DNA of 64,000 nt from Catenovulum agarivorans DS-2. Lineage in GTDB: Bacteria; Pseudomonadota; Gammaproteobacteria; Enterobacterales; Alteromonadaceae. The notes under the pieces were generated by a model. It made no database searches. It saw only the letters and a list, made by a program, of their open reading frames with translations, and was not told the DNA's origin. Positions 1 to 64,000 of the stretch are shown in pieces; the stretch's first letter is position 1, and each line of letters begins with the position of its first letter. The stretch lies in assembly GCF_000568405.1 (NCBI RefSeq), contig NZ_ARZY01000001.1, forward strand, positions 124,001 to 188,000, written 5' to 3'. Both the position numbers and the translations under genes were made by a program.

Positions 1-1
1 C

Positions 2-274
2 AACCAACAGCTGCTGTTGGTTGATGTGCGAGAACAAGATGAATGGCAAAAGGATCACCTTCCGAATGCTGTTTATCTTGGCCGCGGCGTGATTGAGCGA
101 GATATTGAAACTTTATACCCAAACAAGGACCTTAAGTTGGTTTTGTACTGTGGGGGAGGCTATCGCTCCGCATTGGCGGCAGATAGCTTAAGCAAAATGG
201 GCTATAAGAACGTTATTAACCTAGACGGTGGTTATCGTCGTTGGTGTAGTTTGAATTTACCCTTAGAAAGTTAG
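2..274 (+). CDS. Rhodanese-like domain protein, 5' end cut by window edge
   Basis: The reading frame is open to the first base, so the gene begins before the window; a TTG at 17 lies inside the domain and is unlikely to be the true start. The visible 90 residues cover most of a single rhodanese domain: an LVDVRE strand near the start and the active-site loop LYCGGGYRS, whose cysteine would carry the persulfide. The ending (GGYRRWCSLNLPLES) is typical of stand-alone rhodaneses that move sulfane sulfur in the cytoplasm. No substrate can be named. An upstream signal peptide cannot be excluded because that part is missing. Confidence 0.85.
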   Translation, partial: NQQLLLVDVREQDEWQKDHLPNAVYLGRGVIERDIETLYPNKDLKLVLYCGGGYRSALAADSLSKMGYKNVINLDGGYRRWCSLNLPLES

Positions 275-286
275 ATATAACTTTGA

Positions 287-2677
287 TTAAAATTTGTTGA
301 TATCTATCTTGCCCACGGCATGCCAAAAACAAGAGGTATCGACCACTTCAATTATCGCGTTTATCTGATTGGCAAGCTGCTTAATTTTATCTGCTTGATG
401 TTTGTTATATCGGGCAATATAGCTAAGCTCTTGGTTAATTTCATTGATCAAGTTATTTGCACTTGGCTGGATGTTTAGCGCAAATACCTTCAGCTCATCA
501 TGACTTAAGGCTTTACGGATAAATTGATTCTGAAGCCTAGGGTTCGCGCCTGCTCGTGCTTGTTTGCGAATGTCCGTTCGACCCGAAATATAGTTAAATG
601 CAACCTCATCTTCAATTGCTTCTTGGTTTTTCAAAAAACGGCTGATCGAGCGCAGAAACGGTGGGTTACGTTTTTCATCATATATGAGCTGAAACACCGA
701 AATATGTTGTTGGTGAATAGGAGACTGCAGATCCGACAAGCTTACGAGCTCAGTCGTTTGATAATTTGCTGTCAGAAGCCTAGCAACATGAAATGCTTTT
801 TTAGCTGGCGTGGTTAAACCAAAAGCTATTGCAGGATAAAAAGTCATAAAAGCGATACATAACGCTTTTTGCAAAATAACAAACTTATCATAAGTGTCGT
901 TAATCGAAAGTAATGTTCGATTGGTTTTGATTAGTAGAGCCATAAACTGGCGAATATTATCCGCATTACCATCTTCGAATACGCGCAAATGCAAACTGTT
1001 CGCTTTGGGATTTATACCCACAACCTGATAAAAAGCGTTGTGAATGGCATTTCTTTCACCAAATTGTTCAAATTTGGCAATGGTCAAGGAAACGATTTGT
1101 GATACTTCAAAATGTTCCGCCGCATTGTTTATTGTCACGCTTAAACCGTTTTGCGATAGGTCGATTAACACACCTTCGAAACTAGTTTTGCTATCAATTT
1201 GTTTAAGCTTCACTAAGGTTTTATAGAAATAACGGCTCTCACTTCGAGCATCTTTAGGCTGTACATTAAAGTGACCAATACTATGATTTTTTATACTTGG
1301 CGCTAAATATTGACTTAAAGCTTTAACTTTTTCACCGATAAGTTTGTAGCTTTTATCTAATTCTAGGGCAGATTCCTGCTGGTTGAGCGGGTACAAACTG
1401 ATTAATTGATTGACGTCGCTAAGTGGAGCTAATGCTTTGTCTGCCTCTTGTTTGTTATCAAACCAGCTAAACTTAATGTCGTCTTTCTCCTCTTGGCTGA
1501 TTTGATACTTTCGCAGCATAAAGAGTCGCAGCACACCTTTTTGCCGGGCGAATGCGACAAAGCTGGCAAGTTGTTTTTCGGCGATAAGTTTGTTTAATGT
1601 GGCGGCTAAAAATTGAATCTTACCTTGTTGTTCAAACCTGACTATGGCAACTGCTTCTGAAGGTGCTTTTAAATGCGGCCACAAACGTACCAGTACCCCG
1701 TTTAGACGGTTTAGTTTGTGTTCATCGACAAAATACTTGTATAGTTGTTCGGTTTTAGGATTGGTTAATACGTACTTGAGTTGTTTAAGTTGTTGCTGGT
1801 CGGTACGAGCAAAAATGCACATCCAGTTACTACTATTAAGCAAGTGCGCTTCAAGTAGTCTCGTTTCCGCCAAGTTTTTTGCATTGCTAATATCTACTTT
1901 ATATTGAGCGCGGTTTTCTAGTACATATTTGTCTAAGAATTGTGTCCATTCGTAATTGTTATCACATAACTGCACGCCGACTCTTTGGCTACCATCTTTG
2001 TCGGGTGTATTCGCCAAAAATTTAACCTGGTAGGTCGCTTTGGGTTCGCCATTAAATTTAAACTGTGCGGTCATTGACGAAAAGTCGATATTGAATATTT
2101 CGTCTTGCAACAAAGCCGCGAACGGTTTGACCCTAAGCAAGCAGCCACTTCGAGATATATTTGATGTTATCGACTCTAGCGTTTGCCCATTTTGTCTGTG
2201 TATGGTGATGGGTTTGGCGCAGTGTAACCTTTCTTCTAACCGCCGAGTTGTGCGCCCGAGTTCAGAAATTTCAACCTCAAACTCTTTTATTTTTTGTTCG
2301 AAGGCAAATTGCTTTTCGAATTTGGCGTAGATCTTTTCATCAGTGACTCTTTCGTATACACCTTCGGTATATTGGTTGTTAAATTTTTCAACTTCGAGTA
2401 GAAAAATCCTTCTGCCAATTTCATCTAAATAAAAGCGTTTTCCTTGCCACGTGAATTCTTTGACAGGGTAAGAGGAGTCTCGAGACATATCGATACTGCG
2501 ATCGAATGGCTTAAATAAACGTGCAAGCTCTTGTTTGATCAAGAACTTTTTCTGTGTCGGTAGTTGCTCTGTTAATGCGTGGTAATTTTTATCAAAATTG
2601 GCTTTTTGATAATACTTGATTAACTGCTCAATAATGTTCTGAATTGCTTGGTCTATTTTTGTTTTTTTTGGCTGCAT
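287..2677 (-). CDS. Large protein with two PilZ domains
   Basis: A 796-residue protein with two PilZ-type segments, the cyclic-di-GMP binding fold. The first contains NISRSG near residue 173 and the second DLSQNG near residue 505; both match the (D/N)xSxxG half of the PilZ signature, and basic residues precede each. The N-terminal 130 residues are rich in charged residues and look helical. No signal peptide or clear membrane span is seen, so it is probably cytoplasmic. The rest matches nothing I recognise. It runs convergent to the rhodanese gene with only 12 bases between the stops. Likely a cyclic-di-GMP effector for motility or the envelope, but the target is unknown. Confidence 0.75.
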   Translation of the reverse strand: MQPKKTKIDQAIQNIIEQLIKYYQKANFDKNYHALTEQLPTQKKFLIKQELARLFKPFDRSIDMSRDSSYPVKEFTWQGKRFYLDEIGRRIFLLEVEKFNNQYTEGVYERVTDEKIYAKFEKQFAFEQKIKEFEVEISELGRTTRRLEERLHCAKPITIHRQNGQTLESITSNISRSGCLLRVKPFAALLQDEIFNIDFSSMTAQFKFNGEPKATYQVKFLANTPDKDGSQRVGVQLCDNNYEWTQFLDKYVLENRAQYKVDISNAKNLAETRLLEAHLLNSSNWMCIFARTDQQQLKQLKYVLTNPKTEQLYKYFVDEHKLNRLNGVLVRLWPHLKAPSEAVAIVRFEQQGKIQFLAATLNKLIAEKQLASFVAFARQKGVLRLFMLRKYQISQEEKDDIKFSWFDNKQEADKALAPLSDVNQLISLYPLNQQESALELDKSYKLIGEKVKALSQYLAPSIKNHSIGHFNVQPKDARSESRYFYKTLVKLKQIDSKTSFEGVLIDLSQNGLSVTINNAAEHFEVSQIVSLTIAKFEQFGERNAIHNAFYQVVGINPKANSLHLRVFEDGNADNIRQFMALLIKTNRTLLSINDTYDKFVILQKALCIAFMTFYPAIAFGLTTPAKKAFHVARLLTANYQTTELVSLSDLQSPIHQQHISVFQLIYDEKRNPPFLRSISRFLKNQEAIEDEVAFNYISGRTDIRKQARAGANPRLQNQFIRKALSHDELKVFALNIQPSANNLINEINQELSYIARYNKHQADKIKQLANQINAIIEVVDTSCFWHAVGKIDINKF

Positions 2678-2724
2678 AACACACAGATATCTACATGCAA
2701 TAGCAGAACATTAGCATAGCTGGA

Positions 2725-2952
2725 CTAATCTACCAAGGACAACGCGTGAGCAACGTTCATTTTACTGGCTGAAACCGATGCCAATAGTTGTTCAGGAGAA
2801 GCGGACAGCAGTGAACCAACCAATTGTTCTGCTTGTTTGGAATTTATATTTGTGGTGCTGGTATTTTGCTGCGATTGAACATCTTTGGCAGTGTCATTCG
2901 GCTGTAGTTTAGTGGTTGTAGAAAACGGGTTCGAATTGATTGTATTGATCAT
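2725..2952 (-). CDS. Small hypothetical protein, 75 aa
   Basis: A 75-residue protein preceded by a good ribosome-binding site (GAGGTGAT just before the ATG), which supports it as a real gene. The first half is low-complexity and rich in Asn, Thr, Ser and Gln; the second half (from KQAEQLVGSLL to the end) looks like an amphipathic helix pair. There is no signal peptide and no membrane span. It lies 47 bases upstream of the double-PilZ gene on the same strand, so the two may be co-transcribed. I do not recognise the family and assign no function. Confidence 0.6.
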   Translation of the reverse strand: MINTINSNPFSTTTKLQPNDTAKDVQSQQNTSTTNINSKQAEQLVGSLLSASPEQLLASVSASKMNVAHALSLVD

Positions 2953-3229
2953 ATATCACCTCATAAATGGCTATTTAGCGCCAAAAAACTGGCAGTGTTG
3001 GCATTATTTGTGTCTTGGTATAGGTTATTCAAATTCTGTACCAAGGTGTATGAATGCTTAAAACAACAAGTTTGTTTCAGTGCTGTGCTAATTCTGCTAA
3101 CTTATTCCTATTCGTAATTAAAAAACTATCATTTATTCTGCTAGATTTAACTTGTCGTCTATTCTGAGCATGCGATTAGCACGGCAATTTGAAAAACTAT
3201 AACTTGATTGAATTGAAAGGTGTCTTTGT

Positions 3230-4117
3230 ATGTCGATTAAAAATGTCGCTGTTGTTTGTGGTACACATGGCAATGAAATTACAGGTGTGTACTTGATGAA
3301 AAAATGGCAGAAAGCATTTGAGCAAATATCGCGAGCCAGCTTTAGCACTAAATTACTGCAAGGAAACCCAAAAGCATACGAGATTAATCGTCGTTACGTA
3401 GATAGGGATTTAAATCGACAGTTTGCGAGCAAAGATTTAGAGAACCCAGAACTATCGCATTACGAAGCTTTGCGCGCTAAAAGTATTAATCAAATTCTTG
3501 GCCCTAAAGGCAAGTCGAAAACGGATTTGGTTATCGACCTTCACACTACTACCAGTAATATGGGGCCAACCTTGTTAATGCCACAAAAAGGGCCTTTTTA
3601 TTCAAGGTTAGCTGCCTACGTAAAATCGAAAATGCCAGAGGTTGTGGTGTTTTGCGATGAAGATCATAAAAAGAATGAAGAACATCACCTGCTATGCACA
3701 GTTGGTAAATATGGCGTGATTGTTGAAGTTGGGCCTGTGCCGCAATCTGTGTTACGTCACGATGTTTTTGAGCAAAGTGAGCAATTAACTCAGCATATTC
3801 TTGATTTTGTAGAATTGTTTAATACGGATGCTTTGCCTAAATTACCTAGCAGTATTGAAGCGTTTAGATTTGTTAAAAGCTTAAAACTACCGTTAGATGC
3901 TGATGGTGAACGCATTGGCATGGTTCACAAAAATATTCAAGATGGTGACTTTAAGCCTGTTAAGCCGGGTGAGCCTATTTTCCAGTTATTTGATGGTGGA
4001 ACGGTTAGCTTGGACGGTGATGAAACGCTCTATACTGCATTTGTCAATGAAGCAGCTTATTATGACAATAACTTGGCAACCTCATTGATGCGCAAAATTT
4101 GCTTAGAAGTTGAATAA
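3230..4117 (+). CDS. Aspartoacylase / succinylglutamate desuccinylase family hydrolase
   Basis: A 295-residue zinc-dependent acyl-amino-acid hydrolase of the AspA/AstE family. The zinc-binding GTHGNE motif sits at residues 11-16 (His and Glu ligands) and the DLHTT motif near residue 103 supplies the third ligand. GNPKAYEINRRYVDRDLNR is the substrate-binding stretch of this family, and VEVGPVPQ carries the likely catalytic Glu. The length and the short N-terminus fit the aspartoacylase branch (N-acetyl-aspartate or N-acyl-aromatic amino acids) better than AstE, and no arginine-succinylase genes are near. AAGGTG precedes the ATG. The exact substrate is not determinable from sequence. Confidence 0.85.
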   Translation: MSIKNVAVVCGTHGNEITGVYLMKKWQKAFEQISRASFSTKLLQGNPKAYEINRRYVDRDLNRQFASKDLENPELSHYEALRAKSINQILGPKGKSKTDLVIDLHTTTSNMGPTLLMPQKGPFYSRLAAYVKSKMPEVVVFCDEDHKKNEEHHLLCTVGKYGVIVEVGPVPQSVLRHDVFEQSEQLTQHILDFVELFNTDALPKLPSSIEAFRFVKSLKLPLDADGERIGMVHKNIQDGDFKPVKPGEPIFQLFDGGTVSLDGDETLYTAFVNEAAYYDNNLATSLMRKICLEVE

Positions 4118-4124
4118 ATTTGCC

Positions 4125-4152
4125 GCACCCCGCTAAAAGTCGGCTGGGGTGC
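4125..4152. terminator. Possible two-way terminator between the aspartoacylase gene and rluA
   Basis: GCACCCC at 4125-4131 pairs with GGGGTGC at 4146-4152, with two further GC pairs across a one-base bulge. The hairpin lies between two convergent stop codons and overlaps the end of the rluA-like reading frame. Neither side has a strong T-run, so its strength as an intrinsic terminator is doubtful. Confidence 0.35.
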
Positions 4153-4783
4153 TAAATTCTATATATTTGTTGCTATATGGATGGGTAAAGCCTAATCGAT
4201 AAGCATGCAATCTTAGCCTAGGCGCCATATTTTTGATGCTAGCTGGCGCATAGAAATTGTCACCCAATATTGTATGGCCCCAGTGATGCATATGTACTCT
4301 AAGTTGATGAGTTCGGCCTGTTTCGGGTTTGAGTGCTACAATGCTCGACTGCTGTTTGTGAATTAAGACTTCAAAGTTAGTGACGGCAACTTTACCTGAT
4401 TCAGCAACCATTTGTTTTGGAATATTCGATTTATCTGCCGTAAGAGGCCAATCGAGGCAACCTGAATCCTGTGATGGGTGACCAATAACTTCAGCTAGAT
4501 ATGTTTTAGCAGTTGTGCGGGCTTCAAACTGTTTTTTTAAATGACTTTCCGCTGGTTTATTTAAAGCAAACACCATAATACCAGATGTTTCGCAATCTAA
4601 CCTATGCACTAATATAACCGTCGGAAACTTTATTTGTAGTCGGCTTAACGCACAGTCATGTGTTTCAATAGCACGCCCAGGGTTAGACAATAAACCACTT
4701 GGTTTGTTAATCACTAAGATATCTTTATCTTGAAAGAGAATTGTCGGCAAGCCGTGAGGCGGTTTGTAAATAAATTTTTCCAT
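4133..4783 (-). CDS. rluA: RluA-type rRNA/tRNA pseudouridine synthase
   Basis: A 216-residue pseudouridine synthase close in length and layout to E. coli RluA, which isomerises 23S rRNA U746 and tRNA U32. The catalytic motif HRLDCETSG is present (catalytic Asp), as are DILVINKPSGLL near the N-terminus, KPETGRTHQLRVH, and the C-terminal LRLHAYRLGFTHP and TPADF stretches characteristic of the RluA branch. No S4 domain is present, unlike RluC and RluD. The start lies only 2 bases after the stop of the RND pump gene, so it is probably the last gene of that leftward transcript. Confidence 0.85.
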   Translation of the reverse strand: MEKFIYKPPHGLPTILFQDKDILVINKPSGLLSNPGRAIETHDCALSRLQIKFPTVILVHRLDCETSGIMVFALNKPAESHLKKQFEARTTAKTYLAEVIGHPSQDSGCLDWPLTADKSNIPKQMVAESGKVAVTNFEVLIHKQQSSIVALKPETGRTHQLRVHMHHWGHTILGDNFYAPASIKNMAPRLRLHAYRLGFTHPYSNKYIEFSTPADF

Positions 4784-4785
4784 TG

Positions 4786-7700
4786 TTACTTCTGGTTGGT
4801 CAATTGAGCGCTAAACAAAATTTTATACAAAATTGGCACCACACCTAAGGTTAGTAGCGTGCCAATTGCTAAACCAAATGCAAGCACGCAAGCTAAACCA
4901 TAAAATAGAGGGTCTTTAGTCAATATCAGTGGCATTAACCCGAGGATAGTCGTGACTGTTGTCATTAATATGGGTCGAACTCTGCTGCTACAAGCCTTGA
5001 TTATGGCGCTTTCTAAAGATGTGTCATTCGTTCTAAGCTGGTCGATTTTATCAATTAAAACAATCGCGTTGTTAATAATAATTCCCGCAAGGCTATATAG
5101 GCCTAACGATACCATAAAACCAAAAGGCGCTTGCATTATGATTAGGCCGATAACTGCGCCAATAAAAGATAGCGGAATGGTCAGGATAATGATCAATGGT
5201 CGACGAAATGAGTTGAATTGGAGCACTAGTAACAAAACAACGACAGCAAGTACAATTGGCATATTGGCTGCTAGCGATTTTTGTGCTTCAGCAGACTCTT
5301 TAATGACACCATCGTACTCAATAGTATGGTTCAAAGGGAGCGTTTGTTTTAGTTGATTGAGTTTTTCATTTACATGTTGTTTGAGGTCTTCAGCTGTATG
5401 CGTAAGATGCCGAGCTTCGATTGATATCGTTTTAAACAAATCTTCTTTTTGAATGCTCGCAAAGTGGACCATAGGTTCAAATTCGGCAATTTGTAATAAC
5501 GGGACATATTGTTGTTGGTTGCTCGCGTATACGCTTGCTGTTCTAAGCCTGTCTAAAGTATGTCGCTCATTATGTGTTGCTCGATAGACGATAGGAATAA
5601 TAGTATCTTGCTCGCGGTACTCGCTTAAAACCACGCCATCAAAATAGCCTTGTAGTCGTTCGGCAACGTCAGTTGAAGTGACCCCAGCTTGACGGGCTTT
5701 ATGTTGGTCTATTTTTACTTTTATCGCAGTGATTCTGCCTTGCCAATCATCTCTAATGTCAATGGTGCCGTCTATACCAGATAAATAAGCTTTGATCTGC
5801 TGGGCGGTATCGTAAATAACCGCTTCATCTGGGCCTTTCACCTGAATTTTAATTTCTGACGAATCTGATGGACCTAAAAACATTTTGGTGACCCTAGCGC
5901 TCACCCAAGGGAAATGTTGCGCAAAGCCTGTTCTGAGTTTTTCGATAGCTGTATCAAGCTCTTCAGCCGAATCATAGTTTATAACCATAAAGGCTTTATT
6001 TGGAGCGGGATCATTGGGGGTTAGTGACAGGACAAATCGTGGCCCACCAAAACCCACGTAAGCAGCATGGGTGGTATAATTTAATTCGGTTTTATTTTGC
6101 TGCAACCAAGTAAATACATGTTGCAATACAGTATCTGTTGCTTTTGAGCTGGCACTGGGTTCTAGTTCTAAATAAACCAGCACTTGTGCTCGGTCGGAAT
6201 CGGGAAAAAACTGTTTTTTAACCCCAGACATTGCAACAATCGCAAGTGCAAACATTAACAACACCAGCATGATCACTGATTTTTTATATTGGAAACTCTT
6301 TTGTAAAGCATTTTGGTAAAATGCCAATCCTTTGGTTGTATCGGTATTGTCTACTTTTAGAAAGTGATAACACAGCAGTGGCGTGATTACGATAGCGAGC
6401 AACCAACTTGCCATCAGACTGATAAGGATAACCAGTGAGATTGAGCGGGTGTATTCACCTGCAGCATGCTGAGCTAACATCAAAGGAAGGAAAAATAATA
6501 TGGTACTGACGGAAGAGCTTAACAGTGGAATCGCCAAACCTGTCGGAGATTGCGACAAAGCTTCACGCCTTGATTGGCCTTGCTCTAAACGGCGTTTAAA
6601 ATCTTCAGCTATCACAATGCCATTATCAACCAATAGGCCAAGCGCAATAATCAGGGTTGCTAAGCTCATTCGTTCTAAGTTAATGCCAATAAAACTCATG
6701 ACAGCTAGGGTTATTAACATCACTATTGGCACGATACTGCCGACAATTAAGCCAGTGCGCATGCCCAAAAACAGCATCACAACCACCAAAACAATTGCGA
6801 GTGTTTGTAGCACGTTAGCTGATACGCCATAGACGGTTTGTTCTACTTGTTCAGCTTGGCGGGTGACAATTGAAAGCTCGTAGCCAATGGGTAAAGTTTG
6901 TTGAATATCGTCTATCGCAGCTTCCAAGCGAGGAGAGTATTCTAAGACGTTAAATCCAGACAGCATGGATATGGCAAATACCAAAGCCGGTTGGCCATTG
7001 TGATAAACTTTGTGATGTGGAGGGTCGATATAGTCAAGTTTGACTTCGGCAATATCTTGTAAAACCACAGGTTGCTGTAGCTTGGGTATGCTAATTAAGG
7101 TGTTTTTTAACGCCTCAACTGAGTCAAAATTGCCGCTTGGTTCTATTGTAATTGTGCGCAAGCCGGTATCAATGCTGCCACCTGGCTGAATAATATTCTG
7201 CGCTTGCAGTTGTCTAGCTATATGATCGGGGGATACGCCAAATTGCGCAAGCTTTGCATTGGTGGCTTGGATATATATGCGCTGTGGTTGGATCCCGAGT
7301 ATTTCAATATTCTTTGTGCCATTGACCCGATAGAGTGAATCACGAATATGCTCAGCCATCTGCTGCTGTTGCGCCATAGAGAAACCGTCAGCGGTCAAGG
7401 CTAAGGTTAAAATAGCGACATCGCCAAAATCATCATTGACGACCGATGGATGACTACCTTGTGGCAAACGTGCTTGCGTTTCGCTGACTTTATTGCGTAA
7501 ATCTTGCCAGATATCGTCTAGTTGAAAGTATTTGTCAGCAATTTCAACGTGTATAATCGACAAGCCGGTTGTCGAAGTTGAGCGTATACGTTCAACTTCA
7601 GATATGGTTCGAATGGATTCTTCGAGCTTTTTGCTAATTAATGCTTCAACCCGAGTAGGGGACATGCCAGGAAATTGCGTGGCCACAATCGCTTCGCGAA

Positions 7701-7824
7701 TGGTGATTTCTGGATCCTCGCGGGCAGGCAGTGAAAAATAGCTCACTAAACCATACAGGGTCATTAGCACCAACAGCATTAGGATAGGTTTTTGATATTT
7801 TAATGACAAGCTGCCAATATTCAT
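4786..7824 (-). CDS. RND efflux pump inner-membrane permease
   Basis: A 1012-residue RND transporter of AcrB-like length. Features: an N-terminal membrane span (residues 12-30), a large periplasmic loop starting with LPAREDPEITIREA, a cluster of spans around residues 335-470, a second periplasmic loop and a second cluster from about 845. In the span that carries the proton-relay pair DD of AcrB, this protein reads GLLVDNGIVIAED, so only the first Asp is kept. The span that carries the relay lysine in AcrB reads GIIINNAIVLID, so the lysine is absent. This pattern is seen in a subgroup of RND pumps. It follows its adaptor gene by 15 bases. The outer-membrane partner is not in the window, and the substrate is unknown. 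Confidence 0.9.
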   Translation of the reverse strand: MNIGSLSLKYQKPILMLLVLMTLYGLVSYFSLPAREDPEITIREAIVATQFPGMSPTRVEALISKKLEESIRTISEVERIRSTSTTGLSIIHVEIADKYFQLDDIWQDLRNKVSETQARLPQGSHPSVVNDDFGDVAILTLALTADGFSMAQQQQMAEHIRDSLYRVNGTKNIEILGIQPQRIYIQATNAKLAQFGVSPDHIARQLQAQNIIQPGGSIDTGLRTITIEPSGNFDSVEALKNTLISIPKLQQPVVLQDIAEVKLDYIDPPHHKVYHNGQPALVFAISMLSGFNVLEYSPRLEAAIDDIQQTLPIGYELSIVTRQAEQVEQTVYGVSANVLQTLAIVLVVVMLFLGMRTGLIVGSIVPIVMLITLAVMSFIGINLERMSLATLIIALGLLVDNGIVIAEDFKRRLEQGQSRREALSQSPTGLAIPLLSSSVSTILFFLPLMLAQHAAGEYTRSISLVILISLMASWLLAIVITPLLCYHFLKVDNTDTTKGLAFYQNALQKSFQYKKSVIMLVLLMFALAIVAMSGVKKQFFPDSDRAQVLVYLELEPSASSKATDTVLQHVFTWLQQNKTELNYTTHAAYVGFGGPRFVLSLTPNDPAPNKAFMVINYDSAEELDTAIEKLRTGFAQHFPWVSARVTKMFLGPSDSSEIKIQVKGPDEAVIYDTAQQIKAYLSGIDGTIDIRDDWQGRITAIKVKIDQHKARQAGVTSTDVAERLQGYFDGVVLSEYREQDTIIPIVYRATHNERHTLDRLRTASVYASNQQQYVPLLQIAEFEPMVHFASIQKEDLFKTISIEARHLTHTAEDLKQHVNEKLNQLKQTLPLNHTIEYDGVIKESAEAQKSLAANMPIVLAVVVLLLVLQFNSFRRPLIIILTIPLSFIGAVIGLIIMQAPFGFMVSLGLYSLAGIIINNAIVLIDKIDQLRTNDTSLESAIIKACSSRVRPILMTTVTTILGLMPLILTKDPLFYGLACVLAFGLAIGTLLTLGVVPILYKILFSAQLTNQK

Positions 7825-7839
7825 AACTTACCCTATGGT

Positions 7840-8946
7840 TTAGTTGAAGATATTAATTTGATTTTGTAACAAAGTGACTTGTTGATCATCGTGTAAGAAA
7901 TGCACGCCAGCCGTTGCAATGATTTCACCTGCAGACAACCCTTGGGTTATCAAAATTTTATTTTCAATCACGTTTTCGGTTAAAACTGCGCGCTTTTCCA
8001 ACCTATTATTTTGCGCGTTAAATACAAACACAAAGTTTTCTTGGTTAGCTCCAGCTAAAACTGCTGATACAGGCACTCGAACAGCATTGCCTGTTACATT
8101 GTTGCGTTCTGATGAAAGATAGACAAACTCCACTTCAACTGACATGCCAGCACGTAAATTTGGATGTGTTTGGTTAAATTGCAAAATCACTTTAAATGAA
8201 TTGGCGTTTTCCGCTCGGCTGGCTATCTCTATGACACTGGCATTAAGCGCTCGGTCTTTAGCCACTTGGCTGGTTACTGTAAAGGTTTGTCCAACATCTA
8301 TATAGCGGATCATAGTTTCTGGAACAAACACCTCAATTTCAAAACCGTGCTGGCCCTCTATCTCAAAAATAGTTTGACCACTGGCCACTTGCTGAGAGGG
8401 TTCGACATATTGTTTGCTTATTTGTCCTTTGTACGGTGCCAACAATTGAGTATCTGCAAGATTTTTTTGTGCTATTTTAGCCTGTGTGGTGGCCACTTCT
8501 AAAGACGACCGGGCTGTCTGAGCCTGAGATTTAGCATTGTCAAACTGTGATTTAGATACAAGCTGCTGCTCCAGCAATTGTTGAAAGCGCAAATACTCAG
8601 CTTGGCGCTCAGAATAGTGAGCTTGTGCTTTTTTTACTTCACCTTGTGCTGCTTGTAAAGCCAATTGATAATTGCTGGTATCTAACTGAGCTAATAGTTG
8701 ACCAGCTTGAACTTGGTCGCCTAATCTGACTTGAATAGCTTGTACTTTACCGCCAACTTGAAAACTTAAAGGTGCGGTTTCTGCTGGTACTATATTACCG
8801 GGCAAATTTCTAACTTGTTGAATGGGTTCAAGGGTTACCTTTTGCCAAGCAATCGAGCGGATAATGGGCGCATGTTCGCTAGGCGGTTCAGAACAAGCGG
8901 GTAAAAGGATTAGTAGCGCAAAAATCAATTGTATTGGTTTTGACAT
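7840..8946 (-). CDS. RND efflux periplasmic adaptor (membrane fusion) lipoprotein
   Basis: A 368-residue membrane fusion protein that would bridge the RND pump and an outer-membrane channel. It has a lipoprotein signal ending at LLPAC (lipobox cysteine near residue 19), a barrel-sandwich segment (GKVQAIQVRLGDQVQAGQLLAQLD), a long coiled-coil hairpin rich in Ala, Gln and Lys (about residues 95-165), the matching half lipoyl motif (LLAPYKGQISKQYVEPSQ), and a C-terminal beta region. The ATG at 8946 is chosen because GGAG lies 5 bases before it; a GTG two codons earlier is also in frame. It sits 27 bases downstream of pheA and 15 bases upstream of the pump gene. Confidence 0.9.
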   Translation of the reverse strand: MSKPIQLIFALLILLPACSEPPSEHAPIIRSIAWQKVTLEPIQQVRNLPGNIVPAETAPLSFQVGGKVQAIQVRLGDQVQAGQLLAQLDTSNYQLALQAAQGEVKKAQAHYSERQAEYLRFQQLLEQQLVSKSQFDNAKSQAQTARSSLEVATTQAKIAQKNLADTQLLAPYKGQISKQYVEPSQQVASGQTIFEIEGQHGFEIEVFVPETMIRYIDVGQTFTVTSQVAKDRALNASVIEIASRAENANSFKVILQFNQTHPNLRAGMSVEVEFVYLSSERNNVTGNAVRVPVSAVLAGANQENFVFVFNAQNNRLEKRAVLTENVIENKILITQGLSAGEIIATAGVHFLHDDQQVTLLQNQINIFN

Positions 8947-8973
8947 AATCACTCCGCCTGTTCTAATCGCGTA

Positions 8974-10131
8974 TTACGATTCCTCGGTATGGCTACTACG
9001 GTTAACGTAACAGCCTAATTCAGTATAATCAGACACGCTTGGTTTTAACTCGCGAATGGCTGATTGCATGTTTTCAGACTGAAGATTTTCGGTTACGTCA
9101 ATATAAAACATTTCTTCCCAAGGGCGTCCTTTAATTGGCCGTGACTCAATTTTACACATGCTGATGTTAAACTGCTTAAATATCATCAAAGCGTCTACCA
9201 AAGCGCCGGGGCGCTGGCCAACTGATAAGATTAACGATGTTTTAGCCGCACAGGTCATAGGCACTGTGACTGGCTCTCGCGCAACCACAATAAAGCGCGT
9301 TTGATTGTCTTTTTGGTTTGCAACGTCCGCTCGGATCGATTGTAAACCATAATGTTTGCCAGCTTCAGCGCTACCCAGCACTGCAACACTAGGGTCGTTT
9401 ATTTTTTTGACTTCAGATAAGGCAGTTGAAGTGCTGTCTGTTACCACAATTTCGACATCGTTTAACTCGTTTAAAAAGTCACTGCATTGTGCAACAGGTT
9501 GATGATGGCCATATATGGTGGTAATTTTTGACAAGTCGCTCTCACAGGCAACAAGTAAGTTATGTTTTACTGGGATATATAGTTCGTCGATTATTTTAAG
9601 TCGTGTGGTTTGGAGTAAATCGTATACTTCATTGATACTGCCAGATGAAGTATTTTCTATTGGTAATACACCAACATCCGCGTCTTTATCTTCAACCGCA
9701 GCGAAAATGTCGTCGAAACTTTTGCAACCAACGTCGATTAAACCGCCGTTTAAACCTGTTAAATATTTTTCAACCGCAGAATGGCTATATGACCCTTTGC
9801 TACCCAAATAAGCAACTTTATAGTCGGCACTTTTTAGATTCGGGTTGTTTAATTGCATTAAATAGTCTTGTTGCAATTCAACCGAATCTTCAATAATGGT
9901 GCGGTAGACACTATGGATATAGTCGCTTTTCAAACCGAGCTTTTTGCCTTTGTTTGACAAATTTTGTAACAACAGAGTTTCGCGATAGCTGTCTCGGACC
10001 GGTTTTTGATCTTGAACTTTACTTTTTACAACCTGAATACTCAATGCTCGGCGTTGTGCCAATAAAGACAATAGCTGTTCGTCTAAGTTGGTTATATCAA
10101 CTCTAATTTTATCTAAATCTATTTTTTCCAT
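8974..10131 (-). CDS. pheA: Chorismate mutase / prephenate dehydratase (P-protein)
   Basis: A bifunctional 385-residue enzyme turning chorismate into prephenate and then phenylpyruvate for phenylalanine synthesis. Domains in order: an AroQ-type chorismate mutase helix bundle (residues 1-90, with LDEQLLSLLAQRR), a prephenate dehydratase domain (from VAYLGSKGSYSH; IENTSSGSINEVYDLL and a TRFIVV stretch typical of the catalytic site), and a C-terminal ACT regulatory domain (LSVGQRPGALVDAL and KIESRPIKGRPWEEMFYID) that would bind phenylalanine for feedback inhibition. The ATG at 10131 is preferred; a TTG five codons upstream is in frame. Neither has a clear ribosome-binding site. I see no phenylalanine-rich leader peptide upstream. 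Confidence 0.95.
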   Translation of the reverse strand: MEKIDLDKIRVDITNLDEQLLSLLAQRRALSIQVVKSKVQDQKPVRDSYRETLLLQNLSNKGKKLGLKSDYIHSVYRTIIEDSVELQQDYLMQLNNPNLKSADYKVAYLGSKGSYSHSAVEKYLTGLNGGLIDVGCKSFDDIFAAVEDKDADVGVLPIENTSSGSINEVYDLLQTTRLKIIDELYIPVKHNLLVACESDLSKITTIYGHHQPVAQCSDFLNELNDVEIVVTDSTSTALSEVKKINDPSVAVLGSAEAGKHYGLQSIRADVANQKDNQTRFIVVAREPVTVPMTCAAKTSLILSVGQRPGALVDALMIFKQFNISMCKIESRPIKGRPWEEMFYIDVTENLQSENMQSAIRELKPSVSDYTELGCYVNRSSHTEES

Positions 10132-10423
10132 GGTTTGAACGTTCAAAACTTTTGTAAGGTCGAGAAATTGCGCTAACTATAGCGAATTCCACACATTTAA
10201 TAAAATAAATATTGCCTTGACGCTGTAGAGCGATTTTAACCCCCGTCAGTTTTTATGTGCGACATAGCTTACATGGGTCAATATTGCAAAATTATGGATA
10301 GAAAATTGATTACTTTGTTGGCTTGTACTGAGTATTAATGAAAAAAATGCTTGACTAATAGTCGGTAAAAAGCGGTAATGGAGCTGTATAATTCTTATAA
10401 TATTGAACAATTTTTGGTAGCTG

Positions 10424-12976
10424 ATGATGAAAGCATTGCAAAGACACATAATCTTTGCCGCCATCGGTGGGGTGATTTTCTTTATTCTGCTTGGGCTGGC
10501 GTCACTTCACGCACTTGATAAGTGGCAGAATTCCTATCGTTTACAAATCGTCCATAGTCAGGCCAAATATGTTCAACAAGTGTTCGATAAATTACTGGTT
10601 GATACTCAGTATCAACATGGTCTGTTTTTGCGCCAGCAAGTCACAAGCTACAACCCTGCCCATTTAGAAGCTGATTTCACCTTGTGTTTTAGCCAGCCTG
10701 AGCGCACTAAGTGTGCGATTTCACCTACAAGCATGCCCGCACAGTTCGATTCTCAACAGTTAGAGAGAAAATTGATTCAAGTTGTTGACCGTTACAACAC
10801 TGATAAAGTCGGTATTGTACAACTAGCCAAGCAGCAAATCGCGATTGTTGCAATGAGTTATCAAAACGAACAAGCTTTTATCCAAGGATACCTGTTACCG
10901 CATCAAGGTGCTGACGTGACTGTTGAACCGTTTCAAATAGGCGTTCATACCAATGCGTACGTCACCGCGGATTTAATTAACCCGCAAGCAAAATGGGCGA
11001 TTCCAGTTGCTGTTGCACCCTTTTCATTTTACGCTCAGCCCGTTGTTTGGTTGGCAGGCTTGATATGTTTGCTTTCAGCATTAATGAGCTTTTATATTTA
11101 TCTAACACATTATAAAAAATCACGTCAAAGCCTTAACCGCTTGACCGCTGAAGTTTCAAACATCAAAGCGAATGATGAATCAACTCAACAAGTTGGTAGT
11201 TATCAAGTTGAAGGGGTGGGTGAGCTAGCAGGGTCGATTAATGGCATGTTAGAAGAGCTATTTGCTGCCAAAGAGTTTAACAAAGTGACATTAAACTCTA
11301 TCGGCGATGCCGTTATCACTACGGACTTAAATGGCATTGTCACTTACTGCAACTCAACAACCTTTAAGATTATAAAAGCAGCTGAAACTGATATTGTGGG
11401 TAAACATATTGCGGATGTTTTACCTTTTGTTGAGCCTGAAGATTCTAAACGCCTGCGTCACGCGTTAAGAGATTTGGTGAAAAATGCCGAGCAAATTGAT
11501 GGTGCTAGTGAACGCTGTATGCATAGGATTAATCGCGAGCTTGAAGTTTTATATATAGAAAAGCACATCACGACCTTACGCAACCCTGCGAAGGAATTGG
11601 TTGGAACTGTTATGGTGTTGCGTGATATGACGCAAAGCGAGCGCCTACGTAAAAAGCTTAACTTTCAAGCTAGCTATGATGTTGTGACTAAACTGTTAAA
11701 TCGACACAAATTCGAAGAAATGCTGAATGAATCTGTACATAACGCAAAAATGGAGCAACGCTCACATGTGCTGTGTTTGATTGATTTGGATAGATTTAAG
11801 TTGATTAACGATAGTGCTGGCCATGCTGCAGGTGATCAACTGCTATATGAAGTAGGTAGTATCTTTCGTTCATACTTACGCAAAACCGACGTATGTGCGC
11901 GGATTGGCGGTGACGAATATGGCATTATTTTATTTGATGCTCATTTGGAACATGGTCTAACCATATTTGAAAAAATACTCTCGCAAATTAAAGAATACCG
12001 CTTTATTTGGGGCGGAAAAATTCATTCTATCGGGGCGAGTTTCGGGATAACGCAAATAACGTCTGATACACATAATGCAGCCGAAGCAAGGCGTGAAGCT
12101 GATGCCGCTTGTTATATGGCAAAAAATATCGGCATGAACAACCTACGTGTGTTTGATGTGAATAACGAAAAATTGAATAACCATCATCAAGCGCCGCGCT
12201 GGGCTGCACGAATTAACGATGCGTTGGTGAACGACAAATTTGTATTGTTCTTTCAACGGATTAATCCAACTTGTGGTAAAAGCGAACGTGAACATATAGA
12301 AATATTGCTAAGGATGCAGGACAAAGATGGCATTTTGTTATCACCTAATATGTTTTTGCCTGCTGCCGAACGCTTTAGATTAACACCTAAGATTGACCGC
12401 TGGGTGATTAAACGAGTTTTTCGATGGATTTCTTCTCGGCCACAACTTTGGCAAAAAGTAACTTTGTCGGTTAATTTGTCAGGTGAATCACTTAACGATG
12501 AGAAGTTGTTTTCTTATATTATCGATTTACACGAAAAGATTGGTTTTCCACCAGAGACCATCTGTTTTGAAGTGACAGAAACAGCTGCTGTTGCCAATTT
12601 AGTAGTCGGTCGTGAGCTGATAACTAAACTGCAAGCTCATGGCTTTACGTTTGCTTTAGATGACTTCGGAAAGGGGTTCTCGTCTTACAGTTACCTACAA
12701 AACTTGCCGGCTGAGTACGTAAAAATCGATGGTGGTTTTGTAAAACAAATGACTGAGAATGTCAGAGATCGTGAAATTGTCCGTTCTATTCATCAAATCA
12801 GCGCAGTTATGGGTATGAAAACCATAGCAGAGTATGTAGAAGATGATTCTATCCTAGAAGCGTTACGCGAAATTGGTGTTGATTATGCGCAAGGTTTTGG
12901 CATTCAAAAGCCCGCTGAATTAGCCAGTTTTATCCCAATCGAACAAGTGCTCAATGAGGCTGAAGTAGAAACTTAA
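10424..12976 (+). CDS. Membrane PAS-GGDEF-EAL cyclic-di-GMP protein
   Basis: An 850-residue membrane protein with a span at about residues 8-30, a periplasmic region of about 175 residues, and a second span near 205-228. A PAS domain follows (from about 287, NSIGDAVITTDLNGIV), then GGDEF (GGDEY near residue 494, with the inhibitory-site motif RKTD five residues before it), then EAL (EILLR near 626). EAL catalytic residues appear kept: NLSG, FEVTET, DDFGKGFSS, VKIDGGF, EYVED. Both cyclic-di-GMP synthesis and breakdown are possible, though GGDEY departs from the commonest form. The stop overlaps the next, convergent gene by 4 bases. What its periplasmic part senses is unknown. Confidence 0.88.
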   Translation: MMKALQRHIIFAAIGGVIFFILLGLASLHALDKWQNSYRLQIVHSQAKYVQQVFDKLLVDTQYQHGLFLRQQVTSYNPAHLEADFTLCFSQPERTKCAISPTSMPAQFDSQQLERKLIQVVDRYNTDKVGIVQLAKQQIAIVAMSYQNEQAFIQGYLLPHQGADVTVEPFQIGVHTNAYVTADLINPQAKWAIPVAVAPFSFYAQPVVWLAGLICLLSALMSFYIYLTHYKKSRQSLNRLTAEVSNIKANDESTQQVGSYQVEGVGELAGSINGMLEELFAAKEFNKVTLNSIGDAVITTDLNGIVTYCNSTTFKIIKAAETDIVGKHIADVLPFVEPEDSKRLRHALRDLVKNAEQIDGASERCMHRINRELEVLYIEKHITTLRNPAKELVGTVMVLRDMTQSERLRKKLNFQASYDVVTKLLNRHKFEEMLNESVHNAKMEQRSHVLCLIDLDRFKLINDSAGHAAGDQLLYEVGSIFRSYLRKTDVCARIGGDEYGIILFDAHLEHGLTIFEKILSQIKEYRFIWGGKIHSIGASFGITQITSDTHNAAEARREADAACYMAKNIGMNNLRVFDVNNEKLNNHHQAPRWAARINDALVNDKFVLFFQRINPTCGKSEREHIEILLRMQDKDGILLSPNMFLPAAERFRLTPKIDRWVIKRVFRWISSRPQLWQKVTLSVNLSGESLNDEKLFSYIIDLHEKIGFPPETICFEVTETAAVANLVVGRELITKLQAHGFTFALDDFGKGFSSYSYLQNLPAEYVKIDGGFVKQMTENVRDREIVRSIHQISAVMGMKTIAEYVEDDSILEALREIGVDYAQGFGIQKPAELASFIPIEQVLNEAEVET

Positions 12977-14649
12977 GCTGAAATTGAATCATGTTGTGTT
13001 GTCGCCTGTTCTGAATCGAATAGGCAATAACAATTCCGACCTTGGTTTTTTGCCTGATAGAGTGCAATGTCTGCATGCGTAAGTGCTTGACTCAAATCTA
13101 ATTCAACTTCACTGATACCCAAGCTTACGGTCAAATCAATTGACGAACCATTCGGTAGAAAGATTTTTTCTGCGGTGATGATGTCTAAAATCCGTTGCGC
13201 GACAGCTGATGCATCATCTATATGGCAGTCCACCATCAAAATTGCGAACTCTTCGCCGCCAACTCTAGCCAATATATCATGGCTTCTGACGATAGATTGG
13301 CTAATGCGCTGAGTGATTTGAATTAACGCAGCATCGCCTGCGTCATGCCCATAAGTGTCATTTATTTTTTTGAAGTAGTCGATATCAAGCATGATCACGG
13401 CGCAATCTAGTTGTTTTCGCATCGAAAGCTTTAGTATCGCGTCACCTTTTTCAAAAAATGCGCGGCGATTATATATTTTAGTTAGCGGGTCAGTTAGAGC
13501 TTGAGCTTTTAACTCGTTGTTGGCTTTGATGAGTTTCTTTTCGGCATACTCACGTCTGCTTATTTCGCGTTTGAGTGAAGCTGATAAATAAAAGAAGCGC
13601 CAAGCTAATATTGATAGCACTAAAATAATAAATAACGAAATGATAATTGTATGAATGAGTATTCGGGTATTTTCTATTGGTTTGCGGTAAATTAAGTTAT
13701 CAATTTCGCTGATATCTGGATTGTATCCAGCCATATTCAGTTGGATATAGTCGTTGGCAATTGTTTTCCATCTGTCTGGGTTCATATGCCCAAGTTGTAC
13801 CAGTTCGGGCATGATAAGCTTTTTTAGTTGCTGAGCTTCAAACTGTAAATGCTGCAAGCTTTTATCGGTTGCATATTTTTCGTGAATAATTTTAACGGAT
13901 TCGTCTATGTGGTTCAGAGCATATTGCCAACCTTTGAGTGAAGCATCTCTAAATCTTTCAACCACTCTTGGGTTCGCGTGTGCAAAATGTTCATGGGTAA
14001 TCAGTACATCACTATAAAAGTTTACCCCATAGTCTTTGGGTTTGATTACATTGTACTCATAACCAGCTTGTTGTATTTGATAGGGCTCATTTGATTGGTA
14101 GGCATTTAATGCGGCCACATTGCCTACAATCAAATCATCGACGCTGGCGTGTGCCGTTACTAAATTTAACGCGTCGATATTAAAGCCTTCTTTGCTAAAT
14201 ATCGTCAGTAACTCAGCACTTTCTGGTTGGGGTAAAATCGGCAGAGGCTCATTTACGATATCTTGCGGTGTGGAAAATCCATTCTTTTTCAATGTAAGCC
14301 AAATCAGTGGCGACGATTGCATCAGCGCAGCTAATGCAACGATAGGCTTAGATTGCATTCGATGAATGGCGACTGCTGAGCTGCTAATCGCAAAATCAGC
14401 TTGGTTATTTAAAATAGCATCCACGGGCGCAGGGCTATTTGAGCTGTACGGAATAATTCTTACGTCGAGACCAAATTGCTCGTATAAGCCTTTTTCTTTA
14501 GCAATATAATATCCAGCAAACTGAAATTGATGCTTCCAGCGTAGTTGCAGTGAAATGTCTTTTAACTTGGCATTGGCTGGTAAACTAGTACAACCAAGCA
14601 TAGTCAAAAAAACTGCGAACAAGATTGCTATTCGTTGTCTTTTGGTCAT
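12973..14649 (-). CDS. NMT1/THI5-like periplasmic sensor diguanylate cyclase
   Basis: A 558-residue membrane protein: an N-terminal signal segment with a possible lipobox (LTMLGC), then an NMT1/THI5-like solute-binding domain (about residues 35-260, starting LQLRWKHQFQFAGYYIAKEKG), a membrane span near 331-352, a short coiled coil, and a GGDEF domain. The active site is GGEEF (near residue 464), preceded by RSHD at the spacing of the inhibitory I-site, so it looks like an active, feedback-inhibited diguanylate cyclase. NMT1-like proteins bind pyrimidine-type precursors or sulfonates in ABC transporters; here the fold probably serves as receptor. The lipobox and a transmembrane span together are odd, and the cysteine may simply lie in a signal anchor. 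Confidence 0.88.
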   Translation of the reverse strand: MTKRQRIAILFAVFLTMLGCTSLPANAKLKDISLQLRWKHQFQFAGYYIAKEKGLYEQFGLDVRIIPYSSNSPAPVDAILNNQADFAISSSAVAIHRMQSKPIVALAALMQSSPLIWLTLKKNGFSTPQDIVNEPLPILPQPESAELLTIFSKEGFNIDALNLVTAHASVDDLIVGNVAALNAYQSNEPYQIQQAGYEYNVIKPKDYGVNFYSDVLITHEHFAHANPRVVERFRDASLKGWQYALNHIDESVKIIHEKYATDKSLQHLQFEAQQLKKLIMPELVQLGHMNPDRWKTIANDYIQLNMAGYNPDISEIDNLIYRKPIENTRILIHTIIISLFIILVLSILAWRFFYLSASLKREISRREYAEKKLIKANNELKAQALTDPLTKIYNRRAFFEKGDAILKLSMRKQLDCAVIMLDIDYFKKINDTYGHDAGDAALIQITQRISQSIVRSHDILARVGGEEFAILMVDCHIDDASAVAQRILDIITAEKIFLPNGSSIDLTVSLGISEVELDLSQALTHADIALYQAKNQGRNCYCLFDSEQATTQHDSISA

Positions 14650-14780
14650 GCTATAACCCCCGAGCTCCTTGCTTAAGGCTAATCTATTTTTATTGGTTAG
14701 TACAACTATATTGACAAATAATCTCTAAAACTCGGGTATACTTTGCTAAGAGAAAATTATAACAAGGTTAAACACTTATT

Positions 14781-16430
14781 ATGGAAAGCTTAAATCAATT
14801 TCTACTTTTATTAGATAGCCTATTGGGCAGTGCAGCATACTTCCCATATGTGTTGTTGTGTGTTGGTGCATTTTTCACCATTTATCTTAAGTTTCCACAA
14901 CTGCGTTATTTCCGTTCTAGTTGGCAGTGTTTATTTCGTCGCAGCCAAGAAAACACACCTGGTGATACTTCTCATTTTCAAGCATTAACTACGGCACTGT
15001 CTGGCACAGTCGGGACTGGTAACATTGGTGGGGTCGGTTTGGCCATTTATTTAGGTGGGCCTGCTGCGCTTTTTTGGATGTGGATGACAGCATTTGTTGG
15101 CATGGCGACTAAATATGTTGAAGTAACACTGTCGCATAAGTATCGAGTGCAAACTGCGGACGGTAGTTTTGCGGGTGGCCCTATGTATTATATGGACCGT
15201 AAACTAAACATGCGATGGCTAGCGATTATTTTTGCTATTGCAGCGGTTGTCAGTGCGTTTGGTATTGGCGCAATGCCGCAGATAAATAATATAGCACAAG
15301 CGATGCAAGCAACTTTTGCGCTGCAACCAGCTGTGACTGGTGGAGTATTAGCTATTTTGTTGGCTTTGGTGATTATTGGTGGCATTCAACGTATTGCTAA
15401 AGTAACCGCGAAAATAGTCCCTTTTATGGCAGCTTTATATATTATTGGTGGTTTAGCTGTAGCAACTTATCAGGCGGACAATATTCTACCTAGCTTACAA
15501 GCAATCGTATCTGGGGTCTTTACCGGTAGTGCTGCTGTAGGTGGCTTTTTAGGCGCAAGTTTTGCTTTTGCGTTTAGTCGGGGTGTCAACAGAGGGTTAT
15601 TTTCGAACGAAGCTGGCGCGGGCTCTTCACCAATTGCCCATGCCAGCGCTAAAACAACTCAGCCAGTTGATGAAGGTAAGGTCGCTTTATTAGAGCCTTT
15701 TATCGATACCATTATTTTATGCACAATCACGGGGTTGGTTATTTTGTCATCTAATGTATGGCATCAAAAACATCAAAATAAATTTGCCTACTCGGATACC
15801 TATGTATTGTCGCAAAAGTATGTTGAAAATGATGCAAAAGATAAACAACAATTATTTGCTTGGTTAAACCAACAAAACAGTGAGGTTGAACTTTATTCAG
15901 GCAAACTACAGGTTGAAAATGGTGTGCTGGTTAATGACAGTGTGACGTTAATTCACGCCAGATCAATTGCCGAGGCTGTTACATTTTCTAACCCAAGTGG
16001 TCAGTTATACTCAGGTGAAATAGAAGTTAAAGCAGGCAAAATAACCCCTAACCATGTTGATATCAATGGGTTATCGCTGATTCACTCAACTGCACTGACA
16101 GCCAAAGCATTTAATCAAGGATGGTTTGGTGACTGGGGGCAATATATAGTGACATTTTCGATCTTGTTATTTGCCTTCTCTACCTCCATATCATGGAGTT
16201 ATTATGGTGACCGCGCTATGGTATATTTATTCGGAAATGGCTCTGTCATTTATTTTCGAATTAGTTATATACTCGGTTTTTTCGTAGCGGCGATAGCAGA
16301 CACAACATTAATATGGAATTTAGCTGCAGTCGCAGTCGCATTTATGACATTACCAAATTTATTTGCAATTTTGCTGCTACACAAAGATATAAAACAAACT
16401 CAACAAAAAAGTGAACAAAAGGTGAATTGA
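14781..16430 (+). CDS. Sodium:alanine/glycine symporter family protein (AGCS)
   Basis: A 549-residue multi-span transporter of the AGCS family, which takes up alanine or glycine with sodium. Family motifs: [49 protein letters not shown], and [19 protein letters not shown]. It is longer than the usual 450-490 residues: a soluble insertion of about 100 residues (about 325-425, starting after SSNVWHQ) separates membrane spans and is mostly hydrophilic. An upstream stretch has TTGACA at 14711 and TATACT at 14737, but the 20-base spacing is too long for a good sigma-70 promoter. Downstream genes overlap or abut, so it may head a transcript. Confidence 0.9.
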
Positions 16431-16759
16431 TGGCGTTAGTTCCTTGTCCCCAGTGTGGGAAACGCATTTCAGACAAAGCTCAAACATGCCAGCACTGCGA
16501 GCATGTATTGGTTGATGATCCAGAAAAGTTATCAACGCAGCGAAGAATACATAGAATTAAAAAAAGCTCCTCTCTTATAACCCATTCGTTTTTAGCTTTA
16601 ATTCTGTTTATTGGCGGGCTTGCGTATTCAAGCTGGTATGCTGAATCTGGCATGGGGCATGATAAAATCGCCTCTCAAGTCGTCGCTTTAGTGGGTTTGG
16701 TGTGGTACGTTGTCACCCGAATTCGAATTATGATGTTTAAACGTGAAAAGCAAGTATGA
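16430..16759 (+). CDS. Zinc-ribbon membrane protein
   Basis: A 109-residue protein starting at the ATG that overlaps the symporter stop (TGATG). The N-terminus is a zinc ribbon with two CxxC pairs (CPQCGKRI and CQHCEH). Two membrane spans follow (about residues 45-64 and 75-95), then a short basic tail. Such zinc-ribbon two-span proteins are common and mostly uncharacterised. Translational coupling to the symporter gene is suggested by the overlap, and the next gene also overlaps by 4 bases. No function can be given beyond likely metal binding at the inner membrane. Confidence 0.75.
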   Translation: MALVPCPQCGKRISDKAQTCQHCEHVLVDDPEKLSTQRRIHRIKKSSSLITHSFLALILFIGGLAYSSWYAESGMGHDKIASQVVALVGLVWYVVTRIRIMMFKREKQV

Positions 16760-17034
16760 ACTTTTTAGATTTGATTGATAACATGCCAGAAACTGTCTAC
16801 CAGTCACTATGTGAAGCGGTAGAAACGGGTAAGTGGCAAGATGGGCGAGTCGTTGACAGTGCCCAGCGAGAAAATATGTTGCAAGCCATTATGGCTTGGC
16901 AAGCAAAACATTTAAATTCTGACCAGCTGTTTACGGTCGGGGCTGATGGAAACGTTGTTGAAAAATCACGTTCAGAACTCAAAAAAAGCTTTGCAGAAGA
17001 TACTATAGTACGGTTTAAGCATGATGATATTTAA
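16756..17034 (+). CDS. yeaC: YeaC family protein (DUF1315)
   Basis: A 92-residue soluble protein matching the DUF1315/YeaC family in length and pattern: FLDLIDNMPETVYQSLCEAVETGKW followed by RENMLQAIMAWQAKH and a charged C-terminus. Function is unknown in the family. It overlaps the zinc-ribbon gene by 4 bases and the DUF349 gene by 14 bases, which suggests translational coupling. Confidence 0.85.
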   Translation: MNFLDLIDNMPETVYQSLCEAVETGKWQDGRVVDSAQRENMLQAIMAWQAKHLNSDQLFTVGADGNVVEKSRSELKKSFAEDTIVRFKHDDI

Positions 17035-19801
17035 ACAATTATTCCAGCCTAAATGGCAGCACAAAGATGCACAAGTGCGTTTACAAGCAATTCAAAAGTT
17101 AGCCGACTCATCTATTTTAGAACAGGTGGCCGCGAAAGACATTGATACCGATGTAAGAAAACACGCTTTAGAAAAACTCAATACACTTGCGAGTTGGGAT
17201 AAAGCGATGCGCCACGACAGTGATGTCAAACTTCAAAAATTGGCGTTAGAAAAAGTTAAGTTGATGCTGTTTAATCAAGGTGTCGACCTTAGTCAAAATG
17301 ACAAAGAGCAATACCTAGCCAAGTGCAATCATATGCCTTTACTCGAGGATTATGCGCGCCGAGGCGATGATCACAATTTAAGAGTTCAAGTAATTAAACG
17401 TTTAGACAAAGCCAGTTTAAATTATGATTTAGCAATTCGAGATAACAATGAAGAAGTTGCTTTAATATGTGCCCAATCTATTGCTGATAGCAAGCAATTG
17501 GAAAAAATAGCGCAAAAAGCCAAACATTCAAAAGTTAAATCTTGGGCAAGTGAAAAACTAGCAGAACTAAAAGCCGCAGCGGAAAAACCAGCGAAAATAC
17601 GTAAAGACGCGAGCTTATTATTAAGTAAGCTGTTGGCGTTAAAAGACAAAACTGATTACCTGCAAGTAAAATCTACTGGTGAAGCGTTATTGCAACAATG
17701 GCAGTTAGTTAGCACAGAATTAACCTGCTTGCCTGAAGAAGAGCAGTTAACTCTGACAAATAAATTTGCCCAAATTTCAGATAAGTTCCAATCTAGTTTG
17801 GCTCAACTTGAAGTGGAATATAACAAAGCACAACAAGCCGAAGCCGCGCTTGCTCAACAACAGCAAATTCAACAGCAAGTTCAGCAAGCAATCCAAACTA
17901 TTCAAGATAAAGTTGCAAATGCAATCGCAAATGAAGGTGATGCTGAACTAGACGACATTGTTAAACTTATCAGTGATGCAAAAAGTTTGTTGAGTCAAGA
18001 CCATATTGGCGGACGAGTAACTGAGCAATTATTCAATCAGTTGAATGGTATTGAGCAAAATGCGGCGCATTTGCCTGAGTTTGCAGAGCAAGTGGCCCTT
18101 GCGACTCGAGCTGTCACTCAATTAAATCAGTGGACATTGCCACAAGAAATCGGCGACTTTGACCAAGCGCAAGAGCAGTTCGACAGCTGGTTTGATGATT
18201 GGAAAAAGCTGCGAAAATCAATGTTATTCGATCTGCCAGTAGAGCTGAATGAAAGTAGTCAAACGCTGATTAACGAGTGGAAGAATGGATTAAAATCCTT
18301 TAGTAGCCAACAAAACTCTGCGATTAAACAGCTCAAAGGGCAAATGCGTGAACTCGATAGGCTGATTAAATCAGGTCGCTATAACGTTGCTTTAGGTCTG
18401 TTTAGAAAAATTTCTGAAGGTATTGACGGTCTAACTAGCAAAAGCTATAGCAAAATAGAACGAGAACATCAGCGGTTAAACGAAGAAATTAATGAATTGG
18501 AAGGTTGGAAGTCTTACATTGGTTTGCCACGTAAACGTGAACTCGTCGCAGAGATGGACGCTTTAGTTGCACAACCAATGCAAGACGTGCATGAGCGTGC
18601 CAAACAAATTAAGTTGGCAAGACACACTTGGCGGTTGTTGGGTAATACAGATTCTGAAGAAAATAGCCAGTTAAATGAAGCCTTTGATATTGTTGTTGAA
18701 AAAGCATTCGCACCATGTCGTGAGAAGTTTGCAGAGTTAGAAGCACAACGCGCAGCAAATTTAGCCGCCAGAAATCAATTGGTAGATGATGCCAAAGCGG
18801 CTAAGCAAGCTTTTGAAAATAATGGTGATTATGCTGAATTGGCCAAAGCGTTGACTCGATTGCAAAATGCCTGGAACAAAGCTGGCAGTGTTGAGCGTAG
18901 CGAATATGCCAAAGTCAGTCAGGCGTTTTTTGATATTATCCGACCACTTAGAGCCCGTATAAATACCTTCCACAATGACAATGCGCAGCAGAAAAAGTCG
19001 CTTATTGAACAGGCACAAGAATGTGCACAATCAGAAGATTTAAACCAAGCGAGCGAAAAGCTTAAAGCGCTACAGCAACAATGGAAAAATATTGGTTTTG
19101 CGGGTGCGAATACCGAGAATAAGCTCTGGGGTCAGTTCAGAGCAATTAACGATACGGTCTTCAATAAAAAACAAGCTGATTATCAAGCGGAAAAAGATAA
19201 GCAGCAAGTCGCTTTTGAATCAATCAAATCTGAGCTTGATACGATTGCTGGCGAGTTAGATGGTGCAACGCTTGAACTCTGTTATAGCAAATTAGAGCAA
19301 GTTAAAGCTGTGTCGGTAGAGCAGTGCAGCCCTGGCCAAGCTAAACGTTTGCACAAGCAAATCAATCAACTAATCGATTCATGCCAGAAGCGCATTGCCG
19401 ATTTGAAGCAAAATGTTGAACAGCAAAATTTGCAAAACTGGCTGGTGAGTCTTGAGGGATATGTCAACTCAGGCACAGTGGATGAAGCTGCGCTAAATCA
19501 ACTACCAAGTTTGTTGGTTAATGCGATTGAACTGGCACAAAATAGCCCAGCTACAGGTGATGCCAGCGAGCAGCGTCGAGATTTAGCGATTCGAATGGAG
19601 ATCATTGCAGGCATTGAGCCGCCCGTGCAAGACGCCAATCGAAAAATGGAAATTCAGGTGCAATTGTTGTCTGAAAAGCTTAATGATGGAGAAACCCCTT
19701 CGGGCATACAGTTGTTACACGATTGGCTGAGCTTAGGGCCGGTGCAAGCACAAGACAAAGCGTTATTTGAACGTGTGACTAAAGCTTTATTAGCTATGTA
19801 A
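17021..19801 (+). CDS. DUF349 helical repeat protein
   Basis: A 926-residue, strongly charged, mostly helical protein with several DUF349 repeats; typical pieces are QQWKNIGFAG, LTRLQNAWNKAGSV and RHTWRLLGNTDS. The N-terminus (about residues 10-180) looks like HEAT-type repeats (VRLQAIQKLADSS, DVRKHALEKL). Long coiled-coil stretches rich in Gln and Ala occur around 265-300. No signal peptide or membrane span is seen. DUF349 proteins are widespread in gammaproteobacteria but poorly understood. The start overlaps yeaC by 14 bases, and an intrinsic terminator follows the stop by about 12 bases. Confidence 0.85.
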   Translation: MMIFKQLFQPKWQHKDAQVRLQAIQKLADSSILEQVAAKDIDTDVRKHALEKLNTLASWDKAMRHDSDVKLQKLALEKVKLMLFNQGVDLSQNDKEQYLAKCNHMPLLEDYARRGDDHNLRVQVIKRLDKASLNYDLAIRDNNEEVALICAQSIADSKQLEKIAQKAKHSKVKSWASEKLAELKAAAEKPAKIRKDASLLLSKLLALKDKTDYLQVKSTGEALLQQWQLVSTELTCLPEEEQLTLTNKFAQISDKFQSSLAQLEVEYNKAQQAEAALAQQQQIQQQVQQAIQTIQDKVANAIANEGDAELDDIVKLISDAKSLLSQDHIGGRVTEQLFNQLNGIEQNAAHLPEFAEQVALATRAVTQLNQWTLPQEIGDFDQAQEQFDSWFDDWKKLRKSMLFDLPVELNESSQTLINEWKNGLKSFSSQQNSAIKQLKGQMRELDRLIKSGRYNVALGLFRKISEGIDGLTSKSYSKIEREHQRLNEEINELEGWKSYIGLPRKRELVAEMDALVAQPMQDVHERAKQIKLARHTWRLLGNTDSEENSQLNEAFDIVVEKAFAPCREKFAELEAQRAANLAARNQLVDDAKAAKQAFENNGDYAELAKALTRLQNAWNKAGSVERSEYAKVSQAFFDIIRPLRARINTFHNDNAQQKKSLIEQAQECAQSEDLNQASEKLKALQQQWKNIGFAGANTENKLWGQFRAINDTVFNKKQADYQAEKDKQQVAFESIKSELDTIAGELDGATLELCYSKLEQVKAVSVEQCSPGQAKRLHKQINQLIDSCQKRIADLKQNVEQQNLQNWLVSLEGYVNSGTVDEAALNQLPSLLVNAIELAQNSPATGDASEQRRDLAIRMEIIAGIEPPVQDANRKMEIQVQLLSEKLNDGETPSGIQLLHDWLSLGPVQAQDKALFERVTKALLAM

Positions 19802-19812
19802 CTAACCTAATA

Positions 19813-19842
19813 AAAGAAGCACTTGCATGCAGGTGCTTCTTT
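19813..19842. terminator. Two-way intrinsic terminator between the DUF349 gene and nadK
   Basis: AAAGAAGCAC (19813-19822) pairs perfectly with GTGCTTCTTT (19833-19842), and the loop itself can pair through TGCA. T-rich sequence follows on the plus strand and an A-rich stretch precedes it, so it could end transcripts from both convergent genes. Confidence 0.8.
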
Positions 19843-19896
19843 GTTCTTATGCCCATTGCTTATTGGCGCTTAATGCGGCTGAGCCCAACCTCTACC

Positions 19897-20778
19897 TCAA
19901 TATAGTTTACTGCCCCAGTTCAGTTTACGACGCAATACGTTAAAATAATTATAGTCTTTAGGATGAAGCAATTTGAGCAAGTCAGGGTGTTTTTGAATGC
20001 GTATTTCATCACCTGGTAAAACCGGCAAAGTTACATGGCCATCACAAGTAACACCTAGCTGTGCCTGCGAGCGATTTGGTACAACTAGCTGAATTGTAGA
20101 ATTTGCATCCACAACCAAAGGGCGATTCGTTAAAGAGTGTGGAAACATAGGCAATAAACATATTGCATTTAGGTTGGGCGTTAGAATGGGGCCGCCACCA
20201 GATAATGAATAAGCAGTCGAACCAGTTGGCGTTGACATGATTAAGCCGTCCGCACGCTGACTAAAGACAAATTTGTCATTAATGTAGACTTCGAACTCTA
20301 TCATGTGTGCGACTTTGTCTGAGTGCAATACCGCCTCGTTTACTGCACTGTTGACGCTTTTAACTTCACCATGGCGATGCACTGTCACTTCTAATAAAAA
20401 GCGTTCTTCAATTGAAAAATTACCTTTTAATACTTGGGTTAGGGCGCTCTCAAATGCCTCTGGGTTTATGTCAGTTAAAAAACCTAAGTTGCCTCGGTTG
20501 ATTCCAATCACAGCAGTATCAAAACGTGAAAGAACTCTAGCGGCACCCAACATATTGCCATCGCCGCCAATCACAATGGCTAAATCACATATTTGTCCGA
20601 GTTCTAACAGGGTTAATTGTTCAACATTGTCTAATTCAACATCATGCCCGACTTTTTGTTCAACATATACCTGACAGCCTTGCTGCTGTAAAAATTGGCA
20701 TACGCCGATTAAAGTTGTTGTTGTATCAGGATGGTTGGCTTTGCCAACTAGGCCGACTTTTTTGAAAACTGACGTCAT
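19897..20778 (-). CDS. nadK: NAD kinase
   Basis: A 293-residue cytoplasmic enzyme that phosphorylates NAD to NADP; length equals the E. coli enzyme closely. The GGDGNML motif near residue 72 carries the catalytic Asp, [11 protein letters not shown] follows, and the glycine-rich [14 protein letters not shown] and the NE in VNEAVLH complete the NAD-binding site. It is divergent from grpE, as often seen in gammaproteobacteria. The intergenic region of about 200 bases must hold both promoters. Confidence 0.96.
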
Positions 20779-20902
20779 TAATTTGCTCTAAGATATTGTA
20801 AGCTTTTGTAAATTCTAACTCAGTCGTAAATATCAACAAGTACAAATATCGCCGATTTGGTAAATTGTTTAATAAATTTATTGATTAACTGGTGATTAAA
20901 GG

Positions 20903-20930
20903 CTTGATTCATATTTATTTGCCCTTATAT
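20903..20930 (+). promoter_or_regulatory. Probable heat-shock (sigma-32) promoter of grpE
   Basis: CTTGATT at 20903-20909 resembles the sigma-32 -35 element CTTGAAA, and CCTTATAT at 20923-20930 resembles the -10 element CCCCATNT (matching at six positions counting the free one). The 13-base spacer is the expected length. It lies 57 bases before the chosen grpE start, fitting heat-shock control of GrpE. Confidence 0.55.
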
Positions 20931-20986
20931 TGCAAAGCAGTGTTACGGCCTTGGCCCGATCTAACAATCTGTTTTGGAGTAATAGT

Positions 20987-21589
20987 ATGAGCAATGAACA
21001 GCAAGATGTTCAAGTAGAAGACGTAAATGAACAAAATGAAGCTGAAGTAGAGGCGCAAGCAAGTGAAGCATCAGAACAGGCTAGTGATAACAGTCAAGTT
21101 CAAGAGCTTGAAGCTCAGTTAGCAGCAGCCCAAGCAAAAATCCAAGAGCAACAAGATTCAGTTGTCAGAGCAAAAGCTGAAGTTGAAAATGTTCGCCGTC
21201 GTGCAGCGCAGGACGTAGAAAAGGCACACAAATTTGCATTAGAGAAATTTTCTAACGAGTTATTGCCAGTGGCTGATAACTTAGAGCGAGCGTTACAAGC
21301 CGCCGACAAAGAAAACGAAGCTTTGGTCCCTATGATTGAAGGTGTTGAGCTTACGTTAAAGAGCTTTGATGCAACGCTAGCTAAATTTGGTGTAGAAGTC
21401 GTTGCGCCACAACAAGGTGAAGCATTAAATCCTGAACTACACCAAGCAATGTCAATGATTCCTAACCCAGATGTAGCACCAAACGCAATTATCGATTGTT
21501 TACAAAAGGGATATACTTTAAACGGTCGTTTATTGCGACCTGCTATGGTGATTGTATCTGCTGCTTCTAGCGTAGATACTCAAGCTTAA
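20987..21589 (+). CDS. grpE: Nucleotide exchange factor GrpE
   Basis: A 200-residue co-chaperone that speeds ADP release from DnaK. An acidic, Glu/Gln-rich N-terminus (residues 1-40) leads into the long coiled-coil helix, then the GrpE core: [22 protein letters not shown]..., [25 protein letters not shown] and a C-terminal beta domain containing NPELHQAMS and [14 protein letters not shown]. The ATG at 20987 is chosen because GGAG lies 8 bases before it and the protein then has normal length; the frame is open further upstream but without a start signal. A terminator follows. Confidence 0.96.
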
Positions 21590-21617
21590 ATCTAAAGATA
21601 AGCTTGAAGTAAAGACT

Positions 21618-21650
21618 AAGTTCAGACTGGCCGTGAGCCGTCTGAACTTT
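21618..21650. terminator. Intrinsic terminator between grpE and the small PilZ gene
   Basis: AAGTTCAGAC (21618-21627) pairs perfectly with GTCTGAACTT (21640-21649), with further GGC/GCC pairing inside. The arms lie between the convergent stop codons, the right arm reaching the stop of the PilZ gene. Only a short T-run follows on the plus strand. Confidence 0.65.
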
Positions 21651-22023
21651 AATGAATCAAATTTTCTAGCTCTCTGCTAAGTAAAGTCTCATCTGCCATG
21701 TTCAGCTGCAGTAATCGTTTTAGATGAGCTGCACTATCAATGTCGATCTGCTTACACTCCAATCCAATATAACTTTGTGCAATGTGGGCAATTGTCACTT
21801 GCATTTCTATCGTGACATCGGAATTAGGCAGTTCAAAAATCAGCTCGAAATTCGTTTGCTCTGATTGCGATTGGAGATTGGCTTGTTGGTTATTTTCAGG
21901 TAACGAAACCAGCGCACCTTTTAAGGACAAATCGATCAAATTAACATCCCAGCAATTTTGCTTGTTGCTCAATTGTGCTGGAATAGCAAAAAAAATACGT
22001 GTGAAATGCCTTCTTTCGTCCAT
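21649..22023 (-). CDS. Single-domain PilZ protein
   Basis: A 124-residue protein that is essentially one PilZ domain. The cyclic-di-GMP binding signature is complete: RRHFTR near residue 4 (the RxxxR half) and DLSLKGALV near residue 27-35 (the DxSxxG half). No signal peptide or membrane span. Such small PilZ proteins act as cytoplasmic cyclic-di-GMP receptors, often for pili, flagella or exopolysaccharide; the partner is not evident. It is a stand-alone gene, convergent to grpE. Confidence 0.9.
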   Translation of the reverse strand: MDERRHFTRIFFAIPAQLSNKQNCWDVNLIDLSLKGALVSLPENNQQANLQSQSEQTNFELIFELPNSDVTIEMQVTIAHIAQSYIGLECKQIDIDSAAHLKRLLQLNMADETLLSRELENLIH

Positions 22024-22070
22024 ATAAACCGCTCTGATTAAATAACTATGCTGTTAATATAGCTTATAAA

Positions 22071-22097
22071 ATAAAAAACGGCAGTCTTACTGCCGTT
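22071..22097 (-). terminator. Intrinsic terminator of ettA
   Basis: On the minus strand AACGGCAGT (22097-22089) pairs with ACTGCCGTT (22085-22077) around a three-base loop and is followed by a run of T (complement of the A-run at 22073-22078). It lies 14 bases after the ettA stop. Confidence 0.85.
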
Positions 22098-22110
22098 GTT
22101 TATTGGAATA

Positions 22111-23778
22111 TTAGTTAATTTTTTTGTATTTAATACGATGAGGGTTGAGCACAGCCTCTTCGCCTAAGGTTTCTTTCAACCAAGCTTCATAGTCTGTGTA
22201 GTTACCTTCATAGAAATTAACTTTACCTTCATCTCGATAATCGAGAATGTGTGTGGCTATACGGTCTAAAAACCAACGGTCATGCGAAATTACCATGGCG
22301 CACCCAGGGAAGTCGAGTAGGGCATTTTCCAGCGCACGTAGTGTTTCAACGTCGAGGTCATTCGTCGGTTCGTCCAGTAATAAAACATTACCACCGGCTT
22401 TTAACAGCTTGGCTAAATGAACACGGTTTCGCTCACCACCAGATAGTTCGCCGATACGTTTTTGTTGATCGGTTCCTTTAAAGTTGAATCGACTGACATA
22501 GGCACGACTATTGATTTCAAAGCTACCGATAGTAATGATATCTTGTCCTTCTGAAATTTCTTGCCAGACTGTGTTGTCGTCATTCATATCATCTCTGAAT
22601 TGATCAACACTCGATAGTTTTACCGTGTCACCTAAGACGATCTCGCCACTGTCTGGTTGCTCTGTGCCAGATAGCATACGGAATAAAGTCGACTTACCCG
22701 CGCCGTTTGGACCGATAATGCCAACAATTGCGCCTTTTGGCATGCTGAAAGACAAATCATCAATTAATACGCGATCCCCATAAGACTTTTTCAGGTTCTG
22801 TACTTCAATGACCTTGTCACCTAAACGCTCTCCAGGTGGAATATATAATTCATTGGTTTCATTGCGGCGCTGAAAATCTTGGTTGTTAAGCTCTTCAAAT
22901 CTAGCCATACGCGCTTTACTTTTTGCTTGGCGTCCTTTCGGGTTGCTACGCACCCATTCAAGCTCTTGTTTAATTGAACGTTTGCGCGCATTTTCAGCGC
23001 GTTCTTCTTGCTCTAAACGCGCATCTTTTTGCTCTAACCAAGAAGAGTAGTTGCCTTCCCATGGAATACCATGGCCTCTATCAAGCTCTAATATCCAACC
23101 AGCAACATTATCTAAAAAGTATCTATCATGGGTTATGGCCACAACAGTACCTTCGTAGTCGTGCAAGAAGCGCTCTAACCAAGCTACCGATTCTGCATCT
23201 AAGTGGTTAGTTGGCTCATCCAGCAATAACATATCTGGTTTTTCAAGTAATAAACGACAAAGCGCAACTCGGCGTCTTTCACCACCTGACAGCTTAGTTA
23301 CTTCTGCTTCCCAAGGTGGCAGTCTAAGCGCATCAGCGGCGCGTTCGAGCATGTTTTCTATGTTGTGTCCGTCGTGGCTTTGGATGATGTTTTCCAATTT
23401 TGCTTGCTCTGCTGCGAGTGCATCAAAATCAGCATCTGGTTCAGCGTAAGCCGCATAAACCTGATCAAGTTTGCTAATTGCGTCTTTAACTTCGGCAATC
23501 GCTTCTTCAATGTTTTCTCGCACGTTTTTAGATGGGTCAAGTTGTGGCTCTTGTGGCAAATATCCAATTTTTAGATCGGGTTGAGGTCTTGCTTCACCTT
23601 CAATCTCTGTATCTATACCTGCCATGATACGTAGTAAGGTTGATTTACCCGCACCATTCAGACCTAAAACACCAATTTTTGCACCTGGGAAAAAGCACAA
23701 ATTTATGTTTTTTAGTATTTCACGTTTTGGTGGCACAATTTTGCTCACCTGGTTCATTGTATATACATACTGAGCCAT
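22111..23778 (-). CDS. ettA: Energy-dependent translational throttle protein EttA (ABC-F ATPase)
   Basis: A 555-residue ABC-F protein, the same length as E. coli EttA, which binds the ribosomal E site and gates early elongation by the ATP/ADP ratio. Two ATPase domains are visible: Walker A GLNGAGKST and GPNGAGKST, two LSGGERRRVAL / LSGGERNRVHL signatures, and LLLDEPTNHLD / LLLDEPTNDLD Walker B motifs. The linker between them is charged (RRNETNELYIPPGERLG). There are no membrane segments. The start at 23778 (MAQYVYTM) gives the family N-terminus; the frame stays open 22 codons further upstream. A strong terminator follows. Confidence 0.96.
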   Translation of the reverse strand: MAQYVYTMNQVSKIVPPKREILKNINLCFFPGAKIGVLGLNGAGKSTLLRIMAGIDTEIEGEARPQPDLKIGYLPQEPQLDPSKNVRENIEEAIAEVKDAISKLDQVYAAYAEPDADFDALAAEQAKLENIIQSHDGHNIENMLERAADALRLPPWEAEVTKLSGGERRRVALCRLLLEKPDMLLLDEPTNHLDAESVAWLERFLHDYEGTVVAITHDRYFLDNVAGWILELDRGHGIPWEGNYSSWLEQKDARLEQEERAENARKRSIKQELEWVRSNPKGRQAKSKARMARFEELNNQDFQRRNETNELYIPPGERLGDKVIEVQNLKKSYGDRVLIDDLSFSMPKGAIVGIIGPNGAGKSTLFRMLSGTEQPDSGEIVLGDTVKLSSVDQFRDDMNDDNTVWQEISEGQDIITIGSFEINSRAYVSRFNFKGTDQQKRIGELSGGERNRVHLAKLLKAGGNVLLLDEPTNDLDVETLRALENALLDFPGCAMVISHDRWFLDRIATHILDYRDEGKVNFYEGNYTDYEAWLKETLGEEAVLNPHRIKYKKIN

Positions 23779-24044
23779 ATAAATTCCTAGATTGATTAAA
23801 CGTTGCTGGATAAAATTTGCTGCTAATTTTAGCAGTGTTAGCATTGATTAAACAAATACCAAGTGGTTATTACTTGATAAATCAACAATGAATATAAATA
23901 ATTAGCGTTTTTAGCCGATAAAATGCTATAAGAGTCACAAATTGGCGGAAAAATCCGTTAGGCTACACTAACATATAATTATTAATAACATGGGGTGGTC
24001 TAGTAAAGTTTATCAAACTAGACTGGTACAACCAGAGTAACGGA

Positions 24045-27000
24045 ATGCTCAATAACAATAAGAGGTTTCGGCTTTCCATGCAATGGATTAAAGCTAAGGT
24101 TTTTCATTCGCTTTCGATCAAAGCTACATTGGCTGTGCTGGTGTCATGTTTAGCACTTGGTATGGTCGGTGGTTTTTTGTTGTCAAAAGACCAAAATAGC
24201 TATTTAAGTCAAAGTGCACACGACGAGGCAAGACAAATAGCGCTGCTTCAAGCAGATATGCTAAATCAACATTTGGCGCACCTGGTGTCATTGGGTTCAT
24301 ATAGCCATCAACAATTGAGTCAATTGATAGCCGATTTTTATGCGCAAGATATCAGTGCCACCGAGCCAGCATCTGCAACTGGCATTCACGCGAGTATAGA
24401 TTCAGCCATTTACTACTCAGACAAAAGTAAACTAGATGCACAACTGATTGCTTTAGCCAATTTTTTAAACGCGCATTGGCCTAGATTGGCGACGCCAATT
24501 GCAGCGCAATTTAGTGGATACTATTTTATTGGCAAGCAGCAATTTGCGGTGACTTATCCGGCTAAACTAGCAACAGATTTGCCCGCCAAACATTCTTTTG
24601 ATAAAGACATATTTTATAAAGTTGGCACCCCCACGTATAACCCAACACGCCAACCTGTTTGGACACCAGTTTATTATGACGATATTCAAAATACTTGGAT
24701 GACAACGCTGGTTATTCCGGTTTACCTTGATGGAAATTTTGTTGGGGTTGCTGGCGCTGACTTCGTATTGGATAACGTTACTCAATTAGTGAGTCAAAAT
24801 GTTCGAGGGTTAGTTGGTCAAGAGGTGTTTATTTTTGACAATAAAGGCAACCTAATTTTTCACCCCAAGTTTAATAAAGTTATAACCTCTCAGCATGCTC
24901 GTCTGAGTACTCAATTAAATAATTTTCAGAATGCGCCAGACTTTAGCCAAAAAATTATCAGAGAAGCGCTAGTGAATGGGCGCTTTCGCGGTGAAAAAGT
25001 CTTTATGGTTGATCATCAATTTCCCGTAGCGGTTGGCAATATTGCTTCTTTGAACTGGTACATAGCAGTGGTGGATGTTTCAGATTCAGTAAACAGTTAT
25101 TTAGCCAGTTATAATAAAAAGTTGTATTTGGGGTTCGCGGCCGCGGCGTTTGTGTTTGCGCTGCTAATTTATTGGCTATTAAACGAGACCATTTTAAAGC
25201 GGCTTAAAACTGTTACCCAGGCGTTGTCAAAACATCAACAGGGACAAATCGACTTAGGACACTTGCTTGAAGAGAAAGACGAAATTGGTGTTGTAGCGCG
25301 TTCAATCAATGCGTTGTCGGGAGAGGTTAATAGCTTAATTGATGGGTTAAATGAAAAAATAAAAGAAAAAGAATTGGCCGAGCTTGCAGCTGTAAAACTT
25401 TCTAATGCGGTTAAGCACAGTGAAACGGCTATCGCTATCACTAATGATAAATTTGAGATTGAGTTTGTTAACCCCAAATTTGTCGAAATGTGTGGTCGTG
25501 AAGAAGACGAGTTAATTGGTAATCACCTTAAGATTGTTTTTGATCAACATATGGCATGGATGTTAGACGCAGCTTTTGAGCAATTGCAACTTGGCCATGC
25601 ATGGAAAGGTGAACTTCTTATGGTTCACTCAAACGGTAGCGAAGTATGGGTGGCTCAGACTTTTTCGCCGATGACCGAAGATGTTAATGGTGGTAAGCAT
25701 TTTGTTTCAGCCACCCAAGATATTTCAATGATGAAAGACAACCAGCGGGAAATGGAGAAACTTGCTTATCATGATCCGCTGACTGATTTATATAACCGCA
25801 CCTTTTTCAAAGCTCAGCTCACCAAGTCGTTAGAAATGACCAAACGTGGACATTTTGCATTTGCATTATTTTATTTTGATTTAGACCAATTTAAGCGGGT
25901 AAACGATACATTAGGCCATGAAGCCGGAGATGAGTTGCTTATTGAAATTGCTCGTCGCTTGGTTAGACGATTAAGAGCAGAAGATACAATTGCAAGATTA
26001 GGCGGCGATGAGTTTGCTGTTATTTTAAGTGGCGTTGCAACGGTAGAGCGAGCCAGTGCGATGGCCACTGACATACAAAATGTGATTCGTGAACCAGTGC
26101 AATTGTCTGGTGCTGAAGTGTTGGTGAGTGCCAGTATTGGTATTACCATGTCGCCCAAAGATGCCATGAGCATTGAAACTTTATTGCGTAATGCTGATTT
26201 GGCTATGTATCGAGCCAAAGCGGCTGGACGAAGTACCCACTATTTCTTCACTGATGATTTAGATAAAGCAGTGCAAGAAAGCCTGCTGATTGAGAGTGAA
26301 TTACGAGTTGCCCTTAGAGAGTACCAATTCCAATTATTCTACCAACCGCAAATTGATTTAAAAACAGGGAAACTGTTTGGGTTTGAGGCACTAATTCGTT
26401 GGAATCATCCTGAGCGAGGGATGGTTTCACCAGCTATATTTATTCCTGTTGCAGAACAATCTGGTTTAATTGTTGAATTGGGTGAGTGGGTCTTAGCTGA
26501 AGCCAGTATGTTTATCGCGAGACTAAACCATAGATACAACGAAAACTATACCGTTGCTGTTAATTTATCTGCTCGCCAGTTTAAAGATAAAAGCGTTGCT
26601 AAAGTGATAAAAAGCAGCATTATCAACGCAAGAATAAAACCAGAGTGGTTGGATATCGAAATCACCGAATCTATGTTAATGGGCGATATAAACGAGGCGT
26701 TACATCAACTAGATGACATTAAAGCGTTGGGCGTACAAATGTCGATTGACGACTTTGGAACAGGATATTCATCGTTGAGCTATCTGAAAAAATTCCCAGT
26801 TGATACTTTGAAAGTCGATAGGGCTTTTATTAAAGATATTCCAGATGATACTGATGATATGGCAATTTCAGATGCTATTATCGCGTTGGCGCATAAATTA
26901 AATATGAAAGTAATTGCAGAAGGGGTTGAAACTGCTGAGCACGTCGAATTTTTAGTACAGAATCATTGTCAAATTGGCCAAGGATATTTATTTAGTCAGC

Positions 27001-27089
27001 CGATTGATGAAGAGTCGCTGTATAAATTTATAGATAATTCGACCAAGCCTTATATGCATTTATTTGAAAAGCCAACCGCAATTAAATAG
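24045..27089 (+). CDS. Cache-PAS-GGDEF-EAL cyclic-di-GMP protein
   Basis: A 1014-residue membrane receptor. It has a first span near residues 25-47, a periplasmic double-Cache-like region (about 60-350, with VIPVYLDGNFVGVAGADF), a second span near 358-380, and a HAMP-like linker. A PAS domain (about 460-570), GGDEF (ARLGGDEF near 652, with inhibitory-site RAED before it) and EAL (FEALIRW near 779) follow. EAL catalytic residues are kept: NLSARQF, EITESM, DDFGTGYSS, KVDRAF, AEGVET. Both enzyme activities are plausible. Cache domains usually bind small metabolites such as amino or organic acids; the ligand here is unknown. It is a monocistronic gene, divergent from ettA. Confidence 0.93.
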   Translation: MLNNNKRFRLSMQWIKAKVFHSLSIKATLAVLVSCLALGMVGGFLLSKDQNSYLSQSAHDEARQIALLQADMLNQHLAHLVSLGSYSHQQLSQLIADFYAQDISATEPASATGIHASIDSAIYYSDKSKLDAQLIALANFLNAHWPRLATPIAAQFSGYYFIGKQQFAVTYPAKLATDLPAKHSFDKDIFYKVGTPTYNPTRQPVWTPVYYDDIQNTWMTTLVIPVYLDGNFVGVAGADFVLDNVTQLVSQNVRGLVGQEVFIFDNKGNLIFHPKFNKVITSQHARLSTQLNNFQNAPDFSQKIIREALVNGRFRGEKVFMVDHQFPVAVGNIASLNWYIAVVDVSDSVNSYLASYNKKLYLGFAAAAFVFALLIYWLLNETILKRLKTVTQALSKHQQGQIDLGHLLEEKDEIGVVARSINALSGEVNSLIDGLNEKIKEKELAELAAVKLSNAVKHSETAIAITNDKFEIEFVNPKFVEMCGREEDELIGNHLKIVFDQHMAWMLDAAFEQLQLGHAWKGELLMVHSNGSEVWVAQTFSPMTEDVNGGKHFVSATQDISMMKDNQREMEKLAYHDPLTDLYNRTFFKAQLTKSLEMTKRGHFAFALFYFDLDQFKRVNDTLGHEAGDELLIEIARRLVRRLRAEDTIARLGGDEFAVILSGVATVERASAMATDIQNVIREPVQLSGAEVLVSASIGITMSPKDAMSIETLLRNADLAMYRAKAAGRSTHYFFTDDLDKAVQESLLIESELRVALREYQFQLFYQPQIDLKTGKLFGFEALIRWNHPERGMVSPAIFIPVAEQSGLIVELGEWVLAEASMFIARLNHRYNENYTVAVNLSARQFKDKSVAKVIKSSIINARIKPEWLDIEITESMLMGDINEALHQLDDIKALGVQMSIDDFGTGYSSLSYLKKFPVDTLKVDRAFIKDIPDDTDDMAISDAIIALAHKLNMKVIAEGVETAEHVEFLVQNHCQIGQGYLFSQPIDEESLYKFIDNSTKPYMHLFEKPTAIK

Positions 27090-27099
27090 TGCCTCTCAG

Positions 27100-27155
27100 C
27101 CTGAACTCTGGTTAATGAAACATACTGTTACCAATGAGTTTAACCAGTGTTCAGG
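27100..27155. repeat. Short inverted-repeat element (CCTGAACTCTGG family), 56 bp
   Basis: CCTGAACTCTGGTTAA at 27100-27115 is matched in inverted orientation by TTAACCAGTGTTCAGG at 27140-27155 (15 of 16 pairs). The left arm shares CCTGAACTCTGG with the longer element at 27627-27789 on the other side of the FKBP gene. It could act as a terminator for both convergent genes, but there is no clear T-run. It may be an internally deleted copy of the longer element. Confidence 0.6.
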
Positions 27156-27178
27156 TGTTCAAACGCAAACATTAGCAG

Positions 27179-27604
27179 CTAACAAGCAAGTAATCTAACG
27201 TCAAAAATCAGCACCGCATTTGGGCCTATTTTTCCGCCATTTCCCTTTTTACCCCAAGCTAAATCAGGTGGAACGACTATCTCAAATCGCTCTCCGACTT
27301 TCATTAAGAGCAGCCCAATCTGCAAACCCGCAATGGCCTCGGCGACATATAATTCTTCGGGTAAATTTGCTTTGTAGCTATCAGCAATAACTGAGCCATC
27401 AGCAAGCAATATACGTTGATGGATTTTAACATACGAATCCGCGGTAGGGGATGTCTTGTTTGTTTGTGCTGATGTGTCTATTACACGATACATTAAACCA
27501 GATTCGTGTAACACCACATCAGCCTTGCTTTGATATTTTTCGATAAAATTTTCAGTGTTTTTGCGGTTTAGGCCTGTTGAGCCTTTAGACTTTTTCTTTG
27601 CCAT
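27179..27604 (-). CDS. FKBP-type peptidyl-prolyl cis-trans isomerase
   Basis: A 141-residue cytoplasmic FKBP-type isomerase. The N-terminal 45 residues are basic and charged. The FKBP core follows: SGLMYRVID, then a strand/loop with DGSVIADSY, EAIAGLQIGLLLMKVGERFEIVVPPDLAWG, GGKIGPNAVLIFDVRLL. The usual YG of the LAYG loop is replaced by WG, as in several bacterial FKBPs. No signal peptide is present, unlike FkpA and FklB-type periplasmic members with a dimerisation domain. The gene sits alone between two related inverted-repeat elements. Confidence 0.85.
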   Translation of the reverse strand: MAKKKSKGSTGLNRKNTENFIEKYQSKADVVLHESGLMYRVIDTSAQTNKTSPTADSYVKIHQRILLADGSVIADSYKANLPEELYVAEAIAGLQIGLLLMKVGERFEIVVPPDLAWGKKGNGGKIGPNAVLIFDVRLLAC

Positions 27605-27626
27605 CTGCGTGATACCTTTGATTATT

Positions 27627-27789
27627 AACCTGAACTCTGGATAACTACTTGCTTTCTAGAGGCTATTTATCCTCATAACTGCGTTGAATTCGCCTTGTTC
27701 TAAGAATAACTATCTCCCTAGAATGATTACAAATAGACTTTTCTATTACTTACAGTGTGTTAGCTAACTTGTTATCCAGAGTCCAGGTT
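27627..27789. mobile_element. Putative MITE-like element with 19-bp terminal inverted repeats
   Basis: AACCTGAACTCTGGATAAC at 27627-27645 and its inverted partner GTTATCCAGAGTCCAGGTT at 27771-27789 match at 18 of 19 positions and bound a 163-bp stretch with no reading frame. The inside is AT-rich. The same terminal core recurs in the 56-bp element at 27100-27155. Small size, terminal inverted repeats and lack of a gene are the hallmarks of a non-autonomous element, but I see no convincing target-site duplication. Confidence 0.55.
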
Positions 27790-27791
27790 TA

Positions 27792-28622
27792 TTAGAAATT
27801 CTTAACTAGCTGGTCTAGCCATTTTGTGGGTAAAATTCGGCGCATCAAACCAATAAAGTAGGTTGGTTTAGTTACGTAATAACGTGCTTGTGGTTGTTTA
27901 GCGTTCAGTGCGTGCCGGACTCGTTTTAACACAGATTCTGGACCTTCAGTGAATGCCATACCCGGGCCTTCTTTTTTTAGTCGAGAGAGCATTTTTTGAT
28001 AAGTCTGTGCAAAACGGCTGTTATTAACATCAATATTTTGTTCAAATTGCATCAATGCGTTTGCTCTAAATTTGCTTAAGATTGGTCCAGGTTCGATGAG
28101 ACTAATGTAAATATTGGTATGCCTCAATTCCAATCTAAGTGTATCTGACAACCCTTCAATTGCATATTTAGACGCATTATAAGCACCTCTAAATTTCATT
28201 GCGACTAGCCCTAAAACACTACTATTTTGAATGATTCTTCCCTGTTTGTGTTCAAGCATGTGTTCGATGCAGAGATTGGTTAACTGATGCCAGCCAAACA
28301 CATTGGTTTCAAATAAGCACTTTAATTGGGCTCGTGTAACATCTTCAAGCGCGCCAGGTAAGGCGTAGGCTCCATTGTTAAACAATGCGTAAATACCATC
28401 TTCAGCTTGATTGACTGCCCAATTAAACCCAGCCTCAACGCTGGCAGGATCGGCCAAATCAAGTTGATGGGCGGTCAACCCAAGTTCTATTAGTTTATCA
28501 ACATCTTGAGTTTGCCGTGCGGTAGCCAATACTTGGTAGCCCTCACGTTGCAGCTCTAACGCACAATGTAAGCCAATGCCGGATGAACAGCCTGTTATCA
28601 GAATTGCTTTTGTTGCCATCAT
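27792..28622 (-). CDS. Short-chain dehydrogenase/reductase (SDR)
   Basis: A 276-residue classical SDR. The nucleotide-binding TGCSSGIG is at residues 10-17, an NNGAYALPGA stretch matches the NNAG motif, the catalytic Ser lies in IIQNSSVLG and the catalytic pair in YNASK. The C-terminal part is extended and basic, like SDR proteins that act on lipid or steroid-like substrates near membranes. Two in-frame ATGs stand side by side at the start. The substrate is not recognisable. It starts about 40 bases after the lipoprotein gene on the same strand, and its stop lies 2 bases from the MITE-like element. Confidence 0.88.
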   Translation of the reverse strand: MMATKAILITGCSSGIGLHCALELQREGYQVLATARQTQDVDKLIELGLTAHQLDLADPASVEAGFNWAVNQAEDGIYALFNNGAYALPGALEDVTRAQLKCLFETNVFGWHQLTNLCIEHMLEHKQGRIIQNSSVLGLVAMKFRGAYNASKYAIEGLSDTLRLELRHTNIYISLIEPGPILSKFRANALMQFEQNIDVNNSRFAQTYQKMLSRLKKEGPGMAFTEGPESVLKRVRHALNAKQPQARYYVTKPTYFIGLMRRILPTKWLDQLVKNF

Positions 28623-28661
28623 ATTTCCATGGGTTTAATGATGGGGCAAGTTTAGCAATTT

Positions 28662-29081
28662 TTATGCGTGAGGGTTAGTGCACTCAGCGTAAACACCATA
28701 TCTTTTATCATGGGTGTACAGGTGAACCCACAATGGATGGTTTTTAATACTTAACCACATTTGTGCATGTTGGGCTGAAGGGCAAATAACTTGCTGGATG
28801 TAGGCCTTTTGTTGTTTTTCCGCCATATCGAGTTTGTCTGGGATTTGAATATATGCATTGATACTGTCTTTAACAACTTGTACACCTTGAAAGCGCCAAT
28901 CTCCATAAACAAAGCTGGCATGAAAAGTATGCTTAACCTGATTGATAGTTTGTTTAGATAACTGCTCAGTAGGAGGATTGTTAGACACTTGTGTATAGGC
29001 AGAAGCTTGTTTACAACCTGATAGGTGACTAGCCGAAATTAATACAATAATGGCAGTGAACAGTATTTTTATTTTTTCCAT
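28662..29081 (-). CDS. Small putative lipoprotein
   Basis: A 139-residue exported protein starting at the ATG at 29081, preceded by AGGAGAA. The N-terminus is a lipoprotein signal (MEKIKILFTAIIVLISASHLSGC), with the lipobox cysteine near residue 23. The mature part has three further cysteines at wide spacing (QVICPSAQ, and near the C-terminus YAECTN), which may form a disulfide. I do not recognise the family. It is followed by the SDR gene and preceded by msrQ, all leftward. Confidence 0.65.
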   Translation of the reverse strand: MEKIKILFTAIIVLISASHLSGCKQASAYTQVSNNPPTEQLSKQTINQVKHTFHASFVYGDWRFQGVQVVKDSINAYIQIPDKLDMAEKQQKAYIQQVICPSAQHAQMWLSIKNHPLWVHLYTHDKRYGVYAECTNPHA

Positions 29082-29175
29082 TCTATTTCTCCTACAACCT
29101 TGAAATAAACACAACAGATTGGTCAGCTGCGACCTTTACACTGTTATCGGTTAGTAGGAGGTTTTCTTTAGCGAG

Positions 29176-29760
29176 TTACTTAGGTCTATTTTTATACCAG
29201 CGTTGTAGCTTGCGATATCTAAAGCTGAGTAGCAATAGAATTGTTAAAGCGTATAGGCCAGGTTCAAGAATATCGGCTTTGCGTGATAAAAAGAAATGCA
29301 ACCAGACTAGAATACTGGCTAAATATATAAAGTTATGCACGGTTTGCCACCTGCGACCTAAGCGTAATTTAGCTTTATGTGGGGAAGTGGCGGCTAACGT
29401 GAGTAAAATAACAAACCCCAACATACCTAGCCAAATATATGGGCGTTTAACTAATTCATCGACAAAAGATGCTGGCGAAAAATTCAGTTCAAGCCACCAG
29501 TAACAAATGATATGCATGCAAGCATAAGCAAAACAATAAAGGCCTATCAGGCGACGCTGGCGCATCAGCACCGACAGTTTAAATTTGCGAGCAGCAGGTG
29601 AAATCACTAACGTTAAAACAAGTAAATTGAGAGCGCCAATACCATAAAAATGAATAATCGCTTTAACTGGATCGGCGCCTAACGCGTCTTGGCTCGCCAA
29701 CCAAAATACTGAAACTGCCCACCCTAACAGTATTAGGTGAATTGCGCATTTAACTATCAT
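29176..29760 (-). CDS. msrQ: MsrQ heme-binding membrane subunit of periplasmic methionine sulfoxide reductase
   Basis: A 194-residue inner-membrane b-type cytochrome (ferric-reductase-like fold) that passes electrons from the quinone pool or flavin reductase to MsrP. Five to six membrane spans are visible. Histidines that would ligate heme include those in YGIGALN-preceding AIIHFYG, ACMHIICYWW and QTVHNFIYLASILVWLHFF. Length matches E. coli MsrQ (YedZ). The start codon overlaps the msrP stop, showing tight coupling to its partner. Confidence 0.94.
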   Translation of the reverse strand: MIVKCAIHLILLGWAVSVFWLASQDALGADPVKAIIHFYGIGALNLLVLTLVISPAARKFKLSVLMRQRRLIGLYCFAYACMHIICYWWLELNFSPASFVDELVKRPYIWLGMLGFVILLTLAATSPHKAKLRLGRRWQTVHNFIYLASILVWLHFFLSRKADILEPGLYALTILLLLSFRYRKLQRWYKNRPK

Positions 29761-30767
29761 TAGAAATACTTGGTTAAATCCATATCTTTGTATAGGTGAG
29801 CGACTTCTTGTGCATAACCATTAAACATTTGTGTTGGTTGATGTTGTTGGTTAAAAATGCCACCTGAGGTAATAACTCGCTCTTGTGCTTGGCTCCACCT
29901 TGGGTGGTCGACCTTCGGATTTACATTTGCATAAAAGCCATACTCGTTAGCCGCTGCAAGATTCCACGTGGTTTGTGGTTGCGTCGCCGTTAAGTGAATT
30001 TTGACAACAGATTTGATGCTTTTAAAGCCATATTTCCACGGGACCACTAAACGAATGGGCGCGCCATTTTGATTGGGTAGGGCTTTGCCATATAAACCGA
30101 CGGCCATTAAGGTTAAAGGATGCATGGCTTCATCTAAACGCAAGCCTTCAATGTATGGGTAACTTATGTTGCCACCGATAAACCGACTTGATTGGCCGCG
30201 CATTTCGCTGGGGCGGTTTAAAGTTTCAAAAGCTACGTATTGAGCGGTGGATTTTGGCTGGGCTTTTTCAAGCAGTTTGTTTAACGAAAAACCAACCCAA
30301 GGGATGACCATAGACCAGGCTTCTACACATCTTAGGCGATAAATGCGTTCTTCCAAATCAAACGTATTAAACAAATCTTCATAATTAAGTTTTAGCGGAT
30401 TTTCAACGAGTCCGGTGATTTCGACCTGCCAAGGGTTAACTGTCAACGTGTGTGCGTATTCAGCTGGGTCTTGTTTAGCCGTGCCAAATTCATAAAAATT
30501 ATTGTACGTCGTGACCTTTTCTTCTGGGGTTAAAATCAACTCACTCTCGCGACTTTTACTGTATTTGAGTGTTTGTAGCTTGCGCTGCTTTTTTGCCGTA
30601 GGCTCATCTTTAAGCCAGTCAAATAAACTAGCTTGGGCTTGGCCAGCAAGTAGTGCGCTACTACCAATACCCAAACTTTTTAGTAGCAAACGTCTATTAT
30701 TGAACGTATGTTCGTCAGTGATTTGCCAGTCTTTGAACTGACTTCGATTAGACCTGCGTATTTTCAT
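29760..30767 (-). CDS. msrP: MsrP catalytic molybdopterin subunit of methionine sulfoxide reductase
   Basis: A 335-residue Tat-exported molybdoenzyme that repairs oxidised methionines in periplasmic proteins. The twin-arginine signal is [12 protein letters not shown] (about residues 22-33), ending near AGQAQA. The catalytic molybdenum ligand cysteine is in [16 protein letters not shown], and the fold motifs GQSSRF and [12 protein letters not shown] are present. The start at 30767 (MKIRRSNRS) gives the family N-terminus; the frame is open 17 codons further upstream. It overlaps msrQ by one base and lies 53 bases downstream of mscS. Confidence 0.95.
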
Positions 30768-30820
30768 AATGTAACCGTATCGAAATCCTTGTTGATATAT
30801 AGACCTATACCAACCCAAGT

Positions 30821-31654
30821 TTATTTCAGTTCACCATTTAATATTTTTATCTCTCTTTGCGGGAACGGAATTTTTATATTATGTAGTGTTAAAGCTTCGA
30901 ATATTGCCATATTCACTTGATACTTTATGTCGTAGTAACTTTGAGTTGTTGCCCAATAACGCACGCCTATATTAATAGAGCTGTCGGCGAATTCATCGAT
31001 GCCGATTTGAGCTGGTTTGGAGTTATCGACACCTGAAAATTCTTCAAGTATGTCTGAAATTAATTTTATTGCTAATTTGACATCTGAGTCATAACTGACG
31101 CCAATGCGGGTATCAACTAACTTGTTTTGATACGAGTTGTGTAAAACGTCACCGATCAAAAATTTATTTGGAATAATAATATCCTCTTCTTCTTCGTTGA
31201 CCAATATGGTTGACGCCAGCTTAACTTCTTTAACTACACCTGTGATATCTCGTATTGTTATGGTATTCCCTAAGGTAAATGGGCGAGTTAGAATGATGGC
31301 TAAACCTGCACCATAATTCGACAACATACCTTGCAAGGCTAAACCAGCGCCTAAAGAAGCAGCACCAATTGCCGCTACAAATGGGGTAATGCTAATGCCA
31401 ATTTTGCCCAAAGCGACTATGCAACCCGCTGCCAATATAATGAATTTAACCAAATTGGCTAAAAATTGACTGAGGGTTATATCTACTTTTTTGCTGACTA
31501 AGGTTTGGTTGAGTAATTTGCCTACTTTGTTTGCAAGCAAAAGAAAGAGCAAAAATATAATGACAGCTGCAAGCAATTGAAAGCTGTAGGTGACTAAATA
31601 TTCAATTGCAAGATCGTAAAATTTCTCCAGTTTTTCGATATCTTCTACAAACAT
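30821..31654 (-). CDS. mscS: Small-conductance mechanosensitive channel (MscS family)
   Basis: A 277-residue channel protein close to E. coli MscS in length. Three membrane spans precede residue 130. The pore helix is rich in Gly and Ala ([33 protein letters not shown]), followed by the beta domain (GNTITI...GVVKEV) and a mixed C-terminal domain. It opens under membrane tension to release solutes in osmotic down-shock. The ATG at 31654 is chosen because AAGGAA lies 6 bases before it; the frame is open 23 codons upstream without a better signal. Confidence 0.92.
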
Positions 31655-31736
31655 CAAGTTTCCTTGGGATGGGGCAGTTAAATTAGAGTTTGCTTCTAAT
31701 ACTAGAACAACAACTGATAACAATGAAGAGATTTAG

Positions 31737-32396
31737 TTAAATATCCGCCGCTCGTTTAGCCATAATTGCTTGATAGATGCTTTTCCACGTGTAAAACAAT
31801 ACAAAACCGTTGCATAAGTGCCATCCAAAATGGCTACCGACCGGCCAATATTGGCAAATTAAATTGTCAATGCTGCGCAGCGTTATAGAGATAACAAAAA
31901 ACAGGTTGGCTAATAACAAAGGAACATCATATTTTTGGCTTTTATGTTTATGTAACAGTGCAAATAAAACGAGCATAGTAATTGCTGGTAGATACATTTG
32001 CGAACCGTTGAGATCAAGCGGTAAAAATTTTACCGCATACGTAGAAGCGATAAACAATACAAACAAACCTAATGAAGCGCGCCAGCTATAGTTTAAAACG
32101 ATACAAGGGTAGAGCAGTAGCAAAGCAACTTTATAGATGTAAATTGGTATCACATCGGCAAACATGGCCCATTGCGTCGCAAGGGTATGAAATAAAAAGC
32201 TACCTAATCCTATTAAGCCAATATTGATTGCCATGGCAGCCAAAACAATACTGTCGCTTTGACTTATCTGAGCCTTGCATTGCCGCCACAAGTTTAATGC
32301 AATCGCAGAGGCGATGATAAATGCAAAGTTAGTCAATGCGTTAAGTGGCTCTGACCAAAAGCTGGAGTCGGTGCGCTCACAGTATAAATCTATCAT
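31737..32396 (-). CDS. Ceramidase-family integral membrane protein
   Basis: A 219-residue protein with about seven membrane spans. The N-terminus MIDLYCERTDSSFWSEPLNALTNFAFI is characteristic of bacterial members of the alkaline ceramidase (CREST) superfamily; conserved residues include the Glu/Ser/Asn of SEPLNALTN, SFLFHTLATQW (His and Ser) and GSHFGWHLCNG (paired His), which would bind zinc. The enzymatic substrate is unknown in bacteria. It lies upstream of mscS on the same strand with 82 bases between. Confidence 0.8.
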   Translation of the reverse strand: MIDLYCERTDSSFWSEPLNALTNFAFIIASAIALNLWRQCKAQISQSDSIVLAAMAINIGLIGLGSFLFHTLATQWAMFADVIPIYIYKVALLLLYPCIVLNYSWRASLGLFVLFIASTYAVKFLPLDLNGSQMYLPAITMLVLFALLHKHKSQKYDVPLLLANLFFVISITLRSIDNLICQYWPVGSHFGWHLCNGFVLFYTWKSIYQAIMAKRAADI

Positions 32397-32454
32397 CAGT
32401 CTGCTCTGTTGTTCGTCTGTTTGTGTCAGTGCATTTTAAAGAAAAGTAATTACA

Positions 32455-33360
32455 TTACAACGAACTCAATAACGTTTCCGCTTTGTCAGTGCTCGTGTCG
32501 CTGTTGAATTGATACCAATAACGACTATTTGCTAGAGGTGTTTCTTCGGGTAGCGCTGGGTTTACCAGTTCTATGGCGACTAATTTTTCATTTGAAAGCT
32601 TATTAATCGTGTGTGCCGCAAATGCCTGTTGGTGAAGTAGCTCATCCAAATCACCCTTGGTGATCAGGGTTTCGATTTGCTCTGCGAGTACACTGGCTAA
32701 TCTAGGATTGTTTCGGTTTACAAAAAAATAAATAGGTTTAACAAACGACACAACTAAATTTGGCACTATGGTCAAATTTAACTCGGGGTTATCTGCAACA
32801 AGTCTATGTGCTCTGTGTGTACTGGTTGGCAAATAATCAAAGCGGTCACCCTCCAGCATATGCACTAGGGTATTTTCATTACTCGAGTACACGCCAGTTA
32901 AACCTGCTGAAGAATATATTTGGTGGTCGCCAGTGCCACGAGCCGCTCCAAAAACTAAGCTGGCAAGCAAACGTCTTTGGTTAGTTAAATTGAATTCAGG
33001 TAAACGCTGTTTTTTCACTACAATGCTTTGGAAGCCCAATAATCCTTGGGTAATTGGAATTCGGATGGCTAAAAATTCTTGCTCCAGTTCATGGTTGGTC
33101 GGGTGCCAGACAATATCCAGTTCATTGAATCTGAGCATGTCGAGGTCACGCTTAATTGGGTGGTTGGTGTAATGGCCATTTACCGAGTATTTCGGATGAC
33201 TATCTAAAGCTGCGGTTAATAAAACTTGGGTAAATTGTGACAACTCACTGTTTGGGTTGAAATTAACTTTAACTGCCTGAGCAAAGGTAAACTGAGTTGT
33301 TGTGATGCACGCCATTAACGTTATTAGCGCGGATGCTGTTAATCTGATTCTTCGTAACAT
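32455..33360 (-). CDS. Periplasmic solute-binding-like protein
   Basis: A 301-residue exported protein: a signal peptide (residues 1-28, ending TTTQFTFAQA) and a type-2 periplasmic-binding fold suggested by the overall pattern (DIVWHPTN, TQGLLGFQSIVV, GAARGTGDHQIY, MLEGDRFDYLPTST, VPNLVVSFVKPIYFFVNRNN). There is no permease or ATPase gene nearby, so it is probably not part of an intact ABC importer here. Many such lone binding proteins occur in Alteromonadales. The ligand is unknown. Confidence 0.7.
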   Translation of the reverse strand: MLRRIRLTASALITLMACITTTQFTFAQAVKVNFNPNSELSQFTQVLLTAALDSHPKYSVNGHYTNHPIKRDLDMLRFNELDIVWHPTNHELEQEFLAIRIPITQGLLGFQSIVVKKQRLPEFNLTNQRRLLASLVFGAARGTGDHQIYSSAGLTGVYSSNENTLVHMLEGDRFDYLPTSTHRAHRLVADNPELNLTIVPNLVVSFVKPIYFFVNRNNPRLASVLAEQIETLITKGDLDELLHQQAFAAHTINKLSNEKLVAIELVNPALPEETPLANSRYWYQFNSDTSTDKAETLLSSL

Positions 33361-33592
33361 GCTAACCTCCCGTGTTAGGTTTATAAGAAGAAGAGTGCAA
33401 AGCTAATTTAGCCAATGGTGTTTAAGATAAAATAGACGGGTCAGATAAATGGGCTACTGACTCGGATATATTTAACCTATCAACAGGGAGCTATATGATT
33501 TTGTTAGTCAATTTTTTAGCTAATGGTATTAGAGAAAACAAAGATGGGTGTATTTACTTAACTAGATAGCAGAACGGAATTACAAACTTTGT

Positions 33593-33624
33593 TAGACATA
33601 TCTCACAAAGGAAATATGTCTAAT
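33593..33624. terminator. Hairpin after the alkaline phosphatase gene
   Basis: TTAGACATAT (33593-33602) pairs perfectly with ATATGTCTAA (33615-33624) over a 12-base loop, 11 bases from the phosphatase stop. No T-run follows on the minus strand, so it may protect the mRNA end rather than terminate. Confidence 0.35.
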
Positions 33625-33635
33625 TTAGTTAACCT

Positions 33636-34961
33636 CTAGTCATTGGTGTTGAGGATAGTTAGGAGAATTTTGCCAATTTCGGCATTGTCGTTAAATCCAG
33701 CAAACTGATTGGCACCAGCGCCGTAGGCTAGAACTGGCACATCTGCTGCTGTATGCCCTCCGGATGTCCACCCAGTCAAACTCATACGATTTATCGTTTG
33801 TCGGCTAAAGCGAGCTAATGCCGCCAAATCTTTCTGGTGTAGTCGTTTTAAAACTTCGATTTGTGCAAAATTTAATTCCAACTGAGTGTGTTGTAACCAA
33901 ACTTGGTAAATCTCGTCAGGCTCGCTTTCCACGAGTGCTTCCGCTAACTTATCTATGCTTAGATTAATGTTACTGATGAGTTGTGGTTTCCAATTATAAT
34001 GACCATCTGCACCAACAGACAAACCACCTGTTTCATGATCCGCAGTCACGACCAATAACGTATCTGGGTTATCATCGACAAACGATTTGAGAATCGCTAG
34101 GGTGCTTTCAAGATCTTGCATTTCGTGCATCGCACAAGCAATATCGTTTGCATGGCCACACCAATCAATTTGACTTGCTTCTACCATCATAAAAAAGCCA
34201 TTTTTACGACTGTTAGCATCGGTTTCAAGCCGTTGTAAAGCAAGTTTAGTCATGTTTAGTAGCCTTTGTTGTCGGCTATTAATTTCATACTGCAAACCCT
34301 TGTTGGCAAATACGCCGATAGCAGGTAAACGAGTAATACTATTGAGCTCTGCCCATTGGGTTTTTACCTGGTAGTCGAATGCCTCGAGCTCCTGTAAAAT
34401 GTTTCTATCTTCTCGAGCCAAGTAACTAAGACCACCACCTAACAATAAATCTATGATTGGTCGGTTGTTTATTTGGTTATCAACAATTTGATCGGCAATT
34501 TGTGGATAGTCCTTTCTGTGTTTTTGATGTGCATAAAAAGTGGCTGGAGTTGCATGCACGACTTCTGATGTTGCAACTATTGCGGTTGTTTTGTTTAGTT
34601 TTTTCGCTTGTTCAAGTATGGTCGCCAATCTTTCACCAGCGTTATTGACCGAAATTGCCCCGTTGTAAGACTTTTGTGCCGCAGCGAATGCCGTTGCGCC
34701 AGCTGCCGAGTCGGTTACAAAGGTGTCATCGTCTGGGTAGCTCATACTTTTACCCACTAATAACTGGTCAAAAATTGTCGGGGATACATTGTTTGCTGAT
34801 TGAGCTTTCCAATAGCGATAAGCCGATAAGTAGTTGTCTCCCATGCCATCACCTATAACCAAAATAATGTTTTTCGGTGGGGGAGGGTTATCTGATTTAT
34901 ACATAGATAAGGCGAATAAACCGATTAATATGCCTATTAGGGTATAGTGTATTAAGCGCAT
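33636..34961 (-). CDS. PhoA-type alkaline phosphatase
   Basis: A 441-residue alkaline phosphatase. The metal ligand Asp sits in VIGDGMGDN, the nucleophile in VTDSAAGATA, the DWCGHAND and LLVVTADHETGG motifs supply metal-binding Asp and His, and the last His is in SGGHTAADVPV. An N-terminal hydrophobic segment (residues 5-22) would export or anchor it. It releases phosphate from monoesters in the periplasm. In the upstream region a single CTGTCAT half-site (minus strand, about 215 bases before the start) recalls half of a Pho box, too little to claim PhoB control. Some members act as diesterases or on other esters. Confidence 0.92.
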   Translation of the reverse strand: MRLIHYTLIGILIGLFALSMYKSDNPPPPKNIILVIGDGMGDNYLSAYRYWKAQSANNVSPTIFDQLLVGKSMSYPDDDTFVTDSAAGATAFAAAQKSYNGAISVNNAGERLATILEQAKKLNKTTAIVATSEVVHATPATFYAHQKHRKDYPQIADQIVDNQINNRPIIDLLLGGGLSYLAREDRNILQELEAFDYQVKTQWAELNSITRLPAIGVFANKGLQYEINSRQQRLLNMTKLALQRLETDANSRKNGFFMMVEASQIDWCGHANDIACAMHEMQDLESTLAILKSFVDDNPDTLLVVTADHETGGLSVGADGHYNWKPQLISNINLSIDKLAEALVESEPDEIYQVWLQHTQLELNFAQIEVLKRLHQKDLAALARFSRQTINRMSLTGWTSGGHTAADVPVLAYGAGANQFAGFNDNAEIGKILLTILNTND

Positions 34962-35408
34962 AAAGTGTGTTTGTTTACTGAGTTTGCGTCATTATGAAGA
35001 GTATATACCCAAACCACTTGAAGATGCGAGATTTTAGCCTTGTCCTTCGCGAGCTTGAACTAGCTTGAGTAGGTAAATGCTTTTGCAGATGCTGATATGC
35101 CAACTTTGCATATTGAAATCTGTCGATTGTGGTGATTTGCTATCTAACCTGTGCGACATTCGCCATTGTATTTACATGACAGCTGCTTGCAGCTTTGTTG
35201 TTTAAAATTCATTCTTGAAAAACTGTGGATGATATAATTGATAAAATTAGCGTAAAAAATCCTTGATTTTTTATGTTTTTATACTTGTTGTCGCTTAAAA
35301 AGTGAGCTAACATGAGGGTCGTTCATTAGATGCTATTAATAGTTCTTGTGGATAACCTTGTAATCTAAAAATAACAATAAACTAGCTGTATAATTTGGGT
35401 GTGAGGCA
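34962..35408. other. 447-bp intergenic region with a repeat-like end
   Basis: No reading frame of coding character is visible. At 35004-35026 TATACCCAAACCACTTGAAGATG resembles, from memory, the end of palindromic repeats common in Vibrio and Alteromonadales, which carry TATACCCAA and CTTCAAGATGC; no matching opposite end is seen, so it may be a remnant. A short palindrome AGCTGCTTGCAGCT follows near 35182. TATAAT at 35391 may be the -10 box of the downstream small gene. Confidence 0.4.
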
Positions 35409-35567
35409 ATGAATAATTCATCGCGTGGAATTAGTTTAACAACTGTCGCTTTTGCTGTATTAGTTATGGCTATTACAGCTATGTTCAATACTGCTACCGC
35501 TCACAACGGCGAAACGGTTGCGTCGGGTACTGGACAAGCGGAACAGTTAGAAGCGAATCGAGAGTAA
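35409..35567 (+). CDS. Small single-span membrane or secreted protein, 52 aa
   Basis: A 52-residue reading frame starting with ATG after GTGAGG, and followed about 30 bases later by a perfect terminator. Residues 7-30 form one hydrophobic segment (GISLTTVAFAVLVMAITAMF) that could be a membrane span or a signal peptide ending at ATAHN, leaving a short hydrophilic tail rich in Glu, Gln and Ala. TATAAT lies 13 bases upstream of the coding start region. I do not recognise the family. The start signal, compact frame and terminator together support a real gene. Confidence 0.6.
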   Translation: MNNSSRGISLTTVAFAVLVMAITAMFNTATAHNGETVASGTGQAEQLEANRE

Positions 35568-35597
35568 CTGCTAGAATTGCACCTCGATTAGCACAAC

Positions 35598-35625
35598 AAA
35601 AAAGCCACTTTTCAGTGGCTTTTTT
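35598..35625. terminator. Strong two-way terminator between two small genes
   Basis: AAAAAAGCCACT (35598-35609) pairs perfectly with AGTGGCTTTTTT (35614-35625) around the loop TTTC. T-runs on both strands make it a convincing intrinsic terminator for the convergent small genes at 35409 and 35640. Confidence 0.9.
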
Positions 35626-35639
35626 GCATTGTGTAACCC

Positions 35640-35816
35640 CTATTCAATGCGGGTTACAAAATACATTAGAGTAAAAAATCCGAGTACAACAAAGTTAAAC
35701 CAGAATATGGTCAAAAACCCTTTTTTCCCTTGTTTGATTGAGTAGCCTCTTTTACGAAGGTAAAGCCAATATAGTCCGAAAGTGATAAGTGGCAATAGTG
35801 CGAAAAGTCTGATCAT
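35640..35816 (-). CDS. Small two-span membrane protein, 58 aa
   Basis: A 58-residue frame on the minus strand: start MIRLFALLPLITFGLYWLYL, a basic loop (RKRGYSIKQGKKG), then a second hydrophobic segment (FLTIFWFNFVVLGFFTLMYF) and the ending VTRIE. The two-span hairpin with a positively charged loop is typical of small inner-membrane proteins. A TTGAGAAA stretch precedes the ATG. It lies 64 bases downstream of the broken ampG-like gene on the same strand and ends at the shared terminator, so it was probably the last gene of that transcript. The family is unknown to me. Confidence 0.65.
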   Translation of the reverse strand: MIRLFALLPLITFGLYWLYLRKRGYSIKQGKKGFLTIFWFNFVVLGFFTLMYFVTRIE

Positions 35817-35880
35817 ATTTTCTCAACTCTATTCTGTAACCCATAAACTTAGCTGGCTGATTGTCCATAGTTAGGGGTAT

Positions 35881-37510
35881 TTAGATTTTATTTGTATTCT
35901 GTTGCTCATTCGATGCAATCATTTGATTAATTGAATCTTTGATTAAATATAAAAATAGCAGACTTGGTATCACCATAACAGAGGTCAAGACAAAGAATAT
36001 TGCCCAATTGCCTTCTAGCCAGTCGACAACAACACCAGAATAAGAACCAAGGAGTGTCCGTCCCAAAGTACCTAAAGAAGCCATCAGCGCATATTGGCTT
36101 GCTGTAAATGACTTATTGCATAAAACTGATAACAGAGCGACAAACGCGACTGAGCCCCATGCAGAGGTAAATCCGTCAACAATTACAGTAAAAGCAAACA
36201 GTGCTTTGTTAGGTCCAGCCATTGCCATAGCTGCAAATAGCAGATTACTTGCAGACATTGCAATACCACCGATGAATAACCCTTTGAAAATACCAAATCG
36301 AATAGTGAAAACACTGCCAATAAGTGAAAATATAATGGTAACTGACCAGTTAATCATTTTAGAGTAGGTTGCGATATCCGAATTGCTAAAACCTAACTCT
36401 TTATAAAAGACGATAGACATGCGCCCCAAATAAGCTTCACCGAGCTTAAATAGAAAGATAAATAGCAATAAACTTAATGCTAATTTAAAGCCATTGCGCG
36501 AGAAAAACTCTTGAATAGGCGCAACCATAGTTGTTAGTAACCAAGCTAACATGTGGTTTAACGCACCACTAGGCTGTGATGGCGCTATATCGGCGAACTT
36601 TGTTGTATTGGCGATGGAGTTGAGTTTACTCAACAACATGACTAACATGCATATAATGACACCAATAAGCACACTAACGCTGGCAAGTGGCGGCAGCCAT
36701 AAAGCGCGGCAGCCATAAAGCGTTGTTAGGCCATCCAGGGTAACCAAAATTTGCATATAACACTAAACCAATAATTGACAGCAACATTATTGGAAACAGT
36801 AACTTGATATGCCCAATGTTTTGCATGGACATTTGATACTGGTTTTGAATTGAAGATTGCACTTGGTTACGATTGGTCATCGGCTCTTGTGCGAACAAGG
36901 TATTAAGCATTAACACCGCCATCACGATAGCCAAAAATAAGTATGCTTGTTGCCAGCCAATACCTGCATGGTCAACCAAATAAAACGGAATCGCACCAAT
37001 GCCAGCATAGCCAGTCCACCAACCAGAGGTGGCCATAGCTGAACCAGACGCCATATAGTTACTGTCTTTATCTTGGAGCAAATCAATTCGATAAGCATCA
37101 ATTGCGATGTCTTGGGTGGCTCCAGACAAAGCAAGCAAAAAACCTATTAATGCGATGCTAGATAAATCTTGTTGCATTGATGTTTGACTGAGCTGAAATG
37201 TTAACAAGACTAACAGGCACTGAGTTAAAAATATCCAACTTCGGCGTTGACCGAGTTTGGCCGTAATGATATATAGTTTGACTCTATCGACTAACGGTGA
37301 CCATAAAAAGTTGATACTATAGGCAACAAATATTAAACCAAATAAGCCTATGCTGCTGCGCGAGAAGCCTTCCTCCTTCAACCAACTGCTCATTGCTGAA
37401 CCAATTAGGACCCACGGAAACCCACTGGCGATACCAAAAAAGAAGATTGTGATCAGTCTGCGGTCTTTAAAGTAATTTAAACTGGTTTTGAGTGTTTGGT
37501 TAGATGTCAT
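35881..37510 (-). pseudogene. AmpG-like MFS permease gene, frameshifted by a 16-bp duplication
   Basis: Two overlapping frames make one transporter. The first (start 37510) has the N-terminal six spans, with IASGFPWVLIGSAMSSWLKEEG, WSPLVDRV and GATQDIAIDAYRIDLL, and resembles AmpG, which imports anhydro-muropeptides for cell-wall recycling. It runs into a stop at 36674 after NNALWLPRFMAAATCQR. The second frame continues from PLASVSVLIGV through the remaining spans to 35881. Removing one copy of the 16-bp repeat at 36690-36721 joins them as NNALWLP-PLASVSV with no other change, giving 537 residues. As written the gene encodes a truncated protein; a sequencing error or a revertible mutation are both possible. 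Confidence 0.85.
36690..36721. repeat. 16-bp perfect tandem duplication
   Basis: GCGGCAGCCATAAAGC occurs twice head to tail (36690-36705 and 36706-36721). Sixteen is not a multiple of three, so the second copy shifts the reading frame of the ampG-like gene. Confidence 0.95.
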
Positions 37511-37594
37511 TAAAATCTAATTGAAAGGCAGTAATTATATAAGCCTATCAAACATGTGGGACGGTGCAAAGTGCTGTTTATAAAATAAAAAACT

Positions 37595-37963
37595 TTACGG
37601 GCGAACGCCAATGCAATCCATTGGGAAACCGCCTTGGCCATTGATAAAGTCAGCACAGATGCTTAATTCATCTATTAATAATGTATCCGTAAGCAGGGTG
37701 TCTTTTGGCCAAAAACTAATTTGGTGAATAAGGTGCCAAAAAACGCGTTCTTTTTCAGAATAACTCTCGTTTTGTTCAACTTTGACTTGTGACCATTCTT
37801 CGAGCATATCCCAAATAAAGATATCAAGTTCAGCATATTCAACTTGTCGGGCTAAAAACGCCCGAACGTAAAAAACAAGTTGTTTAGATTTTATTTCAAT
37901 GAATTGCTCGACTTTCACAACACTCGGCTCATTAGCTGCTATTTCTTTGAGTATAGACGGCAA
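37595..37963 (-). CDS. Hypothetical protein, 122 aa
   Basis: A 122-residue soluble protein, acidic and probably helical, with no signal peptide. It would start at a TTG directly after the TAA stop of the cyclophilin gene; no better ATG exists in the conserved-looking part, so translational coupling to that gene is likely. The central stretch (VFYVRAFLARQVEYAELDIFIWDMLEEW) and the later EKERVFWHLIHQISFW are the most ordered-looking parts. The C-terminal GGFPMDCIGVRP holds one of two cysteines. I do not recognise the family. Confidence 0.6.
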   Translation of the reverse strand: MPSILKEIAANEPSVVKVEQFIEIKSKQLVFYVRAFLARQVEYAELDIFIWDMLEEWSQVKVEQNESYSEKERVFWHLIHQISFWPKDTLLTDTLLIDELSICADFINGQGGFPMDCIGVRP

Positions 37964-38557
37964 TTAGCTCTGTGGTAGTAAAGTTGCAACTTTTATTACG
38001 ATTGGTTTAACTGGCACATCAGCAGAACCGAATTCTGAAGAATAGTGCGTTTCTGATTGTGCGATTTTTTCGATCACTTCTTCGCCACTTTCTACATAAC
38101 CAAACACGGTATAACCCCAATCTCTGCCTGGATTTAGATTGTTGTTGTCGCTTAGATTAAAATAAAACTGACGTATTGCTGAATGTGGGTCACTCATTCG
38201 AGCCATGGCAATTGACATGCGATCGTTTTTTAATCCATTGCCACTTTCGTTAAATATTTTGTCACCCAAAGGACGTTCATTAAATTCAGTATCATATCCA
38301 CCACCTTGAGCAACAAAGCCAGGTACAACACGATGAAAAATTGTATTGTTATATTCACCCTTGACCACGTAGCTAATAAAGTTTTTTACCGTAATCGGTG
38401 CTTTACGACGATTCAACTCCAAAACGATTGTGCCTAAATTGGTTTCAAGTTGTACTCTTGGGTATAAATTAGAGTCCTGAGTATCAACTTGTTTAGCACA
38501 AATACTAAAAGACAAGCTGAGTGTGATTATCAGTAAGCTAAAAAGTTTTTTCATCAT
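37964..38557 (-). CDS. ppiA: Periplasmic cyclophilin-type peptidyl-prolyl isomerase
   Basis: A 197-residue cyclophilin with a signal peptide (residues 1-21, ending SFSICA). The catalytic core shows VQLETNLGTIVLELNRRKAPITVKNF, TIFHRVVPGFVAQGGGYD (active-site Arg and Phe), IAMARMSDPHSAIRQFYFNLSDN and GYTVFGYVESGEEVIEKIA. This layout is that of bacterial PpiA, which speeds proline isomerisation during folding in the periplasm. The hypothetical gene follows with no gap. PpiA and PpiB differ mainly by export, and the signal peptide favours PpiA. Confidence 0.9.
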   Translation of the reverse strand: MMKKLFSLLIITLSLSFSICAKQVDTQDSNLYPRVQLETNLGTIVLELNRRKAPITVKNFISYVVKGEYNNTIFHRVVPGFVAQGGGYDTEFNERPLGDKIFNESGNGLKNDRMSIAMARMSDPHSAIRQFYFNLSDNNNLNPGRDWGYTVFGYVESGEEVIEKIAQSETHYSSEFGSADVPVKPIVIKVATLLPQS

Positions 38558-38757
38558 AGTCTTGGGGCCTGTTATGCTTTGCTCAACAATAATACTAAGA
38601 CCAACTGCTGCAAAATTGAACTGTAAAGTTCAACTAGGTCCTAGTGTAAAACAATTTGAACACGCTACTATATTGAATTGATTAACATTTGCAAGTGGCG
38701 GACTAGTGGATTTTGACGCTATACTTAGTGCAGCACGTATTCCACAAGGAAGGTATT

Positions 38758-39960
38758 TTGAATAAAAATTTTTGGCCGATTGTTTCGTTCGTTTTCAGTA
38801 CATTAAATTTTTCAGCGGTGGCGCACGAATCATCGATTGTCGAGTATTCTGGTTTTGGTCGCCTTATTGCAGGTAAAGTGTTAAGCGATGACGCCGAATT
38901 AGAGGGTTATGGTCAAGCGGTTTCACTTACGAAAAACAGTTTATTTGGTTTACAGCTAGATGCCAACATTTCTGATAACTTATCTGCAACTGCACAACTG
39001 CTCGCTCACTCTAATCGTAATCGCTCATCATTGGGCTGGCTCTATTTAAACTATCAACTGGGTGATAGTTGGCAGTTTAAAGTGGGTAAGTTGCATACGC
39101 CATTTTTTCATTATAGTGATGTCTTGGACGTCGGTTATGCTTATCACTGGGTGTCACCACCCGATGAAATTTATTCATCCTACTTTTTTCGCCAATTTGA
39201 AGGCGGTTTAGCAGAATACGAGTGGCTGGGTGAGGATATTACCGTCAGCTTTCAAGGTTTTTTAGGCAAAGTAGACCAAAATATTCAGGTTAATAAGTCA
39301 GTATATAGGGCGCAGTCAGATGTGTATAAAGGCGCGGCGATTAACTTGAGTTTTCTAGACTTTGTCGTGAGGGTGTCACAAACGAAAGGTGACTATAGGA
39401 TCGTTGAAAATGAATTAACCCCGTTAATAGATGGTTTTAGTATTGCAGGCCAAACAAATCCATTGTTTACAGATTTGGCACAAAAACTAACGATAGATGG
39501 TGATATTAAATTTAATCAGTTTAGTTTTCACTATCCAATGCTCGAACATTTTTTTCAATTTGAGTTTATAAAGGTTGATCACAACATAGAAGCATTGTCC
39601 CTGTTGAAGGCATATTACCTGACTTTAGGTAAACACATTAATCAGTACACTTTTCATTTTACCTACAGTCGCAGGCATGCAGGTTATTTGGCTGGATTAG
39701 ATAAATTAGAGTTGACTACAGGGGATGCTCAGCTAGATTTTGCAATATCAAGTTACAACGAATTTTTACAAACACGGCCTGATGCCGATGCGAAAAGTAT
39801 AACCTTGGGCATGCGCTACGATGTTGCACCTAAAGTCGCTCTTAAAATCGACTTACGAAAAACTTGGGGACAGCCGTTCATCGGTTTACCTTCAGCAGTG
39901 CAATTGACGTTTGATGGCTCTGCTTTGTTAATGTTAGGGGGAGTAGAGTGGGTATTCTAA
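38758..39960 (+). CDS. Porin-like outer-membrane protein
   Basis: A 400-residue protein starting at TTG 38758, chosen because AAGGAAGG lies just before it and a signal peptide follows (MNKNFWPIVSFVFSTLNFSAVA). The mature part alternates hydrophobic and polar residues and is rich in aromatic residues, as in beta-barrels: FKVGKLHTPFFHYSD, FHYPMLEHFFQFEF, YTFHFTYSRRHAGY. The last residue is Phe (GGVEWVF), the hallmark of BAM-inserted barrels. It resembles porin-like proteins next to lone PstS-like proteins in marine gammaproteobacteria. It overlaps the next gene by 13 bases; the pair is probably one functional unit. The substrate is unknown. Confidence 0.8.
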   Translation: MNKNFWPIVSFVFSTLNFSAVAHESSIVEYSGFGRLIAGKVLSDDAELEGYGQAVSLTKNSLFGLQLDANISDNLSATAQLLAHSNRNRSSLGWLYLNYQLGDSWQFKVGKLHTPFFHYSDVLDVGYAYHWVSPPDEIYSSYFFRQFEGGLAEYEWLGEDITVSFQGFLGKVDQNIQVNKSVYRAQSDVYKGAAINLSFLDFVVRVSQTKGDYRIVENELTPLIDGFSIAGQTNPLFTDLAQKLTIDGDIKFNQFSFHYPMLEHFFQFEFIKVDHNIEALSLLKAYYLTLGKHINQYTFHFTYSRRHAGYLAGLDKLELTTGDAQLDFAISSYNEFLQTRPDADAKSITLGMRYDVAPKVALKIDLRKTWGQPFIGLPSAVQLTFDGSALLMLGGVEWVF

Positions 39961-40388
39961 AGTACGCAGCTAAATACCTAGCTGTCGCTATAGTCCCACT
40001 GTTGCTAACGACTAAAGCGGTTTGTGATGAATTTGTGGTATTTACCCAACTGGAGACCCCGTACAAGTTGTCTCGTCAACAGATTAAGCAGGTGTTTCTA
40101 GGTGCTCGTTTAGAAAAAAATGGCGAGATACTGCAGCCCATTGTATTGGCGCCAGGGCATCCATGGCGCACAGTGTTTAACATTCGTGTTATGGGGTTAA
40201 CTGAATCTAGACTACAGTCTTATTGGGCACAAGTTAAGTTCACGGGTAAACGTAAACCGCCATTGCAAGTTGATGATTTTGCTCAAATGCTGCAAATCAT
40301 TGATAACCAAAAAGGGACAATTGGTGTTGCGAGCATAGAGTCGATTCAATTAGATAAATATCAGATTATATATCAGTTTAGTGATTAA
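39948..40388 (+). CDS. Small PstS-like periplasmic binding-domain protein
   Basis: A 146-residue exported protein beginning at GTG inside the end of the porin-like gene. A signal peptide covers residues 1-26 (ending TTKAVCD). The rest resembles one lobe of a phosphate-binding PBP-like domain: LSRQQIKQVFLGARL, WRTVFNIRVMGLTESRLQSYWAQVKFTGKRKPP and KGTIGVASIES are typical of the PBP-like-2 proteins annotated as phosphate ABC transporter substrate-binding. It is too short for a complete two-lobe receptor, and no transporter genes are near. It probably works with the porin-like protein and the sensor encoded convergently. Confidence 0.75.
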   Translation: MGILKYAAKYLAVAIVPLLLTTKAVCDEFVVFTQLETPYKLSRQQIKQVFLGARLEKNGEILQPIVLAPGHPWRTVFNIRVMGLTESRLQSYWAQVKFTGKRKPPLQVDDFAQMLQIIDNQKGTIGVASIESIQLDKYQIIYQFSD

Positions 40389-42475
40389 GCTTTTTTCGCT
40401 ATGGTGGTTAGTTGCTTGTCAATCCGCTTGAGTGTACCTGCTAGCTGCTCCATCGCGACGGGTTTAGAAAAATAATAACCTTGGATTTGGTCAACCCCTG
40501 ACTGATGTAAATATTCGTATTGTGCTTGAGTTTCAACACCTTCGGCGCAAATCGTCATCCCCAGCTTTTTAGCTAAAGAGATGATTGCATCTGTTACTTT
40601 TCGATCTTTTTCTGAATTAAACAAATTACGCACAAAATATTGATCAACTTTAATGGTGTCGGCTTGCACTTGAGTTAAATAACTTAAAGATGAATATCCC
40701 GTGCCAAAATCATCTAGTGCAACGCTGCAACCTAACCGTTTAATTTTGCCGATAAAGGTTTGTGCTGTATCGAAATTTTCAATATATGCCGATTCGGTAA
40801 TTTCAAATTGAATGAGCTGAGTATTGATATTTGGATTGCTAAGTGCCTTGACTAAATAAGCAACAAAATTAGGTCTGAATATATCTAATGAACTTAAATT
40901 AAATGATACCTTTAACTGAGTATTAAACTGCGCTTGGAAAGTTATAAGTTGTTGGAAACCTTTTTCGATAACCCAACGGGTAATATCATTTATTCTGCCT
41001 GTTTGTTCAGCGATATTGATAAATTCGTTTGGTGAAATCATCCCAAGTGATGGGCTATTCCACCGGATCAAAGCTTCAACACCGACCACGCCTTCATTCG
41101 GTTTAACCTTGGGCTGGTATAATAAATAAAACTCATCGTTGGCTAAGCCATCTTTTATCGCCGCTGCAATTTGCAATCGTCGCTCCTGTTGCGCTGTCAT
41201 CGCATCAACAAATTCAATATAACGATTTCTGCCACTTTGTTTGGCTTTATATAATGCCACATCGGCGTTAGATAGTACTAAACCACTGTCGAAATTGGCT
41301 GGTTTGGCGTAGGCTATGCCCATACTAACGGTCGCTTGCAAGGACCAACTATCAACATAAACATTTTTATTAAGTTTTAACACAATCTGATCGCATAGGT
41401 GTACCGCTTGTTTTTGCGTTTTGTCTTCAGGCAAAATAATGCCAAATTCGTCCCCGCCAATTCGTGCGATCACTTGATCTTCGGTCAATAAGGCTTTTAA
41501 TCTATTGGTAATTTCGAGTAATAACTTGTCACCATTTTTGTGGCCAATTGCTTCATTAACTGTTTTAAAGTCGTCTAAATCGAGCAATATCACCGCAATT
41601 GAATGGTACTGGTGTTCAATTTGCTTAATGTAGCGCGATAAAATATCCATAAACATTTTGCGATTCGGCAAACCTGTTAATTGGTCGTAATTGGCTAGTT
41701 GAATTAACTCGGCTTGTTGCTTTACCAATGTTTGGGTATAAGACTTATTCGCTTGCTGCTGTTTATCTATAGTTAACAGCATATCGCGAACACTTTCTGT
41801 CAGTTGTTTAATCTCATCATTGCTTTGCGTTTTTATACTTTGAACACTTTGGTAGTCTTGATCTTTTTCAACTTTTTCCACCATTTTAATTAAATTTAGT
41901 AATGGGCTGATCGCGGTAGTTTGTAAATAGTTGGAAAATAAAAAGGCAAAGATTAATGATGCGATTGCCAAGGGTATTAGCTTTTCAATAAATGCTCCTT
42001 GACTTTGGCCAAGTTGCTTTTCAATGTCAATCGCTAGATAAAAGTGACCAACATTGTAAGGTTCATCGCCAATCTGACTAGACAGTATTAAGCTATTGTC
42101 TGCTTTAGCCGATTGTTCCGCTGAGTTAATTAAAAAAGGAATTGTTTGTTTTAGTTCATCTGAATAGTAATTCGGGTTGATGTAGCTTTGCACTAACTCG
42201 CCATTGTTATTGGCAATAGCGGCAAATTTTACAAAAGGATATTTGTCTAGTTGGAGTAAGCGGGTACCCAAAGTAAATTCGTCCGCTTTATTGGCGGCAA
42301 AATATTCAACTAAGTCTTCGGAGATATTTTGTGATAATGCCGAAAAGTCTCGCTCGGATGTTTCAATATACAGTCTTTTGTGTTCATTAATTGATATATA
42401 CAGAATAGCACTTGACAGTATAACAACTGTTGACAGTGTCATGAGCAGCAGTTTTGTACGAATGCTTATGAACAT
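40385..42475 (-). CDS. Membrane GGDEF-EAL cyclic-di-GMP protein
   Basis: A 696-residue protein with spans at about residues 8-28 and 165-187 enclosing a periplasmic sensor region of about 135 residues, a HAMP-like linker (about 190-235), GGDEF (ARIGGDEF near 341) and EAL (VEALIRW near 467). EAL catalytic motifs are kept: NLSSLDI, EITESAY, DDFGTGYSS, KVDQYF, AEGVET. The usual inhibitory-site RxxD before GGDEF is changed to LTED, so product inhibition is probably lost. It ends 4 bases into the stop of the PstS-like gene on the opposite strand. The periplasmic ligand is unknown; the neighbours suggest it is the small binding protein or its ligand. Confidence 0.9.
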   Translation of the reverse strand: MFISIRTKLLLMTLSTVVILSSAILYISINEHKRLYIETSERDFSALSQNISEDLVEYFAANKADEFTLGTRLLQLDKYPFVKFAAIANNNGELVQSYINPNYYSDELKQTIPFLINSAEQSAKADNSLILSSQIGDEPYNVGHFYLAIDIEKQLGQSQGAFIEKLIPLAIASLIFAFLFSNYLQTTAISPLLNLIKMVEKVEKDQDYQSVQSIKTQSNDEIKQLTESVRDMLLTIDKQQQANKSYTQTLVKQQAELIQLANYDQLTGLPNRKMFMDILSRYIKQIEHQYHSIAVILLDLDDFKTVNEAIGHKNGDKLLLEITNRLKALLTEDQVIARIGGDEFGIILPEDKTQKQAVHLCDQIVLKLNKNVYVDSWSLQATVSMGIAYAKPANFDSGLVLSNADVALYKAKQSGRNRYIEFVDAMTAQQERRLQIAAAIKDGLANDEFYLLYQPKVKPNEGVVGVEALIRWNSPSLGMISPNEFINIAEQTGRINDITRWVIEKGFQQLITFQAQFNTQLKVSFNLSSLDIFRPNFVAYLVKALSNPNINTQLIQFEITESAYIENFDTAQTFIGKIKRLGCSVALDDFGTGYSSLSYLTQVQADTIKVDQYFVRNLFNSEKDRKVTDAIISLAKKLGMTICAEGVETQAQYEYLHQSGVDQIQGYYFSKPVAMEQLAGTLKRIDKQLTTIAKKA

Positions 42476-42688
42476 ACCAAATCCTTGTCCAAACTTGTGG
42501 CTTTTTACTTAGCCCCTGTGCGTGAATCACCGCAGCGGATAATTTTTACTAAGTGTTGCTGATAACTATGATATAAAGTGGCATAATTTACAACATTAAA
42601 ACACGTTAGTTGCTAACAACAATACTGTTAATGGCAAATTTCAGTTACAATATTTGCGCAAATCGATTTAAAGAGGATTAGTATTTTT

Positions 42689-44362
42689 ATGGTCGACTCA
42701 TCGGCTCGCCCAAGCAATTTCATTCGTACTATTATTGACCAAGATTTAGATTCTGGAAAACACACATATGTACATACACGTTTTCCACCCGAGCCAAATG
42801 GATACTTACATATAGGCCATGCTAAATCTATTTGCTTAAACTTTGGTATTGCTCAGGACTATCAAGGCACATGTAATCTCAGATTTGATGATACTAATCC
42901 TGAAAAAGAGAATATTGATTATGTAAAATCGATTGAAGAAGATGTTAAATGGTTAGGATTTGAATGGTCTGGTGAACCTAGATACTCCTCAAACTACTTT
43001 GACCAATTATATGCTTATGCTGTTGAGTTGATTAAAGCTGGCAAGGCATATGTGTGCTTTTTAAATGCCGAACAAACTCGTGAATACCGAGGCACGCTAA
43101 CCGAGCCCGGTAAAGACAGTCCGTATCGTGATACTTCTGCCGAAGAAAATCTGGCGCTATTTGAAAAAATGCGGGCCGGTGAATTTAAAGAAGGCGAGTG
43201 CGCGTTGCGTGCTAAAATCGATATGGCATCGCCATTTATGTGTATGCGTGACCCGATTATCTATCGAGTCAAATTCGCCCATCATCACCAAACGGGTGAT
43301 AAATGGTGCATTTATCCAATGTATGATTTCACTCACTGTATTTCGGATGCGATTGAAGATATTACGCACTCTTTGTGTACATTAGAATTCCAAGATAACC
43401 GTCGTTTATATGATTGGGTATTGGATAACATTTCAATTGAAGCAAGGCCGCATCAATATGAATTTTCGCGCTTAAACCTTGAATATACGGTAATGAGTAA
43501 GCGTAAGCTTAATGCATTGGTTACTGAAGGCCATGTATCAGGCTGGGATGATCCTCGTATGCCAACTATCGCTGGTTTACGACGACGAGGATACACGCCT
43601 GAATCTATCCGTGAATTTTGTACTCGAATTGGGGTTACAAAAATGGATAATATGGTCGAAATGGCAATGTTAGAGGCTTGTATTCGTGAAGACTTAAACG
43701 AAAATGCGCCTAGAGCTATGGCAGTATTAGACCCAATTAGACTAGTGATAGAGAACTTCCCTGAAGGTAAGGTTGAAACTTTAAACATTGCTAATCATCC
43801 GCAAAACCCAGATTTTGGTACACGTGAAGTGTCGTTTTCTCGAGAAGTTTATATTGAAAGAGAAGACTTCAGAGAGTCAGCAAATAAAAAATATAAGCGT
43901 TTAGTGTTAGACAAAGAAGTCAGGTTGCGCGGTGCTTATGTGGTTAAAGCGGTGCGAGTGGATAAAAATGCTAACGGTGATATTGAAACTGTTTATTGCC
44001 AATACGATCCGGATACTTTGGGTAAAAAGCCTGCAGATGGTCGTTCTGTTAAAGGTGTTATTCATTGGGTTGATGCAAAAACTGCACGAGCAGCTGAAGT
44101 TCGTTTGTACGATAGATTATTTTCTGTTGCCAACCCAGCTGCAGAAGAAGACTTTACTCAAGTTTTAAACCCAGAGAGCTTAGTCACGGTAGCAAACGCC
44201 AAAGTTGAAGCGAGCTTGGTTGACGCTAAAGCTTCTCAGCCTTTCCAATTTGAAAGAACAGGTTATTTTGTTAAAGACAGCAAAGATTCAACCGATGAAA
44301 CCCTGATATTTAATCGTACAGTCGGTTTGCGTGATAGTTGGGCTAAAACCGAAAAAAACTAA
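42689..44362 (+). CDS. glnS: Glutaminyl-tRNA synthetase
   Basis: A 557-residue class I synthetase charging tRNA-Gln. The HIGH motif reads [15 protein letters not shown], and the KMSKS-like loop reads VMSKRKL; between them are the FDDTNPEKE stretch and the [22 protein letters not shown] recognition region, both typical of GlnRS rather than GluRS. Two C-terminal beta-barrel domains for anticodon binding follow (residues about 340-550). Length matches E. coli GlnRS (554). AGAGGA lies upstream of the ATG. A terminator lies 27 bases after the stop. Confidence 0.97.
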
Positions 44363-44388
44363 ACGAATAAAACCAGTTCTGACATTCA

Positions 44389-44422
44389 GCAGGCTTAAAA
44401 ACATCAGGTATTTTAAGCCTGC
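44389..44422 (+). terminator. Intrinsic terminator of glnS
   Basis: GCAGGCTTAAAA (44389-44400) pairs perfectly with TTTTAAGCCTGC (44411-44422) around a 10-base loop and is followed by an AT-rich stretch with a short T-run. Confidence 0.8.
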
Positions 44423-44496
44423 AATTATTTTATTGGCTATTTGTTAATAATTGGTTAATACTTAACTGAGTAGTTATTGCGTCTGTGGAGGCGCGT

Positions 44497-45054
44497 ATGG
44501 CAGATGGTTCAACAATTATCAAAGCCGATATCAATGTATCGCATATTGATTCACAAGACTTTCTAACACGCAGTGAAATATTGGCTGTACATCAAGCTGA
44601 GTCAAATCAGCATTTGGTACAACGTATATTGGCGTGGGCGATTTTTCGTCATCAACAATTGCAAATGAGCAAAGCCATCTGTATTGGTGATGAGCCAGAT
44701 TTATTTGTTAAACGTAATGACGTTCAGTTTGAGCACTGGATTGAAGTTGATCAGTTGTCACTTGACCGTTTAGAAAAAGCAGAAGCGAAATCTGAGCATG
44801 TTTGGTTATTTTATTGCGATCAACAAAAAGCGCAAAAACTGCATAAACTTATCAACAAACACCCTAATTTGCAGTTGGTTGAATATGACGCCGATCTGGT
44901 AGAAAGTTTGAGTCAACTTGTTTCGAAAAACTTATCCTGGAGTGTGATGATAGATCACGATTTGCTGACTGTTGCGGCGGGTGATGCATTTTTTCAATCA
45001 AAACTCACCTTGTTTCACCCGTTAACCGTACCAGCATTAGATTTAATACATTAG
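44497..45054 (+). CDS. yaeQ: YaeQ family protein
   Basis: A 185-residue soluble protein of the YaeQ family, structurally related to PD-(D/E)xK nucleases. Family features: IIKADINVSHIDSQDFLTRSEILAVHQAESNQHLVQRILAWAIF at the N-terminus, GDEPDLFVKR in the middle, then WIEVDQLSLDRLEKA. Function is uncertain; E. coli YaeQ was linked to suppression of RfaH loss. The ATG at 44497 is chosen because GGAGG lies 6 bases before it; a GTG four codons earlier is also in frame. It converges on the FlhB-like gene with 3 bases between stops. Confidence 0.85.
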   Translation: MADGSTIIKADINVSHIDSQDFLTRSEILAVHQAESNQHLVQRILAWAIFRHQQLQMSKAICIGDEPDLFVKRNDVQFEHWIEVDQLSLDRLEKAEAKSEHVWLFYCDQQKAQKLHKLINKHPNLQLVEYDADLVESLSQLVSKNLSWSVMIDHDLLTVAAGDAFFQSKLTLFHPLTVPALDLIH

Positions 45055-45057
45055 CGC

Positions 45058-45360
45058 CTAAGCTTGGGTATTGATACGCTTTTGTGCTAATCCTAAATCA
45101 GCAGGGGTGATGCCTTTTAATAAGTATGACCAAGCGATAATTTCAGCGATAATGATGTACACATCCTCGGGTATTTCACTGCCAACATCCAATTTGGCTA
45201 GATAGTTCGCAAGTTCTATATCCTCGTGAACCATTACGCCTGCTTCTTGTGCTTGCTGGATAATCGATTGAGCCAATTCATCGAATCCTTTTGCCGTCAC
45301 CTTTGGTGTGTTGGGCGCATCATAGGTTAGTGCAACTGCTTTTTTTTCGTCATTTGACAT
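45058..45360 (-). CDS. FlhB C-terminal-domain-like protein
   Basis: A 100-residue soluble protein resembling the C-terminal cytoplasmic domain of the flagellar export switch protein FlhB (and YscU/EscU): AVALTYDAP, KVTAKGFDELAQSIIQQAQEAGVMVHEDIELANYLAKL. The autocleavage NPTH motif of FlhB is absent here (the region reads TPKVTAKG), as in stand-alone FlhB-C-like proteins. In such proteins the domain can partly replace that of FlhB in export. It follows the FliK-like gene by 2 bases on the same strand, so it is probably co-translated with it. Confidence 0.85.
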   Translation of the reverse strand: MSNDEKKAVALTYDAPNTPKVTAKGFDELAQSIIQQAQEAGVMVHEDIELANYLAKLDVGSEIPEDVYIIIAEIIAWSYLLKGITPADLGLAQKRINTQA

Positions 45361-45362
45361 CG

Positions 45363-47702
45363 CTATATCATCCTATACTGCATTGATAATGCAGACTCAT
45401 TCCAGAGTTGGTTAGGAATTTTGCCCAAGTTAAAATGGTACTCATCTAAAGTGATCCCCAGTTTGGCTAAGCTTTTTTTAAGCTGTAGAATATTTTCTTG
45501 GCCTAAGTTTAGTAGCGTTTCAGTTTCAGTGTATAGGTTAATTTTCAGTTTTCCTTCAACATAAACCGCCTTAGCGAGCATATTTCCAAGCTCTCCCATA
45601 TTAAATTTTAGTGAAAAGCGCCACATTTTTACCGCTTCGTTGGCTGCGTTGTTTGAATCAGGGTCGATTTGGATGGCTAAATCTAATTGTTGCAGTGTTT
45701 GATTGCCGAGTATAGGCAGGCTGGCAAATATTTGATTTTGATTATCAAGTTGTGATTTAGCGGTATGTAGTTGGTTGTTTTGTAGATTACGTACGCTTTG
45801 TGCGAGGGCCTGTGTGAGCTTTAAACTAGCAGAGCCTTTGGCTGCATCTGCTGGAGCCTGAACTGAGCTATTTGCACCATGCGTTTTGCTGGTGGTTTTA
45901 TTTACTTGCTGTGACTGCGGATGTTGAGCACGCTTGGCTTTCGCTAAGAAAATCTGCTGCAGTGCCGACACTAATGCATTGGCTAAACCCGAATTGCTTG
46001 TGACCGTAGACGTCGGCGAAGATGGGGTAATGCTTGGTAAGTGGACCTGCTCGAGTATTTGCTGTTTTAATTGATTCGCATTGGGTTGTTGTACTGTATT
46101 GGATATTTGACTGAGTGCTGATTTTAATGATCCAGGTAGTTCTGGGCTTTGTTCGTTTAACATCTGCATCAGCTGATTGAGCGGCGCATCTAATGAAACA
46201 TTTTTATGATTGGTCAGGCTAAGTAAATGTTTAATTTGTTGACTAATTGCAGGGGAAATTTCTTTGGCGTTTGCCTGCAAGCTAGCTTGTAGCTGATTTA
46301 AAAGCGCTGAATCTGATATTTTTGCTGTGGGTAAATTAGCTGGTTTTGCTTCATTTTGTTGTGAAACCCAACCCAACTCAGTTAATTGCGCAAGCAAGTC
46401 TTTGTTGACGGGTAAATTTATTTGCCCTGCTGAACTTGCATGGATACGAATGTTGTGACCATCAGGACTGACTGACAGGGTAAATTTAATATTTGATGCA
46501 GAGCTAGTTTGAGAAAACTGTTTGTTGATCGCTTGTTGAACCGCTTGCTCGATTGGTTTTGCTAACTCGATAGGTAGATTTTTCACCTGAGCAAGTAACT
46601 CTGGTGCGCTTCTACCATTCGGCCCGTTTAGTGATTGAATTAAATTTTGTACAATATTTTTTTCAGGCAAAATAAATTGTCTCTTTTCCCCGCCAACAGA
46701 CGCTATTTTAACCAAGTTATTTGCGACTGCTATGTTTGCAAAAGGGATCTTTTTTTCGTTTAGATTGGCAGTCGCTACTTTAAATTTTATACCTGCGATT
46801 GCGACAGTTTGCTCCTCTGCCGACTCTGTGGTCACGGGCTTTATCCAATTTATACCTGCAAGCGGCGGACTAAATGATTTTTCAATAATGTTTCGACTTG
46901 CAACGGGTAAATTTTTTAACTCCAACAATAGAGGCGACTTTAAATCGGCTGATGTAAGCGTTAGTGTTTGACGAGTTGGGTTGTATTGAATGGTTACAGG
47001 CGCGTTCGCTTTAGCTGGCATGCTTGCAATGGATTTAACTTCAACGTCACCAGCAGGCAATCTAATTTTTTCATTTATTACTTGCGCGACCAACTTGCTT
47101 TGGCGCAGCTCTATCGCACTATTTGTGCTTTTGGGTGACAATACTTCGAATGATAGTCCTGTGGCCTCACCTTTATTAACAAGCTTGAGTAAAACTGCGC
47201 CAGTATAATTTTTCGGTAAATTTAACTGGTTTTTGTCCAAAGTGTACTCTTGCTGGTTTAAGGAAAATTCGACAGTGTTTAACTTTGCATTCGCGACCAG
47301 CATTTGCCCTTTAATCGCTTGACTAGCTTCTTTAGCCAAAGCTAAGTTAACCAGTGCTGTTTTGTTATCCGTGGACAAGCCAATATCGCCGACCGAAATT
47401 TGTTTAGGGGTTAGCTTAAGTTGATCCTTGACTAAACTCACCATCACCTTATTAGTTTGTGGCGCAACTTGAGGGTTATTTTGTGGTTGATTGATAATGT
47501 GCCTGAGAGGGTGTGCTTGCGGTAACGATGCAAGCGAAATATTGAGCTTTTGCCCAAGAGGGAATTGTAAGCTAGCCATCACTTCATTGACTTTCACGAG
47601 CGCTGCTTGTTGATTTTGTAACGCAATGCGAGCATATGGCTCTGTGCTCAGCTTGTTTAGGATATTTTTGTCTAATTTATTATTAAAGCTTTCTATAGGC
47701 AT
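45363..47702 (-). CDS. FliK-like flagellar hook-length control protein
   Basis: A 779-residue protein, mostly low-complexity Asn, Gln, Ala and Leu-rich in the first 600 residues, with a compact C-terminal domain (about 690-775) that fits the FliK/Flg_hook domain: NMGELGNMLAKAVYVEGKLKINLYTETETLLNLGQENILQLKKSLAKLGITLDEYHFNLGKIP in spirit. FliK controls hook length by interacting with FlhB at the export gate, so its pairing with an FlhB-C-like protein is functionally consistent. It is not in a flagellar operon; the ccm cluster is divergent from it. The low-complexity region makes homology calls cautious. Confidence 0.75.
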   Translation of the reverse strand: MPIESFNNKLDKNILNKLSTEPYARIALQNQQAALVKVNEVMASLQFPLGQKLNISLASLPQAHPLRHIINQPQNNPQVAPQTNKVMVSLVKDQLKLTPKQISVGDIGLSTDNKTALVNLALAKEASQAIKGQMLVANAKLNTVEFSLNQQEYTLDKNQLNLPKNYTGAVLLKLVNKGEATGLSFEVLSPKSTNSAIELRQSKLVAQVINEKIRLPAGDVEVKSIASMPAKANAPVTIQYNPTRQTLTLTSADLKSPLLLELKNLPVASRNIIEKSFSPPLAGINWIKPVTTESAEEQTVAIAGIKFKVATANLNEKKIPFANIAVANNLVKIASVGGEKRQFILPEKNIVQNLIQSLNGPNGRSAPELLAQVKNLPIELAKPIEQAVQQAINKQFSQTSSASNIKFTLSVSPDGHNIRIHASSAGQINLPVNKDLLAQLTELGWVSQQNEAKPANLPTAKISDSALLNQLQASLQANAKEISPAISQQIKHLLSLTNHKNVSLDAPLNQLMQMLNEQSPELPGSLKSALSQISNTVQQPNANQLKQQILEQVHLPSITPSSPTSTVTSNSGLANALVSALQQIFLAKAKRAQHPQSQQVNKTTSKTHGANSSVQAPADAAKGSASLKLTQALAQSVRNLQNNQLHTAKSQLDNQNQIFASLPILGNQTLQQLDLAIQIDPDSNNAANEAVKMWRFSLKFNMGELGNMLAKAVYVEGKLKINLYTETETLLNLGQENILQLKKSLAKLGITLDEYHFNLGKIPNQLWNESALSMQYRMI

Positions 47703-47831
47703 AAGTTGCGAAAGTATTTAAAGGTTGTTGTTGCACATCATTTCGGCGGTTAGTTCGATTAGGGTGTAGCTAAACATTCAGAATATGTTAGTATCCGAAA
47801 TCAAGTTAAATCAACCTTGTGGTCATGTATT

Positions 47832-48431
47832 TTGTTATCGGCCAACAACCTCACATGCATTAGAAATCAGCGTATTTTATTTGAAGATTTATCCTTTTCT
47901 ATTAATCAGGGTAGCCTACTTTATCTCAAGGGACCAAATGGTGCTGGTAAAACTACATTAATGCGCAGTGTAGTTGGTTTAAATCAATTACAACAAGGAA
48001 AAGTTGAGTTAGATCAACAACCCATCGCTGATTGTGGCGATAATGTTTTGTACTTAGGACATAAACCAGCAGTAAATGAATGGCTTAGTGCCGAACAAAA
48101 TATGCAGCATTGGTGTAATTTAAAGAATCAACAAATTGATATACTTGCGCTCATCAATAAAGTTGGACTCGCTGGTTTACATGATGTCCCGGTAAAATTT
48201 TTGTCTGCTGGGCAAAAACGTCGTGTTGCGTTAAGCCGATTATGGAACTCTAATGCCAAACTGTGGGTCTTAGACGAACCATTTACCTCCATAGATGTTA
48301 AAGGTGTTGAGGTGCTCAATGCGCTATTTGCCCGCCATAAAAGTCAAGGCGGTATGGTTATGGTAACCAGTCATCAAGACTTACCCACAAATGTGGTTGA
48401 TGAAGTATTATCCCTGGAGTACAGGTTTTAA
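47832..48431 (+). CDS. ccmA: Heme exporter ATPase CcmA
   Basis: A 199-residue ABC ATPase that with CcmB, CcmC and CcmD delivers heme to CcmE in cytochrome c maturation. Walker A GPNGAGKTT lies near residue 36, LSAGQKRRVALSRLW is the signature, and LWVLDEPFTSID is Walker B. The start is uncertain: TTG at 47832 gives the family N-terminus, another in-frame TTG is at 47817, and neither has a clear ribosome-binding site. It overlaps ccmB by one base and is the first gene of the nine-gene run, divergent from the FliK-like gene. Confidence 0.94.
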   Translation: MLSANNLTCIRNQRILFEDLSFSINQGSLLYLKGPNGAGKTTLMRSVVGLNQLQQGKVELDQQPIADCGDNVLYLGHKPAVNEWLSAEQNMQHWCNLKNQQIDILALINKVGLAGLHDVPVKFLSAGQKRRVALSRLWNSNAKLWVLDEPFTSIDVKGVEVLNALFARHKSQGGMVMVTSHQDLPTNVVDEVLSLEYRF

Positions 48432-49105
48432 TGTCTTTTTCGTCGTTTTTTATCCAGTCGATTAAACGTGATTTTCAAATTGCGGCCATCCAGAAACACG
48501 AATTTATACTGCCTGTATTATTTTTTATACTCGTAATTGTGTTATTTCCTATTACAGTAGGCCCTGATGGGACCATGCTTTCACGTTTGGCAAGTGCCGT
48601 CGGATGGATTGCGCTTATTTTGTCTATGCTGATAGCGCTACCTCGAATGTTTGCCGAAGATTTTGAAAACGGTTGGTTGGAGCAGGTATTTCTATCAGGT
48701 GTGCCACACAGCCTGATTGTTTTATCTCGAATTGTCAGCTTCTGGTTGCTGTATTGTTTGCCTTTGGTCTTTTGCAGCTTTTTACTCGTACCTTTTATGT
48801 CGATGGAAGTTGGCCTTTGGTCAGTCTTGGTACAAACTTTGCTGCTTGGTAGTATATTAACAGCCTGTCTAGGTGCTGTTGCAAGTGCGCTATTGGTTGC
48901 TAGCCGTAAAGGCGGGGGGGTTATGGCTTTGTTATTAATACCTTTGCTTGTACCATCACTGATTTTTGCTGGTGCGGCTATGGATGCCGCGCAACAAAGT
49001 TTGCCGTATACGGCACCTATAACAATATTGGCTGCACTGGCGGTGTTTTCTTTGACTATTGCACCACTGGCGACAGCACAAGCGCTCAAACTAAATATGG
49101 GTTAA
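48431..49105 (+). CDS. ccmB: Heme exporter membrane protein CcmB
   Basis: A 224-residue integral membrane protein with six predicted spans, the permease partner of CcmA. Family stretches include LPVLFFILVIVLFPITVGP, ILSMLIALPRMFAEDFENGWLEQ and GGGVMALLLIPLLVPSLIF. It starts on the last base of ccmA and is followed 4 bases later by ccmC, in keeping with strict co-expression. Confidence 0.95.
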   Translation: MSFSSFFIQSIKRDFQIAAIQKHEFILPVLFFILVIVLFPITVGPDGTMLSRLASAVGWIALILSMLIALPRMFAEDFENGWLEQVFLSGVPHSLIVLSRIVSFWLLYCLPLVFCSFLLVPFMSMEVGLWSVLVQTLLLGSILTACLGAVASALLVASRKGGGVMALLLIPLLVPSLIFAGAAMDAAQQSLPYTAPITILAALAVFSLTIAPLATAQALKLNMG

Positions 49106-49109
49106 AACA

Positions 49110-49844
49110 ATGTTTAAATGGTTACATCCTTACGCAAAACCAGAAAAAGCTTATCAATTATCGTTGGCATTTCAGCGATTCTTTATGCCATTGGCTATTT
49201 GTGGATTAATTGTTGGTTGTATATGGGGGCTAGTATTTGCCCCTACAGACTATCAACAAAGTGATTCAGCACGCATTATGTATATTCATGTGCCGGCAGC
49301 TATCTGGTCGATGGGAGTGTATATGTCGATGGGAATCGCTGGCTTTTGTGCATTGGTTTGGCAGATTAAACTATTAGAAATTAGTGTCTTGGCAATGGCC
49401 CCGATTGGTGCAGCTTTTACCGCCATTGCGTTATTTACCGGGTCATTATGGGGCAAACCTATGTGGGGCACTTGGTGGGTATGGGATGCTAGACTCACCT
49501 CTGAATTAATTTTATTGTTTTTATATATGGGTGTGTTTGCCCTATTTCAAAGTTTTGATGACAAGCGTACGGGTGCGAAAGCAGCTTGTATACTAGCCGT
49601 GATTGGCATGATTAATGTGCCAATTATTCATTACTCTGTCGAGTGGTGGAATACACTTCACCAAGGTGCGAGTATTACTAAACTAGACAAGCCGTCGATA
49701 GCACCATCTATGTTATGGCCTTTGTTGATTAACATTGTCTCTGTGCTGTGTTTGTTTATTGCCTTCACTTGCTACCGTTTTGCAACAGAGTTGCTTAGAG
49801 CTGAAAGTCATCGTAAGTGGGTTTTAGAAATTTTAGGTAAATAA
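49110..49844 (+). CDS. ccmC: Heme-handling protein CcmC
   Basis: A 244-residue membrane protein with six spans that loads heme onto CcmE. The periplasmic tryptophan-rich WWD segment reads GKPMWGTWWVWDARLTSEL, and flanking histidines occur in MYIHVPAAIWSM and IIHYSVEWWNTLHQG; these ligate heme in the family. The length matches the E. coli protein (245). It lies between ccmB and ccmD with only a few bases on either side. Confidence 0.96.
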   Translation: MFKWLHPYAKPEKAYQLSLAFQRFFMPLAICGLIVGCIWGLVFAPTDYQQSDSARIMYIHVPAAIWSMGVYMSMGIAGFCALVWQIKLLEISVLAMAPIGAAFTAIALFTGSLWGKPMWGTWWVWDARLTSELILLFLYMGVFALFQSFDDKRTGAKAACILAVIGMINVPIIHYSVEWWNTLHQGASITKLDKPSIAPSMLWPLLINIVSVLCLFIAFTCYRFATELLRAESHRKWVLEILGK

Positions 49845-49847
49845 ATT

Positions 49848-50057
49848 ATGGGTGCATTTGAATCTTTTGCAGATTTTCTCGCAATGAATGGGTACGCCTT
49901 CTATGTATGGCTTTCGTATGGATTGGCTTTTTTGCTGATAGTTGCATTGTTTTTATGGTCAAAATGGCAACGAAAATCGATTGAACAAGAAATTGTTCAA
50001 CAACAGCAAGTGCGTAATATTCGGCAGCAGCAAGTTAATTCGGAGATGAAGTTATGA
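49848..50057 (+). CDS. ccmD: CcmD small membrane protein
   Basis: A 69-residue single-span protein required to release holo-CcmE from the CcmABC complex. The family pattern is present: [22 protein letters not shown] followed by a charged cytoplasmic tail rich in Gln and Glu. It overlaps ccmE by 4 bases. Confidence 0.93.
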
Positions 50058-50536
50058 CAACTAGACGACAAAAACGATTGTACGCTGGTTTAAGTTTATT
50101 GGTTGGATTAGCGGTAACAGTCGGTTTAATTTTGTATGCATTAAGCGAAAATATCGATTTATTTTATACACCAAGCGAAATTATCCATGGCAAGAAAGAA
50201 ACAGGGGTAAAACCAACAGTTGGCCAGCGTTTGCGTATTGGCGGCATGGTTGTTGAAGGTAGCGTCAAACGTGACCCTGAAAGCTTAATGGTCGAATTTG
50301 AATTACAAGATACAGGACCTAAAGTCGTTGTTCGCTACGACGGCATCTTGCCTGATTTATTTCGTGAAGGGCAGGGCATTGTCGCCAATGGCTATCTTCG
50401 AGAAGGCAATGTTATCGAAGCTTTTGAAGTATTGGCTAAACATGATGAAGAATACATGCCACCAGATTTAGCTGAAGCGATGAAAGGTATCAAACATGTT
50501 AAACCGTCTGAAAACCCAGAACTAGGATACCAATAA
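50054..50536 (+). CDS. ccmE: Heme chaperone CcmE
   Basis: A 160-residue periplasmic heme chaperone anchored by an N-terminal span (residues 12-30). The OB-fold core includes [17 protein letters not shown] and [14 protein letters not shown]; the His of KHDEEY is the covalent heme attachment residue with the conserved Tyr four positions later. This is the usual bacterial HxxxY form rather than the CxxxY variant. It overlaps ccmD by 4 bases and abuts ccmF. Confidence 0.96.
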
Positions 50537-52530
50537 TGTTACCAGAAATAGGTCACTTTTCATTACTTATCAGTTTGGTGTTTTCTGTGTGTTTAGCGAT
50601 ATTTCCGCTAATCGGAGCGCAAAAGAAAATTGTCGAATTTGTCGCGCTTGCTAAACCACTGGTTTACGCAAACTTCACCTTGTTATCGGTGGCATTCTTT
50701 TGTTTGAGTTGGGCGTTTTACCACAACGATTTTTCGGTCACTTATGTTGCGATGAACTCAAACTCAGATTTGCCTTGGTACTATCGGTTGTCTGCAGTAT
50801 GGGGCGCACATGAAGGCTCGCTGCTTTTGTGGGTGTGGATACTCAGTTTATGGACAGCAGGGGTTGCGTTTTTTAGTTCAAGTCTAGATGACGATGATGT
50901 TGCTCGAGTATTAGCAGTTATGGGCTTTATTGCTATTGGCTTTTTAGCATTTGTGATTTTTACTTCAAACCCATTTGAACGAACTTTTCCAATGTTTCCG
51001 ATAGATGGACGAGATTTGAATCCACTCCTGCAAGATGTAGGGTTAATCATTCATCCACCTATGTTGTACATGGGCTACGTTGGCTTTTCGGTTGCTTTTG
51101 CATTCGCGGTTGCAGCATTAATTGGTGGAAAGTTAGACGCAACTTGGGCGCGTTGGTCGCGACCTTGGACATTGTCTGCCTGGGGCTTCTTGACTGCAGG
51201 TATTACACTCGGTAGCTGGTGGGCTTATTATGAACTTGGCTGGGGTGGCTGGTGGTTCTGGGATCCTGTTGAAAATGCATCATTTATGCCTTGGCTAGCG
51301 GGCACTGCCTTGATCCATAGTTTAGCGGTCACAGAAAAACGCGGCGCGTTCAAAAGCTGGACTGTACTACTGGCAATTTCGGCATTTTCGTTAAGTTTAT
51401 TAGGGACCTTTTTGGTTCGCTCGGGTATTTTAGTCTCAGTACACGCATTTGCCAGTGATCCAACACGTGGTTTATTTATCCTGGTGTATTTACTTATTGT
51501 AATTGGTGGCGCGCTTACTTTATATGCGTGGCGTGCCGACAAAGTGGTGAGTACCCACAGATACAAACTGTTTTCTCGCGAAGTTTTGCTATTTGTGAAC
51601 AATGTTCTGCTGGTTGCAGCATTGGTTGTCGTCTTGCTTGGCACTTTATTGCCTCTTGTGCACAAAGAAATTGGCTTGGGTTCAATTTCAATTGGGGCGC
51701 CTTTTTTTGATAGTGTTTCTTCTATCTGGTTTATTCCATTTATTATCGCTTTGTCTATTGGGCCATTTGTCCGCTGGAAACAAGACAGGTTTTCTCGCAT
51801 CAAAACTAAGTTATTTGTTGGTGCCGTGCCAGCTGCGATTGTTGCCATTACCTGTTATTTAATGCTGCAAATTAATACATTTTTCAGTTTGCTTGGTGTG
51901 GTTTTAGCAACTTGGCTGGCCGCATTAGTGGTATACGAGCTCATTACCTCAGGGAAAAAGAATCCATTGCCTTTGTCACACTGGGGCATGTCGTTAGGCC
52001 ATCTAGGCTTTGCAGCACTGGTTATTGGCATTGCAATTACTAAGGTCGCAAGTGTTGACAAAAGCGTTAGAATCTCACCAGGTCAGAGTGTCACGGTCAA
52101 CAATTATGAATTTAAATTTACCGCAGTAGAGCAATTTGAAGGGCCCAATTATTCAGCCTATCACGCGTTGTTTGACGTTAGTAATGGTTCAGACAGTTTT
52201 TCACTTAAAGCCGAGAAACGCTATTACAAAATGCACTCAAATGTTATGACTGAAGCTGGTATCGACCCGGGTTTGTGGCGCGATATCTATATTAGCTTAG
52301 GCGAACAGTTAGATGGTGATGCGTGGGCGGTTACTGCTAATGTTAAGCCATTTGTCCGTTGGATTTGGTTAGGCGGTGTATTAATGGTGTTAGGTTCGAT
52401 TATGTGTATTTTAGATAAACGCTATCGTAAAATTTTATCTTGGAGAGCACAGCGACAGCCAAGTGAGGCTGGGCCTGTTGAATCAGTATCAGCAAACAAA
52501 GTTATAGAGCAAAAGGTTAAATTTGAATGA
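50536..52530 (+). CDS. ccmF: Cytochrome c heme lyase subunit CcmF
   Basis: A 664-residue integral membrane protein that with CcmH and CcmI attaches heme to apocytochrome c. Its signature tryptophan-rich WWD segment reads WGGWWFWDPVENASFMPW, and family stretches such as WGAHEGSLLLWVW, GLIIHPPMLYMGY and LGTFLVRSGILVSVHAFA (with heme-ligating His) are present. About 14 spans and a large periplasmic loop near the C-terminus fit the family. It overlaps ccmE by one base and ccmG by 4. Confidence 0.97.
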   Translation: MLPEIGHFSLLISLVFSVCLAIFPLIGAQKKIVEFVALAKPLVYANFTLLSVAFFCLSWAFYHNDFSVTYVAMNSNSDLPWYYRLSAVWGAHEGSLLLWVWILSLWTAGVAFFSSSLDDDDVARVLAVMGFIAIGFLAFVIFTSNPFERTFPMFPIDGRDLNPLLQDVGLIIHPPMLYMGYVGFSVAFAFAVAALIGGKLDATWARWSRPWTLSAWGFLTAGITLGSWWAYYELGWGGWWFWDPVENASFMPWLAGTALIHSLAVTEKRGAFKSWTVLLAISAFSLSLLGTFLVRSGILVSVHAFASDPTRGLFILVYLLIVIGGALTLYAWRADKVVSTHRYKLFSREVLLFVNNVLLVAALVVVLLGTLLPLVHKEIGLGSISIGAPFFDSVSSIWFIPFIIALSIGPFVRWKQDRFSRIKTKLFVGAVPAAIVAITCYLMLQINTFFSLLGVVLATWLAALVVYELITSGKKNPLPLSHWGMSLGHLGFAALVIGIAITKVASVDKSVRISPGQSVTVNNYEFKFTAVEQFEGPNYSAYHALFDVSNGSDSFSLKAEKRYYKMHSNVMTEAGIDPGLWRDIYISLGEQLDGDAWAVTANVKPFVRWIWLGGVLMVLGSIMCILDKRYRKILSWRAQRQPSEAGPVESVSANKVIEQKVKFE

Positions 52531-53117
52531 AAAATTATAAGCTGCTCATTCCAATAGTTGCATTTTTGTTGGTCAGTATTTTTTTGTACAAAGGTTTATA
52601 TTCTGATCCAACTAACATTGAAAATGCCAATTTAGCCAAACCTTTTCCAGAGTTTCAATTGGCAGATTTAATGGATGAAAATCGCCTATACAGTAAAGCA
52701 GATCTGTTAGGTGAATATACCTTAATCAATGTATGGGGTACTTGGTGTGTTACCTGCCGTGTTGAATTACCTTTTATGACGCAACTTCGCCAGCAAGGCG
52801 TTAAGATTGTTGGCGTTTATTACGACAATGCTGCAGAAGCTGCTTTTGGTGAACTTGATGTACGACAAACCCGTAGAGAAGTTACTGAAATGTTAGCTCA
52901 ATTAGGCAATCCTTTTCAGTTTAATATTTACGATGAAAAGCGCGATTTGTCGTTAGATTTAGGCGTCACAGGTGCGCCAGAAAGCTTTTTAATTGACGAT
53001 AAAGGTACAATTATTGCGCATCGACGCGGGGCAATTGACCATAGGGTGTGGCAAAACGAGTTTGCCCCTTTGTTGCCAAATAATCACGGTTCAAACCTGT
53101 CGGAGCAGCAAAAATGA
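52527..53117 (+). CDS. ccmG: Thioredoxin-like protein CcmG (DsbE)
   Basis: A 196-residue membrane-anchored periplasmic thioredoxin that reduces apocytochrome c or CcmH. An N-terminal span (residues 8-23) precedes the thioredoxin fold; the active site reads WGTWCVTCRVELP, a CxxC with VT between the cysteines. The cis-proline loop GAPESFLID is present. It overlaps ccmF and ccmH by 4 bases each. Confidence 0.95.
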   Translation: MKNYKLLIPIVAFLLVSIFLYKGLYSDPTNIENANLAKPFPEFQLADLMDENRLYSKADLLGEYTLINVWGTWCVTCRVELPFMTQLRQQGVKIVGVYYDNAAEAAFGELDVRQTRREVTEMLAQLGNPFQFNIYDEKRDLSLDLGVTGAPESFLIDDKGTIIAHRRGAIDHRVWQNEFAPLLPNNHGSNLSEQQK

Positions 53118-53587
53118 ACAAATCAATTATAACGCTGATTAGTTTGGGTCTAACTTTTATCAGTTGTTTTGTTTATGCGGTTGAAGAAAGTTATCCATTT
53201 GATGATGTACAACAGCAAAAAATCTTTGGTGAGTTGGTTGAAGAGTTGCGCTGTCCTAAGTGTCAAAACCAAAATATCGCAGACTCAAACGCTATGGTTG
53301 CCATCGATCTTAAAAATAAGACTTATGAGTTGGTTAAACAAGGGCAAAGCAAAGACCAAGTTATTGATTTTATGGTGCAAAGATACGGACAATTTGTTCA
53401 TTACGATCCACCAATAAACATGGTAACTATTTGGCTGTGGTTAGTGCCGATTGCTATTGCGCTGATTTTAGTGGTGTTTGTGTTGAAAAAAGGTCGTCGA
53501 GAAAAGCTTGGCTCAGAAGTTGATGCCAATAGCTTAGATCAAGCTCAAGCCATTATTGATAAATTAGAATCTAAAGGTAAATCGTGA
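53114..53587 (+). CDS. ccmH: Cytochrome c maturation protein CcmH
   Basis: A 157-residue periplasmic thiol protein with a signal peptide (residues 1-22) and a membrane span near 105-125. The redox motif is LRCPKCQNQNIADSN, typical of CcmH, which handles the apocytochrome cysteines. This is the short form; the TPR part is separate (ccmI) as in many gammaproteobacteria other than E. coli. It overlaps both neighbours by 4 bases. Confidence 0.95.
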   Translation: MNKSIITLISLGLTFISCFVYAVEESYPFDDVQQQKIFGELVEELRCPKCQNQNIADSNAMVAIDLKNKTYELVKQGQSKDQVIDFMVQRYGQFVHYDPPINMVTIWLWLVPIAIALILVVFVLKKGRREKLGSEVDANSLDQAQAIIDKLESKGKS

Positions 53588-54813
53588 ACGAGTTAATATT
53601 AGTTTTAGTTGGGTTTGCATTGATCGCGAGCACATTGGTCCTGCTACCTTGGATGGCAAAACAACATAACTGGAAACAAGATCACCAGCGCATTGAAAAT
53701 TTATACGCTGAAAAATTGCAAGAGCTAGCGCAAGACTTACAGCAAGGTAATATTGAAGAGCAAGCCTACAAGGCTGCTAAAGAAGATTTAACTGTGCAGC
53801 TTGCTAGTGAGTTATCACAAGCTAAGGTTACCAGTGGACTGCACATCTCGAAAAACACCATGTGGCTGCTCCCAGTGGTAACGCTAATTGTGACCAGTGC
53901 GATATATTATATTCAAGGCAAGCCAGCACAAATGGAACAATGGTTAGCCGCGCAAAGCAAAACAGCAGAGTTCGGGCAAAAACTCATGCAAGGCAATGAA
54001 AACTTTACTAAAGCAGAGTTAAACGAGTTTTACTTGGGATTGCGTAGTAAATTAGCTGAGCAAACGCCAGATGCGTCTGGCTGGCTATTATTAGGGCGTG
54101 TTGCATATAGTTTAAACAATTTATCTGATGCAATTGCCGCATTTGAACAAGCGCTAAAAATCGACTCAGAGCATTACCCTAGCCGAATGAGCTTAGCGCA
54201 AAGTTTATTAGCCAGTGGCGACGAGAGCATGATGAAGCGAGCTGGGCGTATCTATAATCAAGTGTTACAACAAAATCCAGCTGATGCTGAAGCACTAACT
54301 ATGGCTGGTTATACAGCGTTTCAGCTACAAAACAATCAAGTTGCTGCGCAATACTGGCAGTTAGCGTTGAATTATTTACCTGAGGACGACAGCAGACGCA
54401 AAGCGATTGAACAAACTTTGCCCCAAGTGAGTGCCCATGCCGCCGCTGCGCAACAATCAGCGCAGCCAACTGCTGATGCAAAGTCCGTTGTGATTAAATT
54501 TAATGTCTCACAACAAACTCAAGCACAAGTAGCAGACTTTCAATATTTAGTGGTATTTGCCCGACCCCAGTTATCTGGCCCACCTGCAGCTGTATTACGT
54601 TTGCCAATAGAAAATGGACAACTGCCAGATACAGTTACTTTGACCGATCAAAATGCGATGATGCAAGGTTTTAATTTGTCGTCTTTGGCCAATGCGTATA
54701 TCACTGTGCGTTTGTCTAAAGATGCAGATGTTGGTTTATCTGAAGGTGAAATTGAAAAAAATAGTGATGCCCTTACATTAGAACAAAATACCCAAGTCAC
54801 AATGGAACTTTAG
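53584..54813 (+). CDS. ccmI: Cytochrome c maturation protein CcmI (TPR)
   Basis: A 409-residue protein with two N-terminal spans (about residues 4-22 and 95-113) linked by a coiled-coil cytoplasmic loop, followed by periplasmic TPR repeats (SGWLLLGRVAYSLNNLSDAIAAFEQALKI, AEALTMAGYTAF) that hold apocytochrome c C-termini. A beta-rich C-terminal domain of about 110 residues (VVIKFNVSQQTQAQVADF to the end) follows. It ends the ccm run; the VOC gene begins 3 bases later. Confidence 0.93.
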   Translation: MNELILVLVGFALIASTLVLLPWMAKQHNWKQDHQRIENLYAEKLQELAQDLQQGNIEEQAYKAAKEDLTVQLASELSQAKVTSGLHISKNTMWLLPVVTLIVTSAIYYIQGKPAQMEQWLAAQSKTAEFGQKLMQGNENFTKAELNEFYLGLRSKLAEQTPDASGWLLLGRVAYSLNNLSDAIAAFEQALKIDSEHYPSRMSLAQSLLASGDESMMKRAGRIYNQVLQQNPADAEALTMAGYTAFQLQNNQVAAQYWQLALNYLPEDDSRRKAIEQTLPQVSAHAAAAQQSAQPTADAKSVVIKFNVSQQTQAQVADFQYLVVFARPQLSGPPAAVLRLPIENGQLPDTVTLTDQNAMMQGFNLSSLANAYITVRLSKDADVGLSEGEIEKNSDALTLEQNTQVTMEL

Positions 54814-54816
54814 AAA

Positions 54817-55191
54817 TTGCAATTTAATCATTTTAATTTAAATGTCGCCCCCGACCTTATCTTAAAAGTGAAGAAATTTTATTGTGATCTTTTTGGTCTA
54901 GTAGAAGGGTATAGGCCAAAGATGAACCGGCCTGGCTATTGGTTATATTCAGGCAACCAGCCAATATTGCATTTGAATAAGATAGTTGATGTGAATGCAG
55001 TTTATACGCCAGGATCCAATCAGGCTTTGGATCATATGGCTTTTACTATGCCTAATATGAGCAACTTTATAAACAAATTAAACCAACTGGCAATTGAATA
55101 TCATCAAATGAATTATGCAGATAGGCCAACTCAAATTTTTTTGCATGATCCTGCAGGCGTCAAATTAGAAGTTCAATTTGCAGGTGAATAA
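54817..55191 (+). CDS. VOC (glyoxalase/dioxygenase-fold) family protein
   Basis: A 124-residue single VOC domain protein, probably metal-dependent. The pattern MQFNHFNLNV, FYCDLFGLVEGYRP, GYWLYSGNQPILHL, ALDHMAFTM and FLHDPAGVKLEVQF shows the two beta-alpha-beta-beta-beta units, with likely metal-binding His and Glu. It starts at TTG just 3 bases after the ccmI stop, so it may be carried on the ccm transcript. No substrate can be inferred. Confidence 0.8.
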   Translation: MQFNHFNLNVAPDLILKVKKFYCDLFGLVEGYRPKMNRPGYWLYSGNQPILHLNKIVDVNAVYTPGSNQALDHMAFTMPNMSNFINKLNQLAIEYHQMNYADRPTQIFLHDPAGVKLEVQFAGE

Positions 55192-55208
55192 TTTTCGGAA
55201 CGGAAAAC

Positions 55209-56003
55209 GTGAAACAGATTAATTTATTATTCGCTTCAGCTGTGCTTGTGTTAGCTGGCTGTGCTAGCAATAAAAATATAGATACACAAGCAACGGCGGC
55301 TCAGCAAGCCAATTTACCCAAAGAAGTACAACAAGAAATCCCAGATCCATTAGAAGGGGTCAACCGAGCAATCTGGGATTTCAACTACGAGATACTAGAC
55401 AAGTATCTCGTTAGACCTGTGGCAGTTGGTTATAAGATCATTATGCCTGAATTTGCCCGAACGGGTTTATTAAATGCAGCTGAAAATCTAGAAGAACCTT
55501 CATCCGCAATTAATAATTTATTGCAAGGCAAAGGCGAAGGGGCTGCAAAAAGCACAGGACGATTTTTAGTTAATTCAACTATTGGTTTGTTAGGTTTGAT
55601 TGATGTGGCTGGTTACATGGGTTTAGAAGACCACAACGAAGAATTTGGTGAAGTGTTGGGAAAATGGGGGCTCAATACTGGACCATATTTAATGTTACCA
55701 GCGATGGGGCCAACGGATGCGCGAAATTTTACTGGTGATATTATTGACTCAGCTTATTTTCCATTAGACGATTTGACCCTATGGGTCAAAGCCTTGCGTA
55801 TCAGTATTAAAGCAGTGGAAGGCCGCATTCGGTTAATGGATCAAGAAAAACTATTAGATGATAGTTTAGACCCTTATTTATTTGTGCGTGAAGCTTACTT
55901 TCAGCGCAGTTTATATGACTTGTATGATGGTAATGTGCCAAAACCTCAAATCACTGAGCAAGAAGAAGAAGATTTTGAAGCTTTCTTAAATGATGTGAAT
56001 TAA
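55209..56003 (+). CDS. mlaA: Outer-membrane lipid asymmetry lipoprotein MlaA (VacJ)
   Basis: A 264-residue lipoprotein that removes mislocalised phospholipids from the outer leaflet of the outer membrane. The start is GTG after a GGAACGGAA stretch; the lipobox VLAGC places the acylated Cys near residue 18. Family motifs: DPLEGVNRAIWDFNYEILDKYLVRPVA, NLEEPSSAINNLLQGK, STIGLLGLIDVA and GLNTGPYLMLPAMGPTDARN. The partner mla ABC genes are not in the window. The E/D-rich tail is typical of the family. Confidence 0.95.
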   Translation: MKQINLLFASAVLVLAGCASNKNIDTQATAAQQANLPKEVQQEIPDPLEGVNRAIWDFNYEILDKYLVRPVAVGYKIIMPEFARTGLLNAAENLEEPSSAINNLLQGKGEGAAKSTGRFLVNSTIGLLGLIDVAGYMGLEDHNEEFGEVLGKWGLNTGPYLMLPAMGPTDARNFTGDIIDSAYFPLDDLTLWVKALRISIKAVEGRIRLMDQEKLLDDSLDPYLFVREAYFQRSLYDLYDGNVPKPQITEQEEEDFEAFLNDVN

Positions 56004-56019
56004 CTGTCTAAATATACAG
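56004..56019 (+). promoter_or_regulatory. LexA box (SOS operator) upstream of dinB
   Basis: CTGTCTAAATATACAG is a perfect CTGT-N8-ACAG LexA-type site with an AT-rich centre, starting right after the mlaA stop and 53 bases before the dinB start. It supports SOS induction of dinB. Confidence 0.85.
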
Positions 56020-56071
56020 TTATGTGGTAAATTTCCTACAGATTTTACAGATGTGAGCTGAGGAATTTTGC

Positions 56072-57148
56072 ATGAATAAAAAGTTTGTCCATATCGATAT
56101 GGATGCTTTTTATGTATCAGTCGAAATTCGCGACAACCCAAAATTACAAGGGCAGCCTGTTGCCGTTGGCGGTGCGTCGAACAGGCGCGGTGTCTTATCG
56201 ACATGCAATTATATTGCACGCCAATTTGGCGTGCACTCCGCTATGCCTACCGCGTTGGCATTGAAAAAATGTCCAGATCTAATTGTATTGCCAGGCAGAA
56301 TGCAGGCCTACAAAGAGATTAGCCAGCAAATACGTGATATTTTTGTTCAACACACAGATAAAATCGAACCACTTTCCTTGGATGAAGCATACTTGGATGT
56401 AAGCAATAACCCATTGCACAATGGATCTGCAACTCTAATTGCACAAACCATTCGCCAGCAGATTTACCAAGCAACGGGGTTGACCGCATCGGCAGGGATA
56501 GCGCCAATTAAATTCCTCGCGAAAATAGCCTCTGATTTAAATAAGCCAAATGGCCAATACACAATTAAACCTGAGCAAGTACAAGATTTTATTGACGAAC
56601 TAGAGCTAAAAAAAATTCCTGGTGTGGGCAAAGTCACTTGGCAAAAGTTACAAAACTACGGGTTAAATACAGGTTTAGATGTACGCAACTCTAACCTTGA
56701 ATTTTTACAACAACATTTTGGCAAATATGGCCAAGTATTATGGCGACGTTGCCACGGCATAGACGAACGCGAAGTGGAAACCGAGCGAGTACGTAAATCG
56801 GTAGGGGTAGAACGCACTTTTGATAAAGATTTTTATAGTTATGAGCAGCTAAACCAAATTTTAACTGAAAAATTATTGCCAGAGCTCAACCGCAGATTGG
56901 AGCCATATTTGCTTAGTCGGCAAATTGAAAAAATTGGTATCAAACTTAAATTTTCTGATTTTCAATTAACCACTAAAGAGCAACAGTGCCAAACGCTCGA
57001 CCACACAGTTTTACGTTATTTGTTGCAAGAAGGACTCAATAGATTTGATGGCAAAGCGCAGAAAAAAGGTGTGCGCTTGTTGGGAGTGCAAGTGGGTTTA
57101 AGTGAACAGCGCACAGCTGTTCAGCTTAAATTGGATTTAGGCGAATGA
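56072..57148 (+). CDS. dinB: DNA polymerase IV
   Basis: A 358-residue Y-family translesion polymerase. The catalytic carboxylates are in HIDMDAFYVSVE (residues 7-18) and LDEAYLDVS (near 103); ASAGIAPIKFLAKIASDLNKPNG, the helix-hairpin-helix stretch KIPGVGKVTWQKL and the little-finger domain follow. The C-terminal QLKLDL is a beta-clamp-binding motif. GAGGA precedes the ATG. A LexA box lies upstream. Confidence 0.97.
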   Translation: MNKKFVHIDMDAFYVSVEIRDNPKLQGQPVAVGGASNRRGVLSTCNYIARQFGVHSAMPTALALKKCPDLIVLPGRMQAYKEISQQIRDIFVQHTDKIEPLSLDEAYLDVSNNPLHNGSATLIAQTIRQQIYQATGLTASAGIAPIKFLAKIASDLNKPNGQYTIKPEQVQDFIDELELKKIPGVGKVTWQKLQNYGLNTGLDVRNSNLEFLQQHFGKYGQVLWRRCHGIDEREVETERVRKSVGVERTFDKDFYSYEQLNQILTEKLLPELNRRLEPYLLSRQIEKIGIKLKFSDFQLTTKEQQCQTLDHTVLRYLLQEGLNRFDGKAQKKGVRLLGVQVGLSEQRTAVQLKLDLGE

Positions 57149-57149
57149 A

Positions 57150-57632
57150 CTAATCAACCCACATTTTTTGTTGAAATCTAAATTGTTCACTGTGACCTGT
57201 TTTCGGGTCTTTAATTGTGATGTAAAAGCGAAAAGTTTCTTCATTTGCATGGCGCACTTGGGCCAAGTAATAAACCGCATTGCCTTCGTCTACCTCCTTA
57301 AACTCCAAGTCTTTGCGGTGACCAACTAAGTTTTGTGCATAACCTGTCACTTTTAGCTTTAGTGGCGCTTTATTATTGGCTAAATCTAAGATGCTAATAT
57401 TGAGTAGACCATAGTTACCACGTCGATCTAAACCTATTGCTTTGGCCGTTTCTGCTTGAATAAAGGTGGAAGGAAAGGCGATATGGTGAATTTGCCAACT
57501 GCCGATTTCTGTCATATTTGGGTTGGCGCCACCTTTACCGTCGTCGATAAATTCGCCATTGGCTAAGGCTGTACAAGCAAAAAGTAGTGATGTTGTTAAC
57601 AGGAGTATCTTAGAAAATTTTATAGTGTTCAT
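57150..57632 (-). CDS. DUF4426 exported protein
   Basis: A 160-residue periplasmic protein with a signal peptide (residues 1-24, ending CTALANG). The rest fits DUF4426: SWQIHHIAFPSTFIQAETAKAIGLDRRGNYGLLNISIL, then a beta-sandwich-like part ending FRFQQKMWVD. DUF4426 genes are often near yggT, proC and yggS in Vibrio, Shewanella and related genera, as here, but function is unknown. It is convergent to dinB with one base between stops. Confidence 0.85.
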   Translation of the reverse strand: MNTIKFSKILLLTTSLLFACTALANGEFIDDGKGGANPNMTEIGSWQIHHIAFPSTFIQAETAKAIGLDRRGNYGLLNISILDLANNKAPLKLKVTGYAQNLVGHRKDLEFKEVDEGNAVYYLAQVRHANEETFRFYITIKDPKTGHSEQFRFQQKMWVD

Positions 57633-57966
57633 TTTATTCCTTAGTTGCTTGGGCTCTTTATTCTTTTGCTAGAAGGTATAAAGGTATATGAGGTATTACT
57701 CACAAAAATGCTTCAAGCTCATCCTGAGTCGCTTGCATAAGGCATCCATGCCTTATGAAGTTTTGTTCGCAACACACTCATCCACCTTCTTGGTATGTTA
57801 TCGCTGAAAATTAAGATGTCTGATGCGCTGGTTAGTGGAGTGATATTTAGAGCAAAATCTCTTTGTCAGGGATGAAAAAGCGAAGCTTACAAGGACGTAC
57901 TTGCAGCGTTTTTGCGAAAATAACACTCTACTAGCCAAAAGCACACACGTATCTTGATAGCGATAT
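57633..57966. repeat. Hairpin-rich non-coding region between the DUF4426 gene and yggT
   Basis: No coding frame is convincing in these 334 bases. CATAAGGCAT (57737-57746) and ATGCCTTATG (57749-57758) form a perfect 10-bp palindrome around CC. A second, imperfect hairpin lies at 57885-57907 (GCT..CAAG / CTTG..AGC). The stretch between and around them reads like a dispersed intergenic repeat of the type common in Alteromonadales genomes. A copy search is needed; it may also be just an RNA leader. Confidence 0.45.
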
Positions 57967-58509
57967 TTAAAACCCACCAAATAAATCAGACAACAACAAT
58001 TTAACAAACTGAATAGCGATAATCGCTACCAACACAGAAAAATCTAACCCACCCATAGGTGGTAAAACTTTACGTATGGGAGAAACCAAAGGTTCAGTTA
58101 ATTGGACTAATATTTGTTCCGCAGGGTTATAACCACCTTGGCTAAACCAACTTAAAATGGCGCGAATAATCAATACCCAAAAAGCGATGTTTAAAAACTC
58201 ATAAACTACAGATATTGCACCAACTATAACAAATCCAGCTGGATTAACCGGTTGTGAAAAAACTAAAGCTAAAACAAAAAATTTGCCCGCTGCAACAATA
58301 ATCGCTGCCACTAAAGCAGCAAAATTCCAATTTTTTACATTCGGTAAAATAGTCTGCAATGGCTTAACTAACGGGTTGGTAATTTTTACAATAAATTGAC
58401 TCAGAGGATTATAAAAATCCGCTCTAACTGCCTGTAACCAAAAGCGTAAAACGATCGCCATTAAATACAAGCCAAATAATGTGGTGATTAAAAAGTGCAG
58501 TGCATTCAT
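57967..58509 (-). CDS. yggT: YggT family membrane protein
   Basis: A 180-residue protein of two YggT repeats, each a pair of spans around a pattern such as PLSQFIVKITNPLVKPLQTILPN in the first and PAEQILVQLTEPLVSPIRKVLPP in the second. YggT proteins are linked to osmotic or potassium-related stress and to cell division in other bacteria; the precise role is open. It follows proC by 17 bases and is the third gene of the yggS-proC-yggT run. Confidence 0.93.
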   Translation of the reverse strand: MNALHFLITTLFGLYLMAIVLRFWLQAVRADFYNPLSQFIVKITNPLVKPLQTILPNVKNWNFAALVAAIIVAAGKFFVLALVFSQPVNPAGFVIVGAISVVYEFLNIAFWVLIIRAILSWFSQGGYNPAEQILVQLTEPLVSPIRKVLPPMGGLDFSVLVAIIAIQFVKLLLSDLFGGF

Positions 58510-58526
58510 GTTTTAACTCCGTGCTT

Positions 58527-59357
58527 TTACAATTGTTTGGCCATTTCTTCGGCGCGTTTCATACAGGCTTCAACAGCTTGTTGAATTACTGAATCTAAAT
58601 CGTTATGTTCTAAACTGGCGATGGCTGCCGCAGTCGTACCGCCTTTCGAGGTAACCTGTTGGCGCAGTTCGGTAATGGTTTTATCAGAGTTCTGTTGCAC
58701 CATTTGTGCTGAACCATTGGCAACTTGCTCGACAATAAGTTTGGCTTCTGTGTCTGAAAAACCGAGAGCTTGTGCTTGCTGGACCAAAGCTTCCATAAAG
58801 CGAAAAAAATAAGCGGGGGCACTGCCGGCCAGCGCAGTGATTTTATTAATGCCAGCTTCGTCATCTACCCAAACTGTTTTGCCAACTGCACTCATTAAGG
58901 TATCGGTGAAGTCTTTATCCGTTTGAGATACTGAGTCTGCTGCATAGACACCAGTTAAGCCTAAACCGAGTAAACTCGGAGTGTTTGGCATGGTTCTGAC
59001 AATCGCTGCTTCAGGGCCAAGCAGCTGCTGGAAGCGGGCAACAGGAATACCTGCGGCAATTGAAATAAAAAGTTTGTTCGTCAATTGTGCTGGGTCTAGT
59101 GTTACAGCGCTGAGCATATCCGCCATAATTTGAGGTTTAACGGCTAATACAACAACGTCAGCTTGTGCTATTGCGCTGTTGTTATCTTGCGTCGTTTGGA
59201 TGGCATATTTTTGCTTTAGCGCATCCAACTTGCCAGTTGAAGGATTCGCCGCAATAATTTTATTGGCTTCATAGCCACTGTTAACTAATCCAGCAATGAT
59301 ACTAGCAGACATATTGCCAGCACCAATAAATGCGACTGTTCTATTTGATGTTGTCAT
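58527..59357 (-). CDS. proC: Pyrroline-5-carboxylate reductase
   Basis: A 276-residue enzyme catalysing the last step of proline synthesis. The dinucleotide fold starts FIGAGNMSASIIAGL; VVLAVKPQ, IVRTMPNTP and the C-terminal SAPAYFF and VTSKGGTTAAAI signatures are present. Length matches E. coli ProC (269). It sits between yggS and yggT, a common arrangement. Confidence 0.97.
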   Translation of the reverse strand: MTTSNRTVAFIGAGNMSASIIAGLVNSGYEANKIIAANPSTGKLDALKQKYAIQTTQDNNSAIAQADVVVLAVKPQIMADMLSAVTLDPAQLTNKLFISIAAGIPVARFQQLLGPEAAIVRTMPNTPSLLGLGLTGVYAADSVSQTDKDFTDTLMSAVGKTVWVDDEAGINKITALAGSAPAYFFRFMEALVQQAQALGFSDTEAKLIVEQVANGSAQMVQQNSDKTITELRQQVTSKGGTTAAAIASLEHNDLDSVIQQAVEACMKRAEEMAKQL

Positions 59358-59389
59358 ATTGTGTTTCTACAAAAAGTGTAAAGGGTTAA

Positions 59390-60067
59390 TTAGGTTCTTG
59401 CGCCAAAAATAGCCGTGCCAATCCGTACCATAGTGCTACCATTTTCGATCGCGGTTTGCATATCGTTCGACATACCCATTGATAATGTATCTATAGCCGG
59501 GTAGCTGTTTTTCAAGTTCTGATATAAATCGTGCAACTGGCCAAACATTTTGTTGAGTTCGGCTTTATCGTCTGTATTCAGTGGAATAGCCATAATGCCG
59601 CGCAAAGTTAAATTGCTGTATTGAGTTAAATGCTCAGCAAAGTCAATAACTTGATTTGCTGCTAAACCCGACTTATTCGCTTCATTCGAAATATTTACCT
59701 GAATGCACACATTTAAATTCGGCATATCTTTTGGGCGCTGCTCGCTCAAACGTTTAGCGATTTTGTTTCTATCTAAGCTTTGCACCCAGTTAAAATTTTC
59801 GGCAATCAATTTGGTTTTATTCGACTGAATAGGGCCGATAAAGTGCCATTCAATATCTGCATAATCAGCAAGTTGTTGAACTTTATCTGCACCTTCTTGC
59901 GCGTAGTTTTCACCAAATTTTCGTTGTCCTGCTTGATAAGCTGCGACAACAGCCGAGGCCGGTTTGGTTTTGCTGACGGCCAGTAATTGAGTCGTTTGTG
60001 GTGTATTGCGGTTAATATTCGCAATTTGTTGATTAATATCGGTTAAATTTTGTTGTATATCTATCAT
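59390..60067 (-). CDS. yggS: PLP-binding homeostasis protein (YggS)
   Basis: A 225-residue TIM-barrel protein that binds pyridoxal phosphate without being a catabolic enzyme and helps keep PLP and amino acid pools balanced. The PLP lysine is in LLAVSKTKP; GENYAQEG, WHFIGPIQSNK, VCIQVNISNEANKSG, SMGMSNDMQTAIENGSTMVRIGTAIFG are family signatures. It is divergent from pilT, the usual arrangement in pseudomonads and relatives. Confidence 0.95.
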   Translation of the reverse strand: MIDIQQNLTDINQQIANINRNTPQTTQLLAVSKTKPASAVVAAYQAGQRKFGENYAQEGADKVQQLADYADIEWHFIGPIQSNKTKLIAENFNWVQSLDRNKIAKRLSEQRPKDMPNLNVCIQVNISNEANKSGLAANQVIDFAEHLTQYSNLTLRGIMAIPLNTDDKAELNKMFGQLHDLYQNLKNSYPAIDTLSMGMSNDMQTAIENGSTMVRIGTAIFGART

Positions 60068-60232
60068 TTATCAAAATTTTTGGTTGGCTCCAGTTGAGGC
60101 TGGTGTCATGATATATCATTCAGTTAACTAAAGCGATTTTTGCAGAATAATTGAAACAGGCTTAAAACTTTCTGCTATTTTTAAAAATAACAATTAAGCG
60201 CTTAGCCAAGCGAACAAAGCGGAGTACCTCAG

Positions 60233-61267
60233 ATGGACATTACAGAACTTTTGTCATTTAGTGTTGAACATAAAGCATCCGACTTACATTTATCAGCGGG
60301 TGTACCGCCTATGATTCGGGTCGACGGGGATGTAAGGAAAATAAATGTACCAGCATTGGATCATAAACAAGTGCACCAATTAGTCTACGACATTATGAAT
60401 GATAAGCAGCGCAAAGAGTACGAAGAAAACTGGGAAGCTGACTTTTCTTTTGAAATCCCCAACTTAGCACGCTTTCGTGTTAATGCATTTGTACAAAACC
60501 GCGGGGCTTCTGCGGTATTTCGAACCATTCCGAGCGAAGTCTTAACACTGGAAGATATTAACGCTCCCGATATATTTAAAGATCTTGCCGACAAACCACG
60601 TGGTTTGGTATTGGTTACCGGGCCTACGGGGTCAGGTAAAAGTACCACGCTGGCAGCAATGATAGATTACATCAATCAAAACAAACATCATCATATACTC
60701 ACTATTGAAGACCCAATTGAATTTGTTCATCAAAATAAACTGAGCTTAATCAACCAAAGGGAAGTTCACCGAGATACTAAATCATTTAACAATGCATTGC
60801 GTTCAGCACTGCGTGAAGACCCTGATGTTATTCTAGTTGGTGAAATGCGTGACTTAGAAACCATTCGCTTAGCCATGACGGCAGCAGAAACGGGTCACTT
60901 AGTTTTTGGAACCTTGCATACAACATCAGCGCCGAAAACCATTGACCGTATTGTTGATGTATTTCCCGCAGCAGAAAAGCCTATGGTGCGCTCAATGTTG
61001 TCAGAGTCGTTGCAAGCTGTTATTTCACAAGCATTGTTAAAACGTTCTGGTGGTGGTCGTGTTGCTGCTCACGAAATTATGGTCGGCACGCCTGCTATTC
61101 GAAATCTAATCCGCGAAGATAAAGTTGCACAAATGTACTCTGCCATTCAAACCGGTATGGGATTTGGTATGCAGACTATGGATCAGTGTTTAGCTGATTT
61201 AGTTAGTCGTGGCATGGTGACACGTCAAGTGGCAGCAACTAAAGCGGTTAATAAAAGCCAATTCTAG
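60233..61267 (+). CDS. pilT: Twitching motility retraction ATPase PilT
   Basis: A 344-residue hexameric ATPase that retracts type IV pili. Walker A GPTGSGKST near residue 131, the Asp box, ILTIEDPIEF (Walker B region), and the His box HLVFGTLHTTSAPKTIDR are present. The C-terminal AIRNLIREDK pattern is typical. No TM segments. A ribosome-binding GGAG lies upstream. pilU follows 9 bases later. Confidence 0.97.
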   Translation: MDITELLSFSVEHKASDLHLSAGVPPMIRVDGDVRKINVPALDHKQVHQLVYDIMNDKQRKEYEENWEADFSFEIPNLARFRVNAFVQNRGASAVFRTIPSEVLTLEDINAPDIFKDLADKPRGLVLVTGPTGSGKSTTLAAMIDYINQNKHHHILTIEDPIEFVHQNKLSLINQREVHRDTKSFNNALRSALREDPDVILVGEMRDLETIRLAMTAAETGHLVFGTLHTTSAPKTIDRIVDVFPAAEKPMVRSMLSESLQAVISQALLKRSGGGRVAAHEIMVGTPAIRNLIREDKVAQMYSAIQTGMGFGMQTMDQCLADLVSRGMVTRQVAATKAVNKSQF

Positions 61268-61276
61268 GAGCGGTTT

Positions 61277-62389
61277 ATGTTAATTCAACCTTATTTAGAA
61301 AAAATGGTTCAGCAAGACGCGTCCGATCTATTTATTACGGTTGGCCGTCCACCAAGTGCAAAAATTAACGGTGAAATGACCGCTTTAGACGAGAATGTGC
61401 TGGATAATCAGGCAAGTATAGACTTAGTTCATAGCACGATGAATGCCGCACAAAAACAAGAGTTTGAACAAACCAAAGAATGCAACTACGCCATTGCCGT
61501 TGATGGAGTTGGACGCTTTCGCTGCAATGCTTTTATTCAGCGCGAGCAAACCGGTATGGTGATTCGTAAAATTAATACCACCATTCCAGATGTCGACAAA
61601 ATGGGCATGCCAAGCGTATTGAAAGACGTCATTATGGCAAAACGTGGTTTATTTTTATATGTAGGTGCGACAGGCACAGGTAAATCAACTGCACTAGCTG
61701 CGCTAATGGGCTATCGAAATCGGAATAGCCGTGGGCATATTCTAACCATTGAAGACCCAATTGAATTTGTTCATCAACATGAAAAGTCGATAGTTACTCA
61801 GCGTGAAGTGGGCGTAGATACTGAATCTTTTGACGCGGCACTTAAAAGTTCACTTCGCCAAGCACCAGATGTCATTATGATAGGTGAGGTTCGCTCAGCT
61901 GAAACAATGGAATATGCGTTATCTTTTGCCGAAACGGGGCATTTATGTGTGGCGACCTTGCATGCCAATAACGCTAACCAAGCAATCGACCGTATTATGC
62001 ATATGGTGCCAAAAGATATGAAAGAAAAGCTATTGTTTGACCTTTCGTTAAACTTGCGAGCAATCGTTGCGCAACAGCTTGTCCCCACTAAAGATGGTAA
62101 CGGCCGGGTTGCCGCGATAGAAATATTGCTTAATTCACCATTGATTTCTGATCTTATTGCCCGGAATGAGTTGGGTGGCATTAAAGAGGTGATGGAAAAG
62201 TCTAAGGAACTTGGCATGCAAACTTTTGATGGTGCCTTATTTGACTTGTACGAAAAAGGAGTCATTACCTTTGCTGATGCATTGCATCACGCTGATTCAC
62301 CTAACGACTTACGTTTGAAAATTAAATTGCGTAGTAATGAACAAAATAGTTCAGGTTCACTACATGGGGTCACAGTTGACTTTGATTAA
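61277..62389 (+). CDS. pilU: PilT-like ATPase PilU
   Basis: A 370-residue partner of PilT, adding force to pilus retraction. Walker A GATGTGKST, ILTIEDPIEFVHQH and the His box HLCVATLHANNANQAIDRI are kept. The PilU-type start (IQPYLEKMVQQDASDLFITVGRPPSAKINGE) and the longer C-terminus distinguish it from PilT. AGGAG precedes the ATG. PilU usually needs PilT for function. Confidence 0.95.
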   Translation: MLIQPYLEKMVQQDASDLFITVGRPPSAKINGEMTALDENVLDNQASIDLVHSTMNAAQKQEFEQTKECNYAIAVDGVGRFRCNAFIQREQTGMVIRKINTTIPDVDKMGMPSVLKDVIMAKRGLFLYVGATGTGKSTALAALMGYRNRNSRGHILTIEDPIEFVHQHEKSIVTQREVGVDTESFDAALKSSLRQAPDVIMIGEVRSAETMEYALSFAETGHLCVATLHANNANQAIDRIMHMVPKDMKEKLLFDLSLNLRAIVAQQLVPTKDGNGRVAAIEILLNSPLISDLIARNELGGIKEVMEKSKELGMQTFDGALFDLYEKGVITFADALHHADSPNDLRLKIKLRSNEQNSSGSLHGVTVDFD

Positions 62390-62405
62390 ATAAACCGCCT
62401 TTGTA

Positions 62406-63152
62406 TCAGCGATTGGATAGTTGTGCTGTATCATCTCGATGTATCAGCCATCTATCTTTTAGCTTTATCCATCTATCTGATTGAAAAAATTGTATAAGTT
62501 TTTGATATATTGCCGGAGAAGATGATGAAACCGCAATGCTACGTGTAAAAGGTTTAACATACCCTTCAAGTATATAGAGTTGGTTTTTATACTCAGGGTT
62601 TTGTTTAATTATGTAGCTGTAAGTTTGCAATCCCATCACGCCAAAATCACCACGTTTATTGGCGAGCATTTTGGCGATAGTGGTTTCATTATCAACATTG
62701 TGGCGCAAAACATTGCCTTGTTTGATTAACTCATTCAAGTTGAAGTAGTGATAGCCGCGCACGCCAACCAAGGTTTTATTGTACAGTGATGAGTTGTCAG
62801 AAAATATTAACGATTTATCATTAGTCACATAAAGCTCTCGGTCGTACATCACCGGCTTTGTCCATAGAAAAGTTTGTGTATTAGTACCATTGACCCAGCT
62901 CGGATTAACCCACAGCAGGGCACCGGCTTCTATCGCTTTGTTGGTTGCCCGTTGCTTGGGTAGATAAACCAATTCGAAATGATAGTTTTGGGCAAAATGG
63001 TTTAATTCGGATGCGAGGTCAAAACTTAAACCTATGTTATTTTTAAGATCGATTATAAACGGTGGTTTTTCATAATATGTATACAGCACTACTACCGTTT
63101 TTGCACAGCTTGCATGGGCAATTATAATTAACAGTAGCAACATGTATCTCAT
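62406..63152 (-). CDS. Periplasmic solute-binding-like protein (SBP_bac_3 type)
   Basis: A 248-residue exported protein: a signal peptide (residues 1-17, ending ASCA) and a type-2 binding fold similar to amino-acid-binding proteins (YYEKPPFIIDLKNNIGLSFDLASELN, LVGVRGYHYFNLNELIKQGN, MLANKRGDFGVMGL). No permease or ATPase gene is adjacent. Lone proteins of this type are numerous in Alteromonadales and may act as sensors or orphan receptors. The ligand cannot be stated. It is convergent to pilU. Confidence 0.75.
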   Translation of the reverse strand: MRYMLLLLIIIAHASCAKTVVVLYTYYEKPPFIIDLKNNIGLSFDLASELNHFAQNYHFELVYLPKQRATNKAIEAGALLWVNPSWVNGTNTQTFLWTKPVMYDRELYVTNDKSLIFSDNSSLYNKTLVGVRGYHYFNLNELIKQGNVLRHNVDNETTIAKMLANKRGDFGVMGLQTYSYIIKQNPEYKNQLYILEGYVKPFTRSIAVSSSSPAIYQKLIQFFQSDRWIKLKDRWLIHRDDTAQLSNR

Positions 63153-63222
63153 AGCGACTTAACCAATATGTTATTCAGCCAACAACATATAAAGCATAGG
63201 ACACTTATAAACGTTTAGCGTA

Positions 63223-63259
63223 AATAAAGCCGTTATTGCAAAACAATAACGGCTTTATT
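63223..63259. terminator. Two-way intrinsic terminator downstream of prs
   Basis: AATAAAGCCGTTATTG (63223-63238) pairs perfectly with CAATAACGGCTTTATT (63244-63259) across a five-base loop. It lies 22 bases after the prs stop on the minus strand. Confidence 0.85.
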
Positions 63260-63280
63260 GTATAAGGTGTCTGGGGTTAA

Positions 63281-64000
63281 CTAACCATCAAACATTGCAG
63301 AGATTGACTCTTCATTGCTGACACGGCGAATTGCTTCAGCAAGCATAGAGCTTAAAGTCAATTGATGAACTTTATCTACTTGGCGCATTTCATCGCTTAA
63401 TGGAATTGAATCGGTAATTACCAACTTATCAATTAATGAATCAGAAATGTTTTGTACCGCATTGCCAGAGAATACAGCATGTGTCGCGTAAGCATAAACT
63501 TGGCGCGCACCTTTTTCTTTCAGTGCGGCGGCCGCTTTACATAAAGTGCCACCCGTATCTATCATGTCATCAACTATGATACAGTCGCGGCCTTCAACAT
63601 CACCGATAATATGCATGACTTGTGCAATGTTTGCACGTGGGCGACGTTTATCAATAATGGCTAAGTCGCAATCATTAAACTGTTTAGCTACTGCTCTTGC
63701 GCGAACGACACCACCAATATCGGGGGATACAACTACTGGGTTTTCAAATTTTTGGTCCCACATGTGTTCAATCAATATTGGGCTACCAAATACATTGTCG
63801 ACCGGCACGTCGAAGAAACCTTGAATTTGCTCAGCATGCAAATCAACCGTTAAAACACGGTCAACACCAACGCTAGATAAGAAATCAGCGACAACTTTAG
63901 CAGTAATTGGCACACGCGCAGAACGCACGCGTCTGTCTTGTCGGGCATAGCCGAAATATGGAATAACGGCTGTGATACGGCCAGCCGAAGCGCGGCGCAA
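63281..64000 (-). CDS. prs: Ribose-phosphate pyrophosphokinase, N-terminus cut by window edge
   Basis: The last 239 residues of PRPP synthetase, which makes phosphoribosyl pyrophosphate for purine, pyrimidine, histidine and tryptophan synthesis. Visible signatures: [17 protein letters not shown] (ATP site), [19 protein letters not shown], and [10 protein letters not shown] (ribose-5-phosphate/PRPP loop). About 75 N-terminal residues lie beyond the window; the first codon here is an in-frame internal TTG. A strong terminator follows. Confidence 0.97.

What the first reader, a model, noticed from the sequence alone, without database searches (positions are those of the whole stretch)
36690..36721. 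16-bp tandem duplication breaks an AmpG-like permease gene
GCGGCAGCCATAAAGC is present twice in tandem inside the ampG-like gene. Deleting one copy in silico fuses the two frames (NNALWLP to PLASVSV) without any other change, so this one event is the only lesson. AmpG imports peptidoglycan fragments; its loss usually leaks muropeptides and changes beta-lactamase induction. A perfect tandem repeat can revert by slippage, so the gene may switch on and off, or the duplication may be an assembly or PCR artefact.
Basis: partly seen in the sequence, partly recalled or inferred. Interest (0 to 1): 0.7.

Follow-up and report, generated by a model that had tools for sequence, protein, structure and literature searches.

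The report
16-base repeat splitting AmpG, probably artefact
A marine bacterium's only gene for recycling cell-wall fragments reads as cut in two by a doubled 16-base stretch, but the same 16-base doubling turns up at two unrelated places in the same short-read genome, so it is most likely a flaw in how the genome was pieced together rather than a genetic switch.

Summary
An exact 16-bp tandem duplication (window 36690-36721, plus one matching base at 36722) splits a minus-strand AmpG-like permease gene (35881-37510). Relatives have one frame across the site, and none of the 18 spacings measured there breaks the frame. The assembly is almost certainly Catenovulum sp. DS-2 (143 contigs, N50 93,862). 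This gene is its only match to the AmpG family; the AmpD, AmpE, NagZ and Mpl genes are open.

The biological interpretation is doubtful. In 2,856,289 bases of the same assembly I found two more perfect two-copy duplications of exactly 16 bp. One splits a Mu-type prophage portal gene; one lies in the terminator after a 5S rRNA gene. The only other non-tRNA perfect units over 12 bp were one of 15 and one of 18 bp, both inside open frames. One length at three unrelated sites, in an Illumina GAIIx assembly whose gaps were closed afterwards, points to a fixed-length overlap left in at joins. No reads were available, so a real loss-of-function mutation is not excluded.

Nothing found supports a phase switch. 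The beta-lactamase link is not supported: the only PF00144 protein is not AmpC, and in Shewanella oneidensis (same order) loss of AmpG raises basal beta-lactamase.

The parts
36690..36705 (.). first copy of the 16-bp unit GCGGCAGCCATAAAGC
36706..36721 (.). second copy of the 16-bp unit (base 36722 also continues the match)
36674..37510 (-). N-terminal piece of the AmpG-like permease gene, 278 aa, ends at TAG 36676-36674
   Evidence: TIGR00901 positions 2-203, 201.3 bits
35881..36756 (-). C-terminal piece of the AmpG-like permease gene, open from a stop at 36765; first ATG 36756; no Shine-Dalgarno-like sequence before any of the 7 candidate starts between 36756 and 36633
   Evidence: TIGR00901 positions 176-416, 188.7 bits
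37595..37963 (-). conserved 122-aa gene of unknown family upstream of the permease, intact
   Evidence: 89% identical to YM01; no NCBIfam family
37964..38557 (-). peptidylprolyl isomerase (cyclophilin) gene, intact, same order in YM01

Best explanation
The second 16-bp copy is most likely an assembly artefact. When two pieces of the short-read assembly of Catenovulum sp. DS-2 were joined, an overlap of fixed length (16 bases) was left in twice. The living strain would then carry one copy and an ordinary intact ampG-like gene. Shown: the duplication, the open gene in the relatives examined, and three duplications of exactly 16 bp and two copies at unrelated sites in this one assembly. Inferred: that a joining step produced them; the assembler and k-mer length are not stated in the paper.
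For: The tally over 2,856,289 bases of the assembly (62%) gives, for perfect tandem units of 13-100 bp, one of 15 bp (2.27 copies, inside an open frame), three of 16 bp (2.0-2.06 copies), one of 18 bp (2.33 copies, inside an open frame) and two tRNA arrays of 88 and 97 bp (frames). The two other 16-bp cases are on contig C18. L212:202-233 lies just after a 5S rRNA gene (L212:69-182), in its terminator. L212:16019-16050 splits a Mu-type portal gene: its second piece is Portal_Mu at 342.8 bits, and its two pieces align to adjoining parts of the portal protein of Shewanella phage MuM16-1. If lengths were uniform from 13 to 30, three of five would share a length in about 3% of draws (a post-hoc test). 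Two of the three break a reading frame, whereas the 15- and 18-bp units lie in open frames. The assembly is Illumina GAIIx, 300-bp library, with gaps closed afterwards and GapFiller in the reference list (PMC3945506, whole text). It is identified by 143 contigs, 4,572,425 against 4,572,520 bases, and contig C16 at exactly the published N50 of 93,862. No N was present in the 1,215,001 bases counted or the 800,000 counted, so gaps there, if any, had been filled.
Against: No reads could be mapped. The longest repeated word at the window site is 17 bases (16 at the others), so a de Bruijn graph with k of 18 or more would not itself create or collapse the repeat; the error must come from a later joining step, which I could not locate. 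The length test is post hoc and rests on three cases, two of them on one contig. The control is weak: 823,479 bases of relatives hold no unit of 16, but at the DS-2 rate only about 0.9 would be expected there. That control does hold seven units of 14-22 bp, four of them of 22 bp and near-identical in Pseudoalteromonas loci, so real tandem units, and a shared length through ancestry, do occur. Each unit occurs only as its own pair in the 2,837,288 bases searched, at ordinary local GC (0.39-0.47), so nothing else marks the window site as a join. 38% of the assembly was not examined.
Confidence: 0.66

Rival explanations
1. A real, recent loss-of-function mutation. A 16-bp tandem duplication arose in strain DS-2 (in nature or in culture) and shifts the frame in the loop between two helices. 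The strain makes a dead N-terminal half, cannot import anhydromuropeptides by AmpG and sheds them. The repeat could be lost again by slippage, as any perfect tandem repeat can, without being a dedicated switch.
For: The gene is the only TIGR00901 match in G000. Its two halves keep 80% and 84% protein identity to YM01, and their identity to C. sediminis is about that of the YM01 gene (0.602 against 0.622 for the N half, 0.745 against 0.756 for the C half), so any break is recent. The break falls in the least certain loop of the predicted structure, YM01 residues 256-267. A 154-fold Illumina assembly is usually right for a 33-base tract (coverage; the rest inference).
Against: Two further duplications of exactly 16 bp in the same assembly. 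AmpD, AmpE, NagZ and Mpl are open. Only one base of homology flanks the duplication (33 = 2 x 16 + 1), so there is no pre-existing short repeat to slip on. Synonymous sites are saturated or nearly so against YM01, so the recency argument is weak.
Confidence: 0.25
2. A fixed-length biological process in this strain makes 16-bp duplications, for example a mobile element that leaves a 16-bp target-site footprint when it excises.
For: Three perfect 16-bp duplications in one genome, one inside a prophage gene.
Against: I saw no element remnant between or beside the copies (sequences; no systematic search for insertion sequences was made). The three units share no motif at a fixed offset (my reading of the units; not tested statistically). 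I know of no element family with a 16-bp footprint as a rule (recalled). The window unit occurs nowhere else in the genome without a mismatch.
Confidence: 0.05
3. A phase-variable switch: copy number of the repeat turns AmpG on and off.
For: A perfect tandem repeat that shifts the frame can in principle change copy number. Phase variation by tandem repeats is reported in Mycobacterium tuberculosis (PMC12817950, passages).
Against: Only two copies. No 16-bp tandem unit is in the 80 named loci of relatives, and all 55 other genomes with a match have an open frame of at least 415 codons at the best match. There is no population evidence, and the same 16-bp pattern occurs in a terminator and a phage gene.
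Confidence: 0.02
4. A working two-chain transporter: both halves are translated and assemble. The GTG at 36672 lies one base after the stop of the first piece and could allow re-initiation; the break falls between helices.
For: Stop at 36676-36674, GTG at 36672-36670; the break is in a loop.
Against: No Shine-Dalgarno-like sequence before any of the 7 candidate starts listed. None of the 55 other matching genomes has a split gene at the best match.
Confidence: 0.02

Closest known systems
AmpG family muropeptide MFS transporter (TIGR00901); open orthologue in Catenovulum agarivorans YM01 (NZ_JH767523.1, L032)
   Same: Same gene order (cyclophilin gene, 122-aa gene, permease), 80% and 84% protein identity in the two halves. 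The model of the YM01 protein has as its five best Foldseek matches the solved AmpG structures 9j9z, 8zbb, 9c3f, 8zgz and 8zke.
   Different: The window gene is out of frame, with 220 bases between the anchors where YM01 has 204. The YM01 long form scores below the cut-offs of the two AmpG equivalog models.
Frame-shifting errors in draft genomes joined or gap-filled from short reads
   Same: Perfect two-copy duplication, one length at unrelated sites, otherwise undamaged gene.
   Different: Not confirmed by reads. In the listings of two searches I saw no paper on this 16-base signature; I opened none of those papers.
Phase-variable tandem repeats (for example M. tuberculosis promoter repeats, PMC12817950, passages)
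   Same: A perfect tandem repeat that could change copy number.
   Different: Two copies only, not found in relatives, no variation shown.

Membership tests
AmpG family muropeptide transporter (TIGR00901) | whole-protein score over the curated cut-off (350 bits) | tested here: not met
   The two window pieces score 201.3 and 188.7 bits apart (201.2 and 188.1). The YM01 orthologue scores 383.3 and passes. So the gene descends from the family, but neither product as read is a full member.
AmpG equivalogs NF008238 / NF008867 | score over 756 / 656 bits | tested here: not met
   YM01 orthologue 212.5 and 250.0 bits; hence 'AmpG-like', not proven AmpG
AmpG | fold of the solved AmpG transporters | tested here: met
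   Tested for the YM01 orthologue only: AlphaFold2 model pLDDT 83.3, pTM 0.83; the five best PDB matches are AmpG, TM-score by query length 0.56-0.64
AmpG | uptake of anhydromuropeptides | not testable with these tools
   needs an assay
AmpR-AmpC inducible beta-lactamase pathway | a class C beta-lactamase in the genome | tested here: not met
   one PF00144 protein; 82.6 bits against 415 for class C, 86.8 against 266 for AmpH. A weak PF13354 match exists on C49 (30.4 bits), not classified. AmpR was not searched for.
phase-variable (contingency) locus | repeat conserved or copy number variable between strains or within a population | tested here: inconclusive
   No 16-bp tandem unit in the 80 named loci of relatives. 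No second strain of this species was found, and variation within DS-2 could not be tested.
assembly artefact | same length signature at unrelated sites of one assembly | tested here: met
   3 perfect two-copy 16-bp units in 2,856,289 bases; none of 13, 14, 17 or 19-87 bp; three cases only, post hoc
assembly artefact | reads carry one copy | not testable with these tools
   reads not held

The most novel reading that the evidence does not exclude
DS-2 harbours an active process that leaves exact 16-bp duplications (for instance an element excising cleanly after making 16-bp target duplications), and it has knocked out the only AmpG-like gene and a prophage portal gene and altered a 5S terminator.
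Probability: 0.04. Interest if true: 0.55.

Novelty: not a real feature. Interest (0 to 1): 0.12.

Why it matters
If the artefact reading holds, at least two genes of a public genome (the only AmpG-like permease and a prophage portal gene) are wrongly broken. Anyone who infers loss of peptidoglycan recycling in this strain would be misled, and the 16-bp signature gives a quick way to look for other faulty joins. If the duplication were real, DS-2 would be a natural AmpG-minus strain with AmpD, AmpE, NagZ and Mpl kept.

Tried and rejected
Programmed frameshifting: the duplication moves the downstream frame so that a +1 shift would be needed; the AAATTTT heptamer upstream fits only a -1 shift, and I saw no run of A or T long enough for transcriptional slippage (my reading of the sequence printed). 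Rejected.

Re-initiation or a two-chain transporter: 7 candidate starts listed, none with a Shine-Dalgarno-like sequence. Kept as a minor rival.

Hairpin as a common cause of the three duplications: an earlier count said that all three lie in GC-rich inverted repeats. That is wrong: one search found arms around the duplication only at the terminator site, none at the window site, and only a 7-base pair 101 bases apart at the portal site; the window strand folds no better than shuffles (z -0.18). Dropped.

Early artefact check: in the first 400,000 bases and in 1,279,001 bases including the window I found no other 16-bp case. The two further cases appeared in the next 800,000 bases, and none in the last stretches (counted).

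dN/dS as a clock: synonymous differences are saturated or close to it against YM01 and C. sediminis, so it could not date the break.

Relatives at DNA level around the site: 2 of the 59 other genomes matched, over 49 and 62 bases; I found no second genome of this species. Paper searches on short tandem duplications and on gap-closing errors gave listings in which I saw nothing on this signature; of those papers I looked only at passages of PMC12817950.

Rows dropped before counts: L049 and L050 gave no spacing because an anchor motif was not found. Units of 9-12 bp (54 of them) were tallied but not interpreted. The relatives' control is a mixed set of loci around the permease gene, not random genome. 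One search's weaker rows were not inspected one by one.

Full report
What is there. The window holds an exact 16-bp tandem duplication at 36690-36721, with one more matching base, on a minus-strand AmpG-like gene. Chance does not give it: no perfect tandem unit of 10-60 bp arose in 20 simulated windows. The gene is read as a 278-aa N piece and a C piece in another frame. Each piece matches its part of TIGR00901, the AmpG family of muropeptide transporters.

The gene in relatives. Of 60 genomes searched with the N piece, 56 including the window's own have a match, and the 55 others all have an open frame of at least 415 codons at the best match. The 20 named long-form relatives that I aligned each have one open frame of 531-560 codons. 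The distance between two conserved anchors around the break is a multiple of three (201-231 bases) in the 18 of 20 where both anchors were found; in the window it is 220, against 204 in the closest, Catenovulum agarivorans YM01. The neighbouring genes compared are intact and in the same order in YM01. In the predicted structure of the YM01 protein the break falls in the loop 256-267 between helices 214-255 and 268-298, its least certain part. That model's five best PDB matches are solved AmpG structures.

The genome. G000 has 4,572,425 bases in 143 contigs, and its contig C16 has 93,862 bases. The announcement of Catenovulum sp. DS-2 gives 4,572,520 bp, 143 contigs and N50 93,862 (PMC3945506, whole text). 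[quoted passage not shown] I found no second strain of this species.

Function if it were broken. This is the only TIGR00901 gene found in DS-2. Each of the 7 other genomes of the same genus has one member over the cut-off, long in two and short in five. Mpl, NagZ, AmpD and AmpE are open. The only PF00144 protein is not a class C beta-lactamase by its cut-off; a weak PF13354 match was not classified. In Shewanella oneidensis, loss of AmpG raises basal blaA expression (PMC5786531, passages), so the usual statement about induction cannot be carried over. Some bacteria that lack AmpG use an ABC importer instead (PMC9790009, passages); I did not look for one here.

Why I think it is an artefact. 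I counted perfect tandem repeats with units of 9-100 bp in 2,856,289 bases of the same assembly. Above 12 bp, tRNA arrays apart, there are five: one of 15 and one of 18 bp, both inside open frames with 2.27 and 2.33 copies, and three of exactly 16 bp with 2.0-2.06 copies. The two new ones are on contig C18. One lies in the terminator behind a 5S rRNA gene, where the YM01 copy of the locus shows a single stem (my reading). The other splits a Mu-type portal gene, whose two pieces align to adjoining parts of a phage portal protein. A mutational process would be expected to give various lengths; one length at three unrelated sites suggests an overlap of fixed length left in at joins. With uniform lengths from 13 to 30, three of five would agree in about 3% of draws, and the test was made after seeing the data. 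The longest repeated word is 16-17 bases, so an ordinary assembly graph with k of 18 or more resolves the tract; the fault would lie in a later joining step. That step is inferred, not seen.

Limits of the control. 823,479 bases of 80 named loci of relatives hold no 16-bp unit, but only about 0.9 would be expected there at the DS-2 rate, so this says little. The control does hold seven units of 14-22 bp, so real tandem units occur in these bacteria; none of them has exactly two copies.

What speaks for a real mutation. Both halves are well conserved, and no second lesion is present, as expected for a very recent break as much as for an artefact. Coverage was high. I keep this at 0.25.

Switching. 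Phase variation by tandem repeats exists (PMC12817950, passages), but here nothing beyond the presence of a repeat supports it.

Verdict. Observation confirmed; interpretation partly supported; most likely not a real feature of the strain. Read mapping or one PCR would settle it.

Noticed in passing
L212:16019-16050 (G000 contig C18): Exact 16-bp tandem duplication splits a Mu-type portal gene (start L212:15889) of a prophage; the terminase-like gene upstream is open.
   Followed up: yes
L212:202-233 (G000 contig C18): Exact 16-bp tandem duplication of the loop, 3' arm and T tract of the terminator behind a 5S rRNA gene.
   Followed up: partly
L043:5907-5939: In-frame 15-bp tandem duplication (2.2 copies) in the same permease gene in a Colwellia MAG, in the variable region around the extra helices; that region seems to tolerate small duplications.
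   Followed up: no
G000-G007, TIGR00901 loci (L115-L123): The 8 genomes of this genus each carry one AmpG-family gene of either a long type (551-555 codons in G003 and G004; also the window's) or a short type (432-452 codons in G001, G002, G005, G006, G007), 35-40% identical to the window's N piece; replacement within the genus is my inference.
   Followed up: no
window 37595-37963: A 122-aa gene next to the permease is the best conserved of the neighbours compared (89% to YM01) but matches no NCBIfam family.
   Followed up: no
L170:19688-19961 and L194:2602-2857: Tandem tRNA-Lys and tRNA-Gln arrays with perfect 97-bp and 88-bp units, nearly three copies each.
   Followed up: partly
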